Of a DNA stretch of 50,058 bases, positions 1 through 50,058 are shown piece by piece (position 1 is the first letter of the stretch; every line of letters starts with the position of its first letter). The stretch covers positions 1 to 50,058 of the forward strand of contig JASKKI010000010.1 in assembly GCA_030154225.1 (NCBI GenBank). The letters run 5' to 3'. The notes beneath the pieces are model-generated. The model did not search any database and was not told the DNA's origin. It saw only the letters and a list, made by a program, of their open reading frames with translations. This DNA comes from Clostridia bacterium (lineage in GTDB: Bacteria; Bacillota; Peptococcia; Peptococcales; BICA1-8). Made by a program: the position numbers and the translations under genes.

Positions 1-7
1 CATTTGA

Positions 8-60
8 GGATAGTCAAGGGTAAAGACTTCGTCTTGCCTAGCGGCAACCCTTGACTACCC
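8..60. repeat. Branched inverted repeat (three-way-junction hairpin)
   Basis: An 11-bp perfect inverted repeat (TAGTCAAGGGT at 11-21, ACCCTTGACTA at 47-57) encloses two small hairpins, AAGAC-ttc-GTCTT at 23-35 and TGCC-tagc-GGCA at 35-46. This gives a clover-like fold. No poly-T tract follows, so it is not an obvious terminator. It could be a dispersed repeat or the end of an RNA element extending left of the window. Confidence 0.5.
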
Positions 61-269
61 TCTGCACTCGCTCAACTTAATATCTAAGAAGGGCTTAAGG
101 AGGGTATTGTGCTTTAAAATCCTAATCATGATGTTTTTTCACTAGGGGTGTTGCATTTAATATTGCAATTTAGAAAATTATTTAAAATGCATTTTAGTTA
201 TTAATGATTATTTACTACAAATTTTCTAAAAACGATTTATGTAAATCTCGAAAATAATATAACAAAAGT

Positions 270-285
270 TGTTTCACGTGAAACA
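270..285. promoter_or_regulatory. parS: parS site (ParB/Spo0J binding)
   Basis: TGTTTCACGTGAAACA is a perfect 16-bp palindrome and matches the conserved bacterial parS consensus TGTTNCACGTGAAACA. ParB loads at such sites to organise and segregate the origin region. Its presence agrees with the origin-proximal gene block further right. parA and parB are not in this window. Confidence 0.85.
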
Positions 286-1050
286 TTCCTAAAATTTTAA
301 ATAAAAATTACTACTAGTGTATATTGTAATTAAAATCATTAAAATCTAGAACACATGTTCCTGTCTTAAAATTGCTTATAAGAGATTATTTTTATTTAGT
401 AAATATGATTATATTTAAGAAATAATAATATAAATAAAGGTGATTATGGACTATTTGAAAGTAATTTTTAAAAAGCGATTTTATATAAATTATTTATAAT
501 TTTAGTAATAGTTATAGACAAAAGTAAAAAGCTAATAGAAAAAACATTAATGGTAATGTAAAGTATATAAAAAAAGTAAACAAAATAAAAAAAGACGATA
601 TATATTTATATATAATTTCCTAAATTTAAAATAACTTTTTTATAGAAAGTAGTTATTAAAATTAAAGTATCTTTGCTTTACCTGGATTTAGCTCAAAGTT
701 TTTTATTAAAAAATTATATAATCTAGAGTTATCAGTACTAAGTTAATAGAACATGTTACTTAAATAAGAAGTTTTGGAGACATATTTTATTTGTTTTTCT
801 ATTCATTAAAAGATCGAAATACTATAATTTTTTGTTAGCAAAAAAAATTGCATTTACTATAGTAATAAAGTAATTCAACTTTTGCCAACTAATGTTTTTA
901 TAAATAACAAATAAATAAAATGTTATGTGAATATTCGTACAAATTCTATTAAATTATTATCTTTTTTTTTGATTATAATTAAAAATTAAATATATAATAT
1001 TTTTAGATAAATGTTTTTTATAAAATTTATTAAAAAAAACGTGTTTATTA

Positions 1051-1079
1051 TTGTATTAGTTTTTCTGAGGTGGTATAAT
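1051..1079 (+). promoter_or_regulatory. Probable sigma-A promoter of the hydrogenase operon
   Basis: TTGTAT (1051-1056) lies 17 bp from TATAAT (1074-1079). The -10 is preceded by TGG, giving an extended -10. Transcription would start near 1086, leaving a leader of about 110 nt that contains the Rex-like operator. Confidence 0.6.
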
Positions 1080-1120
1080 TTTATTGACTTTTTAAATAAT
1101 AAGAATAAAAAAATTTTTTC

Positions 1121-1152
1121 AGAATATTTGTGAATTTACTCACAAATATTCT
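1121..1152. promoter_or_regulatory. Rex-like operator within a 13-bp inverted repeat
   Basis: A perfect 13-bp inverted repeat with a 6-nt spacer contains TTGTGA-ATTTAC-TCACAA at 1128-1145. This matches the 18-bp Rex operator architecture TTGTGA-N6-TCACAA. Rex is the Gram-positive NADH/NAD+ sensor and often controls NADH-reoxidising enzymes, including hydrogenases. The site lies between the inferred transcription start and the first gene, where a bound repressor would block elongation. No rex gene is in the window. Confidence 0.7.
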
Positions 1153-1194
1153 TTAGATTTGTTTTATATATATTATCATAAGGAGGAAAAATTT

Positions 1195-1710
1195 ATGAGT
1201 TGTAATTGTCAGTGTTCCACAGATAAGAAAAATGACCCGCGTTTTCAACAGCTTGATGAGATTATTAAACAGCATAAAGAGCAAGCAGGGTCATTAATTC
1301 CTGTATTGCACAAAGCACAGGGTATTTTTGGATATTTGCCGGAAGAAGTGCAGATTTATATTGCTGAGGGTTTAAATGTGCCATTAAGTGAAGTGTATGG
1401 TGTAGTAAGTTTTTATTCACTTTTTACTACTGTTCCTCGTGGAAAATATGTAATTAATGTTTGCTTAGGAACTGCTTGTTATGTTAAAGGGTCGGGAAGA
1501 ATAATGGAAAATCTTAAAAAAGAACTAGGTATTAGTGTTGGTGAGACTACTGAGGACGGATTATTTACATTAGAAGGCTGCCGTTGTATTGGAGCTTGTG
1601 GATTGGCTCCTGTATTGACAGTAAATGACCAGGTTCATGGTCGTTTGACAGAAGATGATGTACCGAGGTTAATTAGATTATATAAACTTAAAGAAGAGCA
1701 GGCTAGTTAA
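1195..1710 (+). CDS. hydC: NADH-dependent/bifurcating hydrogenase, NuoE-like subunit (HydC)
   Basis: This 171-residue protein is the thioredoxin-fold [2Fe-2S] subunit of an NAD-linked [FeFe]-hydrogenase, homologous to NuoE of complex I. The cluster ligands are visible as C90-x4-C95 (CLGTAC) and C131-x3-C135 in GCRCIGACG. The ATG at 1195 is chosen because AAGGAGG ends about 8 nt upstream. A TTG further upstream at 1159 would add 12 residues but has no ribosome site. It opens a four-gene cluster (hydC, small ferredoxin-like gene, hydB, hydA) on one strand with short gaps. The extreme N-terminus carries three extra cysteines (SCNCQC) of unknown role. The subunit is expected to be cytoplasmic and to pass electrons between the flavin subunit and other clusters. 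Confidence 0.9.
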   Translation: MSCNCQCSTDKKNDPRFQQLDEIIKQHKEQAGSLIPVLHKAQGIFGYLPEEVQIYIAEGLNVPLSEVYGVVSFYSLFTTVPRGKYVINVCLGTACYVKGSGRIMENLKKELGISVGETTEDGLFTLEGCRCIGACGLAPVLTVNDQVHGRLTEDDVPRLIRLYKLKEEQAS

Positions 1711-1732
1711 TAGTCGGGAGGGGAGATAAATT

Positions 1733-2095
1733 ATGAAATCATTGGAAGAACTAAAAGCTTTAAAGGAAAAAGCTAAAGCTGAATTATCAATTCGTGATAA
1801 AGAATATTTAGCAAAAATCGAGATTGCAATGTCCACATGTGGAATAACAGCTGGAGCCAGGGAAGTGCTTAATTCAGTTTTAGAAGAACTGAAAGTTAGA
1901 AATCTAACAAATGTTCAAATTTCACAAACAGGTTGTCCTGGATTATGTTTTCATGAACCCTTACTAACTATAATCAAACCGAATCAAGTAAGATTTGTTT
2001 ATGGGAAGGTTACTCCCGAGCGAGTAAAAAAAATAATATCATCTCATGTAATTAATGACCAGCCGGTAAAAGAGTGGCTAATTAACTTGGAGTAA
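1733..2095 (+). CDS. Small thioredoxin-like [2Fe-2S] ferredoxin-type protein of the hydrogenase operon
   Basis: This 120-residue protein resembles the small (2Fe-2S) ferredoxin-domain proteins often encoded between the NuoE-like and NuoF-like hydrogenase genes of Firmicutes. The fold is suggested by STCGITAGA near residue 35 and TGCPGLCF near residue 66. Only three cysteines occur at the expected cluster positions, where a classic thioredoxin-like ferredoxin has four. As I recall, other members share this deficit. An N-terminal charged helix precedes the domain. GGGAGG lies just upstream of the ATG. The gene sits 22 nt after hydC and 19 nt before hydB. It may be an accessory subunit of the hydrogenase; its own role is not established here. 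Confidence 0.75.
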   Translation: MKSLEELKALKEKAKAELSIRDKEYLAKIEIAMSTCGITAGAREVLNSVLEELKVRNLTNVQISQTGCPGLCFHEPLLTIIKPNQVRFVYGKVTPERVKKIISSHVINDQPVKEWLINLE

Positions 2096-2114
2096 TCAAG
2101 AGGAGGGAGTAATT

Positions 2115-3908
2115 ATGGATTTGTATCGTTCTCATATATTAGTTTGTGCCGGAACGGGTTGTACTTCTTCGGCAAGTATGGAGGTACGTGATAATTTAAA
2201 AAAAGAAATTAGTCGTTTAAAGTTGGATAAAGAAGTAATGGTAGTCGAAACAGGCTGCTTTGGTTTTTGTAATTTAGGCCCTATTATGGTGGTTTACCCT
2301 GAAGGAACTTTTTACTGCCAGGTGAAACCGGAAGATGCAAAAGAGATAGTAGAGGAGCATTTATTAAAGGGGCGTATAGTTTCTCGACTTCTATATAGTG
2401 AACCAGAAAGTGAAATAAAAGTATCAGATTTTGACAAAATAGAGTTTTTTAATCACCAAAAAAGAATTGCTTTACGAAATTGTGGTGTGATTAATCCTGA
2501 GAAAATTGAAGAGTATATAGCCCATGATGGATATTTTGCTTTAGCTAAAGTCTTGAACGAAATGACCAGAGAAGAAGTAATTGATGTTATTAAAAAATCT
2601 GGCTTAAGAGGCCGGGGTGGTGGAGGTTTTCCTACAGGATTAAAGTGGGAATTTGCCTATAAAACACCTGGTACCGTTAAATATGTAGTATGTAATGCTG
2701 ACGAAGGAGACCCAGGTGCTTTTATGGATAGGAGTGTCTTGGAGGGTGATCCCCATAGTATAATTGAAGCTATGGCTATTGCTGGATATGCAATTGGAGC
2801 AGAACAAGGTTATATATATGTAAGGGCGGAATATCCTATTGCTGTAAATCGATTAGAAATTGCAATAGCACAGGCTAGGGAACTAGGATTACTAGGAAAA
2901 AATATTTTAGGTAAAGATTTTAATTTTGATTTAGATATACGTTTAGGTGCAGGAGCATTTGTTTGTGGTGAAGAAACAGCACTTTTAACATCAATTGAAG
3001 GTCATCGTGGAGAACCCCGTCCCAGACCACCATTTCCTGCAGTAGAAGGTTTATGGAGAAAACCAACATTATTAAATAATGTTGAAACATATGCAAACAT
3101 CCCCGCAATTATCTTAAATGGTGCTGATTGGTTTAGTAGTATTGGTACCGAAAAAAGCAAAGGAACAAAAGTATTTGCTTTAGCAGGAAAAATTAATAAC
3201 ACAGGATTGATTGAAGTGCCAATGGGAACATCCTTACGTACTATTATTTATGATATAGGTGGAGGAATTCCTAATGGTAAAAAATTTAAAGCTGCCCAAA
3301 CTGGAGGGCCTTCCGGTGGTTGCATTCCAGCCCATTTAATTGATACAGAAATTGATTATGATAATCTAATTGCGTTAGGTTCTATGATGGGTTCTGGAGG
3401 ACTAATAGTAATGGACGAAACAGACTGTATGGTAGATATTGCTAAATTTTTCTTAGAATTTACCCAAGAAGAATCCTGTGGTAAATGTCCTCCTTGCCGC
3501 ATAGGAACCAAAAGAATGTTAGAAATCTTAGAAAAAATAACGCAAGGAAAAGGTGTTCCTGAGGATATAGATAATTTAGAAACTTTAGCCCGAACTATAA
3601 AAAATGCATCATTATGTGGTTTAGGTCAGACAGCACCAAACCCTGTATTGAGTACACTTAAATATTTTCGTGATGAATATGAAGCTCATATCAATGACAA
3701 AAAGTGTCCTGCCGGAGTGTGCCAGGCTCTCTTAACCTTCTATGTTATAGCAGAAAAATGTAAGGGTTGTGGTATCTGTGCACGGGTTTGTCCGGTAGCT
3801 GCTATTTCCGGTAAACCGAAGGAGCCGTATGTAATTGACAGTGAAAAATGTATTAAATGTGGTGCTTGTATAGAAAAATGCAAGTTTGGTGCTATAGTGA
3901 AAATGTAA
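2115..3908 (+). CDS. hydB: Hydrogenase flavoprotein subunit, NuoF-like (HydB)
   Basis: This 597-residue subunit oxidises or reduces NAD(H) and carries FMN. Domains in order are an N-terminal thioredoxin-like [2Fe-2S] region (CAGTGC and GCFGFCN), the NuoF FMN/NADH core with the glycine-rich motif GRGGGGFPTG near residue 165, the [4Fe-4S] motif ESCGKCPPCR near residue 453, and a C-terminal 2[4Fe-4S] ferredoxin (CKGCGICARVCP and CIKCGACIEKC). This arrangement is that of HydB in trimeric NAD-dependent and electron-bifurcating [FeFe]-hydrogenases. An AGGAGGGAG ribosome site precedes the ATG. Together with HydA and HydC it would couple NADH and possibly reduced ferredoxin to H2 formation. Whether it bifurcates cannot be read from sequence alone. 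Confidence 0.92.
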   Translation: MDLYRSHILVCAGTGCTSSASMEVRDNLKKEISRLKLDKEVMVVETGCFGFCNLGPIMVVYPEGTFYCQVKPEDAKEIVEEHLLKGRIVSRLLYSEPESEIKVSDFDKIEFFNHQKRIALRNCGVINPEKIEEYIAHDGYFALAKVLNEMTREEVIDVIKKSGLRGRGGGGFPTGLKWEFAYKTPGTVKYVVCNADEGDPGAFMDRSVLEGDPHSIIEAMAIAGYAIGAEQGYIYVRAEYPIAVNRLEIAIAQARELGLLGKNILGKDFNFDLDIRLGAGAFVCGEETALLTSIEGHRGEPRPRPPFPAVEGLWRKPTLLNNVETYANIPAIILNGADWFSSIGTEKSKGTKVFALAGKINNTGLIEVPMGTSLRTIIYDIGGGIPNGKKFKAAQTGGPSGGCIPAHLIDTEIDYDNLIALGSMMGSGGLIVMDETDCMVDIAKFFLEFTQEESCGKCPPCRIGTKRMLEILEKITQGKGVPEDIDNLETLARTIKNASLCGLGQTAPNPVLSTLKYFRDEYEAHINDKKCPAGVCQALLTFYVIAEKCKGCGICARVCPVAAISGKPKEPYVIDSEKCIKCGACIEKCKFGAIVKM

Positions 3909-3924
3909 TAAGGGGTGATAAGTT

Positions 3925-5688
3925 GTGGAAATGGTAAATGTAACTATAGATGGTCACAAAGTAATGGTTCCAAATAATTATACCGTTTTAGAAGCGGCTC
4001 AAAAAGCTGGGATAAATATTCCCACTTTATGTTACCTTAAAGATATCAATAAAATAGGTGCATGTCGTGTTTGTTTAGTAGAAATAAAAGGTGGAAGAGC
4101 TTTACAAGCTTCATGTGTTTATCCTGTTAGTGAAGGTTTGGAAGTTTATACAAATACCCCTGCAGTTCGTGAAGCTCGTAAAGCAGTAGTTGAATTATTG
4201 ATCTCAAATCACCCGCAAGATTGTTTGAAATGTAGTCGAAATCAAAAGTGTGAATTACAGGATTTAGCTAAAAAACTAGGTATTAATGATATAAGATTTC
4301 AGGGTGCAATCAGTACTTTTAAAACAGATAAATCTTCCAAGTCTTTAGAAAGAAATCCTGATAAATGTGTTTTGTGTCGCCGCTGTGTGGCAGTATGTAA
4401 TAATGTACAAGGTGTAAGTGTTTTAAATGCAATGAACAGAGGTTTTGATACAATTGTTGCTCCTGCCTTTGATCATCCTTTGGACTCTGTAAATTGTACT
4501 CTTTGTGGACAATGTATTAATGTTTGTCCTGTGGAAGCAATTAAAGAAAAAGATCATATTGAAATAGTGTGGGATGCCTTAGGAGATCCTGAAAAACATG
4601 TTGTAGTTCAGACTGCACCAGCGGTAAGAGCTGTTTTAGGTGAAGAATTTGGTTTACCTATTGGTACAAGTGTTACAGGTAAGATGGTTGCTGCTTTAAG
4701 AAGACTAGGATTTACTAAAATATTTGATACAGATTTTACAGCAGACCTAACTATCATGGAAGAAGGTCATGAATTATTAGCTAGAATTAAAAATAGTGGC
4801 AAGTTACCTTTAATAACCTCCTGTAGTCCAGGCTGGATTAAGTATTGTGAACATCATTTTCCTGAACTACTAGAAAATCTATCTACATGCAAATCACCAC
4901 AACAGATGTTTGGTACTTTAGCTAAAACATATTATGCTGAAATAGAAGGAATTGATCCTGCTAAAATATTTTCAGTATCTGTAATGCCTTGTACTGCTAA
5001 AAAGTTTGAAGCAGATCGTCCCGAAATGAACGATAGCGGTTATCAAGATGTGGATGCTGTTTTAACAGTAAGGGAATTAGCCAGGATGATTAAACAAGCC
5101 GGGATTGATTTTAATAATTTGCCTGATGAAAAATTTGACCTACCTATGGGCATGGCTACTGGTGCTGGGTTAATTTTTGGTGCTACTGGTGGAGTTATGG
5201 AAGCAGCTTTAAGAACAGTTTATGAAGTTGTAACGGGAGAGACCCTATCCAAATTAGATTTTGAAGAAGTTAGAGGATTGGAAGGAATAAAAGAAGCAAA
5301 AGTAGATTTAAATGGAACGGAAGTTAAAGTTGCTGTGGCCCATGGTTTAGCTAATGCAAAAAAAATAATGGAAAAGGTAAAAGATGGTACAGCGGATTAT
5401 CATTTTATTGAAATCATGGCTTGTCCCGGAGGTTGTATTGGTGGTGGAGGTACACCTATCGTAGATGCTTTAGAAAGAACAAAAATAGATGGAGACTACC
5501 GAAAATTAAGAATAAAAGCTATCTATAGTGAAGATGCCCAATTACCACTACGTAAATCCCATGAAAATCCTGCTGTTAAAAAACTGTATGAAGAATATCT
5601 AGGTCAACCACTAGGTGAAAAATCGCACCATTTATTACACACCCATTATACGAAACGTTCAAAATATCCCGAAGTTAATGGTAATTAA
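3925..5688 (+). CDS. hydA: [FeFe]-hydrogenase catalytic subunit (HydA)
   Basis: This 587-residue enzyme reduces protons to H2 or oxidises H2 at the H-cluster. The N-terminus has a plant-type [2Fe-2S] domain (cysteines in about residues 36-52). A His-ligated [4Fe-4S] motif (HPQDCLKCSRNQKC) follows near residue 93, then a 2[4Fe-4S] ferredoxin (CVLCRRC near 148, CTLCGQC near 191). The three H-cluster signatures are intact: TSCSPGW near 298, MPCTAKK near 353 and MACPGGCIGGGG near 497. The small-subunit-like tail is present. Translation starts at GTG 3925 after AAGGGGTGA; an ATG two codons later is an alternative. Maturases HydE, HydF and HydG are not in the window. Confidence 0.95.
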   Translation: MEMVNVTIDGHKVMVPNNYTVLEAAQKAGINIPTLCYLKDINKIGACRVCLVEIKGGRALQASCVYPVSEGLEVYTNTPAVREARKAVVELLISNHPQDCLKCSRNQKCELQDLAKKLGINDIRFQGAISTFKTDKSSKSLERNPDKCVLCRRCVAVCNNVQGVSVLNAMNRGFDTIVAPAFDHPLDSVNCTLCGQCINVCPVEAIKEKDHIEIVWDALGDPEKHVVVQTAPAVRAVLGEEFGLPIGTSVTGKMVAALRRLGFTKIFDTDFTADLTIMEEGHELLARIKNSGKLPLITSCSPGWIKYCEHHFPELLENLSTCKSPQQMFGTLAKTYYAEIEGIDPAKIFSVSVMPCTAKKFEADRPEMNDSGYQDVDAVLTVRELARMIKQAGIDFNNLPDEKFDLPMGMATGAGLIFGATGGVMEAALRTVYEVVTGETLSKLDFEEVRGLEGIKEAKVDLNGTEVKVAVAHGLANAKKIMEKVKDGTADYHFIEIMACPGGCIGGGGTPIVDALERTKIDGDYRKLRIKAIYSEDAQLPLRKSHENPAVKKLYEEYLGQPLGEKSHHLLHTHYTKRSKYPEVNGN

Positions 5689-5695
5689 TTAATTT

Positions 5696-5727
5696 AAGGA
5701 GCACTCTTTCTGAAAGTGCTCCTTTTG
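5696..5727 (+). terminator. Rho-independent terminator after hydA
   Basis: AAGGAGCACT (5696-5705) pairs with AGTGCTCCTT (5715-5724), and the second arm runs into TTTT. The 10-bp stem lies 8 nt past the hydA stop codon. Confidence 0.85.
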
Positions 5728-5766
5728 CTTTAGTGGCAGAAATAGGTTAAAAGTTAACAACTTATA

Positions 5767-5809
5767 ATTATTTCCCGGGAAATCTCGACAAAATTTCCCG
5801 GGAAATAAT
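5767..5809. repeat. Tandem palindromes ATTTCCCGGGAAAT in a 17-bp inverted repeat
   Basis: ATTTCCCGGGAAAT occurs at 5770-5783 and again at 5793-5806, each copy a perfect palindrome. The two copies also form a 17-bp inverted repeat with a 9-nt spacer. Centres are 23 bp apart, about two helical turns. This suggests a cooperative operator upstream of the DUF554 gene, or a very stable hairpin. I do not recognise the cognate regulator. Confidence 0.55.
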
Positions 5810-5902
5810 ATTTTTAAGCAAAGATCGAAAAATTAAGAGTAATATAATTGAAAAAATTTCATTAATTAATACTAAAAACTTAAACTTATTCGTATGTTTA
5901 TA

Positions 5903-5931
5903 TTGTTTCTAATTTTTCTTTACAATATAAT
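5903..5931 (+). promoter_or_regulatory. Probable sigma-A promoter of the DUF554 gene
   Basis: TTGTTT (5903-5908), a 17-bp spacer and TATAAT (5926-5931) lie about 45 bp before the DUF554 start codon. Confidence 0.65.
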
Positions 5932-5975
5932 GGAAAGAGCAATTTTTTATCAATTATTGAAATGGGAGTGTTTTT

Positions 5976-6674
5976 ATGCTAGGTACTATTGTAAATTTTA
6001 TTGCAATTATTTTAGGGAGTTTGATGGGCCTTGCTTTTAAAAAAGGTATCCCGGAAAAATATAAAGAAACTATTTTACAAGGTTTAGGAATGGCAGTTGC
6101 TTTAATTGGATTGAAAATGGGGTTTAAGGCCAATAATGAACTGATTGTTATTTTAAGCTTAGTTGTAGGTGGATTAATAGGAGAAATGATAAAAATTGAT
6201 TATCATCTAGATAATTTTGCTGCCCTCTTACAAAAACGAGTTGGTTCACAGGAAGGAGATTTTGTTAAAGCCTTTGTATCGGCCAGCTTAATCTACTGTG
6301 TAGGAGCTATGGCAATTTTAGGTGCCATTGAAAGTGGATTAACGGGCAGCCATAAAATTCTATTTACTAAATCATCTCTAGATTTTATCACATCAATAAT
6401 CCTTACATCTTCCTTAGGAATAGGAGTAATATTTTCCGCCTTTGTTGTATTAATTTATCAAGGGTTGATTACAATATTAGCTTCGGGAATAAAAGATCTA
6501 TTAATTGAACCGGTAATTACCTACTTAACTGCTACAGGTGGGATGTTGATAGTGGGAATAGGCCTAAATATTTTGGAAATAAAAAAAATAAATGTAGCAA
6601 ATCTTTTACCGGCAATTTTTGTGGCTATTGTTTTTACAATGCTAGCATTAAAATGGTTTCCTAACTTTGTATAG
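5976..6674 (+). CDS. DUF554 family membrane protein
   Basis: This 232-residue integral membrane protein matches the DUF554 (YdfK-like) family in length and in its opening GTIVNFIAIILGSLMG followed by alternating hydrophobic segments. Roughly six or seven membrane spans are apparent (near residues 1-20, 33-65, 95-120, 140-165, 185-205 and 210-230). The conserved internal stretch FVSASLIYCVGAMAILGAIE is present. The biochemical role of the family is not established. Upstream lies a double palindrome that may be its operator. The next gene begins 12 nt after its stop, so the two are probably cotranscribed. Confidence 0.8.
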   Translation: MLGTIVNFIAIILGSLMGLAFKKGIPEKYKETILQGLGMAVALIGLKMGFKANNELIVILSLVVGGLIGEMIKIDYHLDNFAALLQKRVGSQEGDFVKAFVSASLIYCVGAMAILGAIESGLTGSHKILFTKSSLDFITSIILTSSLGIGVIFSAFVVLIYQGLITILASGIKDLLIEPVITYLTATGGMLIVGIGLNILEIKKINVANLLPAIFVAIVFTMLALKWFPNFV

Positions 6675-6686
6675 GAGGTTATAATC

Positions 6687-7787
6687 ATGCAACTAAATAA
6701 AGTAGATACCCCTTCCTTAATCTTAGATAAAAGTATTTTGATTAATAATATAAAAGAAATGGGACAGCTATCAAAAAAAACGGGGGTAAAACTTAAGCCC
6801 CACATTAAAGCCCATAAATGTACACAAATTGCCAAGTTACAACAACAATACGGTGCTAAAGGTGTCACTGTTGCTAAATTGAGTGAAGCAGAAGTAATGT
6901 TTGCAGCAGGAATAAAAGATATATTAATTGCTTATCAATTAGTAGGTACAGAAAAGTTACAAAAACTTTTACAATTAATAAAAAAAGGAGCAAATATTAC
7001 CTGTTTACTCGATGGGGAAGAACAGGCAGTGCTGCTTAATGATTTAGCAATTGCAAATTCAATCCAAATAAAAATTTATGTAGAAGTTGATTCTGGCTTA
7101 AATAGAACAGGTCTGGAACCAGATAAAGTGGTTCATTTTATTAAGACATTATCGAAATTTCCGGGTTTAATTTTTACAGGTATTATGACTCATGCCGGAC
7201 AGGTTTATGGAGCCGGTAAAGACCAAGTTCCATTAATAGGAGAAAATGAAGGTTTAATAATGGAAAAAGTAGCAATAGAGTTGGAAAGTATAGGTATGAA
7301 AAATTTCGAAGTTTCTGTAGGTTCTACTCCTACTGTTAAATTTTCTGCATATAACCGGAAAGTGACAGAAATTAGGCCGGGAAATTATATTTTTAATGAT
7401 GCTATCCAGTTAGGATTAGGTGTAGCAAATAAAAACCAGTGTTCATTAAAAGTATTAGCCACAGTAATAAGTAAGCCTACTCTTAACAGGTTGGTTATTG
7501 ATGCAGGCAGTAAAACACTGGCCTTGGATAAAGGAGCACATGGGACTGAGTTGGTACAAGGTTTTGGCATTTTTATTGATTATCCAAATTTGTGTTTGGA
7601 AAGGTTATCGGAAGAACACGGTATAATTACTGCGGGAGAAGGTAAAGTACCGCAAATTGGCGAAAAAATACTTATTATTCCAAATCATGCTTGTCCAGTT
7701 GTTAATTTAGCTGATGAATTATTAATTATGGAAAATGGTTATATCACAGAAAGCTGGGCAATTGATGCTCGGGGAAAAAACAAGTAA
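6687..7787 (+). CDS. D-threonine aldolase / D-serine dehydratase-like PLP enzyme
   Basis: This 366-residue protein has the alanine-racemase-type N-terminal PLP barrel and a C-terminal metal-binding domain of the D-threonine aldolase/D-serine deaminase family. The PLP-lysine region is the typical KPHIKAHK near residue 39. A conserved GSTPT appears near residue 213. The C-terminal NHACPVVN supplies the His and Cys of the family metal site. It likely acts in the cytoplasm on a D-beta-hydroxy amino acid, but substrate and reaction cannot be fixed from sequence. AGGAGG precedes the ATG. It sits between DUF554 and DUF4446 genes with almost no gaps. Confidence 0.85.
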   Translation: MQLNKVDTPSLILDKSILINNIKEMGQLSKKTGVKLKPHIKAHKCTQIAKLQQQYGAKGVTVAKLSEAEVMFAAGIKDILIAYQLVGTEKLQKLLQLIKKGANITCLLDGEEQAVLLNDLAIANSIQIKIYVEVDSGLNRTGLEPDKVVHFIKTLSKFPGLIFTGIMTHAGQVYGAGKDQVPLIGENEGLIMEKVAIELESIGMKNFEVSVGSTPTVKFSAYNRKVTEIRPGNYIFNDAIQLGLGVANKNQCSLKVLATVISKPTLNRLVIDAGSKTLALDKGAHGTELVQGFGIFIDYPNLCLERLSEEHGIITAGEGKVPQIGEKILIIPNHACPVVNLADELLIMENGYITESWAIDARGKNK

Positions 7788-7805
7788 TAAATGGAGGAGT
7801 TTAAA

Positions 7806-8309
7806 GTGGAACAGCTGATTGATTTTATAAATATTTATGCTAATTATATAACTATTGTCAATTTGGCCTTATTTGTAATTGCTTTTATATCTTTTTTTAT
7901 TGTAATTAATAGTTTAAATAAAACAAAAAAGCAATATCAAATCCTGTTAAAAGGCATGGAAAATAAAAATTTAGAAGAAATAATATTAAATAATTCTTAT
8001 AAAATAAAAAATTTAGAGGAATATTTAGATGACAATAATAATAAGCTTGTACTAATAGATGAAAAACTAAGTCAATGTTTAAAAAAAGTATCATTAGAAA
8101 GATATAATGCTTTTCAAGGCATCGGTGGTGAACAAAGTTTTTCAGTAGCTATGTTAGATGATAATGGTAATGGTATTATTTTATCAAGTATCCATGGAAG
8201 AGATGATGCCAGAACATATGCGAAAACAGTTATAAATGGTAAATCTACATATAATTTGTCTGAGGAAGAAAAAAGAGTTTTAAGTAATGCTTTAAATAAA
8301 AATTCATAA
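7806..8309 (+). CDS. DUF4446 family protein
   Basis: This protein of about 167 residues has one N-terminal membrane helix (roughly residues 12-34), a charged coiled-coil-prone middle, and a conserved C-terminal domain around RYNAFQGIGGEQSFSVAMLD, characteristic of DUF4446. The function is unknown. I choose GTG 7806 because GGAGGAG lies 6 nt upstream. The in-frame ATG at 7791 overlaps that ribosome site and would add five residues. The gene follows the PLP enzyme directly. In many Firmicutes this family is encoded near the origin and ParB genes, which fits the parS site here. Confidence 0.8.
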   Translation: MEQLIDFINIYANYITIVNLALFVIAFISFFIVINSLNKTKKQYQILLKGMENKNLEEIILNNSYKIKNLEEYLDDNNNKLVLIDEKLSQCLKKVSLERYNAFQGIGGEQSFSVAMLDDNGNGIILSSIHGRDDARTYAKTVINGKSTYNLSEEEKRVLSNALNKNS

Positions 8310-8564
8310 AATTAACTACTTTTTTTCTAAGTTTAGGAAGGATTTTTACTAAATTTATAGAATAATAAAGTTGACTTTTACTTAATGTACTACTTATGAA
8401 ATCATACTTTTTTTGATGATTTAAGACGAATCTTAATTATATCTTAAATTATATTATGAATGGGGGCTTGGCCTAAGCCAAGCTATATTTGTCTTCAAAG
8501 AAAAATCTGCTAGCGCTAACCAAAATTTTGCCTTCTTTAAGGCTTAGAAAAGGCAGGTGAAGAA

Positions 8565-9590
8565 ATGGCCAAAAAACCAAGAAAACTAAATAAAAAATTT
8601 ACAATCATGGTTGTACCCCATTCTAACTCTGCAATTCGAAGTTTGAAGATACCCTTATGGTTAATTAATGGACTAGCAGTTTTTGGTTTACTATCTTTGA
8701 TGGTTATTAGTTATCTGGTAATTTCCTATTTTTATTTACAAGTAACTTTAGTAGAAAATGAAGAATTAAAAAGTATAAATAGTATTCAAGCTAAGGAAAT
8801 AACGGAACTACAAAAAACTACTAAAGAAACTTTGGTTAAATTAGAAGAAATAATTGAAACTGATGCAAAAGTTAGAGAATTAGTTGGACTGAAAGAAGCA
8901 AAGAAAGATGTTAAAACATCTTCCCGTTCTCAGGGTGGACCCGGTACAAATGGGAGAAATATTCAGACTTTAACAGCTAGTGAGTTTGATTTATTACATA
9001 CTTTTGGTACGGAAATGTCTCCGGAATATGAAGAAGCACAATCAACTTTTAATTATGAATTAGATAGTAAACCGGATTTAAATACAATCAATAAAATTAA
9101 AACTGATCTAGAAAAAATAAATCAAATTATTATCAATCAAGAGAATATTTTAGCAAAATTAGAAGTTGATGTTAAAAATAGATTAGATTATTTGGCCGCT
9201 ATTCCAAATGGTTGGCCATTAAAAGGAAGAATCACCGATGACTTTGGATGGAGACGTAACCCTTTTACTAGAAAAACGTGGGAATTTCATGAAGGATTAG
9301 ATATTGCTGCATCTTATGGTACTCCTGTAAGGGCTGCAGGAGCAGGCAAAGTGATTTTTACAGGTTGGAAACCTGCCTACGGAAAAACAGTAGTAATTAA
9401 ACACGGGTACGGCTATGTTTCACAGTATGCACATAATTCAAGTATAACTGTAAAAGTTGGACAAATGGTTGAACGGGGAGATATAATTGCCCGGGTAGGA
9501 AGTACTGGAAGAAGTACCGGCCCCCATGTGGATTTCCGGATAGCATTTAATGGTCGTTGGATAGATCCTCATAAAATACTTGAAAAGTAG
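8565..9590 (+). CDS. M23 (LytM-type) peptidoglycan peptidase-like membrane protein
   Basis: This 341-residue protein has a short basic cytoplasmic tail, one membrane helix near residues 30-53, a coiled-coil stretch near 60-112, and a C-terminal LytM/M23 domain (about 215-338). The H-x3-D zinc motif (HEGLDIA) and the catalytic-type YAH are present. The usual final HxH reads HVD (STGPHVDFR near residue 322), so one zinc-ligand histidine is replaced by aspartate. It may be weakly active or act as a regulator of another hydrolase. The bactofilin gene follows after 19 nt, a pairing common in bacteria where bactofilin scaffolds position M23 enzymes for cell-shape control. AGGCAGGTGAAG provides the ribosome site. 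Confidence 0.85.
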   Translation: MAKKPRKLNKKFTIMVVPHSNSAIRSLKIPLWLINGLAVFGLLSLMVISYLVISYFYLQVTLVENEELKSINSIQAKEITELQKTTKETLVKLEEIIETDAKVRELVGLKEAKKDVKTSSRSQGGPGTNGRNIQTLTASEFDLLHTFGTEMSPEYEEAQSTFNYELDSKPDLNTINKIKTDLEKINQIIINQENILAKLEVDVKNRLDYLAAIPNGWPLKGRITDDFGWRRNPFTRKTWEFHEGLDIAASYGTPVRAAGAGKVIFTGWKPAYGKTVVIKHGYGYVSQYAHNSSITVKVGQMVERGDIIARVGSTGRSTGPHVDFRIAFNGRWIDPHKILEK

Positions 9591-9609
9591 CGGCAAAGGA
9601 GAGAATTAA

Positions 9610-10008
9610 ATGGTTTTTAATAAAAAGAAGGAAGAAGTAGCATATGATAAGATAGAAACATTAGTTGGTATGGGCACACATTTTCAAGGTGTCGTTTCTT
9701 CCCAAGGTACTGTACGTATAGATGGTACCTTTACTGGTGAAATCAAAACACAAGGGGATCTTGTTATTGGTGACAATGGAGTATTAGAAGCTAATGTTGA
9801 GGCGAGAAACATTTTGGTGGCCGGTGAGATAAAAGGTAACTTACAAGCTAAAGGTAAAATTGAAATTACTCCTTCCGGAAAGGTAATAGGTGATATTAAG
9901 GTTAAAAACTTAATAATAGATGAAGGTGCAGTATTTAAAGGAACATGTTTGATGGAAACTAGTCAAACTAAAAATGCTAAACCTGCTAATGAGGAAGCGG
10001 CAAAATAA
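9610..10008 (+). CDS. Bactofilin (polymer-forming cytoskeletal protein)
   Basis: This 132-residue protein shows the repeating short hydrophobic/glycine pattern of the bactofilin beta-helix, for example GVVSSQGTVRIDGTFTGEI and VAGEIKGNLQAKGKIEI. Bactofilins polymerise without nucleotide and localise cell-wall or envelope enzymes. The partner is probably the M23 protein directly upstream. Short disordered tails flank the core (KKKEEVAYDK at the start, Ala/Lys-rich at the end). A terminator follows. Confidence 0.92.
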   Translation: MVFNKKKEEVAYDKIETLVGMGTHFQGVVSSQGTVRIDGTFTGEIKTQGDLVIGDNGVLEANVEARNILVAGEIKGNLQAKGKIEITPSGKVIGDIKVKNLIIDEGAVFKGTCLMETSQTKNAKPANEEAAK

Positions 10009-10030
10009 CCATAATTCTCTGTAAGTAATA

Positions 10031-10058
10031 AAACCTAATCTTAGTGATTAGGTTTTTT
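10031..10058 (+). terminator. Rho-independent terminator after bactofilin gene
   Basis: AAACCTAATC (10031-10040) pairs with GATTAGGTTT (10046-10055), and the second arm leads into TTTTTT. Confidence 0.85.
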
Positions 10059-10087
10059 AAGTACTGTTAAAATAAAGGAGAGTTGAA

Positions 10088-10960
10088 GTGAAATTATATT
10101 GTATAATTAATCCACAAGCTGGTCGAGGAATGACAGCTAGACTCTGGCCGATAATTAAAAAAAATATTGAAAAGATTGGAGCAGAAGTAATTGTTAACTT
10201 CACTCAAAATGCAGGACATGCTCAAATACTAGCCAAAGATGCTAAAAGAATAAGAGTGGATAGAGTTATTGCGGTAGGTGGAGATGGGACAATAAATGAA
10301 GTAATAAACGGGTTAATAGATTCTGATATTCCTTTAGGCATAATTCCTACAGGGACGGGTAATGATTTAAGCAGGACTTTAAATCTTCCCCAGGATCCAC
10401 TGGAAGCTATTATAGTTTTAGCAAGGGGTAAACAGTTAGCAATTAATATTGCAGAGGTAAATGGCAAGTATTTTGCAAACGTTGCCAGTGTGGGTTTTGA
10501 TGCAGCTGTAGCTAATTGGGTAAACAAGAATAAGAAAATTAAAGGTAAATTAGTTTATTATTCAGCAATTATGTATAATGTTATTCGAAATAAGCATTAT
10601 AACTTAACTATAAACTTGGATGGAAATATTATTGAAAAAGAATGTACTCTGGTAGCGGTAGCTAATGGTAAATATTATGGTGCCGGACAAAAAATTGCAC
10701 CACAGGCAAATTTATATGATAATTTATTTGATGTTGTTATTGTTTCCAGAGTTTCCCGGATGGATATTTTGAAAACTCTTCCAGGAATTAGAGAGGGAAA
10801 ACATATATTAAATCCCAGTGTAAGTATTTATAAAGCAAAAAATGTTACCATAAGTAGTTTAAATACTAATGTTCCGGTACAAGCCGATGGAGAAACATTG
10901 AAAAATTTACCCCATACATTTAGAATTAGTGAAAAAACTTTAAAGGTTTTTGTACCTTAA
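10088..10960 (+). CDS. Diacylglycerol kinase family lipid kinase (YegS/DgkB-like)
   Basis: This 290-residue protein belongs to the DagK_cat/YegS/BmrU lipid kinase family. It opens with the NPQAGRG nucleotide-binding element near residue 8. The diagnostic GGDGTINEVINGL (near 63) and PTGTGNDLSRTL (near 85) follow. The second beta-sandwich domain ends with QADGE, also conserved. It probably phosphorylates diacylglycerol or a related lipid at the inner membrane face, recycling diacylglycerol produced by envelope synthesis. Translation starts at GTG 10088 with AAAGGAGAG upstream. It stands alone between a terminator and the small UPF0180 gene. Confidence 0.9.
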   Translation: MKLYCIINPQAGRGMTARLWPIIKKNIEKIGAEVIVNFTQNAGHAQILAKDAKRIRVDRVIAVGGDGTINEVINGLIDSDIPLGIIPTGTGNDLSRTLNLPQDPLEAIIVLARGKQLAINIAEVNGKYFANVASVGFDAAVANWVNKNKKIKGKLVYYSAIMYNVIRNKHYNLTINLDGNIIEKECTLVAVANGKYYGAGQKIAPQANLYDNLFDVVIVSRVSRMDILKTLPGIREGKHILNPSVSIYKAKNVTISSLNTNVPVQADGETLKNLPHTFRISEKTLKVFVP

Positions 10961-11011
10961 ATTGTATAAATTATCCACCTAGTAACACATAATACAGTTG
11001 GAGGTGGAATT

Positions 11012-11254
11012 ATGCAAAAACAAATTGCGGTAGAACCGGGTTTAAGTAATGTACGACAGGCATTACAAGCTGCTGGATATCAGGTAGTAAATTTAGAACA
11101 GGGCCAACTACAAAATGTACAATGTGTTGTAGTTTCCGGTGGTGCTGAGAATATGATGGGTATACAAACTACAATGACCAAAGCTCCTGTTATAAATGCT
11201 GAGGGTTTGACAGCAGAGCAGATTATTAAAAAAGTCCAACAGTATGAACAATAA
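11012..11254 (+). CDS. UPF0180 / YkuS family small protein
   Basis: This 80-residue protein matches the YkuS (UPF0180) family, with a short N-terminal basic/glutamine helix, a GY-x-VV-x-L segment and VVSGGAENMMG near residue 48, followed by a conserved INAEGLTAEQI. The function is unknown. A strong GGAGGTGG ribosome site precedes the ATG. A large inverted repeat follows within 35 nt. Confidence 0.8.
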   Translation: MQKQIAVEPGLSNVRQALQAAGYQVVNLEQGQLQNVQCVVVSGGAENMMGIQTTMTKAPVINAEGLTAEQIIKKVQQYEQ

Positions 11255-11286
11255 AAAAAAGTTAAAAACAACGCTTTGCTGAGTTA

Positions 11287-11345
11287 ATTTTAAGCTCGAA
11301 ATTCTTGACGTATTATATATACGCCTGTGGTTTCGAGCTTAAAAT
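11287..11345. repeat. 15-bp inverted repeat with nested hairpin
   Basis: ATTTTAAGCTCGAAA (11287-11301) is the exact reverse complement of TTTCGAGCTTAAAAT (11331-11345). Inside lies a second stem, CGTAT/ATACG (309-313 with 319-323 of the 11-kb block). No T-run follows, so a standard terminator is unlikely. It may be a dispersed repeat, a structured RNA or a protein-binding site between ykuS-like and PAP2 genes. Confidence 0.55.
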
Positions 11346-11465
11346 ATTAATGGCCACAAGGGATTTCTTAATATTTGTTAAAGGAATATTTACAACCAAT
11401 TAATTGGTATTTAATAGAATTATGGGAAAATTAAATCAGTAAAATGAATAAGGAGGATAAAAAAA

Positions 11466-11984
11466 GTGGTAAGTCTCCTTACTTGGATAGATAGAAATGA
11501 TAAAAAAATATTTCAATATTTTAACAGTTATTTTGAAAATGAATTAATTAATAAAATTATGTTATTCATAACAAATCTAGGTGGAGCAGTTTTTACAATA
11601 GGAATAACTATCTTAATGCTACTAAAATCAAAATATTCATATCAAGCATTAGAAGGTGCTGTCGCTTTAACGTTAAGTCATGTTATAGTTTCTTTTCTTA
11701 AAAAAATGTGTTTGCGGCCGCGACCATACCAGGTAATAAAAAATGCAAAGTTATTGTGTAAACCATTAAAGGATTTTTCCTTCCCTTCAGGGCATACAAC
11801 AGCAGCCTTTGCTTTATCTATCAGTTGGTCTCCTAATTTTGTAAATTTAGCCCCCTTTTTATTTATATTAGCTACCTTAGTAGGCCTTTCCCGGGTCTAC
11901 TTAGGTATGCACTATCCTTCTGATACGATAATAGGAGCAGTAATTGGCACAACCTCGGCAATAATTAGCATGTATATAATCTAG
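11466..11984 (+). CDS. PAP2-family membrane phosphatase
   Basis: This 172-residue integral membrane protein carries all three motifs of the PAP2 acid phosphatase family: K-x6-RP (KKMCLRPRP, about residue 80), PSGH (about 108) and SR-x5-H-x3-D (SRVYLGMHYPSD, about 140). Such enzymes dephosphorylate phosphatidic acid, phosphatidylglycerophosphate or undecaprenyl pyrophosphate. The choice cannot be made here. Several hydrophobic helices surround the motifs. Translation starts at GTG 11466 after AAGGAGGA. It ends against a bidirectional terminator shared with convergent yyaC. Confidence 0.9.
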   Translation: MVSLLTWIDRNDKKIFQYFNSYFENELINKIMLFITNLGGAVFTIGITILMLLKSKYSYQALEGAVALTLSHVIVSFLKKMCLRPRPYQVIKNAKLLCKPLKDFSFPSGHTTAAFALSISWSPNFVNLAPFLFILATLVGLSRVYLGMHYPSDTIIGAVIGTTSAIISMYII

Positions 11985-12088
11985 TATATACTTCTTCTTC
12001 ACAAAAGAGAAAGCTGTATCACTTTTTATATTTTGTTAATTTTGCATACAATATATTTGTCTATAATTATACAAATATTCTTAATACA

Positions 12089-12121
12089 AAATAAGGTAGC
12101 CATAAGATGGCTACCTTATTT
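12089..12121. terminator. Bidirectional terminator between PAP2 gene and yyaC
   Basis: AAATAAGGTAGCCAT (12089-12103) pairs perfectly with ATGGCTACCTTATTT (12107-12121) across a 3-nt loop. A-rich and T-rich ends allow use on both strands. The right arm overlaps the last codon and stop of yyaC. Confidence 0.75.
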
Positions 12122-12709
12122 AGCATAAAGAAGGTTTTTATTATAAACTTCGGCTATGACCTGAGCAATTCTATCAGCCATTTGCATTACAAAACTTAGT
12201 CGGGTATTTTGTAAAACAAAATACTCCATAAAACCTCCCACATTAACAATACCTGAAATTGACAAATCACCAACAGCAGGTAAATTTTTATTTACTGCTG
12301 CTCCTGGTTTTAGTGATCCGTGGGTTATACTCACATATCCCACACTATCTAGCTTACCAAGGCAAGCGTCTACGGCAATAATTAAGGGGTTATTAAAACA
12401 CATTTTTATTTCATTCAGAGTTTCCAGTATATTTATTGCATGCACAGGCTTGTCAATAGTGCCATAAATGAAACTATTATATGGTTGTTTTTTTTGTAAT
12501 AGCCAACCGACAAGAGGTCCAAGGCTATCCCCTGTTGACCTATCCGTACCTATACAGAAGGTTATTAAGGGACGGTGACAATCACAATCTAATTCCGCTA
12601 TTTTTTTATTAAGAAAAGAGGCACACTCTCTTACAAAAAAAGGATTGTCCATATGTAGTTTTATTTTAGTTTTAGTCGTGGTATCGGAAGTAAGAAAATT
12701 AAAGTTCAA
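12116..12709 (-). CDS. yyaC: Spore protease YyaC (DUF1256)
   Basis: This 197-residue protein matches the YyaC/DUF1256 family of GPR-fold spore proteins. The hallmark CIGTDRSTGDSLGPLVGW lies near residue 52. AVDACLGK (near 113) and the glycine-rich GDLSISGIVNVGG (near 150) are also family features. It is expected only in endospore formers and acts in spore maturation or germination. The apparent start is TTG 12709, eight nt after AGGAGG. An ATG in another frame lies between them and would make only a four-codon peptide. MDN at residue 20 is an alternative start. It is divergent from the YkvI-like gene. Confidence 0.88.
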   Translation of the reverse strand: MNFNFLTSDTTTKTKIKLHMDNPFFVRECASFLNKKIAELDCDCHRPLITFCIGTDRSTGDSLGPLVGWLLQKKQPYNSFIYGTIDKPVHAINILETLNEIKMCFNNPLIIAVDACLGKLDSVGYVSITHGSLKPGAAVNKNLPAVGDLSISGIVNVGGFMEYFVLQNTRLSFVMQMADRIAQVIAEVYNKNLLYAK

Positions 12710-12817
12710 CCATTGTACCTCCTAATGATAAATTTCCTAATTAGTTTTCCCTAACTATTAGCAATTATTTATCATTTGCGAATATGAATTAATAAGCTTT
12801 TTCATTAGGAGGTATTT

Positions 12818-13840
12818 ATGGGTAAAAATGATTTAAAAGTTGCTTTTACCTATGTAGGAGCAGTAGTAGGGGCAGGTTTTGCTTCAGGTCAGGAATTAGT
12901 AAAATTTTTTGTAATTTTTCAAAATTATGGACAATGGGGAACAATAATTACAGGGGGTCTATTCGCCTTTTTAGGTGCAGTGGTAATAATGTTAGTGAAT
13001 AAGTTGGAAAGTAAAGACTATGGACAACTTTTAAAAAATATTTTTCCTTATAAAATATATAAATTTATGGATATTACTATTGCCATATCCCTTTGGTTAG
13101 GGGTAGGAGTTATGTTAGCAGGAAGTTCAACTTTATTAAAAGAGTGGTTACATTTATCAACAATAATCGGATTTATTATTACTGCTATTCTAGTATTTTT
13201 TTGTTTACAGTTAGGAAGTAAAGGTTTATTAAACACAAATACTGTATTAGTTCCGTTTTTAATTATTCTTGCTATAGGATGCAGTATGTTACAGATAATA
13301 AAACCTGTATTATATCTGAACGAAGAAATAAAAATCCAAAGTTTATTACCTAATTGGTGGATAGCAAGTTTACTTTATGTAGCTTATAACATGATTTTAG
13401 GCATAGTAGTAATTGCTTCGATTAAAGAAAAAAAAGAAAGACTTACACCCTGGGGAGGAATTATTGGAGGACTCTTGTTAGGAGTAATGTCTTTTATTAT
13501 GGTTAAAGGATTGCTTTTATTACCAGGTAATTTGCTAATGGTAGAGATGCCTATGCTAGTATTGACAAGCCGAATAAACCCTTTAGTTGGTAAAGTATAT
13601 GGAATTGCATTATGGATAGCATTATTTACTACTGCATTAGCTAATGCCCACTCTTTAACAATCAGAATAAGCAATAAAACAAAAAGATCATATAAAAAAA
13701 TATTAGCTATAATTATCATTTCGACATTTTGTTTTATACCATGGAGATTTTCGATGCTGGTGGGATTTATTTACCCTATAGAGGGGTATTTGGCTATTCC
13801 TATTATTATCGGCATCATAATTGCCGTGTTTAGATACTAA
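12818..13840 (+). CDS. YkvI-family membrane protein (APC-like transporter)
   Basis: This 340-residue protein is a polytopic membrane protein with about ten helices and begins with the family signature AFTYVGAVVGAGFASGQEL. That unwound-helix glycine pattern is shared with amino-acid/cation symporters of the LeuT/APC fold. The substrate is unknown. The gene stands alone, divergent from yyaC, with TTAGGAGG upstream of the ATG. Confidence 0.85.
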   Translation: MGKNDLKVAFTYVGAVVGAGFASGQELVKFFVIFQNYGQWGTIITGGLFAFLGAVVIMLVNKLESKDYGQLLKNIFPYKIYKFMDITIAISLWLGVGVMLAGSSTLLKEWLHLSTIIGFIITAILVFFCLQLGSKGLLNTNTVLVPFLIILAIGCSMLQIIKPVLYLNEEIKIQSLLPNWWIASLLYVAYNMILGIVVIASIKEKKERLTPWGGIIGGLLLGVMSFIMVKGLLLLPGNLLMVEMPMLVLTSRINPLVGKVYGIALWIALFTTALANAHSLTIRISNKTKRSYKKILAIIIISTFCFIPWRFSMLVGFIYPIEGYLAIPIIIGIIIAVFRY

Positions 13841-14102
13841 AGGCATTAATTATATATTCAAATGGGAGAACCTGAAATCTTTAAAGCAGCATATGTCAAA
13901 AAATCAACAGGATTTGCGAACATTAAAATTATGCTTTTCGGAGCATACTTAACAATTTGTGAAATAGAATTCTTTAATTATAAAACTTTTAATTTTTTAA
14001 TTTAAGTTACATAAAATTAAAAGAGAATATGAAATGGACTTTAAATATATGATAGAATAAATACAAAATTAATATATATGAATTCTACGGAGGAGAATTT
14101 AC

Positions 14103-14534
14103 GTGAATAAAAAAGGTATTATAATTTTAATCATTATTTTATTAGGAGTTTTTGGGTATAAATTCATAGTTCGAGATAAAGCAGTTCAGGGAAAACTGGT
14201 ACCTGTAGAAAATGCAGCAACAGCTTTGAATGAATCATTAAAAAATGGTAAACCAACTTTTTTAGAATTTACATCTGATAATTGTCCTGCTTGCCGTAAA
14301 GCTAAACCTTGGATTGAAGAATTTTATCAGAAATATGGTAAAGAAATTAACTTTATTCTGGCTGATGTAGATAGGGGAGGATTTACCTTAGCTCAGGATT
14401 TAGGTGTAACAGCTGTTCCTACTTTTGTATATTACAATAAAGAAGGGAAAATGATAGATGCCTTTGCTGGATATCCTGCAACTAACTCTAAGAAATACCT
14501 GGAAGAAAAAATAAAAGCATTACTAAAAAAATGA
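14103..14534 (+). CDS. Membrane-anchored thioredoxin-family protein
   Basis: This 143-residue protein has an N-terminal signal anchor (IIILIIILLGVFGYKFIV) and a thioredoxin fold exposed outside the membrane. The redox motif is CPAC in TSDNCPACRKAKPW near residue 61, and the cis-proline loop is TAVPTF near 106. It probably reduces or isomerises extracytoplasmic disulfides. The CcdA-like protein at 44417 could supply electrons, but the genes are far apart. Translation starts at GTG 14103 after GGAGGAG. The gene is followed by copy 1 of the 43-nt repeat element. Confidence 0.88.
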   Translation: MNKKGIIILIIILLGVFGYKFIVRDKAVQGKLVPVENAATALNESLKNGKPTFLEFTSDNCPACRKAKPWIEEFYQKYGKEINFILADVDRGGFTLAQDLGVTAVPTFVYYNKEGKMIDAFAGYPATNSKKYLEEKIKALLKK

Positions 14535-14601
14535 TAAATTAAGGGCTCATTTTTTAACGTTAAAGAAATTATAACTTTTGGGCTAACCTTCAATCTTAAT
14601 C

Positions 14602-14674
14602 TTTTATTTCCTGTAGCACGGTAGCACTGTAGCTACTGTAGGTTATGAAAAACCGACGAATTCGGTTTTTCTTA
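14602..14674 (+). repeat. Copy 1 of a 43-nt identical element plus terminator hairpin
   Basis: Positions 14602-14644 are identical to 42797-42839. The core has GTAG four times at 8- to 9-nt spacing, and ACGGTAGC can pair with GCTACTGT across a 6-nt loop. A terminator-like hairpin (AACCGA, loop, TCGGTT and a T-run) follows within 7 nt. It may be the shared end of transcripts, a structured RNA, or a regulatory leader for the BMP lipoprotein gene 140 bp downstream. Confidence 0.7.
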
Positions 14675-14810
14675 TTTGAATATTTTCTTAGGAAATGCAA
14701 ATTATAAAATATGTATACAGTATTATAAATTTGTTAAAAAAATGCAGGAATTTCAAAAAAACAGGCGAAATAGTCAGAGGTTAAATTTATTATTATAAGG
14801 GGGTTAAAAA

Positions 14811-15968
14811 ATGAAAAGGTATTTTAAACTGATAGCTTTAATTTTAGTGTTTACATTTGTAGTATCACTGGGATTAATGGGTTGTGCCAAAAAGGAAGAG
14901 CCGAAAAAGGAGGAGCCAAAGAAAGAAGAGCCAGCTCCAGCAGAAACTAAGAAACCCAAAGTAGGTATTGTACTCTCTTCCGGTGGTAAGGGGGATAAGT
15001 CCTTTAATGACGCTGCTTTGAGAGGACTAGATATGGCTAAGGCTGAAGGCATTATAGATGATTACCATTATACTGAGCCGCCCGATATCTCTAAAGATGA
15101 AGAAAGCTTACGTTTTTATGCAGAAGAAGGTTATGACTTAGTAATAGGTGTTGGATTTATGATGGAAACTGCAATGAAAAACGTTGCCGAAGAATTTTCC
15201 AAAACAAACTTTGCTATTATTGATGCTGTAGTTGATAAGCCAAATGTTGCATCTTTAGTATTTAAAGAAGAAGAAGGGTCTTTCTTAGCAGGTGCATTGG
15301 CAGCAATGATAACGACTTCAAAGATGCCAATGGCTAATGACCAAAAAGTGGTTGGATTTGTTGGTGGAATGGATATGCCCCTAATTCACAAATTCCAGGG
15401 TGGCTTTGAGCAAGGTGTAAAATATATAGATGACAGCATTCAAGTTATCGCTAAATACGCTGGTACAGAACCATCAGCATTTAATGACCCACCCAAAGGA
15501 AAGGAATTAGCTAAAGCAGAAATAGAAGCAGGTGCGGATGTAATTTACCATGCATCTGGTGGTACAGGTGCTGGTGTATTTGAAGCAGCAGAAGAGAATA
15601 ATATTTATGCTATAGGTGTAGATTCAGACCAAAACTGGATGAAACCAGGATTTATTATTGCCAGTATGTTAAAGAAAGTTGATGTTGCAGTATTTGAAAC
15701 TACTAAAGCAGTAGCTGAAAACAGATTTAAAGCAGGTGTACAAGTATTTGATACAAAAGCTGATGGTGTAGGATTAACAGACTTAGAGAATTTAACAGTA
15801 GTAGAAAAACAAGCAAAGGAAGCGGGAGATATTACAGACGAACAATTAAATAAAATTAAAGAAATGAAAGATAGTATGCCACAAGAATTTAAAGAGAAAA
15901 TAAAAGAAATCAGAGAAAAAATAATAAGCGGCGAAATAAAAGTAATAGATGTCACCGCAAAGAAATAG
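14811..15968 (+). CDS. BMP-family ABC transporter substrate-binding lipoprotein
   Basis: This 385-residue lipoprotein has a signal peptide ending in the lipobox LMGC (Cys25) and then three KKEEP repeats as a linker. The remainder matches the Bmp/PnrA/Med family of periplasmic-type binding proteins: VGIVLSSGGKGDKSFND, the acidic IGVGFMMETA region and GVDSDQNWMKPG. PnrA-like proteins bind purine nucleosides. The next three genes encode the matching ATPase and two permeases, so the set is probably a nucleoside importer. A terminator separates this gene from the ATPase gene, which would favour a higher level of binding protein. Confidence 0.92.
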   Translation: MKRYFKLIALILVFTFVVSLGLMGCAKKEEPKKEEPKKEEPAPAETKKPKVGIVLSSGGKGDKSFNDAALRGLDMAKAEGIIDDYHYTEPPDISKDEESLRFYAEEGYDLVIGVGFMMETAMKNVAEEFSKTNFAIIDAVVDKPNVASLVFKEEEGSFLAGALAAMITTSKMPMANDQKVVGFVGGMDMPLIHKFQGGFEQGVKYIDDSIQVIAKYAGTEPSAFNDPPKGKELAKAEIEAGADVIYHASGGTGAGVFEAAEENNIYAIGVDSDQNWMKPGFIIASMLKKVDVAVFETTKAVAENRFKAGVQVFDTKADGVGLTDLENLTVVEKQAKEAGDITDEQLNKIKEMKDSMPQEFKEKIKEIREKIISGEIKVIDVTAKK

Positions 15969-15973
15969 TAATT

Positions 15974-16001
15974 GGGACCCCTTTTTCCAGGGGTCTTTTT
16001 T
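15974..16001 (+). terminator. Terminator after BMP lipoprotein gene
   Basis: GACCCCT (15976-15982) pairs with AGGGGTC (15989-15995), followed by TTTTTT. It lies between the binding protein and ATPase genes and may allow partial read-through. Confidence 0.8.
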
Positions 16002-16128
16002 ACTCTAATTAGTAAGTATAGTTTTTATGGGGTATATTAAAGGAAATAAAAATATTTTAGCGAACTTTCAAGTATGATAAATTTAAATATTTTTGAATTC
16101 TTTTGCTTTTGGAAAGGAGGAAAAGGTT

Positions 16129-17658
16129 TTGGAATATGTTTTGGAAATGAAACATATCAGTAAAAGTTTCCCGGGAATAAAAGCCAATGATGATATTAAC
16201 TTTCAATTAAAAAAAGGGGAAATACATGCTTTGGTTGGTGAAAATGGAGCAGGTAAATCTACCTTAATGAATATACTTTTTGGTTTATATCAACCAGATG
16301 AGGGTGAAATCTGGATAAAGGGTGAAAAAAGAATTATCAATAATCCCAATATAGCAATAGATTTGGGTATAGGAATGGTCCATCAGCATTTTATGTTAGT
16401 TCCTCCTTTAACAGTAGCAGAAAATGTAATTTTAGGTATTGAACCGAAAAAAGGGTTATCTTTAGATATTAAACAAGCAATTAAAAATGTAAAAGATATT
16501 TCGGAACAATATGGTCTAAGTATTGATCCTCAGGCCAAGATAAATCAATTGTCTGTAGGAATGCAGCAACGGGTTGAAATAATTAAAACACTATACCGGG
16601 GGGCAGATATCCTTATACTAGATGAACCCACTGCAGTTTTAACACCACAGGAAATAAAAGAGTTATTTAAAATAATGGAACAGTTAATTAAACAAGGTAA
16701 AACCATTATTTTTATAACCCATAAATTAAAAGAAGTTATGGAAATTTCCAATCGTGTTACAGTTTTACGAAGGGGTAAGACAATAGGCACTGTTGAAACT
16801 GAAAATACTAGCGAGGTACAATTGGCAGAAATGATGGTCGGCCGTAAGGTAGTATTAAAAGTAGCTAAAAAACCAAAGCAACCCGGCGAAATAGTTCTGG
16901 AAGTTAATAATTTACACACATTTAATCAAAGAGGTATTGAAGCCTTAAAAGGTGTATCTCTGGAAGTACGGGCTGGTGAGATCTTAGGTATAGCAGGGGT
17001 TGCAGGAAATGGCCAAAGTGAACTAATAGATGTTATTGTAGGGCTTCTACCAGCTAAAAAGGGTAGTATTAAATTAAAAAACACTGATATTACCAAAGCT
17101 TCCATAAGAGGACGAAGAAGAAAAGGTATTGGTCATATACCCGAGGATAGACACCACAGGGGATTAGTACTTGATTATACTGTAGCGGAAAATCTTGTTC
17201 TGGGTGATCATAACATAAAACCTGCTAGTGATAAAGGAATTATAAATTATAATTCTATATTTAAAAAAGCTGACAGGCTAATTGCGGAATTTGATATAAG
17301 AACACCCAGTAAAGATACCTTTACCCGTTCATTATCTGGCGGAAACCAGCAAAAAGTAATAGTTGCCCGTGAGTTTGATATTGAACCCAGCTTATTAATT
17401 GCGGCTCAACCCACCCGTGGAGTAGATATTGGTGCAATAGAATTTATCCACCAGAGAATAATTGAACAAAGAGATAAAGGTAAGGCAGTATTGTTGGTTT
17501 CATCGGAATTACAGGAAATAATGTCCCTTAGTGACAGGATTTTAGTTATGTTTGAAGGTCAAATTGTTGGTAAAGTTGACCCGAAAACGACCAGTGAAGA
17601 AAATATAGGTTTAATGATGGCAGGAATAAAAAGGGGTGAAACCCAGAATGAAAAATAA
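16129..17658 (+). CDS. BMP-type nucleoside ABC transporter, duplicated ATP-binding protein
   Basis: This protein of about 509 residues has two fused ATP-binding domains. The first has GENGAGKST, signature LSVGMQQR and Walker B ILILDEPT. The second has a variant Walker A (GVAGNGQSE), signature LSGGNQQK and the family-typical AAQPTRG. This matches YufO/NupO-type ATPases of BMP transporters. I choose TTG 16129 because AAAGGAGG ends 8 nt upstream; an in-frame ATG 12 codons earlier has no ribosome site. It energises import through the two downstream permeases, and its end overlaps or abuts the next start. Confidence 0.92.
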   Translation: MEYVLEMKHISKSFPGIKANDDINFQLKKGEIHALVGENGAGKSTLMNILFGLYQPDEGEIWIKGEKRIINNPNIAIDLGIGMVHQHFMLVPPLTVAENVILGIEPKKGLSLDIKQAIKNVKDISEQYGLSIDPQAKINQLSVGMQQRVEIIKTLYRGADILILDEPTAVLTPQEIKELFKIMEQLIKQGKTIIFITHKLKEVMEISNRVTVLRRGKTIGTVETENTSEVQLAEMMVGRKVVLKVAKKPKQPGEIVLEVNNLHTFNQRGIEALKGVSLEVRAGEILGIAGVAGNGQSELIDVIVGLLPAKKGSIKLKNTDITKASIRGRRRKGIGHIPEDRHHRGLVLDYTVAENLVLGDHNIKPASDKGIINYNSIFKKADRLIAEFDIRTPSKDTFTRSLSGGNQQKVIVAREFDIEPSLLIAAQPTRGVDIGAIEFIHQRIIEQRDKGKAVLLVSSELQEIMSLSDRILVMFEGQIVGKVDPKTTSEENIGLMMAGIKRGETQNEK

Positions 17659-18730
17659 AGAGGTAATATTTAAGAGATTTTCAGATATATTAATACCTTT
17701 CATTGCTATTTTAGCTTCGTTGCTTCTGGCAGCTTTGGTGCTCTGGCTCGTTGGCTATGACCCGGTAAAAGCATTTTCCTCCTTAGCCAAAGGTGCTTTT
17801 GGTGATAGTCGAAAAATAGCCAATACTTTACTGGAAGCGACACCCTTAATTTTTACCGGACTGGCAGTTGCCTTTGCTTTTCGTTGTGGTTTATTTAATA
17901 TTGGGGTAGAAGGGCAATTGTTAGTTGCTTCAGTGGCTGCAGCTTATATGGGGTTTAAGTTTACTAACTTGCCTATGATAATCCACTTACCTTTAAGTAT
18001 CCTGGCAGCAATGCTTGTTGGAGGTTTATGGGCATCAATTCCGGGGGTTCTTAAGGCTAAACTAGGCGTCCATGAAGTAATTAATACTATTATGATGAAT
18101 TACATTGCCTATGCTTTAGTTGCTTACTTAGGCACTAAGGTTTTAATTGAACCACCTGGAGCAATTCCCCAAACACCGGAAATTTTACCATCAAGTCATT
18201 TAGTTCAAATTAGGGAGTTTTTTAATATAAATTCACGCTTAAACATAGGCTTTTTATTAGCATTATTAGCCGGTTTTCTGGTTTACTATATACTGTGGCG
18301 AACGGTATTGGGTTATGAAATTAGGGCGGTGGGTTTAAACCCTCATGCTGCAGAATATTCTGGTATAAGTGTAACCCGTAATATAATTATGGCCATGATT
18401 ATAAGTGGCATGTTAGCGGGGCTGGCCGGTGCTGAGAGGGTCCTTGGCTTGCATTTTAGATATATTCAAGGCTTTTCGCCTGGGTACGGTTTCATTGGTA
18501 TTGCCGTTGCCTTATTGGGGAGGAATACTCCCCTTGGGGTAATCATGGCAGCATTATTATTTGGGGCTCTCGATAGCGGTGGTGCTTATATGGCCAGGGT
18601 TACCAAAATACCCAATGAAATAGTAGGTATAGTACAAGCAGTAATTATATTTTTTGTTGCATCTGATTATGCCTTTAGAAAAAGACTGGAATTATTAAAT
18701 GGCAGAAAGGTGGTGAAAGGGGATGTTTGA
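17648..18730 (+). CDS. BMP-type ABC transporter permease 1
   Basis: This protein of about 360 residues has around nine membrane helices and belongs to the BPD_transp_2 family (YufP/NupP-like). Family motifs include [15 protein letters not shown], the coupling-loop region [15 protein letters not shown] and a Gly-rich [10 protein letters not shown]. The start could be ATG 17648, with AAGGGG about 11 nt upstream, or GTG 17636, which overlaps the ATPase gene. The next permease overlaps its end by 8 nt, indicating translational coupling. Confidence 0.9.
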
Positions 18731-19604
18731 TACTTTATTTAGTCTGGATATTTTACAAGCGACTTTAAGGATGGCCACACCCCTTTTCCTGGCAGCATTA
18801 GGCGGTCTATTTTCTGAAAGATCTGGAGTTGTAAATATTGCCTTAGAAGGATTAATGTTATTAGGCGCCTTTTTCGCAGCAGTGGGTTCTTATTTCACTG
18901 GCAACCCCTGGCTTGGTGTTTTAACAGCTATGATAGTAAGTGCTTTATTTGCCGGGATTCATGCTTTAGTAAGTATAAGGTATAAGGCTGACCAAGTTGT
19001 AAGTGGTACAGCACTCAATTTGCTGGCCGGTGGTTTAACTGTTTTTCTTTTAAATGTTATTTTTAATACATCAGGGACTTCTCCTAATGTACCTAAATTA
19101 CCTACCTGGTTATGGTTTAATCCTATTGTTTATATAGGTTTGGTTTTAGTTATTATTGTTCATTACATAATCTGGTATACCCCCTTTGGACTAAGGATCC
19201 GTTCTGTGGGTGAGCATCCAATGGCTGCAGATACGGTAGGGATTAATGTTTATACCTTAAGATATATTTGTGTAATATTAAGTGGTGTATTTGCAGGTTT
19301 AGCAGGAGCAGACTTAGCAATAGGTGAACTATCTATTTTTAGGCAAGGCATGTCAGGAGGCAGAGGGTTTATTGCCCTGGCAGCTCTGATTTTTGGGAAA
19401 TGGACGCCATTGGGTGCACTGGGAGCAAGTCTTTTATTCGGATATGCCCAGGCAGCTCAAATGCGATTAATAGGATTTTCCATACCCAGTGAGTTTATCG
19501 AGATGATTCCATACATTGTTACCATGGTAGCCCTAGCAGGTGTTGTTGGACGTTCAACTCCACCTGCTGCTGTAGGAAAGCCATATGAAAAAGGAAATAG
19601 ATAA
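18723..19604 (+). CDS. BMP-type ABC transporter permease 2
   Basis: This 293-residue membrane protein is the second permease (YufQ/NupQ-like). It shows [20 protein letters not shown] near the N-terminus and the coupling-helix region [15 protein letters not shown], both standard for the family. It probably pairs with permease 1 to form the pore. It overlaps the upstream gene by 8 nt and is followed by a terminator that ends the operon. Confidence 0.9.
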
Positions 19605-19608
19605 ACAA

Positions 19609-19643
19609 AAAACCCTGAAGTTTCAAGTTTCTTCAGGGTTTTG
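19609..19643 (+). terminator. Terminator of the BMP transporter operon
   Basis: AACCCTGAAG (19611-19620) pairs perfectly with CTTCAGGGTT (19631-19640) across a 10-nt loop and leads into a short T-run. Confidence 0.85.
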
Positions 19644-19713
19644 TAGTTATGTAAAACATGAGTTAACCTAATTATATTGTATGTTATAATAAAAGGAAGT
19701 GAGGTGAATAGCA

Positions 19714-20451
19714 ATGAATTTTAATTTTATAGATTTTGCAATTATAATTTTATTAATATTAGGAGCTTTCAATGGTTACCGACAGGGCTTTATTGGAAGC
19801 CTTGTGGGTTTTTTGGGAAGTATAGTAGCCTTATTATTATCAATAAAATTTTATAAACCATTTGCAGGACTATTGAATGAAAAATTTGGAATACTATCAA
19901 GTATCCACGGTTTTTTATCCGAGCATTTACCTTTACCAGTTGAAGTTAGTACTGCCCCCATCAATCAAACGGGGTTAAATATTTTAATTATGAAAGTAAA
20001 CAGTATGACTTTGCCGGAATTCATAAAACAACAGGTTATCGAGCAGGCCCAAAATCTAGCCCATACTGCGGGACAATTTGGTATTGCCAATGCTGGTGAA
20101 CTGCTAACTTACATTGTAGCCATCACATTATTAAATGGACTGGCTTTACTTCTTTTATGGTTCTTAATTGATAAAATACTTTTTATTGTCGCTAAAATCT
20201 TATCAAGAAGTTTAGATAATACTTTTTTAGGTGGTGTAAATAGAATAGCAGGGCTAGTAATGGGAATAGCCATTAATGCCTTAGGACTAATAGTTTTCGT
20301 TGGTATTTTAACCCTGTTTTTAGAGGTAACAGGTCAAGCCCGATCCAGTATGCTTGTTGCTTTAGCTAAGACCGCAAATCAGTCGGTTCTGGTTCCTTAC
20401 TTTAAACAAGGCTATAATATCATCTTGAGTAAAGTAATCAGTTTTATTTAA
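19714..20451 (+). CDS. CvpA family membrane protein
   Basis: This 245-residue protein has the CvpA fold. It starts DFAIIILLILGAFNGYRQGF, the family's N-terminal signature, and continues with about four membrane helices and an extracytoplasmic loop near residues 55-125. CvpA was first linked to colicin V production; in Firmicutes its role is unclear and may relate to envelope stress. GTGAGGTG precedes the ATG. It leads a run of five same-strand genes (to DUF951) with short gaps. Confidence 0.82.
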   Translation: MNFNFIDFAIIILLILGAFNGYRQGFIGSLVGFLGSIVALLLSIKFYKPFAGLLNEKFGILSSIHGFLSEHLPLPVEVSTAPINQTGLNILIMKVNSMTLPEFIKQQVIEQAQNLAHTAGQFGIANAGELLTYIVAITLLNGLALLLLWFLIDKILFIVAKILSRSLDNTFLGGVNRIAGLVMGIAINALGLIVFVGILTLFLEVTGQARSSMLVALAKTANQSVLVPYFKQGYNIILSKVISFI

Positions 20452-20487
20452 CTTCCACACTAAGACACTTATATTGGGGTGTAACTA

Positions 20488-21444
20488 ATGATGATAACAC
20501 GTTATCGTGTATATTCCGACCATTTACAGCAAAAATTTGGCGAAAAAGTATACAAGCTACCTATTAATTTACCAGGAACCTGTCCTAATAGAGATGGAAC
20601 TTTAGGTACCGGAGGGTGTATTTTCTGTGATGCAGAAGGTGCTGGATTTGAATGTCTTCCTAATACCCTTTCGATAGAAAAGCAAATAGAAAAAAATAAA
20701 AATTTTTTTAAAAAGAGATTTAACGCCCGGAAGTTTATCAGTTATTTTCAGGCCTTTACAAACACATATATGTGTCTAGATGAATTTAAAGATAATATTC
20801 AAGCGGCTGCTAAGGATCCTGATATTATCGGTATATCTATTTCTACCCGACCTGATTGTATAAATGATCTTTACCTAGACTTTTTACTAGAAATTAAAGA
20901 ACAAAAGGGGTTAAACATAAATATTGAGTTAGGATTACAAACTGTAAACTATCATACCCTGAGTCGGGTTAACAGAGGACATACTCTGGCGGAATTTATT
21001 GATGCTTTATTGAGAATTAAAGCTAGAGGTTTTGAAAGTGTAGCCCATGTAATCTTAAATTTACCAGGAGATGATATGCTGGACGTTATAGAAAATGCCA
21101 AGATTATATCAGCACTGGGTGTTAACTATGTTAAGCTACATTCCCTTTATATTGTTAAGGGAACAAAACTTGGAAATATGTTTGAACAAGGACTAGTTGA
21201 ACTAATATCGCTGGATCAATATATTGAGCGGGTTGTTACTTTTATAGAATACCTGGACCCCAAAATAGTAATTCAAAGATTGGTTGGTAAAGGGCCTCAA
21301 GGTAATCTGCATTTTTGTAACTGGAGTACAAGCTGGTGGAAAATTAAACGACGTATTGAAGAAGTATTGGAGGAAAAAGACACCTATCAAGGGAGGAAAT
21401 TTAATTACCTAAATGGTAAAGTTTTAAAGGTAAAAAACATTTAA
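20488..21444 (+). CDS. TIGR01212 family radical SAM protein (YtqA-like)
   Basis: This 318-residue protein is a radical SAM enzyme of the YtqA/TIGR01212 group. The cluster-binding cysteines lie in CPNRDGTLGTGGCIFC near residue 31, an arrangement typical of this group rather than the plain CxxxCxxC. The barrel and the conserved ELGLQT and HVILNLPGD motifs follow. Substrate and product are unknown, though a tRNA or protein modification has been suggested for relatives. It is cytoplasmic. Confidence 0.88.
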   Translation: MMITRYRVYSDHLQQKFGEKVYKLPINLPGTCPNRDGTLGTGGCIFCDAEGAGFECLPNTLSIEKQIEKNKNFFKKRFNARKFISYFQAFTNTYMCLDEFKDNIQAAAKDPDIIGISISTRPDCINDLYLDFLLEIKEQKGLNINIELGLQTVNYHTLSRVNRGHTLAEFIDALLRIKARGFESVAHVILNLPGDDMLDVIENAKIISALGVNYVKLHSLYIVKGTKLGNMFEQGLVELISLDQYIERVVTFIEYLDPKIVIQRLVGKGPQGNLHFCNWSTSWWKIKRRIEEVLEEKDTYQGRKFNYLNGKVLKVKNI

Positions 21445-21458
21445 AAGTTGGTGATTAA

Positions 21459-22367
21459 ATGGATTTTTCCACAAGAGTAAAAACCTTTTTAAAAACAGGT
21501 AAAATCAATACATATGCCCAGTTAAAAAAATACTTATTAGAGGAAAAAAAAGATAATATTGATATTTCTCAGGCCTTAGCTAGGTTATCTTTTAAAGAAA
21601 GAGAAGAATTGTTGAGTGAGGTTTGGGATAGTATCTCTAACCATAAGAAAAAAATATTAGTTTCCCATTTATATTTGGACAATTGGAATAAGCTTATAGA
21701 TAGATATGATGAATTGAAAGAAGATGAACAGGTCAAAACATTAGAGATTTTAGGATATATATCTCATCCTGATCTTATAAACTTTTTATTAGAACAAATG
21801 AAAAGCAAGAAAGAAAGCATCAGACTAACAGCGAGTACAGCTCTGAAAAATCAGGATCCTCAGCTGATCTTAGAGCCTATCCTTTTAGCCTTAACCCAGC
21901 CGGACCAGTGGCTTCCTTCTCGGGTTTTTGAAGTATTAACTTGCATTGGTCCAGATTTAAACAAACATTTAATAGAAATGGTGGATAAAGTTGATGTACA
22001 GGTCCAAGAAATAATTGTTCAGGTTTTAGGTGAAATTGGTGATAAGTCTTGCCTGGCAGTTTTTGAAAAGCTTGCTAAGATATCTGAAGGGAACCTGCGA
22101 AAAAGAATTGCCGAGGCCTTAAGGGAGTTAAAAATAAGACAAAGCTGGCCCATTTTAATTAAACTAATGGATGAAAATGAATGGCAAACCCGTATGTTAG
22201 CTGTTCAGGCCTTGGGGCAACTGGGTATTGCAGAAACCATTCCTCTTTTAGAACAAAGAAAAAATTTAGAAACAGACCCTATTGTTAAAGAATGTATTAT
22301 AGATGCTATCAGTCAAATCGAGGAAGCCAGTCTGCCTGTAGCTGTAAGTTGGGTAAGGGAGGGGTGA
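21459..22367 (+). CDS. HEAT-repeat protein
   Basis: This 302-residue soluble protein consists of helical HEAT-like repeats, for example residues from about 85 onward (EILGYISHPDLINFLLEQM) and the C-terminal WQTRMLAVQALGQLG. HEAT repeats serve as protein-protein scaffolds; I see no catalytic motif. It sits 14 nt after the radical SAM gene and 4 nt before the MscS gene, so it may act with one of them. The N-terminal 80 residues are less repeat-like and highly charged. Confidence 0.75.
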   Translation: MDFSTRVKTFLKTGKINTYAQLKKYLLEEKKDNIDISQALARLSFKEREELLSEVWDSISNHKKKILVSHLYLDNWNKLIDRYDELKEDEQVKTLEILGYISHPDLINFLLEQMKSKKESIRLTASTALKNQDPQLILEPILLALTQPDQWLPSRVFEVLTCIGPDLNKHLIEMVDKVDVQVQEIIVQVLGEIGDKSCLAVFEKLAKISEGNLRKRIAEALRELKIRQSWPILIKLMDENEWQTRMLAVQALGQLGIAETIPLLEQRKNLETDPIVKECIIDAISQIEEASLPVAVSWVREG

Positions 22368-22371
22368 TAAA

Positions 22372-23247
22372 ATGGAATTTATTAATTTTCAAGAATTTTT
22401 TAATATTATAGACCCCAAAGAGATAATTTTATTAGGTTATAGCTTTTTAAAAGTTATAGGTATTTTTATTATTTCTAGAGTTGTTTATAAGTTTGGGGCA
22501 ATTGCAATAGACCAGATGTTTAAAGATAGGTTCAACCTTAATGAGCATTTGAAAGTAGAACAGCGCAGAATAGAAACTTTAAGCAGGTTGTTAAAAAGTT
22601 TATTATCATATCTTTTATACTTTATTGCCATTGTTACCTCATTAAAAATTTTTGGTGTACCAATTGAAACTGTTTTAGCTGGTGCAGGTATATTGGGCTT
22701 AGCTGTAGGTTTTGGTGCCCAAAACTTGGTCAAGGATATTATATCCGGGTTTTTTATCATCTTCGAAGACTTATATGCTGTAGGGGAATACATTAAAATT
22801 GATGATAAGTTTGGAATGGTTGAAGAGATAGGGCTAAAGACTACGAAAATAAGGGCATGGACAGGTGAATTATATATGATTCCCAATGGTAGTGTTGAAC
22901 AGGTAACCAATTATAACCGGGGAAGTATGAGGTCAATAGTTGAGGTGGGTATTGCTTATGAAGAAGATATTGATAATGCAATTAAAGTAATTGAAAAAGC
23001 CTGTGACAAAGTATATTTGGAAATGCAGGAAGTTATAGATGAAAAACCAAATGTAATGGGAGTAATCGCCCTTGCCGATTCCAGTGTTAATATTAGAGTA
23101 ACTGCCACTGCCAAAGGCTTAAATCACTGGGCTCTAGAACGGAAGCTTAGACAGAGAATTAAGGAAGAATTTGATAAAGAAGGAGTAGAAATCCCATATC
23201 CACGAAGGGTGATTATAAATGGTGGTGAACTAGAAACTGGTAGCTAG
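22372..23247 (+). CDS. MscS-family mechanosensitive channel
   Basis: This 291-residue protein is a small-conductance mechanosensitive channel homologue. Two N-terminal helices are followed by the pore helix region AGAGILGLAVGFGAQNLVKD (about residues 104-123) and the beta domain with PNGSVEQVTNYNRG. It releases solutes on hypo-osmotic shock. In B. subtilis an mscS-type gene (ykuT/yhdY relatives) plays this role. It begins 4 nt after the HEAT gene, indicating cotranscription. Confidence 0.9.
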   Translation: MEFINFQEFFNIIDPKEIILLGYSFLKVIGIFIISRVVYKFGAIAIDQMFKDRFNLNEHLKVEQRRIETLSRLLKSLLSYLLYFIAIVTSLKIFGVPIETVLAGAGILGLAVGFGAQNLVKDIISGFFIIFEDLYAVGEYIKIDDKFGMVEEIGLKTTKIRAWTGELYMIPNGSVEQVTNYNRGSMRSIVEVGIAYEEDIDNAIKVIEKACDKVYLEMQEVIDEKPNVMGVIALADSSVNIRVTATAKGLNHWALERKLRQRIKEEFDKEGVEIPYPRRVIINGGELETGS

Positions 23248-23314
23248 CTAATAGTAATTTTGTTTAACTTATTACCAGTCACAACTGACTAGTAATTAAT
23301 CGGGGGTGTTATTT

Positions 23315-23509
23315 ATGCCTATTCCATTTAACGTAGGAGATGTTGTGAAAACAAAGAAATCCCATCCCTGTGGAGGTGATGAATGGGAAGTATTAAGAAC
23401 AGGTGCGGATTTCAGAATAAAATGCCTAAAATGCCAGCATCAAACCTGGATTAGTCGCCCTAAGTTTGAAAAAGCGGTAAAAAAAATCATAAAAAAAGTG
23501 GAGGAGTGA
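23315..23509 (+). CDS. DUF951 family small protein
   Basis: This 64-residue protein matches DUF951. It opens with FNVGDVVKTKKSHPCGG and contains DFRIKCLKCQHQTWISR, with CxxC and an upstream Cys that suggest a small metal site. In Firmicutes it usually sits beside the MscS gene and just before rpsF, exactly as here. I choose ATG 23315 because GGGGGTG lies 6-10 nt upstream. The function is unknown. Confidence 0.85.
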   Translation: MPIPFNVGDVVKTKKSHPCGGDEWEVLRTGADFRIKCLKCQHQTWISRPKFEKAVKKIIKKVEE

Positions 23510-23533
23510 GAGAATTTATAATACAAAAAAACC

Positions 23534-23562
23534 TGGACACTAGTTACTTTATTTGATATAAT
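23534..23562 (+). promoter_or_regulatory. Sigma-A promoter of rpsF-ssb-rpsR
   Basis: TGGACA (23534-23539), a 17-bp spacer and TATAAT (23557-23562) precede the S6:S18 leader. Transcription would begin near 23569. Confidence 0.75.
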
Positions 23563-23576
23563 TCTTTGATGTACAA

Positions 23577-23621
23577 TCCCTGCTTCACATGTTTTAAAGT
23601 GAAGCCGTTAGTCCATAGGGA
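23577..23621 (+). promoter_or_regulatory. S6:S18 ribosomal-protein leader RNA
   Basis: An inner stem GCTTCAC (23582-23588) with GTGAAGC (23599-23605) sits on an outer stem TCCCT (23577-23581) with AGGGA (23617-23621). The asymmetric internal loop contains CCG (23605-23607), the hallmark bound by the S6:S18 complex. The outer stem includes the start of the rpsF ribosome site, so binding would repress translation. Confidence 0.75.
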
Positions 23622-23636
23622 GGAGGTGGATACACT

Positions 23637-23927
23637 ATGCGCCAATACGAACTGCTATTTATTGTTAAGCCTGATGTTGACGAAGAACAGTTAGAAGCAG
23701 TTATAGGTAAGTACACTGCCCTTATCGAAAAAGAGGGTGGTGAAATCATTAAAGTGGATAAGTGGGGTAAACGTAAATTCGCTTATGAAATTGATAAAAA
23801 ATGGCGAGATGGGTTTTACACACTAATTCAGTTTAATGGTGAGCCTGCGGTTGCTAGTGAAGTAGACAGGGTGATGAAAATTTCCGATGAAATCATCCGT
23901 CACATAATCACTAGAATAGGAGAATAG
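23637..23927 (+). CDS. rpsF: 30S ribosomal protein S6
   Basis: This 96-residue protein is ribosomal protein S6, with the classic opening YELLFIVKPDVDEEQ and conserved KWGKRKFAYEI. It binds 16S rRNA with S18 on the 30S platform. A strong GGGAGGAGG site precedes the ATG. It heads rpsF-ssb-rpsR, and the leader upstream carries the S6:S18 autoregulatory motif. Confidence 0.97.
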   Translation: MRQYELLFIVKPDVDEEQLEAVIGKYTALIEKEGGEIIKVDKWGKRKFAYEIDKKWRDGFYTLIQFNGEPAVASEVDRVMKISDEIIRHIITRIGE

Positions 23928-23963
23928 GAGACACTTCCGGGTTTTCCGGAGAGGAGTGTTTAT

Positions 23964-24362
23964 ATGCTAAATAAGGTTATTTTAATCGGCCGGTTAACCA
24001 AAGACCCAGAACTGAGATATACACCATCAGGTGTTGCTGTTGCAACATTTACTTTAGCAGTTGATCGTCCTTTTACTAATCAGCAAGGTGAAAGGGATAC
24101 CGACTTTATACCTATAGTTGTTTGGCGTAAGCAAGCAGAAAATTGTGCCAATTATATTGGTAAAGGCCGTTTAGTTGCTGTTGAAGGACGAATTCAAGTA
24201 CGTAGTTATGATACAAATGAGGGTCAAAGACGTTGGGTTACTGAAGTAGTGGCCGATAATGTTCGTTTCTTAGACAGGGGTAAAGGAGATCCTAACGTGG
24301 ATCAAGGTGACTCCTCCTTTGGAAATGAAGTAAGTTTTTCCGATGAAGATATTCCGTTTTAA
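23964..24362 (+). CDS. ssb: Single-stranded DNA-binding protein
   Basis: This 132-residue protein is SSB. It begins with the OB-fold sequence [20 protein letters not shown] and keeps the acidic tail ending DEDIPF, which recruits replication and repair partners. The linker is unusually short, giving a compact SSB. Its position between rpsF and rpsR is conserved in Firmicutes. Confidence 0.97.
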
Positions 24363-24377
24363 TAAAGGAGGGAAACA

Positions 24378-24611
24378 ATGGCTAAAAGAGATCGTGGTAG
24401 ACGGCCTAGAAAACGCATTTGTGCCTTCTGTGTAGATAAAATCGAAAGTATTGATTATAAAGAAGTAAATAAGCTTAAAAAGTATATTACAGAACGAGGC
24501 AAAATTTTACCACGCCGTATTTCCGGTAATTGTGCCAAACACCAAAGACAGTTAACAACTGCTATTAAAAGAGCTAGAGTTATGGCTTTACTGCCATTTA
24601 CAACTGAGTAA
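24378..24611 (+). CDS. rpsR: 30S ribosomal protein S18
   Basis: This 77-residue protein is ribosomal protein S18, recognised by [22 protein letters not shown] and the [14 protein letters not shown] segment. The cysteines near the N-terminus (CAFC) suggest a zinc-binding-type S18. GGAGGG precedes the ATG. A strong terminator follows 3 nt past the stop. Confidence 0.97.
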
Positions 24612-24614
24612 AAC

Positions 24615-24647
24615 AAAAAGGGAGCTATCTTTCTTAGCTCCCTTTTT
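24615..24647 (+). terminator. Terminator after rpsR
   Basis: AAAAAGGGAGCTA (24615-24627) pairs perfectly with TAGCTCCCTTTTT (24635-24647), a 13-bp stem ending in a T-run. Confidence 0.88.
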
Positions 24648-24777
24648 AGTTTGTTAATAATAAATAAATATGTTAAACTTTTGCACAGAAAGTAATACTT
24701 TCTGTATAATAAAAAAAGGAACAACCTCTTATCTTAGAGAAGTATTCATTTTTAAAAGAAAATGGGAGGTTAAAATA

Positions 24778-25086
24778 ATGCCTGACTACCAGTTTGACAT
24801 AGCTAAAAATGCTAAAGTCCTTGATGAACTAAAAGCAGATTTAATAGGTACAGTTGGGAATTTATATAGAAATATTATCAAAGGATCCCAAGAAACCATT
24901 ATCGATTGCCTGGCAGCAATAATTATTACTGTTTATATAATAGGAAGAAGGTTGGGTATAAAATTTTACCAGGTTGATGAAGCAATTGGTAACCAGTTAA
25001 GAAATTCTGCAGGTAGTAATCATGAAGTTGAAAAATGGTTTAATGATATTACTTCTCTTAAACAATATTGGAATGATATGAAATAA
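24778..25086 (+). CDS. MazG-like family protein
   Basis: This 102-residue protein matches the MazG-like proteins encoded between rpsR and yybS in Clostridia. A helical region with EIIDCLAA-like chemistry (QETIIDCLAAIIITVYIIGRR) is present. The full catalytic EExxE motif of true MazG pyrophosphatases is not obvious, so activity is uncertain. ATG 24778 follows GGGAGG; translation from further upstream would lack a ribosome site. The next gene begins 13 nt after the stop. Confidence 0.75.
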   Translation: MPDYQFDIAKNAKVLDELKADLIGTVGNLYRNIIKGSQETIIDCLAAIIITVYIIGRRLGIKFYQVDEAIGNQLRNSAGSNHEVEKWFNDITSLKQYWNDMK

Positions 25087-25099
25087 TGGGGTGACATAA

Positions 25100-26083
25100 G
25101 TGCAAAATACCATTACAACTAAGGCAATGGCAGAAGGTGCTTTATTAGCTGTTATAACGGCAATCTTAGCCTTATTAGGGGCATTTATTCCATTAGCAAA
25201 TTTCTTGACTTTTTTAGTGGTCGCAGTTCCTATAATAATTGTTATTGTTAGAAATAATTTATCTACGGGTATTATCTCTTCTATAGTAGCGGCTTTTCTA
25301 GTGGGTATTTTAGCAGGCCCTATTGTTGCCGTATTTTTTTACCTGCAATTTATGTTAATGGCTCTAGTTTATGGTCATTTGTTTAAAAATAGATACGGAT
25401 CAGGAAAAATATTGGTAGCCGGAACTTTTATTGCTGCCCTTTCAACTATATTGATAATAGTTATTACCATGTTTATTGGGCAAGTAGGTTTAGAACAACA
25501 AAAACAGGCTTTGTTTGAAACTGTTGACCGAACCATAAAAATTTATGAAGATTATGGTATGATGAAGCAATTTGAAGAAAAGGGAATTAATAAAGAGCAG
25601 TTAAGAACAATGCTAACTGATATGATTAAATTGTTTATTAGAGTATTACCGGCTCTATTAGTCATTGGTAGTGTCTTTACTGCAGTTACTCATTTTATCA
25701 TGGCTAGAATGGCCTTAAAACGGTTGGGACATGAAATTCCCAAATTTCCTCCATTCAGTGAATGGCATTTACCATGGTATACTATCTGGGGACTAATTTT
25801 AGGTTGGGCAAGCTATTTATTAGGTGATATCTATAATAGAGAAGTTTGGCAAATACTGGGTCAAAATATTATGATTGCTTACGGGATGATTTTATTTGTC
25901 CTGGGGCTTTCGGTGGTTGCTTTCTATATAAGGAAATATAAGCTTTCTAGGGTAAATCGTCTACTAATACTCCTATTGGCAGTAATCATGTTTCAAGTTT
26001 TTGTTATTAGTACAATATTGATAGGTATGTTTGATTTAGTTATGGACCACCGCAAATTAAATAAAAGGCAAAAAGCTTCTTAA
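25100..26083 (+). CDS. YybS family membrane protein (DUF2232)
   Basis: This 327-residue protein has about eight membrane helices and is a DUF2232/YybS protein by position (between rpsR and gdpP) and hydrophobic pattern, including the C-terminal helices after residue 215. It resembles energy-coupling-factor S-type membrane proteins, but its substrate is unknown. Translation starts at GTG 25100 after GGGGTGA. The gdpP start follows in 13 nt. Confidence 0.85.
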   Translation: MQNTITTKAMAEGALLAVITAILALLGAFIPLANFLTFLVVAVPIIIVIVRNNLSTGIISSIVAAFLVGILAGPIVAVFFYLQFMLMALVYGHLFKNRYGSGKILVAGTFIAALSTILIIVITMFIGQVGLEQQKQALFETVDRTIKIYEDYGMMKQFEEKGINKEQLRTMLTDMIKLFIRVLPALLVIGSVFTAVTHFIMARMALKRLGHEIPKFPPFSEWHLPWYTIWGLILGWASYLLGDIYNREVWQILGQNIMIAYGMILFVLGLSVVAFYIRKYKLSRVNRLLILLLAVIMFQVFVISTILIGMFDLVMDHRKLNKRQKAS

Positions 26084-26096
26084 AGGGGAAAATTTT

Positions 26097-28010
26097 ATGG
26101 ATAATAATAAGGTTTTTACAGGCCTTATTCTTGTTTTTTCCTTGGTTAGTATTTACTATTTTAATACCAACTTTAGTTGGTTAGGGATTTTATTTTGGGG
26201 CCTTCTGGTAACAGCGGCTACTTATGGATACTATTTTTATGTTTTAAGAAAGAGAAAGCAAATAAAAAACAACCTGGAAAAAAGCATTTTAGATAAAATT
26301 TCTATTGGCATTGTAGCTATTGATTCAAAGGGAGATATAATTTGGTATAATCCCAAATTTAAAGAAATTATAAGTAAAAAAGGTTTCTTAGCAGGCAAAC
26401 TGAATCAATATCTTCCAAATTTACAATTTAAAAAACATTCCCAGTTTCAGGAAATATTAACCCAGCAAATAGCCATTAAAGATAAAATCTACCAAATAAA
26501 AGTTTCGCCCTTAAAAGAAAATTTACGGGTTGTTTTTTTAAATGATATAACAGAACAGACAATATTTATACAGAAAACCCAGACAAAAAAGCCTGTCATC
26601 GGCATTATTCAGATTGATAACTACTCAGAAGTATTGGAAACAATAGAAGAAGATATAAGACCTCTATTATTTGCTGAACTCGATAAACTTATAAGTGATT
26701 GGGCTTTAGAAAGGGATGCTTACATTAGAAAGTTTGCTGATGATAAATACCTGGTCTTTTTAACAGAGGAGGCTCTAAAAAAAGGTGAGGAAAGTAAATT
26801 TCAAATTCTAGATAAGGTAAGGAGCATGGATTTTGGTAAAATTCCAGTTACCATTAGCATTGGATTTGGAATTTGGGAAGATAGCTTAATAGAATTAGGT
26901 CGTCTTGCCCATCTTTCCTTGGAGTTAGCCCTAGGTCGGGGGGGAGACCAGGTAGTTGTTAAAAGTCCTGAAAAGGTCTGGTTTTATGGTGGTAAATCAC
27001 AGGCTCTAGAGAAAAGGACGAAGGTTAAAGCTAGAGTTGTTGCTCACACATTAAAAAAGATGATTTTGGATGCCGAAAATGTGATAATTATGGGTCATGA
27101 AGGTTCAGATTACGATAGCCTTGGTTCTTCGTTGGGTCTGGCCTCGGCTATCAGAAATATGGGGAAAATTCCCTATATTGTAGTGGAACAGCGTAATGAA
27201 TCCTTAGATAAAATACTTACTGTTTTGGATAAAAGCAAATTTGCTGGTATCTTTATCAGGCCCGCGGATATTAGAAGAATTGAAGTGGAAAATTCATTAT
27301 TAATTATTGTAGACACCCATAAACCAAGTATGGTAGTGGAACAAAACCTTTTAAATTTAATAAACAAAATTGTAGTTATAGACCATCACCGCCGGTCAGA
27401 AGAATTTATTGATAATGCCAGTTTGGTATATCTTGAGTCCTATGCTTCGTCTACTTCAGAACTGGTTACTGAATTAATCCAGTATTTAGGAGATGAAGTA
27501 GAAATTGATAGCTGGGCGGCTACTGCTTTATTAGCCGGAATTACAGTAGATACCAAAAGTTTTGTTTTCCAGACTGGTGTTAGGACTTTTGAAGCTGCTT
27601 CTTATCTAAGAAGAATTGGTGCAGACCCGGTTTTGGTTCGAAAACTGCTAAGGGATGATCTGGCTAAGGTTACCCAAAAGGCAGTTATTATTGAAAATTC
27701 CCAAATTATTAAAGACCATATTGCCTTAGGGTATTATCCACAACCAGTAGATAATGCTCAAGTACTGGCTGCTCAAGGTGCAGATATGTTGCTTAATGTG
27801 GATGGAATAAACACATCATTTGTTCTTTGTCCTTTATATGAAGGTGGAGTTACAATTAGTGCCCGTTCGACAGGGGAAACAAATGTACAATTTCTTATGG
27901 AGAAGCTGGGTGGCGGTGGACATTTAACTGTTGCAGGAGTCCAATTAAAGGATAAATCTTTAGAAGAAGCTATAGAAATTTTAATTCAATTAATAGATGA
28001 AAATTATTAA
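26097..28010 (+). CDS. gdpP: Cyclic-di-AMP phosphodiesterase GdpP
   Basis: This 637-residue protein hydrolyses the second messenger c-di-AMP. It has two N-terminal membrane helices (about 7-50), a PAS-like domain (about 60-145), a degenerate GGDEF domain (about 165-290), and a C-terminal DHH/DHHA1 phosphodiesterase. Active-site motifs visible are GHEGSDYDSLGS (about residue 333), DTHKP, the DHH of VVIDHHRRSEE (about 425) and GGGGHLTVAG near the end. It sits in the conserved yybS-gdpP-rplI block. c-di-AMP controls potassium and cell-wall homeostasis in Firmicutes. Confidence 0.95.
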   Translation: MDNNKVFTGLILVFSLVSIYYFNTNFSWLGILFWGLLVTAATYGYYFYVLRKRKQIKNNLEKSILDKISIGIVAIDSKGDIIWYNPKFKEIISKKGFLAGKLNQYLPNLQFKKHSQFQEILTQQIAIKDKIYQIKVSPLKENLRVVFLNDITEQTIFIQKTQTKKPVIGIIQIDNYSEVLETIEEDIRPLLFAELDKLISDWALERDAYIRKFADDKYLVFLTEEALKKGEESKFQILDKVRSMDFGKIPVTISIGFGIWEDSLIELGRLAHLSLELALGRGGDQVVVKSPEKVWFYGGKSQALEKRTKVKARVVAHTLKKMILDAENVIIMGHEGSDYDSLGSSLGLASAIRNMGKIPYIVVEQRNESLDKILTVLDKSKFAGIFIRPADIRRIEVENSLLIIVDTHKPSMVVEQNLLNLINKIVVIDHHRRSEEFIDNASLVYLESYASSTSELVTELIQYLGDEVEIDSWAATALLAGITVDTKSFVFQTGVRTFEAASYLRRIGADPVLVRKLLRDDLAKVTQKAVIIENSQIIKDHIALGYYPQPVDNAQVLAAQGADMLLNVDGINTSFVLCPLYEGGVTISARSTGETNVQFLMEKLGGGGHLTVAGVQLKDKSLEEAIEILIQLIDENY

Positions 28011-28024
28011 GGAGGAAGGAAAAT

Positions 28025-28471
28025 ATGAAAGTGATCTTGCAAGAAGATATAAAAGCATTGGGGAAAAAAGGTGATATTATAGAGGTAAAAGAGGGTTATG
28101 CCCGAAACTATTTATTACCCAAAAAGTTAGCTGTTGAAGCTAATGAAAGTAATGTTAAGGAACTAAATCGGCAGAAAAAGATAAAAGCCGATCGAGCAGA
28201 AAAAGAGCGTCAGGAAGCAGAAAAAATAGCTGAAAAAATTAAAGCTATAACTGTTAATTTAAAGGTTAAAAGTGGTGAAAATGGTAAACTTTTTGGTGCT
28301 GTTACAACCAAAGACATTGCCGAAAACCTGGTAAAAATACATAAATTAAAGATTGATAAAAGAAAAATTGAATTAGATGAAAACATTAAATCTATTGGGG
28401 AGTATGATATAAAAATTAAGCTTCATCCAATGGTTCATGCTCAATTAAAAGTTAAAGTTTTACCGGAGTAA
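28025..28471 (+). CDS. rplI: 50S ribosomal protein L9
   Basis: This 148-residue protein is ribosomal protein L9. The N-terminal RNA-binding domain has KVILQEDIKALGKKGDIIEV and GYARNYLLPKKLA. A long connecting helix and the C-terminal domain (GKLFGAVTTKDIAE) follow. AAGGAGGAAG precedes the ATG. It starts 14 nt after gdpP. Confidence 0.97.
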   Translation: MKVILQEDIKALGKKGDIIEVKEGYARNYLLPKKLAVEANESNVKELNRQKKIKADRAEKERQEAEKIAEKIKAITVNLKVKSGENGKLFGAVTTKDIAENLVKIHKLKIDKRKIELDENIKSIGEYDIKIKLHPMVHAQLKVKVLPE

Positions 28472-28552
28472 CTATTTTTTAGCTCAACTGATCTGTCAGG
28501 TTCCAAAAAAAGTGTTAAGAATTACCAATAAGCTAACTCGGGAGAGGAGAAA

Positions 28553-29890
28553 ATGGAATCTTCGGTTTTTGATCGTACACCCCCTCAAAATCAGGAAGCA
28601 GAACAGGCTGTCTTAGCGGCAATGATGCTGGATAGAGATGCAATATATGAGGCTTTGCAAATATTAAAAGAAAGTGATTTTTATCGAGAAGGACATAGAA
28701 TTCTTTTTCAAACTATTGTAGAACTAGCTGAAAAAGGAGAGCCTGTCGATCTAATAACAATAACGGAAAAATTAAGAAAAAATGATAATGTGGAAAAAGT
28801 CGGTGGGGTTGGCTATATCGCTGAGGTAGCAAACTCCATTGGAACTTCGGCCAGTGTGGCACATTATGCCCAGATGATTAAAGAAAAATCCCTGCTTCGC
28901 TCCCTAATTAAAATTTCCACTAACATTATTAATCGGGGTTACGAAGCCGGTGAAGAAGCGGAACAACTTTTAGACGATGCTGAGCGAATGATCCTGGAAA
29001 TTTCTCAGGGGCGTATCCGTAGTGGATTAATACCTATTAAAGAAGTAATTGAAAATACTATTGAAAAACTGGAATATTTACATAATAAAAAAAGTGAAAT
29101 TACAGGATTAACCTCAGGGTTTAAAGATTTAGACAACTTTACATCAGGTTGGCAAAATTCTGATTTAATTATTATTGCTGCCAGACCAGCTATGGGTAAA
29201 ACTTCATTTTGTTTAAATATTGCTCAAAATGCTGCTTTAAAGGTCAATGTACCTGTTGCAATTTTTAGTCTCGAGATGTCTAAGGAGCAGTTAGTACAAA
29301 GGATGATCTCATCTACTGCCGAAATCGATCAACAAAAACTAAGGACAGGCCGTCTTTATGATAAAGAATGGATTGCTCTCACAAATGCTATAGGCCCCCT
29401 GGCCGATGCTCAAATATATATTGATGATACCCCGGCAATTTCCGTCCGGGAGATTAGAGCTAAAACCAGAAGATTAAAAGCAGAAAAAGGATTAGGACTT
29501 ATTGTAATAGACTATTTGCAATTAATGTCCAGTGGAAAACGTTCAGAAAGCAGACAGCAGGAGATCTCGGAAATTTCCCGTTCCTTAAAGGCTTTGGCTA
29601 GAGAATTAGATGTGCCTATTATTGCCCTTTCCCAGTTAAGTAGGGCAGTCGAGCAAAGTAATGACAAACGGCCTAGTTTAAGTCACTTACGGGAATCAGG
29701 GGCACTAGAACAAGATGCTGATATAGTAATGTTTATCTACCGGGATGAATATTATAATCCGGAATCAGAAAAATTAGGAATAGCAGAAATTATTATTGCT
29801 AAACATAGGAATGGTCCGGTAGGTAGTGTGGAATTATCCTTTAGAAAAGAATTCACTAAATTTGGTGATCTCTCTAGACGGGAGATGTAA
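28553..29890 (+). CDS. dnaB: Replicative DNA helicase DnaB
   Basis: This 445-residue protein is the replicative hexameric helicase (DnaC in Bacillus nomenclature). The N-terminal primase-interaction domain opens with PPQNQEAEQAVLAAMMLD. The RecA-like motor has Walker A ARPAMGKTS near residue 212 and Walker B LIVIDYLQLM near 316. No intein is present. GGAGAGGAG precedes the ATG. The position after rplI is the usual one in Firmicutes. Confidence 0.97.
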   Translation: MESSVFDRTPPQNQEAEQAVLAAMMLDRDAIYEALQILKESDFYREGHRILFQTIVELAEKGEPVDLITITEKLRKNDNVEKVGGVGYIAEVANSIGTSASVAHYAQMIKEKSLLRSLIKISTNIINRGYEAGEEAEQLLDDAERMILEISQGRIRSGLIPIKEVIENTIEKLEYLHNKKSEITGLTSGFKDLDNFTSGWQNSDLIIIAARPAMGKTSFCLNIAQNAALKVNVPVAIFSLEMSKEQLVQRMISSTAEIDQQKLRTGRLYDKEWIALTNAIGPLADAQIYIDDTPAISVREIRAKTRRLKAEKGLGLIVIDYLQLMSSGKRSESRQQEISEISRSLKALARELDVPIIALSQLSRAVEQSNDKRPSLSHLRESGALEQDADIVMFIYRDEYYNPESEKLGIAEIIIAKHRNGPVGSVELSFRKEFTKFGDLSRREM

Positions 29891-29928
29891 GATTAAAATT
29901 TAGGTTAAATTTGTGCGAAGCGAAACTT

Positions 29929-29954
29929 AAAAACTGAGCTGAGCTCAGTTTTTT
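29929..29954 (+). terminator. Terminator after dnaB
   Basis: AAAAACTGAGC (29929-29939) pairs with GCTCAGTTTTT (29943-29953) across a 3-nt loop, ending in a T-run. It closes the ribosomal/replication block. Confidence 0.88.
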
Positions 29955-30013
29955 CTTGTCGAGAAAATACGAATATTTATTTATCATTAATAAAAATAAT
30001 TCGGATTTTAACT

Positions 30014-30042
30014 TGACCATAAGGTATATTATTGGTAAAATA
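30014..30042 (+). promoter_or_regulatory. Probable promoter of the COG2509 flavoprotein gene
   Basis: TTGACC (30014-30019), a 17-bp spacer and TAAAAT (30037-30042) lie about 135 bp before the start codon. Confidence 0.65.
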
Positions 30043-30098
30043 ACATTGGTTTGTTATGAATATCTCATCTTAAGCTATTGGAGGAATGAATTATTTTA

Positions 30099-30143
30099 AA
30101 ACTCAAGTAGATAACTTATAAAAGTATCTATTTGAGTATTTTT
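30099..30143 (+). terminator. Leader hairpin resembling an attenuator
   Basis: ACTCAAGTAGATA (30101-30113) pairs with TATCTATTTGAGT (30125-30137), 13 bp with one G-U pair, followed by ATTTTTG. It lies between the promoter at 30014 and the flavoprotein start at 30178. It may act as a conditional terminator. Confidence 0.5.
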
Positions 30144-30177
30144 GTGTGCACTTCAATTAAACTAGAGGAGGTTTACC

Positions 30178-31584
30178 ATGCAAAACAAGTTTGACGTTCT
30201 AATTATTGGTGCCGGACCAGCAGGTATTTTTACTGCTTTGGAATTGAATAAAATGAATAATAATTTAAAAATTTTGATAGTTGATAAAGGACGAACTATT
30301 GAAAAAAGGACATGTCCGGAAAGAACTCAAGGTTACTGTAGTAAATGTTCCGTTTGTGGAATTACTTCAGGTTGGAGCGGAGCTGGTGCCTTTTCTGATG
30401 GTAAACTTTCCCTTTCCCCAGAAGTAGGTGGCCGGATAACCGATTACATGTCTCAGGAAGAAGCTCAAGAACTCATTAATTATGCCGACCAATATTATTT
30501 AAACTTTGGTGCCCGTGATGTAGTTTTTGGTTTAAATAACCAAAGGGTAGAAGATATAGCTTATGAAGCATCCAAACATGCTATCCAGTTGATAGCTTGT
30601 CCTGTTCGCCATTTGGGTACTGAACATGCATATACGGTCTTAAAAGGGATGCATGATTTTCTCACTAGTAAACTTCACATAGAATTCTGGGAGTTAACTA
30701 AGGCTGAAGAACTCATTGTGGAAAATGGTAAGGTTAAAGGTGCTATTGTTTCCCGAAAAGGTGAGAGATTAGAAATTACTGCTACTTATGTCGTTGTAGC
30801 TCCGGGTCGAGGTGGAGCGGAATGGTTAAAACAACAAACGGATAAACTGGAAATAAATACTGAAAATAATGAAGTGGATATTGGGGTTAGGGTTGAGGTT
30901 CCCAATTCCATAATGGATCATTTAACAAAAGATCTTTATGAAGCTAAATTAGTATATTACTCTGATACATTTGATAACAAAGTCCGCTCTTTTTGTATGA
31001 ATCCAGGAGGGGTAGTATCTGGCGAACAATATGATGGAGATGTAGCTGTTGTTAATGGGCATAGTTATGCCGATCCCCAGCTAAAAACCCAGAATACTAA
31101 TTTTGCTTTACTGGTTTCTACCCGCTTCACAGAACCTTTTAACCAACCTATAGAGTATGGTAAATATGTGGCCCGATTGGCCAATATGTTGACCGGTGGT
31201 GGAATAATGGTACAGAGGTTAGGGGATTTGTTAAAGGGTAGAAGGACAGATTATGACAGGCTGAAAAAATCTACTACTATACCTACTTTAAAAAGTGCTG
31301 TTCCAGGTGATTTAAGTTATGTATTACCTGAAAGATATTTAACTTCCATTACTGAAACCCTGAGGGCCTTTGATAAAATTGCGCCTGGTTTATATAGCAG
31401 AAACACTTTATTATATGGTGTAGAAGTTAAATTTTATTCTTCTAAAGTTAAGGTCAATAATAATTTTGAAACTCAAATTCAAAATCTATATACTATAGGG
31501 GATGGAGCCGGTATTACCAGGGGTTTAATGCAGGCTTCAGTAACTGGAATCGTAGTTGCAAGGGATATACTAAATATAGGTTAA
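30178..31584 (+). CDS. FAD-dependent dehydrogenase (COG2509)
   Basis: This 468-residue flavoprotein has an N-terminal Rossmann motif (IIGAGPAGIFTALEL), a Cys-rich segment CPERTQGYCSKCSVCG near residue 52 and GWSGAGAFSDGKL, all characteristic of the uncharacterised FAD-dependent dehydrogenases of COG2509. The C-terminus carries a second flavin-contact motif TIGDGAGITRGLMQA. The Cys cluster could hold a redox disulfide or metal. Substrate is unknown. A location between dnaB and purA recurs in Clostridia. AGAGGAGG precedes the ATG. Confidence 0.85.
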   Translation: MQNKFDVLIIGAGPAGIFTALELNKMNNNLKILIVDKGRTIEKRTCPERTQGYCSKCSVCGITSGWSGAGAFSDGKLSLSPEVGGRITDYMSQEEAQELINYADQYYLNFGARDVVFGLNNQRVEDIAYEASKHAIQLIACPVRHLGTEHAYTVLKGMHDFLTSKLHIEFWELTKAEELIVENGKVKGAIVSRKGERLEITATYVVVAPGRGGAEWLKQQTDKLEINTENNEVDIGVRVEVPNSIMDHLTKDLYEAKLVYYSDTFDNKVRSFCMNPGGVVSGEQYDGDVAVVNGHSYADPQLKTQNTNFALLVSTRFTEPFNQPIEYGKYVARLANMLTGGGIMVQRLGDLLKGRRTDYDRLKKSTTIPTLKSAVPGDLSYVLPERYLTSITETLRAFDKIAPGLYSRNTLLYGVEVKFYSSKVKVNNNFETQIQNLYTIGDGAGITRGLMQASVTGIVVARDILNIG

Positions 31585-31661
31585 GGTTTCCCTTTACATT
31601 GTTTCGCTAGGTTGAGGTTAAGGAATTTTAAGCTATAGAAATTGGAATTTCTATAAATAAT

Positions 31662-31694
31662 ACTGGTCACTAGTCATTAGTACTAGTAACCAGT
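31662..31694. repeat. ACTAGT-rich intergenic hairpin repeat
   Basis: ACTGGTcACTAGT (31662-31674) and ACTAGTaACCAGT (31682-31694) form a 13-bp imperfect inverted repeat. Related ACTAGT-containing strings occur in at least four other intergenic sites in this window (near 23275, 33160, 44330 and 45115). Confidence 0.5.
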
Positions 31695-31704
31695 CACTAA
31701 ATAA

Positions 31705-33009
<1,305 letters not shown>

Positions 33010-33063
33010 TGAGGCCACTAACCCACTAAAAAGACCTGCGGGAGCATCCTATTTGTTTCTTAG

Positions 33064-33092
33064 TTGACTAAAAGATTATCTATATTTAAAAT
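33064..33092 (+). promoter_or_regulatory. Probable promoter of the lar operon
   Basis: TTGACT (33064-33069), a 17-bp spacer and TAAAAT (33087-33092) lie about 160 bp before larE, leaving a structured leader. Confidence 0.65.
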
Positions 33093-33187
33093 ATATTTAT
33101 AAACTTAAACCATGAAGGTTTATTTTCTAGTCTTTTTAAAATGATTATTAATTTGCTATCTAGTCATTAAAGTCACTAGTAACTAAT

Positions 33188-33238
33188 AAGGCCATGAAGG
33201 TTTGGTAATCAATCAATCCCTTCTGGTCTTTATTTTTT
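33188..33238 (+). terminator. Attenuator-like terminator in the lar leader
   Basis: AAGGCCATGAAGG (33188-33200) pairs with CCCTTCTGGTCTT (33218-33230), about 12 bp with one G-U and one bulge, followed by TATTTTTT. It ends just before the larE ribosome site. CCATGAAGGTTT occurs twice in the leader (33110-33121 and 33192-33203), so the upstream copy could compete for the 3' arm. Confidence 0.55.
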
Positions 33239-33255
33239 AGAAAGGTGTGAAGGAG

Positions 33256-34041
33256 ATGAAACATAAATTAAATGAATTAAAGAACTGGTTTAAAGATAAA
33301 AATGGAGTTCTGGTAGCCTTTTCCGGAGGTGTTGATAGTACACTACTTTTAAAAGTTGCTTTAGATGTTTTGGGTGACAAAGCATTAGCTGTGACTGCTA
33401 ATTCACCTTTGAATACGCCACAAGAAAAAGAAAACGCAGTACAATTAGCCAAAAAATTAGGTGCAAACCACCTGGTTGTTGATTTAAATGATTTGGAGAA
33501 TCCTTTAGTCCGAGCTAATCCCTCTGACCGCTGTTACCACTGTAAAAAGGCACGGTTTGAAAAAATGCTTCAATTGGCTAAAGAAAATGATTTAGAAGTA
33601 GTGGTGGAGGGGTCAAACCTGGATGACCTTAACGATTATCGCCCAGGATTAAAAGCAGTTAAAGAATTGGGGGTAGCCAGTCCATTAGAGGAAATTGGAT
33701 TGCCTAAAAAGGAAATTAGACAATTGGCTAAAGAACTTGATCTTCCTGTTTGGAATAAGCCATCAGAACCTTGCTTAGCCACTAGAATACCTTTTAATAC
33801 TGAGTTAACTTTAGATAAGCTCCAACGAGTAATGCATGGAGAACATTTTCTAAAAATTAAAATAAAACTTAACCAAGTAAGAGTTAGAGATCATAATGGT
33901 TTAGCCCGTATTGAGGTTGAACAAAATGAGATAGAAAAAGCATTTTTAAAGAGGGATATAATTAATGAAAAATTTATAAACCTGGGATATAAATACGTGA
34001 CTTTAGATTTAATGGGTTACCGTACAGGTAGTATGAATTAA
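33256..34041 (+). CDS. larE: ATP-dependent sacrificial sulfur transferase LarE
   Basis: This protein of about 261 residues is LarE, a PP-loop ATP pyrophosphatase that donates sulfur to the nickel-pincer nucleotide precursor. The PP-loop AFSGGVDSTLLLKVA lies near residue 21. SDRCYHCKKARF near 91 contains the two-cysteine region, and EPCLATRIPF near 171 holds the sulfur-donor Cys position. A cysteine is present there, consistent with the sacrificial Cys mechanism. ATG 33256 is chosen with AAAGGTG 8 nt upstream; GTG 33247 is an alternative. larB follows in 15 nt. Confidence 0.92.
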   Translation: MKHKLNELKNWFKDKNGVLVAFSGGVDSTLLLKVALDVLGDKALAVTANSPLNTPQEKENAVQLAKKLGANHLVVDLNDLENPLVRANPSDRCYHCKKARFEKMLQLAKENDLEVVVEGSNLDDLNDYRPGLKAVKELGVASPLEEIGLPKKEIRQLAKELDLPVWNKPSEPCLATRIPFNTELTLDKLQRVMHGEHFLKIKIKLNQVRVRDHNGLARIEVEQNEIEKAFLKRDIINEKFINLGYKYVTLDLMGYRTGSMN

Positions 34042-34056
34042 TAGGAGGAGAAATGT

Positions 34057-34803
34057 ATGCAGGAGAAAAATTTACGTGAGCTTCTTGCACAAGTACAGGA
34101 AGGTAATATTTCTATTGATGAGGCAGTAAAAGAGCTTAAAGATCTTCCTTTTAAAGATTTAGGGTTTGCTAAAGTGGATTTTCACCGGGAATTAAGGCAA
34201 AGTCATCCTGAAGTAGTTTTTTGCCAGGGTAAAACTCCCGAACAAATCAGGGAGATTGTTAAAGTACTTGCGGAAAAAAGTAATAATATTTTAGCTACTA
34301 GGGCAGATGAAGTAGCCTATCAGGCAGTTAAAGAAATTTTGCCTACTGCTCAGTATCACAAGCTAGCCAGAATTGTTAAGGTTAATGAACATAAAGAAAT
34401 AACGGGAAAGGGAACCATCCTTGTTGTAAGTGCAGGTACAGCTGACCTACCTGTAGCCGAAGAAGCAGTTATAACGGCTGAGGCTTTTGGTAATAAGGTG
34501 GAACGACTTTATGATGTCGGGGTAGCCGGGCTACACAGATTATTGGCTCACCTTGATAAATTGCAACAAGCAAGGGTAGTGATTGTCGTTGCCGGTATGG
34601 AAGGAGCTCTAGCCAGTGTTGTTGGAGGGCTAGTAAATGTACCTGTAATTGCTGTTCCCACCAGTATTGGTTATGGGGCCAGTTTTAATGGATTGGCTGC
34701 ATTACTTGCTATGCTTAACAGCTGTGCCGCCGGTGTAGGTGTCGTAAATATTGATAATGGGTTTGGTGCTGCCCGTCTAGCCAGCTTAATAAATGCAATA
34801 TAG
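34057..34803 (+). CDS. larB: Nickel pincer cofactor biosynthesis protein LarB
   Basis: This 248-residue protein is LarB, which carboxylates and hydrolyses nicotinic acid adenine dinucleotide in the first step of nickel-pincer cofactor synthesis. The C-terminal half is the AIR-carboxylase-like (PurE) fold with VVSAGTADLPVAEEA near residue 126, VVAGMEGALASVVGGL near 178 and GYGASFNG near 205. ATAGGAGGAG precedes the ATG. It lies between larE and larC. Confidence 0.94.
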   Translation: MQEKNLRELLAQVQEGNISIDEAVKELKDLPFKDLGFAKVDFHRELRQSHPEVVFCQGKTPEQIREIVKVLAEKSNNILATRADEVAYQAVKEILPTAQYHKLARIVKVNEHKEITGKGTILVVSAGTADLPVAEEAVITAEAFGNKVERLYDVGVAGLHRLLAHLDKLQQARVVIVVAGMEGALASVVGGLVNVPVIAVPTSIGYGASFNGLAALLAMLNSCAAGVGVVNIDNGFGAARLASLINAI

Positions 34804-34889
34804 TAAGTGTGTTAGTGTGTTAGGAAACAGCATACTGACTGATAATATTAGCTCCCAAGGCAAATTTAAGGAAAGGATTGTGAATAATT

Positions 34890-36065
34890 TTGGTTACAGC
34901 ATATTTCAATTGTTCCTCAGGTATAAGTGGTAATATGATTCTCGGTTCTTTTCTAGCCGCTGGTTTAGAGTTAGAAGATTTAAAACAAGTACTTTCTACT
35001 TTACCGGTAAAAGGCTATGAACTAGAAGTAAAAGATGTTATTAAACAAGGTATAAGTGCAAAACATTTGAATGTAAAGTTGATTGAAAATCAGCCCCACC
35101 GACATTTGCATCACATTGAGGAAATAATAAATAAAGGTCAATTACCTTTGGAAGTAAAAGAATTAGCTTTAAAAATTTTTAGAAGGTTAGCCGAAGCAGA
35201 AGCCAGGGTACATGGCACCAGTATTGAAAAGGTACATTTTCATGAGGTGGGAGCAGTTGATGCTATAGTTGATATAGTAGGGGCTGCATATGGAGTATAT
35301 AAGTTAGGAATTAACAAGGTATATGCTTCACCACTAAATGTGGGTAAGGGAACTGTTAAATGTGCCCATGGTCAAATGCCTATTCCTGCACCAGCTACCG
35401 CTGAGCTTCTAACAGATGCAGTAACCTATACAAATGAGGTTTCAGGGGAATTAGTTACTCCTACCGGTGCAGCAATAATTACTACCTTGACTTCCAATTT
35501 TGGTGATCAACCTCTATTAAAAATAAAAAAAGTAGCATATGGTGCCGGTACCTGGGATTTGATAATTCCTAATGTTTTGAGATTAACTTTAGCTGAAGAA
35601 GTCAAAAATCTCATTGATGCAGATAAATCTATGGTAATTGAAACAAATATCGATGATATGAATCCCGAGTTTTATGATTATTTAATGGAAAAACTGTTTG
35701 CCGCAGGAGCTGTAGATGTATATTTTATTCCTGTACAAATGAAAAAAAATCGCCCAGGAACTTTAATATCAATAACCAGTAATCTACCAGATCATAGTCC
35801 AATTATTGAAGTACTATTAAAAGAAACAACAACCTTGGGTTTAAGAATGTATCCTGTAGGCCGGGTTAAGTTAATAAAAGAATATCAGGAACTGCAAACT
35901 CCCTGGGGAAAAGTAAAAGTTAAATTAGGAAAATATAACGGGAAAATAGTCAATATTAAACCGGAATATGAGGATTGTAAAGCCATAGCCAAAAGAGAGG
36001 GTATTCCTTTAAAAGAAGTTTGGCAAAAAGTTTATGCAACTCTTCAAAGTGAAATTATAAAATAA
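34890..36065 (+). CDS. larC: Nickel insertion protein LarC
   Basis: This 391-residue protein is LarC, the CTP-dependent enzyme that inserts nickel into the pincer cofactor. It is one uninterrupted frame, unlike the frameshifted larC1/larC2 of Lactiplantibacillus. Visible motifs are FHEVGAVDAIVDIVG near residue 116, SGELVTPTGAA near 183 and ETNIDDMNPEFYDY near 250. The N-terminal FNCSSGISGNM differs from the usual FDCFSGISGDM by two Asp-to-Asn changes. A His-rich stretch (HRHLHH) lies near residue 70. The apparent start is TTG 34890, with AAAGGA about 12 nt upstream. No larA lies in the window. Confidence 0.92.
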   Translation: MVTAYFNCSSGISGNMILGSFLAAGLELEDLKQVLSTLPVKGYELEVKDVIKQGISAKHLNVKLIENQPHRHLHHIEEIINKGQLPLEVKELALKIFRRLAEAEARVHGTSIEKVHFHEVGAVDAIVDIVGAAYGVYKLGINKVYASPLNVGKGTVKCAHGQMPIPAPATAELLTDAVTYTNEVSGELVTPTGAAIITTLTSNFGDQPLLKIKKVAYGAGTWDLIIPNVLRLTLAEEVKNLIDADKSMVIETNIDDMNPEFYDYLMEKLFAAGAVDVYFIPVQMKKNRPGTLISITSNLPDHSPIIEVLLKETTTLGLRMYPVGRVKLIKEYQELQTPWGKVKVKLGKYNGKIVNIKPEYEDCKAIAKREGIPLKEVWQKVYATLQSEIIK

Positions 36066-36078
36066 CCAAATATTACCC

Positions 36079-36107
36079 TTGACATAACTGCATATGGGTA
36101 GTAGAAT
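36079..36107 (+). promoter_or_regulatory. Promoter of the tRNA cluster
   Basis: TTGACA (36079-36084), a 17-bp spacer and TAGAAT (36102-36107) lie 22 bp before the first tRNA. Confidence 0.8.
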
Positions 36108-36129
36108 ATACAAATGTGAGACGCAAAAT

Positions 36130-36205
36130 GAGCCATTAGCTCAGTTGGCAGAGCACCTGACTTTTAATCAGGGTGTCCCGCGTTCGAGTCGCGGATGGCT
36201 CACCA
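36130..36205 (+). tRNA. tRNA-Lys (TTT)
   Basis: A 76-nt cloverleaf with acceptor stem GAGCCAT/ATGGCTC, anticodon loop CTTTTAA (anticodon TTT), T-arm GTTCGAGTC and an encoded CCA. Confidence 0.95.
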
Positions 36206-36274
36206 ATTCAAGAAGCAAGAGGTCAGATACAACAAGGTCTTGCCTCTTGCGTCCTGCATCTTGCCTCATGATAT
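36206..36274. repeat. Degenerate AAGCAAGAG / CTTGCCTCTTG spacer repeat 1
   Basis: The spacer between tRNA-Lys and tRNA-Glu reads as an imperfect inverted repeat: ATTCAAGAAGCAAGAG at the left and CTTGCCTCTTGCGTCC further right. Related copies fill the spacers at 36352-36436 and 36677-36748. Confidence 0.6.
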
Positions 36275-36351
36275 GGCCCGTTGGAGAAGCGGCTTAACTC
36301 ACCAGCCTTTCACGCTGGCATTCAGGGGTTCGAATCCCCTACGGGTCACCA
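36275..36351 (+). tRNA. tRNA-Glu (TTC), copy 1
   Basis: A 77-nt cloverleaf with acceptor GGCCCGT/ACGGGTC (one G-U), anticodon loop CTTTCAC (TTC) and encoded CCA. It differs from copy 2 at 36600 by one base in the D arm. Confidence 0.95.
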
Positions 36352-36436
36352 TTCAAGAAGCAAGAGGCCAGAAGCAAGAAGCAGGAAAGTTATTGAAATT
36401 TCTTGCCTCTTGCATCATGCATCCTGCCTCATGCAT
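36352..36436. repeat. Degenerate spacer repeat 2
   Basis: CAAGAAGCAAGAGG and GAAGCAAGAAGCAGG on the left mirror TCTTGCCTCTTGCATC on the right. About 40 nt, including GGAAAGTTATTGAAATTTC, is shared exactly with the spacer after tRNA-Glu copy 2. Confidence 0.6.
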
Positions 36437-36512
36437 GGGCGATTAGCTCAGCTGGGAGAGCACCTGCCTTACAAGCAGGGGGTCGGCAGTTCGATCCTGT
36501 CATCGCCCACCA
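36437..36512 (+). tRNA. tRNA-Val (TAC)
   Basis: A 76-nt cloverleaf with acceptor GGGCGAT/ATCGCCC, anticodon loop CTTACAA (TAC) and encoded CCA. Confidence 0.95.
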
Positions 36513-36599
36513 TTTTCGAGGTTAGAGGTTCGAAGTTAGGGGCTCGAATTTCTAATCTTAAATTTTCCCAATGTCGAGCATCCAATTTGCATTTTGTTA

Positions 36600-36676
36600 G
36601 GCCCGTTGGAGAAGTGGCTTAACTCACCAGCCTTTCACGCTGGCATTCAGGGGTTCGAATCCCCTACGGGTCACCA
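36600..36676 (+). tRNA. tRNA-Glu (TTC), copy 2
   Basis: Identical to copy 1 except one C-to-T in the D arm (GAAGTGGC instead of GAAGCGGC). With its shared downstream spacer it indicates a local duplication of tRNA plus spacer. Confidence 0.95.
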
Positions 36677-36748
36677 TTCAAGAAGCAAGAAGCAGGAAAG
36701 TTATTGAAATTTCTTGCCTCCTGCGTTCTGCATCCTGCCTCATGAATT
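36677..36748. repeat. Degenerate spacer repeat 3
   Basis: Begins TTCAAGAAGCAAGAAGCAGG and continues with the same core as spacer 2, then CTTGCCTCCTGCGTTCTG. A short copy of the right half (CTTCTTGCCTCTTGC) also occurs near 44378, upstream of the CcdA-like gene. Confidence 0.6.
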
Positions 36749-36824
36749 GGAGCTGTGGTGTAGCGGTTAACATGTCGGCCTGTCACGCCGAAGATCGCGG
36801 GTTCGATTCCCGTCAGCTCCGCCA
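36749..36824 (+). tRNA. tRNA-Asp (GTC)
   Basis: A 76-nt cloverleaf with anticodon loop CTGTCAC (GTC), T-arm GTTCGATTC and encoded CCA. Confidence 0.95.
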
Positions 36825-36830
36825 TAATTT

Positions 36831-36906
<76 letters not shown>

Positions 36907-36907
36907 C

Positions 36908-36944
36908 AAAAAAACCAGTCACTTTCAAAGGTGGCTGGTTTTTT
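36908..36944 (+). terminator. Terminator of the six-tRNA cluster
   Basis: AAAACCAG-t-CAC pairs with GTG-g-CTGGTTTT and ends in TTTTTT directly after tRNA-Phe. Confidence 0.82.
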
Positions 36945-37226
36945 GCTGGAACTTTTTTGATTATTGTTACGTTAAATAAGTAATATATTGCCAATTGTCT
37001 TGGCGGGCCTGTTTGAACTGTCGGGCCACTTTATATTTAGAACCCAATTATAATTACGAAACCCAGGTTATGGTTAAAAGCATTGAAGGAGAGCGTAGTC
37101 AAAGAGGAACCAATTAAACTCAGGCTGTGGGAAGATAGAAAAAGTAGATTGGGAAGATAGAAAGGATTATATAATTTTAAAGTGGTCTTTTCAAAAAGTA
37201 GAAAAGAATGTATAATCAAATCAGAT
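36945..37226. other. Intergenic region before tRNA-Gly
   Basis: No gene is visible. It contains a direct repeat of GGGAAGATAGAAA (near 37129 and 37150) and a TATAAT at 37211-37216 that may be the -10 of tRNA-Gly with a weak -35 (TTTTCA). Confidence 0.5.
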
Positions 37227-37302
37227 GCGGATGTAGCTCAATTGGTAGAGTATCGGCTTCCCAAGCCGAGGGTTGCGGGTTCGAGCCCCGTCATCCGCTC
37301 CA
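37227..37302 (+). tRNA. tRNA-Gly (CCC)
   Basis: A 76-nt cloverleaf with acceptor GCGGATG/CATCCGC, anticodon loop TTCCCAA (CCC) and encoded CCA. Confidence 0.94.
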
Positions 37303-37316
37303 ATATTATATGATAA

Positions 37317-37471
37317 TTAAGGCCTCCTGCTATAAGGGAGGCCTTTATTTACTATAACAGCTACAATAATTAGACATATTGCTCCAATAAATACCGGGAA
37401 AAAAATAAAATTAAAGCAGCTACAAAAGCTGTAGCACCACCTAGAGGATGAAGGGTGTGTGTAAGTGTCAC
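37317..37471 (-). pseudogene. Remnant of an HPP-family membrane protein (C-terminal fragment, frameshifted)
   Basis: Read on the minus strand from 37471, the peptide contains THTLHPLGGATAFVAALI, which matches the HPP-family core (T-x-HP-x-GGATA). A one-base shift at a T-run near 37396 then gives FFPVFIGAICLIIVAVIVNK, which looks like the last helix of the same family. The N-terminal helices are missing because the upstream sequence is the end of the flavoprotein gene, whose TGA overlaps a GTG here. The fragment is about 50 residues against a normal length of about 150-200, so it is probably a decayed gene. Confidence 0.45.
37319..37350. terminator. Terminator after tRNA-Gly
   Basis: AAGGCCTCC (37319-37327) pairs with GGAGGCCTT (37337-37345) and is followed by TATTT. 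It could also serve the convergent minus-strand operon. Confidence 0.75.
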
Positions 37472-38637
37472 ATTAAAAACCGGTTGGGGCTAAGTGCTGT
37501 CACATCCATAAAAGTTTTACCATCTGTTATTAAATCAGCTATAATTTTTCCTGTAATAGGAGCGAGGGCAATTCCATCACCTTCATGACCGGCGGCCAGA
37601 TAAAAACCATTCAGGCCATTAACAGGACCTAAAAGGGGTAGCCCGTCAGGGGTGTAAGGTCTAAGTCCAGCTATGGCTCGGATAATATTCATTTCTTTCA
37701 GTTCAGGGATAAGCCTAGTAGCATTTTTTAGTATTTCTTTGATTCCTGTACGGGTATTTGTTATATCATAACCTGCGAATTCTCTAGTTGCCCCAATCAG
37801 GATATTTCCCTTTCTGGTTTGGCTCAAAGATAAACCCACACCCAATTTGACTGCCGCACTTTCAGAGTTATTATATAATTCCGGGTTGTATTTGGCTACA
37901 ATATATCGGGCTGAAAGGACATCACCCATGACAAAAGGAGGTACAGGTTCTGTTATGACAATTTGCCCTCTACGGGGCTTAATAGGAATTTTCAGCCCAA
38001 TCATTCTGCCTATGCTAGGTGCCCAGGCCCCGGCGGCATTGATAATAACAGGAGTATAAATTGTTCCCCGGTTTGTTTCTAGGCCTTCTATTTGATTATT
38101 TTTCACTTTAATTTTGGTTATCTCTGTTTCCAAAAGGATCTCTGCACCGTATCTTCTGGCAGCTTGGGCAAAGCCTAAGTTTAATCTAATAGGATTAACA
38201 TGGGCATCTTGTGGGCTATAGGTTGAACCTACGAGATGATTGGACAAACCACGCTGGTATCTTAAGGCTTCTTTATAGTTTAAAATTTCTACTTGCAGGC
38301 CCAAAGCCTTTTGCCTATTGACGAAATCTTCCATAATTTTTAATTCCTCGGGTGTTTCGATCAAAATCATTCCACCTGTATTCTCATATTCAATATCATA
38401 ATCCAGTTCTTTTTCTAATGTTTTATACATTTGGGAACTGGCTAAAGCCAATTGCAGGTGGATACCGGGATTTTTGGATTGAAGAATTATATCCTGGTCA
38501 CAGGCACCTGATGCACCGGAGGCTAGGTCATTTTTTTCAATTAGGATGACTTTTTGGCCCCGTTGGGATAAGTAAAAGGTAATAGCAGTTCCGATAACTC
38601 CCCCACCTATTACAACCACATCTGCTTTTTGGTTCAT
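37468..38637 (-). CDS. FAD-dependent amine/amino-acid dehydrogenase, DAO family (PDH-beta/HcnC-like)
   Basis: This 389-residue protein is a DAO-family flavoenzyme. It has VVVIGGGVIGTAITFYLSQRG at residues 6-26 and the C-terminal GLRPYTPDGLPLLGP and AAGHEGDGI. Such subunits oxidise the substrate (proline, glycine, sarcosine, D-amino acids or opines) and pass electrons to partner subunits instead of oxygen. The four genes upstream encode those partners, an arrangement like the alpha-beta-gamma-delta dye-linked proline dehydrogenases of Thermococcales and like HcnABC. The true substrate is not determined. It is the last gene of the sigma-54-type operon. Confidence 0.85.
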   Translation of the reverse strand: MNQKADVVVIGGGVIGTAITFYLSQRGQKVILIEKNDLASGASGACDQDIILQSKNPGIHLQLALASSQMYKTLEKELDYDIEYENTGGMILIETPEELKIMEDFVNRQKALGLQVEILNYKEALRYQRGLSNHLVGSTYSPQDAHVNPIRLNLGFAQAARRYGAEILLETEITKIKVKNNQIEGLETNRGTIYTPVIINAAGAWAPSIGRMIGLKIPIKPRRGQIVITEPVPPFVMGDVLSARYIVAKYNPELYNNSESAAVKLGVGLSLSQTRKGNILIGATREFAGYDITNTRTGIKEILKNATRLIPELKEMNIIRAIAGLRPYTPDGLPLLGPVNGLNGFYLAAGHEGDGIALAPITGKIIADLITDGKTFMDVTALSPNRFLM

Positions 38638-38639
38638 GC

Positions 38640-38909
38640 CTAATCCTCCTTTATAAAATCAGCAATTAAAGCCGTCCGGACCGGAGGTCGAATAGTTGGG
38701 GGGAGGATTTGGGCCATTTCCCTCTCTTTGGATAGAATACCAGCAATTAACCTCTGACAGGTTCTCCCCTGACATAAACCCATCCCGGCATGAGTTCTTT
38801 TCTTTATACCGGAGAGAGTTGTTGCTCCATCTTTGATTGCTTGTTCTATTTCTTCTTTGGTTACCTCTTCACAGCGGCAAATATATATTTTTTCATTGGT
38901 TTCCGGCAT
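38640..38909 (-). CDS. BFD-like [2Fe-2S] protein (dehydrogenase gamma-type subunit)
   Basis: This 89-residue protein has a BFD-like [2Fe-2S] domain: CRCEEVTKEEI followed by GMGLCQGRTCQ, giving C-x-C and C-x4-C ligands. I choose the ATG at 38909 because AAGGAGGA lies just upstream. A longer reading would overlap the preceding ferredoxin gene. In fused relatives this domain forms the C-terminus of the NAD(P)/FAD subunit. Here it is free, as in the gamma subunit of archaeal proline dehydrogenase. Confidence 0.85.
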   Translation of the reverse strand: MPETNEKIYICRCEEVTKEEIEQAIKDGATTLSGIKKRTHAGMGLCQGRTCQRLIAGILSKEREMAQILPPTIRPPVRTALIADFIKED

Positions 38910-38910
38910 G

Positions 38911-39420
38911 TTAATAATCCTCCTTACGGCAAATTGTACGAACATCCAGGTAAAAGGCTTTGGGAATTTCTACTGCTATAGTAGATGTTCCGTCATAAGT
39001 TCTGGGATTTTTAATTTTAAGGACTTTACCTTGGGCAACAAATTTTCCCCATCTATTTGCACAAGGCACTACTTCGCCTTCTTCTGGCAAAGGATAATAT
39101 TCATAGGGAAATTCCACTAAAGCAGTAGTAGGAGAATAATTTAAATCAATTTTGAAAATAGCCAAACCGGGACAGGAAGCAATACAGATTCCGCAGCCTG
39201 TACATTTTTCTTCATTTAGCCGAGGCAAATTGGTAATAGGGCTAGCTACAGTAATTGCCTGAAAAGGACAGGCCTTTTCGCAAGGATTACAGGGAATTTC
39301 TTGAACACATTCGATAAAAGCTACAGGACCTTTTTCTAATCTTTGTTGACTGGGTCGGCCGGGAGCACTTTCCAGTTCTTCCCAGGATGGAGTACCGGTA
39401 TATTTTATTCCTTGTTTCAT
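38911..39420 (-). CDS. 4Fe-4S ferredoxin-type subunit
   Basis: This 169-residue protein has two [4Fe-4S] motifs: PCNPCEKACPFQAI near residue 41 and CTGCGICIASCPGLAI near residue 73. The first motif is unusual because its leading Cys is in CVQEIPC. The C-terminal half is beta-rich with no recognised motif. It overlaps the upstream gene by 4 nt and likely relays electrons within the complex or to a soluble carrier. It corresponds in place to the delta subunit of PDH-type enzymes. Confidence 0.85.
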   Translation of the reverse strand: MKQGIKYTGTPSWEELESAPGRPSQQRLEKGPVAFIECVQEIPCNPCEKACPFQAITVASPITNLPRLNEEKCTGCGICIASCPGLAIFKIDLNYSPTTALVEFPYEYYPLPEEGEVVPCANRWGKFVAQGKVLKIKNPRTYDGTSTIAVEIPKAFYLDVRTICRKEDY

Positions 39421-40514
39421 GCCGTTCCCTCCCGAGAAATTTTTAACAATTCATCTTTAGCAAATTTCCTTATTTTTCCAAAAGGACCTGTACGTAAAGT
39501 ATTTAAGCGGTTCCAAATTTCTTTTTTCAAGGTATGGGCTTTTTCTTGATCATATAAACCTAAAGCCTGGGCACAGGCAATACCCGCCAGGCGTCCTTCT
39601 TCCATGGCAGTACTGGCTTCCTCAACACCGGTAATATCCCCAGCTACATATAAACCAGAAACAGTAGTTTCCATATTGTGGTTATGTTTAGGAATATGAC
39701 CTCCCAGTTGTGGAATGTAGGCAAATTCACAACCCATCAACCAGGCCAGTTCTGTTAAAGGACTTAAACCCACTGCCATACAAACAGTATCTACTTCCAG
39801 TATTTTTTCACTTCCAGGTATAGGCTGCCGGTTGTCATCAAGTTGGACAATTTGGGCAGCTACCACTTCATTTTTACCCATAACCTTTTGAATTGTATGG
39901 GAAATATAAATGGGTACACCAGCCCTACGAATTTTGGCGGCATGTACTCCATATCCGCCGATTTGGGGTGCTGCTTCAATTAAAGCAACAACATCCGCAC
40001 CTGCTTGTAGAAGCTGGTAGGAGACAATCAGTCCTACATTGCCCGAACCAATCATTAAAACTTTTTTACCGGGTAAGACCCGGTGTACATTAATCATGGT
40101 CTGAGCTGCACCGGCTCCCATAACACCAGGTAATGTACTTCCCGGAAAAGCCAGAGCATTTTCGGTAGCACCAGTGGCCAAGATTATCTTTTCCGCTTTT
40201 ATGGCCTGCTCCCGGTTTTGGTGGGAATAGCTAATAGTTTTATCAGGATAAATAGCATAGACGGGGGCATCAAGGATTACGTTTACACCAAGTTTTTCAG
40301 TTTCTCGAAGTAATTGTTTTCCGATATTGTATCCCCGGGTACCGGCCAAATGTTCACTGGAACCAAAAAATTTATGAATTTGTTTAAAAAGTTGGCCGCC
40401 AGGTTTGGTATTTTCATCAAAAAGAGTTACATTTCCTTGTGCTTTAGCCAGTTCTATTGCTGCAGCCAGGCCGGCTGGACCTGCTCCGATAACAGCTATT
40501 TGGATTTCCTTCAT
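39417..40514 (-). CDS. NAD(P)/FAD-dependent oxidoreductase subunit (HcnB/PDH-alpha-like)
   Basis: This 365-residue protein has two dinucleotide-binding motifs: IAVIGAGPAGLAAAIELAKA at 6-25 (FAD) and KVLMIGSGNVGLIVSY near 150 (NAD(P)H or a second nucleotide). It has the family segment PGGQLFKQIHKFFGS and VAGDITGVEEASTAMEEG. This is the electron-accepting subunit of sarcosine-oxidase-alpha/HcnB-type complexes, here lacking the fused N-terminal [2Fe-2S] and C-terminal BFD parts, which are separate neighbouring genes. It overlaps both flanking genes by 4 nt. Confidence 0.87.
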   Translation of the reverse strand: MKEIQIAVIGAGPAGLAAAIELAKAQGNVTLFDENTKPGGQLFKQIHKFFGSSEHLAGTRGYNIGKQLLRETEKLGVNVILDAPVYAIYPDKTISYSHQNREQAIKAEKIILATGATENALAFPGSTLPGVMGAGAAQTMINVHRVLPGKKVLMIGSGNVGLIVSYQLLQAGADVVALIEAAPQIGGYGVHAAKIRRAGVPIYISHTIQKVMGKNEVVAAQIVQLDDNRQPIPGSEKILEVDTVCMAVGLSPLTELAWLMGCEFAYIPQLGGHIPKHNHNMETTVSGLYVAGDITGVEEASTAMEEGRLAGIACAQALGLYDQEKAHTLKKEIWNRLNTLRTGPFGKIRKFAKDELLKISREGTA

Positions 40515-40828
40515 TCTTTGTCACTCCATTTACCCAGGCCAATCTGACTTTCAATAATCATTCCTTCTTCCACAGGTGTAATACAGGTACGAACATTTGG
40601 TTGGCCGTTTACAGTCATTATACAGTCAGTACAACGGCCTATCCCGCAAAAAATTCCCCGGGGATTTTTATCCTTTGGTGTTATTCGAAATTTTCTTATT
40701 CCAGCTGCTAAGAGGGCAGCAGCTATAGGTTCACCTTTTTTAGCTTGGATTGGCTTACCATCAACAAAGATGGTAACTAATTCAATCTCACAATCTTCTC
40801 CCAAAATTGGGTGCTTAGTTATTCTCAT
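40511..40828 (-). CDS. [2Fe-2S]-binding protein (HcnA-like)
   Basis: This 105-residue protein has a plant-type [2Fe-2S] domain with FCGIGRCTDC and a distal Cys in VRTCITP, matching HcnA and the N-terminus of sarcosine oxidase alpha. It is the first gene of the operon, reading leftward from the -24/-12 promoter at 40888-40905. GGAGG precedes the ATG on the minus strand. It overlaps the oxidoreductase gene by 4 nt. Confidence 0.87.
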   Translation of the reverse strand: MRITKHPILGEDCEIELVTIFVDGKPIQAKKGEPIAAALLAAGIRKFRITPKDKNPRGIFCGIGRCTDCIMTVNGQPNVRTCITPVEEGMIIESQIGLGKWSDKE

Positions 40829-40887
40829 TTGCCGGCCTCCTGTAAATGGTAAGTTGGGTTATAAATTATTTTTTGTATATTTTTAGA

Positions 40888-40905
40888 CATGCAAAAATTA
40901 TGCCG
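40888..40905 (-). promoter_or_regulatory. Sigma-54 (-24/-12) promoter
   Basis: On the minus strand CGGCATAATTTTTGCATG has GG and GC separated by exactly 10 nt, as in TGGCAC-N5-TTGCA. It lies about 60 bp upstream of the HcnA-like start codon. The sigma-54 activator gene is immediately upstream. Confidence 0.75.
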
Positions 40906-40998
40906 CAAATAAAAAAATTATGAAAACACTTTTAATAATCTTTTTGGTGTAATATATGAAGGTTCTTTCAGTCTGTTAAACTTTATAATAATTAGAAT

Positions 40999-41026
40999 GA
41001 AAAAAGAGGAAGGAGCCTTCCTCTCT
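40999..41026 (-). terminator. Terminator of the sigma-54 activator gene
   Basis: Reading leftward, GAGGAAGG and CCTTCCTC (41006-41013 with 41016-41023) form an 8-bp stem with a 2-nt loop, followed by TTTTTT. It separates the activator from the dehydrogenase operon. Confidence 0.78.
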
Positions 41027-41050
41027 GTTATGTGAACTTACTTATCTGCA

Positions 41051-41089
41051 ATTCTAAAAATTAGAATTAGAGATTCTAATTTTTAGAAT
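41051..41089. promoter_or_regulatory. Pair of 17-bp palindromic boxes, likely activator binding sites
   Basis: ATTCTAAAAATTAGAAT (41051-41067) and ATTCTAATTTTTAGAAT (41073-41089) are each imperfect palindromes with half-site ATTCTAA and are also inverted copies of each other. They lie about 170-210 bp upstream of the inferred start of the -24/-12 promoter, where sigma-54 enhancers usually sit. The second box overlaps the 3' end of the activator gene. Confidence 0.6.
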
Positions 41090-42458
41090 GAATTTGATAT
41101 TTGTCTAATTTATTGTAAAGGGTAGCCAGGGAGATTTTTAACTTTTTCGCCGCCAGTTTCTTTCCTTTTAAATCATACCCATATTTGTGCAAAGCTCTAA
41201 TGATCATTTGTCTTTCCATCTCTTCTAAAGATAATATTTCATCATTAGCAAACTTACTAATAGGTTTTAAATGAATTTGAACCTGGTGGCTAGTAATAAC
41301 CTGATTTTCTGATAAAATACATAACCTTTCGATTATATTCTCAAGTTCCCTTATATTACCAGGCCAGTCGTATTGTAGAAAAACGTCCAGAACCTTTGAC
41401 TCCAAAATAATATTTTTACCTAGCCGTTTATTTATTTTTCTGATAATAGTATCTACCAGTAAGGGAATATCATCTTTTCGTTCTCTTAATGGAGGTAAAT
41501 CTATTTGAATAACATTTAAACGATAAAACAGGTCCTGGCGAAACAGGTCCTTTTCTACATGTTTTAATAAATTATGATTAGTAGCGGCAATAATCCTGAC
41601 ATCTATTTTCTTTGTTTTATTACTACCCAGTCTTTCTACTTCCCGGTCCTGTAAAATCCTTAGTAGTTTGGCCTGCAGAGTTATGTTTAAGTCACCGATT
41701 TCATCAAGAAATATTGTTCCCCCATGGGCTAATTCAAATTTACCTATTTTTGTATTAAGAGCTCCTGTAAAAGCTCCTTTTTCATAACCAAATAATTCAC
41801 TCTCCAGCAAAGTTTCAGGTATTGCAGCACAATTTACTTTAATAAAAGGTCCTTGGCCACGTTTACTATGGTTATGAATGGCATGGGCAAACAATTCTTT
41901 ACCCGTTCCGCTTTCACCGGTGATTAGAACAGTTGCTGAATTTGCTGCTGCTTGCTTAGCTATTTTAATACACTGTTGAAACTGGGGATTGTTGCCCATG
42001 AGGTCTGGAAAAGTAAATTTGGCTGGAGCCAGTTGTTGAAGTTTCTCCCTTAATGAGTTTATTTCCTCTTTACTTTCTTCCAGTTTTTTAGCCATACGTT
42101 GAATATCTGAAATATCACGGAAAACAACAACTGCACCTACCAACTGGTTCTCTATAAAGATAGGTGATGCATTAGAAAGGACCTCTACATTACTGCCTGA
42201 AATTTCATTTAATTTTCCAAAAACAGGAGCTTTGGTCCGGAGGACCTCGGAGAGACCGCCATCATTGGAAACCTCAAAAATATTTTTACCCATTCTTTTT
42301 TCAGCAGGTATTTTAGTAATTTCAGTAAAAGCCTTGTTTACATACAGTATGGTTCCATCTTTATCAACAATTTCTATACCTTCTTGAGTGGCATTAAGGA
42401 TAGCATCTAATTGTTCTTTTGATTCTTTTATTTTCAATAATCTTTCAATACTCTTCAT
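41076..42458 (-). CDS. Sigma-54-dependent transcriptional activator (PAS-AAA+-Fis)
   Basis: This 460-residue protein is an enhancer-binding protein. A PAS domain (about residues 13-125) probably senses a ligand. The AAA+ core has Walker A GESGTGKE near 183, the sigma-54 contact loop GAFTGA in YEKGAFTGA near 229, and FLDEIGDL near 248. A Fis-type helix-turn-helix ends the protein (KKLAAKKLKISLATLYNKL). It lacks a receiver domain, so direct or PAS-mediated sensing is likely. It sits just upstream of the dehydrogenase operon on the same strand and probably activates it. AGAGGTAA precedes the ATG. Confidence 0.93.
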   Translation of the reverse strand: MKSIERLLKIKESKEQLDAILNATQEGIEIVDKDGTILYVNKAFTEITKIPAEKRMGKNIFEVSNDGGLSEVLRTKAPVFGKLNEISGSNVEVLSNASPIFIENQLVGAVVVFRDISDIQRMAKKLEESKEEINSLREKLQQLAPAKFTFPDLMGNNPQFQQCIKIAKQAAANSATVLITGESGTGKELFAHAIHNHSKRGQGPFIKVNCAAIPETLLESELFGYEKGAFTGALNTKIGKFELAHGGTIFLDEIGDLNITLQAKLLRILQDREVERLGSNKTKKIDVRIIAATNHNLLKHVEKDLFRQDLFYRLNVIQIDLPPLRERKDDIPLLVDTIIRKINKRLGKNIILESKVLDVFLQYDWPGNIRELENIIERLCILSENQVITSHQVQIHLKPISKFANDEILSLEEMERQMIIRALHKYGYDLKGKKLAAKKLKISLATLYNKLDKYQIHSKN

Positions 42459-42545
42459 TATGATTACCTCTATTGGTTATTCAATTTTTTTATCTGTTCC
42501 ACTACATCTAATTATAAAATAGTGTTAAGATGTTGACCAGAATTA

Positions 42546-42574
42546 TTGTGGTATTGAAATTCTCATGATATAAT
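42546..42574 (+). promoter_or_regulatory. Probable promoter of scfA
   Basis: TTGTGG (42546-42551), a 17-bp spacer and TATAAT (42569-42574) with an extended -10 (TGA before TATAAT) lie about 37 bp before scfA. Confidence 0.65.
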
Positions 42575-42610
42575 TCTAATGTTTAATGGTAATTTGGGAG
42601 GAGGTTAACT

Positions 42611-42760
42611 ATGGAGAAACAACTACATATTAGAACTATTAACAGCCAGAAGTTACAAAAAACTTTAAAAACAGGTGGATGTGGGGAATGTCAAACTTCT
42701 TGCCAATCAGCTTGTAAAACTTCATGTACTGTAGGAAACCAGGTTTGTAAAAATAACTAA
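42611..42760 (+). CDS. scfA: SCIFF peptide precursor (six cysteines in forty-five residues)
   Basis: This 49-residue peptide begins MEKQLHIRTINSQKLQ and continues TGGCGECQTSCQSACKTSC, then VGNQVC, giving the six cysteines that define SCIFF (ScfA). The core is nearly invariant across Clostridia. GGGAGGAGG precedes the ATG. It is a ribosomally made substrate for the radical SAM maturase encoded downstream, which forms a thioether crosslink. The natural function of the mature peptide is unknown. A terminator follows within 5 nt, so the peptide is likely made in excess over the maturase. Confidence 0.95.
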   Translation: MEKQLHIRTINSQKLQKTLKTGGCGECQTSCQSACKTSCTVGNQVCKNN

Positions 42761-42791
42761 AAAATAGACCCATCGGGGTCTAGTTTTTTTT
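42761..42791 (+). terminator. Terminator between scfA and scfB
   Basis: TAGACCC (42765-42771) pairs with GGGTCTA (42776-42782) across a 4-nt loop and is followed by GTTTTTTTT. Confidence 0.85.
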
Positions 42792-42796
42792 AAATT

Positions 42797-42869
42797 TTTT
42801 ATTTCCTGTAGCACGGTAGCACTGTAGCTACTGTAGGTTCAGAAAGACCGATGAAGTCGGTTTTTCTTA
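42797..42869 (+). repeat. Copy 2 of the 43-nt identical element plus terminator hairpin
   Basis: Positions 42797-42839 repeat 14602-14644 exactly. A second terminator-like hairpin (GACCGA, loop, TCGGTT and a T-run) follows, as in copy 1 but with sequence changes that preserve the stem. It lies between the scfA terminator and scfB. Confidence 0.7.
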
Positions 42870-42937
42870 AAAGTGTTTAAGTAATATTTAATTTATTAGC
42901 ATAATATAATATAATAATATAGATAAGGATGGTTTAA

Positions 42938-44335
42938 ATGACCAAGTTAAATTTTAATAATATTCATAAATTTTCCTTTGATGATTTAAAAATACTAATT
43001 GATATTAGTAGTGGTTCAGTTCATGTAATTGACCAGATTAGCTGGGATTTTCTGGAGCAATTAGAAATTTGTGAAGGTGATTGGGAAGAGGCCAGTTCTA
43101 AATTAGTTGACAAATATAAAAACCAGGAACTAAATGAAGTTGTTAGGGAGTTACAAGGGTTAATAACCAATAAGTTACTATTTACTCCTGATATAAAGGA
43201 TACTGATTATCAGCCGTCCAGTAATCCTGTTGTGAAGGCACTATGTTTACACATTGCCCATGACTGTAATTTACGCTGTGGTTATTGTTTTGCCGGTACA
43301 GGAGCTTTTGGCGGGGATAGATCATTAATGACTCAAGAAATAGGAGAAAGAGCAATTGACTTTTTATTTAATGCATCTCAAAATCGCAGGCATGTTGAAG
43401 TAGACTTTTTTGGGGGAGAACCATTATTAAATTTCGGTGTAGTTAAAGAACTAGTTGCCTATGGAAATAAAAAAGCCAAAGAACTAAATAAAGTTATAAA
43501 ATTCACTTTAACTACCAATGGTGTTCTCCTAAATAAGGAAGTACAGGAGTTTTTAGATGAGAATAACATGAGTGTTGTTTTGAGCCTGGACGGGCGAAAA
43601 GAAGTTAATGACAAAATGCGCCCTTTTGTTAATGGTTCAGGTTCTTATGAGATAATAAAGGATAAAATACTCCAGTTTGTGAAAAATCGCCGGCAAGAAG
43701 ATTACTATGTCCGAGGCACTTTTACCCGACACAATCTAGATTTTGCCGCTGATGTTATACACCTGGCGGAACTGGGGTTTAAGGAAATTTCGTTAGAACC
43801 GGTGGTAGCAGATCCTACATTGGACTATGCATTTAAAGATGAGGATTTAGATTATTTAAAGGAACAATATGAGGTTCTTACCCACTATTACTGGCAGCGT
43901 TATGTAAAAGGTCAGGGTTTTAACTTTTTTCATTTTAATATTGATTTAGGCCACGGACCTTGTTTACCTAAACGTTTGTCCGGCTGTGGTGCAGGTCATG
44001 AATACCTGGCAGTTAGTCCCCAGGGAGACTTATATCCCTGTCACCAGTTTGTCGGTAAGCCGGAATATAAAATGGGTCATGTTCTTACAGGTATTGAAAA
44101 TAAAGAGGTATCTAAAGATTTTCAAAATAGCCATGTTCTTAACAAGGAAGAATGTGTAAACTGCTGGGCACGTTACTATTGTAGTGGTGGTTGTCATGCC
44201 AATAATTTAGCTTTTGGAGGGTCTTTATTAAAACCATATAAAATAGGCTGTGAACTCCAACGAAAAAGATTAGAATGTGCTATTTTCCTCCAGGTAAAAA
44301 AACATTTAATAAGTGACAATTTTACTAGATACTAG
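42938..44335 (+). CDS. scfB: SCIFF radical SAM maturase
   Basis: This 465-residue enzyme is the radical SAM/SPASM maturase of the SCIFF peptide. The N-terminal RiPP-recognition-like region (about 1-95) precedes the CxxxCxxC motif in CNLRCGYCFAGTG near residue 111. FFGGEPLLN near 158 follows. The C-terminal SPASM/twitch cysteines include GCGAGHEYLAVSPQGDLYPC near 349 and ECVNCWARYYCSGGC near 405. It installs a thioether bond between a Cys and a downstream residue of ScfA. Only AAGGATGG-type weak ribosome signals precede the ATG, consistent with low expression. Confidence 0.95.
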   Translation: MTKLNFNNIHKFSFDDLKILIDISSGSVHVIDQISWDFLEQLEICEGDWEEASSKLVDKYKNQELNEVVRELQGLITNKLLFTPDIKDTDYQPSSNPVVKALCLHIAHDCNLRCGYCFAGTGAFGGDRSLMTQEIGERAIDFLFNASQNRRHVEVDFFGGEPLLNFGVVKELVAYGNKKAKELNKVIKFTLTTNGVLLNKEVQEFLDENNMSVVLSLDGRKEVNDKMRPFVNGSGSYEIIKDKILQFVKNRRQEDYYVRGTFTRHNLDFAADVIHLAELGFKEISLEPVVADPTLDYAFKDEDLDYLKEQYEVLTHYYWQRYVKGQGFNFFHFNIDLGHGPCLPKRLSGCGAGHEYLAVSPQGDLYPCHQFVGKPEYKMGHVLTGIENKEVSKDFQNSHVLNKEECVNCWARYYCSGGCHANNLAFGGSLLKPYKIGCELQRKRLECAIFLQVKKHLISDNFTRY

Positions 44336-44416
44336 TCACTCACCTGAAATAAGTTTTTTGGCTAATCATTCTCTGGCTTCTTGCCTCTTGCTTTTTGTAA
44401 AGTGTGGTGTTTCCTA

Positions 44417-45088
44417 TTGATTGATAATTTGTTGGTTTTGTTACAAAGTGGCTCCATACTAGGCATTTTTTTGGCTTTAGTGATTGGGATAATAACCAGC
44501 TTTAATCCCTGTTTACTTACCATGCTTCCTTTAATTATAGGTTACATTGGGGGCTATAGTGCTGGGAGTAAATTAAAAGGCTTTTTGTTGTCCTTATCCT
44601 TTGTTTTAGGGTTATCAATCACCTTTGCAACTATGGGATTAGTAGCTGCTACGTTGGGTTTGGTTTTTGGTCAAGGCCTGGGTAGTTTCTGGCCTTATAT
44701 TACAGGAGCTATTGCTATTGTAATGGGACTCAATTTACTGGGTTTATTGAATTTCAACTTTCCAGGTTTGCAATCGGCAGCACCAGCCTTGAAGGGTTAT
44801 GGAGGAGCCTTTGTTCTTGGTTTAACCTTTGGGTTTGTAGCTTCCCCTTGTGCTACTCCAGTTCTGGCCGTATTGCTGACTTTTATTGCCTCTACAGGAC
44901 AGCCTGTATACGGTGGTTTGGCCTTATTTGCCTATGGATTTGGTCAAGGGCTGCCCCTTATTGTCATCGGGACCTTTACTTCTATCCTAAAAAGCCTGGA
45001 CAAAGCCAAATCATGGAGTGATAAAATTAAACAGATTAGCGGCATAATATTGGTAATATTTGGCATATACTTATTGATGTATGCATAA
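44417..45088 (+). CDS. CcdA-like cytochrome c biogenesis/thiol-disulfide membrane protein
   Basis: This membrane protein of about 223 residues belongs to the CcdA/DsbD-transmembrane family, with six helices and the two conserved cysteine motifs NPCLL near residue 29 and SPCATP near 145. It shuttles reducing equivalents from cytoplasmic thioredoxin to extracytoplasmic thiol proteins. The start is uncertain: TTG 44417 or GTG 44402 are possible and neither has a strong ribosome site. The upstream sequence includes part of the tRNA-spacer repeat. A likely partner is the membrane thioredoxin at 14103. Confidence 0.85.
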   Translation: MIDNLLVLLQSGSILGIFLALVIGIITSFNPCLLTMLPLIIGYIGGYSAGSKLKGFLLSLSFVLGLSITFATMGLVAATLGLVFGQGLGSFWPYITGAIAIVMGLNLLGLLNFNFPGLQSAAPALKGYGGAFVLGLTFGFVASPCATPVLAVLLTFIASTGQPVYGGLALFAYGFGQGLPLIVIGTFTSILKSLDKAKSWSDKIKQISGIILVIFGIYLLMYA

Positions 45089-45194
45089 ATTCTAATAAGC
45101 TTGTCAATTGGGTCAGTGACTAGTAATAACTATTAAGCCGTCACACGAACGCTGTGAATTACACAAAAGCTATCAAAAAAAGGTGGTGAAAATT

Positions 45195-47216
45195 TTGGCA
45201 GAAACCTTTAAATCTATTTGCCCGTTAAATTGTTATGATAGCTGTAGCTGGGTAGTTACAGTAGAGGATGGCAAAATAACCAAAGTAAGTGGAGATAAGG
45301 ATTCCTTGCAAACAAAGGGTTTTCTTTGCAGTAAAGCCCAGAAACAGGTTGAAAGACTTTATAGTGTGGACCGGATCAAACATCCATTAAAAAAAGTAGG
45401 CAGTTACTGGCAGCGGGTGAGCTGGGATGAGGCTTTTGATCTTATAACCACAAAATTAAAAACTTATATTGAAAATGATGGATTGGATTCTATTGTTCAT
45501 ATTTATGATTCCGGAAGTAATGGTATATTACGAGATTTAGACCGGCGTTTCTTCAACTGTTTAGGAGGAGTGGCTGGAATTAGCGGTAGCTTGTGTTGGG
45601 GAAGTGGGATTGCTGCCCAGTATTACGATTTTGGTGGATTAGAGGCACATAGGTGGGATGATGTAGAAAACAGTAAAACTATTATTTTATGGGGCCGGGA
45701 TCCTGCCGTCACAAATTTGCATCTGGTTCCCTACTTATTAAATGCTAAGAAAAAAGGGGCCAAAATTATTGTTATCAACCCCATTGAAGTAGAAAGTGTG
45801 AAGTTTGCCCACCAGTTCATTTCCATAAGACCGGGGACCGATGGTGCTTTAGCCTTGGCAATGGCTCATGTAATATTGAAAAATGGTTGGGCCGATCTTG
45901 ATTTTATAAGTAACTATGTCTATGGTTTTCAAGAATTTGCCCGGCTGGTTAAAGACTTTACACCGGAAAAGGCCAGTAAATTTACAGATATACCCACTGA
46001 TGTAATTGAAAGGCTAGCTAAAGATTATGCCATTTCAAAGCCCAGTACTATTCTGGTTGGTTATGGTATCCAAAGATATATTAATGGTGGACAAACAGTC
46101 CGGGCTTTAGATGCTTTAGGAGCAATTACCGGAAATATTGGTATTTCTGGTGGAGGTGTAAATTATGCAGGAAGTAATAAACAAGCCCTTTTAAAAGATA
46201 TTAGTGGACAAGAATACGCCAGGAAAACGAGGCGTCAGTTTCCCTTTCCTGTGTTGGGTAAGGCACTATTAACCGCTCAAGAGCCCCCTGTAAAAACTAT
46301 CTTTGTTACCAGATCCAATCCTATTACTCAAGCCCCAAATACGGAAGAAATGCTTTTAGCTTTTAATAAAGCTGAGTTTAAAGTATGTATAGATTTAGTG
46401 CTGACAGATACCGCTGACAGGTGTGATCTATTTTTACCCTGTACGACCGTATTTGAAGAAGAAAACCTGGTAGCAAGTACCTGGAATTATTACCTGGGTT
46501 ATGCTCCTAAACTTATAGAACCTCTAGGTGAGAGCAGATCAGAAACAGAAATTTTTACAGAGCTGGCTATTCGTATGGGAATAGAGGAAAGGTTTAAGGT
46601 GCAAAGTTCCCGCCAGTGGTTAGAAGAAATCCTGGTAGTGGCTAAAGAGTATGGGATTACAATGGAAAAGTTACAAGAAGGGGCTCAAATAAATCCTCTC
46701 TCGCCAGTAGTAGCCTGGGAAAATAAAAATTTTAAAACACCATCTGGAAAAATTGAGCTCTATTCAAATGGGGCTAAAGAGAATGGCGTAAATCCTTTAC
46801 CAGAGTATGTTTTACCTAAAGAAAACGTTATTCCATTAGATATAGGACATCAGGAATTTCCTTTTCAATTCCTTACTGTTCACCCTAAAGATGGGCTTAA
46901 TGCTCAATTCCGGCAGGAAATTGGCCAGGAAGATGCTCAGATAGTACCTTATGTTTATCTTCATCCTCAAGTTGCAGAAAAATACTATGTCCGTAATAAT
47001 GATTTTGTCATTGTAGAAAATGAAAGGGGACAAATAAAAGGAATGGTAAAAATAACATCTAAGGTAAGGCCTGATGTGGTAAAAATGTACCAGGGTAGTT
47101 GGATAAAAGAAGGTGGAGGGGTTAATTTTCTAACACCTAGTATTATACCTGATATGGGTGAGGGTACTCCCTATTATGATTGTGTTTGTAACATTAGAAA
47201 AGTAATGATAGACTGA
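45195..47216 (+). CDS. Molybdopterin-dependent oxidoreductase, single large subunit
   Basis: This protein of about 673 residues is a DMSO-reductase-family enzyme. The N-terminal [4Fe-4S] ligands lie in ICPLNCYDSC and a distal FLCSK. The molybdopterin domains include GSLCWGSGIAA, where the Cys probably sits in the metal-ligand region, WGRDPAVTNLHLVPYL and the C-terminal ten-strand domain after residue 550. No signal peptide is seen, so it is probably cytoplasmic. No iron-sulfur or membrane subunit lies beside it. TTG 45195 is chosen because AGGTGGTG ends 6 nt upstream. The substrate is unknown. Confidence 0.87.
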   Translation: MAETFKSICPLNCYDSCSWVVTVEDGKITKVSGDKDSLQTKGFLCSKAQKQVERLYSVDRIKHPLKKVGSYWQRVSWDEAFDLITTKLKTYIENDGLDSIVHIYDSGSNGILRDLDRRFFNCLGGVAGISGSLCWGSGIAAQYYDFGGLEAHRWDDVENSKTIILWGRDPAVTNLHLVPYLLNAKKKGAKIIVINPIEVESVKFAHQFISIRPGTDGALALAMAHVILKNGWADLDFISNYVYGFQEFARLVKDFTPEKASKFTDIPTDVIERLAKDYAISKPSTILVGYGIQRYINGGQTVRALDALGAITGNIGISGGGVNYAGSNKQALLKDISGQEYARKTRRQFPFPVLGKALLTAQEPPVKTIFVTRSNPITQAPNTEEMLLAFNKAEFKVCIDLVLTDTADRCDLFLPCTTVFEEENLVASTWNYYLGYAPKLIEPLGESRSETEIFTELAIRMGIEERFKVQSSRQWLEEILVVAKEYGITMEKLQEGAQINPLSPVVAWENKNFKTPSGKIELYSNGAKENGVNPLPEYVLPKENVIPLDIGHQEFPFQFLTVHPKDGLNAQFRQEIGQEDAQIVPYVYLHPQVAEKYYVRNNDFVIVENERGQIKGMVKITSKVRPDVVKMYQGSWIKEGGGVNFLTPSIIPDMGEGTPYYDCVCNIRKVMID

Positions 47217-47305
47217 GCGACAGCCATACTAAACCAAAACTGGATAAAAATGCATATAATATATATTATGAGGGAATAATTCTCATTGTATGGTAAATTT
47301 AGTCT

Positions 47306-47334
47306 ATTACAATAGTGAAAAATTGTGATATAAT
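47306..47334 (+). promoter_or_regulatory. Probable promoter of the LysM-G5-M23 gene
   Basis: ATTACA (47306-47311), a 17-bp spacer and TATAAT (47329-47334) would give a leader of about 85 nt. Confidence 0.6.
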
Positions 47335-47365
47335 GGATGTGCTTCTTGGTTTGTCCAGGATAGCA

Positions 47366-47421
47366 TGCCGTGAAAGGCAGGTGAAGACTTCTGCAGGTTG
47401 CTAAACTTTAATAACCTGCAG
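47366..47421 (+). promoter_or_regulatory. Structured leader of the LysM-G5-M23 gene
   Basis: TGCC-gtgaaa-GGCA (47366-47379) is followed by a perfect 9-bp hairpin CTGCAGGTT/AACCTGCAG (47391-47399 with 47413-47421) that ends beside the AGGA ribosome site. The motif AAAGGCAGGTGAAGA (47373-47387) also occurs at 8549-8563 before the other M23 gene. I could not assign it to a known riboswitch class. Confidence 0.45.
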
Positions 47422-47428
47422 GATTAGA

Positions 47429-48802
47429 ATGTCACAATTATCAAATTGGTGGGAGATTAAAGGGAGTAAGTTTAAATTTTTCATATTTGGTATCATCGGA
47501 GTATTACTAGTTACCGGTCTTACTTTTCTTTTTACACCAAATAAAGGTTTTGTAGTAAAAGTAGATAATAAACAAATTGGCATAATTGAGGATAAAAATG
47601 TTTATAATGAAGCTTTTGCAGAGTTAAAAGCTAGTAAAGCCAAGGAGACAGGGCTAACTGTTAAGGATGTATCCAATGCAATAGTAGTGGAAGGTATTGA
47701 AGGATATAAAAGTGAACCTCTCACAAAAGATGCTTTAATTACGGCCCTTAAACCTCATTTAGAATGGATTATTGAAGCTACTGCTATTAATATTAATGGT
47801 AAACCAAAGCTTTATGTAGCTACACCAGGTGAGGGTGAACAAGTTTTAGCAAAAATAAAAGAAGAATATACAAAAGATGATGTAGATAAAGAAATACTGG
47901 CAGTTGATTTTGAAGAGGAGGTAACTTTAACGACAGCAGATGTTAAATTATCGGAATTAATAGATCCTCTGAAGGCAGTAACGTTAATCCTTAATGGAAC
48001 TGACAAGATTGAAACTTATAAGGTAAAAAAAGGTGACACATTATGGGATATTGCCTATGCTAACAGTATGACTGTAACGGAACTCAAGGAAGCTAATCCA
48101 CAATTGAAAAAAGATATACTATCTATTGGACAAGAGTTAAAGCTGGTAAAAACAGAACCTATGGTTCATGTGGTTACAACTATTCAGTTTACTACAGAAG
48201 AAAAGATACCTTTTGATACTAAATATATAAGTACCTCTGATCTTTGGAGGGGACAAAGCCGGGTTAAAGAATACGGTAAAAGCGGAAAACAACAGGTTAC
48301 GTATAAAGTTGTAGAAAGAAATGGTTTTGAGATTGACAGGCAAATACTGGAAAAAGAAATACTGGAAGAACCAAAAACAAAAGTTGTATACCAGGGGACC
48401 AAGGTTATGGTTGCCTCCAGGGGTGGTGGAGGAAATGGTCAACTGGCGTGGCCCTTAAGAGGTCGGATTACCTCGGGTTACGGTTGGCGTCGTTTGGGCT
48501 TTCATACTGGATTGGATATTGACGGAATTACAGGTGATCCTGTTTTTGCTGCCGAGAGTGGCGTGGTAATTGATACTGGTTGGAAAGGTAATTATGGATA
48601 TTGTATTGATATTGATCATGGTGATGGCTTATTAACCAGGTATGCCCATTTGTCTAAGATTGTTGTTCGTATAGGCCAAAAGATAAAACGGGGTGACCTC
48701 ATAGGTAAAGTTGGTAATACCGGTAGAAGTACAGGCTCCCATCTACATTTTGAAGTAAGAGTAAATGGCGATCATACCAATCCGCTTAAATATTTAGATT
48801 AG
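47429..48802 (+). CDS. LysM-G5-M23 cell-wall peptidase
   Basis: This 457-residue protein has an N-terminal membrane helix (about 14-34), a long extracytoplasmic region, a LysM domain near 203-246 ([16 protein letters not shown]), a G5 domain near 247-330 and a C-terminal M23 domain from about 337. The zinc motifs are intact: HTGLDID and HLHFEV. It should bind peptidoglycan and cleave crosslinks during growth or spore-related remodelling. A structured leader with a hairpin covering the ribosome site precedes it. Confidence 0.92.
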
Positions 48803-48807
48803 AAATA

Positions 48808-48838
48808 AAAGCACAGGCTTATTTAACCTGTGCTTTCA
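48808..48838 (+). terminator. Terminator after the LysM-G5-M23 gene
   Basis: AAAGCACAGG pairs with CCTGTGCTTT across a loop of about 9 nt, starting 5 nt after the stop codon. Confidence 0.78.
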
Positions 48839-48915
48839 TAGTTAATATTGTTATTAGGGATAGCATAATTAATTGCAAGTATAAAATAGTGGATTTTATC
48901 ACCGTCGAATTTAGG

Positions 48916-48944
48916 TGGTTTTAATTAATTATATATGTTATAAT
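48916..48944 (+). promoter_or_regulatory. Probable promoter of trxB
   Basis: TGGTTT (48916-48921), 17 bp, and TATAAT (48939-48944) with an extended -10 (TGT before TATAAT). Confidence 0.5.
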
Positions 48945-48982
48945 ACCCAATAGGGGTATAATGAAACAAGAGGAGGACAAAA

Positions 48983-49891
48983 ATGCTGGATGTTGTAATT
49001 ATTGGCGGAGGTCCTGCCGGGATGACTGCGGGTATTTATGCAGCCAGAGCCGGTTTTAAAACAATGATTCTGGAAACAGGTGCACCAGGAGGGCAAGCCA
49101 GTACCACTGAAACTATAGAAAACTATCCAGGTTTTCCCGGTGGTATTTCCGGACCAGAATTAATGATGAAGTTTTACGAGCAAACAATTAACTTTGGAGT
49201 AGAAATGGAATTTGCCCATGTGGAATCTTTAGAGTTGACCGGACCCGTGAAAAAGGTTAAAGCAGGTGATAATATATATGAGACTAGGTCTGTGATAATA
49301 GCTTCGGGAGCTCGGCCCAGGGTCTTAGGTGTGCAAGGAGAAGCTAAATTCAGGGGTAAAGGTGTATCTTATTGTGCTACCTGTGATGGATTCTTTTTTA
49401 AAGATAAAGAAGTAGCTGTTATTGGTGGTGGAGATACTGCCGTGGAAGAGGCATTATATTTAACTAAAATCTGCAGTAAAGTTTATCTGATTCACCGCAG
49501 GGATAAGCTAAGAGCAACTCAAATATTGCAAGATAGAGCTATGAAAAATGAGAAGATTGAGTTTATTTGGGATACTGTTGTCGATGAAATTACCGGTGAT
49601 GATAAACTGAACGGATTATCCTTGCATAATGTAAAAACCCAAAAAAAATTTAAACTTAATATTGATGGTGTCTTTATTTTTGTAGGATATATTCCTAATA
49701 GTGATTATTTGCCTCGCGAAGTAGAAATTGATGAAAGAGGATATGTTATTACTGATGTAGAATTGAGAACAAATGTAGCAGGTGTTTATGCTATAGGTGA
49801 TGTACGCCAGAAAAACTTAAGACAGGTGGCTACTGCTGTAGGGGATGGGGCTTTAGCCATAACAACTTTGGAAAGAGATTTTGCAAAATAG
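48983..49891 (+). CDS. trxB: Thioredoxin reductase
   Basis: This 302-residue flavoenzyme transfers electrons from NAD(P)H to thioredoxin. It has the FAD motif IIGGGPAGMTAGIYAARAG, the redox-active CATCDG near residue 131, the second nucleotide motif VIGGGDTAVEEAL near 148 and the C-terminal YAIGDVRQK. The NADP-specific HRRDKLRA is present near residue 174. Length fits the low-molecular-weight bacterial type. AGAGGAGGA precedes the ATG. A 40-residue membrane peptide gene follows in 15 nt. Confidence 0.94.
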   Translation: MLDVVIIGGGPAGMTAGIYAARAGFKTMILETGAPGGQASTTETIENYPGFPGGISGPELMMKFYEQTINFGVEMEFAHVESLELTGPVKKVKAGDNIYETRSVIIASGARPRVLGVQGEAKFRGKGVSYCATCDGFFFKDKEVAVIGGGDTAVEEALYLTKICSKVYLIHRRDKLRATQILQDRAMKNEKIEFIWDTVVDEITGDDKLNGLSLHNVKTQKKFKLNIDGVFIFVGYIPNSDYLPREVEIDERGYVITDVELRTNVAGVYAIGDVRQKNLRQVATAVGDGALAITTLERDFAK

Positions 49892-49906
49892 GGAGGATTC
49901 TGACTG

Positions 49907-50029
49907 GTGAGGAAGTCAAGAAAAATTGAAGGTACTAAAAAAATTGCTTTAATTATTTTAGTTACTTTACTTGCACTTGGCTTAATATTACCCTCTTTTA
50001 TGAGTTTAATTTGGGGACTGGGTTATTAG
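49907..50029 (+). CDS. Small single-pass membrane protein (40 aa)
   Basis: A GTG start at 49907 preceded by GGGAGGA encodes VRKSRKIEGTKKIALIILVT, then a hydrophobic helix ending in SLIWGLGY. The basic N-terminus and single helix resemble small Firmicutes membrane peptides such as Prli42-like proteins, but I cannot assign a family. It follows trxB closely and may be cotranscribed. Confidence 0.6.
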   Translation: MRKSRKIEGTKKIALIILVTLLALGLILPSFMSLIWGLGY

Positions 50030-50058
50030 AAAAACCCTTAACCTTAATCTAGCGAAGC

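Follow-up and report, generated by a model that had tools for sequence, protein, structure and literature searches.

The locus that encodes the SCIFF precursor peptide and its maturase in a Clostridia bacterium (assembly GCA_030154225.1) raises the question of where the two hairpins that separate scfA from scfB come from, and whether they bear on the amounts of peptide and enzyme or on the function of SCIFF. The window is the whole stretch of DNA analysed, 50,058 nucleotides of contig JASKKI010000010.1, and the features of the scf locus lie on its forward strand.

Gene layout and hairpins of the scf locus

The gene scfA (42611 to 42760) encodes a SCIFF precursor peptide of 49 aa, belonging to TIGR03973 (85 bits, cut-off 50), and scfB (42938 to 44335) encodes a SCIFF maturase of 465 aa, belonging to TIGR03974 (626.5 bits, cut-off 425) and preceded by a Shine-Dalgarno-like AAGGA at 42925-42929. 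With both genes above the cut-offs, this is the same pair as the known SCIFF/ScfB ranthipeptide pair; the proteins look ordinary at the family level and the difference is confined to the gap between scfA and scfB, which contains an intrinsic terminator, T1, followed by a 77-nt repeat with a terminator-like hairpin at its end. T1 (42765 to 42791) shows the G+C-rich hairpin and following T-tract of an intrinsic terminator (TAGACCC-ATCG-GGGTCTA, G, then T8), folds at -12.5 kcal/mol (z -3.1) and is listed by the consensus terminator scan, which gave four sites over the region against 4.8 expected in shuffles. The repeat (42793 to 42869) stands directly behind the T-tract of T1 and is a copy without the 5' part. 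Its hairpin (42841 to 42867) folds at -14.1 kcal/mol (z -5.0) and has a symmetrical A-tract and T-tract, possibly making it a two-way terminator. Because the simple terminator scan does not list it, its function as a terminator is proposed from structure; we think that the scan misses it because the T-tract can pair back with the A-tract. An earlier note gave the order as scfA, terminator, a 43-nt element with a second terminator, and scfB: the order and T1 are confirmed and the repeat is real, the second terminator is a putative one, and the element extends over 77 nt, of which 43 nt are roughly the best-conserved part. The two hairpins have separate origins, T1 being native to the locus and the second hairpin a passenger.

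The interspersed repeat element and its placement

The element has a consensus of about 119 nt, in which an octamer-like array of the CTGTAGCA type stands between the AT-rich 5' part and a symmetrical A-tract/T-tract hairpin. In the scf copy the array reads CTGTAGCA-CGGTAGCA-CTGTAGCTA-CTGTAGG (42806 to 42837), and similar arrays occur in other genomes. The window contains a second copy, with the 5' part present and on the same strand (14550 to 14674), located between a gene that we take to be thioredoxin-like, for which NCBIfam gave no family, and a gene for a BMP-type ABC substrate-binding protein (NF047927 match, below the cut-off). The segment 14598-14674 is 92% identical to the scf-gap element over 77 nt. 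These were the two copies seen earlier, but the genome contains at least 40 interspersed copies (43 search rows, three of them set aside because they match only the hairpin, weakly and on the reverse strand), a lower bound since scoring covered 40 of 55 first-look candidates. With a longer query the same genome yielded 42 rows, with some copies split over several rows. Copies are near 95% identical at many places. The 5' side varies: this part is missing in the scf copy and several others, and L014, L026 and L029 show other repeat words in its place. L028 and L038 have varied hairpins, and some copies (L042) have lost theirs. At least 94 stretches in public genomes match a short octamer-array pattern; the matches listed, which include Clostridiaceae bacterium BRH_c20a, rumen Bacteroidales and Peregrinibacteria, are octamer arrays in other settings and do not include the whole element. 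In rumen Bacteroidales (L062, L072, L085, L106, L111 and L118), CTGTAGCA arrays are paired in inverted orientation at a spacing of roughly 110-150 nt, often on either side of AT-rich palindromes.

Placement was examined in the 27 copies whose 5' part is intact; in the other 13 of 40 this part is missing, broken or cut by a contig end. A G+C-bearing hairpin and T-tract stand upstream of 24 of the 27, with 4-14 nt between their end and the 5' part, and three (L010, L018 and L026) show no clear terminator upstream. The same test found a terminator at seven of 461 positions drawn at random from these loci and at 13 of 185 positions located 40-109 nt behind other gene ends; of 37 gene ends, 11 have one of this kind somewhere in the 20-130 nt range. 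Intact copies stand in one orientation relative to the upstream terminators. The upstream hairpins differ in sequence from copy to copy, which identifies them as the host genes' own; a GACCC..GGGTC stem like that of T1 occurs in one of the 27 terminators upstream of element copies (L013). Genes near copies that pass NCBIfam cut-offs include clpX, guaA, ackA, thrC, pyrE, spoIID and an alpha-glucosidase gene, and the neighbouring genes are unrelated to one another. The scf copy, devoid of the 5' part, has a 5' junction different from that of the intact copies.

Element DNA was matched in three of 60 genomes: its own and, with weaker and partial matches, two genomes of the same family (G003 and G004). 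Behind clpX, the own genome has a terminator followed by the element, whereas all four family relatives (G001, G002, G003 and G004) have the terminator without the element. Three of these (G003, G004 and G001; loci L210, L211 and L212) carry other repeat-like sequence behind the clpX terminator, so that positions behind terminators may often serve as landing sites. One further copy stands at the end of a contig (L088) of bin G060, which holds this single copy and whose ScfB is 52% identical; we read this as wrong binning of the contig or as an isolated transfer. Plasmid and phage collections gave no match to the element (blastn 'distant' mode, E 1e-5).

The junction hairpin in relatives

The survey of scf loci comprises 52 loci from 52 genomes, in 35 of which scfA lies within the stretch before scfB; G042, whose scfA and scfB lie on separate contigs, scfB at the start of one, is outside this linked count. 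A GA(C/T)CC..GGGTC hairpin with a T-run is found up to 110 nt past the scfA stop in 21 of the 35 junctions. The expectation is 0.004 in 33 junctions, against a background of mixed DNA of several organisms rather than of terminators, and the 21 junctions come from related genomes and are not independent. Because of this relatedness and of the mixed background, the count points to conservation of one feature, not to 21 inventions. The hairpin is absent in the other 14: seven genomes outside the class (G049, G055, G056, G051, G059, G050 and G053), six of family f6, and G007. Several of these 14 junctions carry other hairpins. The distance from hairpin to scfB start was obtained for 17 of 20 junctions with the hairpin, three being left out, and is 20-46 nt in 15 of the 17; the exceptions are 157 nt here, due to the element, and 107 nt in G009, due to another insert. 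This insert (L201) shows a palindrome of about 45 nt and has lengthened the gap independently. For 12 genomes of family f2, which belongs to the same order, no scfA was found next to scfB, and the hairpin is absent within 140 nt behind scfA in all 12. The missing hairpin in these genomes fits an attenuator role and is suggestive, although a single loss in the family would also explain it. Other terminators stand behind scfA in this family (L219, L222, L227-L235 and L242).

The element is absent at all 34 other scfA-scfB junctions examined, where its best score in the 200 nt behind scfA is at most 22, against 154 here. The presence of the element between scfA and scfB in relatives, which the earlier note had proposed to check, is thus contradicted. 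The suggestion that a repeat shared with a transporter gene offers a clue to SCIFF fails likewise: because the element stands near at least 40 unrelated places and misses the other scf junctions, the SCIFF-transporter link is a coincidence of a high-copy repeat and uninformative on SCIFF, and the element is probably no clue to SCIFF function. The accompanying remark that this function is unknown is dated, since the review PMC8326336, citing Chen et al. 2020, lists quorum sensing as a role of SCIFF, and PMC8102284 describes the same study. With this false lead removed, two leads remain: a conserved terminator that may fix the ratio between a peptide widespread in Clostridia and its enzyme, and a repeat that apparently inserts at intrinsic terminators. 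The lineage differences at the scf gap, in this genome and in G009, offer natural tests of the importance of the ratio.

Origin of the gap and comparison with known systems

The account that we favour, and consider likely as a whole, is that T1 is an old attenuator of the scf locus behind which a 5'-shortened copy of a scattered repeat has landed. T1 is part of the locus and probably an attenuator giving more peptide than enzyme: it would stop most transcripts after scfA and leave scfB to be expressed from the smaller share that continues past it, since the T-tract in most relatives is followed almost at once by the ribosome-binding site of scfB. The prediction of more peptide than enzyme from an intervening terminator, already made in the earlier note, gains support from the arrangement conserved in the 21 junctions, as far as sequence can indicate. 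In this lineage the shortened copy would have landed directly behind the T-tract of T1, adding a second terminator-like hairpin and moving scfB away from T1. Expression of scfB in this genome may then depend on double read-through or on a weak new promoter, and the element is presumably neutral or only mildly lowering for scfB.

A promoter of its own for scfB, with the two hairpins merely insulating separate genes and no read-through ratio, is a rival that we regard as rather improbable. A weak candidate, TTTAAT-17-TATAAT, lies at 42887-42915 inside an AT-rich stretch, but it has nine of 12 matches and falls below the threshold of the promoter scan, promoter-like sites in the region are near chance (22 against 17.9, sd 3.7), and the 20-46 nt between hairpin and scfB start in most measured relatives leave little room for a promoter. 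An immobile element, copied by recombination and selected as a backup terminator behind scfA and other genes in need of tight termination, would account for the hairpin with A- and T-tracts, for the strict position behind terminators and for the failure to find transposition marks or a candidate enzyme linked to the element. It is nevertheless unlikely, since near-95% identical copies that are absent at scf and clpX of family relatives indicate recent spread, and since the hairpin is lost in copies such as L042.

Far less credible than either is a cis-acting regulatory RNA, a riboswitch or attenuator responding to a signal common to scfB and the transporter-type gene. A terminator-like hairpin at the end of the element, upstream of scfB, is what such an RNA would show, and some hairpin changes keep pairing (four of 18 predicted pairs are changed on both sides); yet the covariation term is weak and about zero (+0.14 kcal/mol), for which this reading was rejected, and no conserved aptamer-like core is seen. 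Moreover, the copies near unrelated genes track the upstream terminator in position, Rfam matches at gathering thresholds are tRNAs only, and the 34 other scf junctions examined do not have the element.

If the repeat is mobile, as its distribution suggests, it shows none of the usual marks. Target-site duplication was not found in 21 copies (shared words average 5.33, against 5.23, sd 0.17, when partners are shuffled), nor were terminal inverted repeats (the end-to-end score is reached by 28% of shuffles), and the element was rejected as a MITE, which is defined by both. No mobilising enzyme was found for the element in the own genome, which is listed as 99.64% complete and gave no RVT_1 (PF00078) match at E 0.001; in the window, Rfam at gathering thresholds gave no match besides tRNAs and no intron. 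Terminator motifs are insertion sites of class C group II introns (PMC4424553), which, in that description, share with the element insertion after intrinsic terminators in one orientation (24 of 27 copies here), but the element is about 119 nt long, has no recognisable intron parts and stands in a genome where RVT_1 was not matched. REP/RAYT systems share with it short intergenic repeats with hairpins; this candidate was discarded since the only Y1 transposase (PF01797 match), in a locus of 1,949 nt, has no element beside its gene and has its own repeats instead. Two copies of this separate repeat, which begins ATAGGGGCAAGGCGAGAACCGTCCCC, stand behind the Y1 transposase gene in the locus (L181). 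SPRITE of Streptococcus pneumoniae is a terminator-like repeat (PMC3049150) and, compared by that description only, resembles the element as an interspersed intergenic repeat similar to Rho-independent terminators and located near gene 3' ends. SPRITE has an 18-bp duplex and a sequence of its own, whereas the element has a 12 bp hairpin plus the 5' part and the octamer-like array, and its intact copies, unlike SPRITE as described there, directly follow another terminator. In the open-licence literature searched, no work on the scfA-scfB terminator or on the element was found.

A bolder extension of the favoured account, which we hold to be doubtful, joins two claims: that the element is a mobile sequence recognising intrinsic terminators, without target duplication, inverted ends or reverse transcriptase, whose own terminator leaves a new landing site, and that the GACCC/GGGTC hairpin serves as an scf attenuator throughout the class, conserved in sequence by being read and setting the ratio of SCIFF peptide to maturase.

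Repeats of another kind are present elsewhere in the window: a tRNA cluster (36130-37299) shows CTTGCCTCTTGC-type repeats between its genes, and a similar repeat stands inverted behind scfB (44372-44404).
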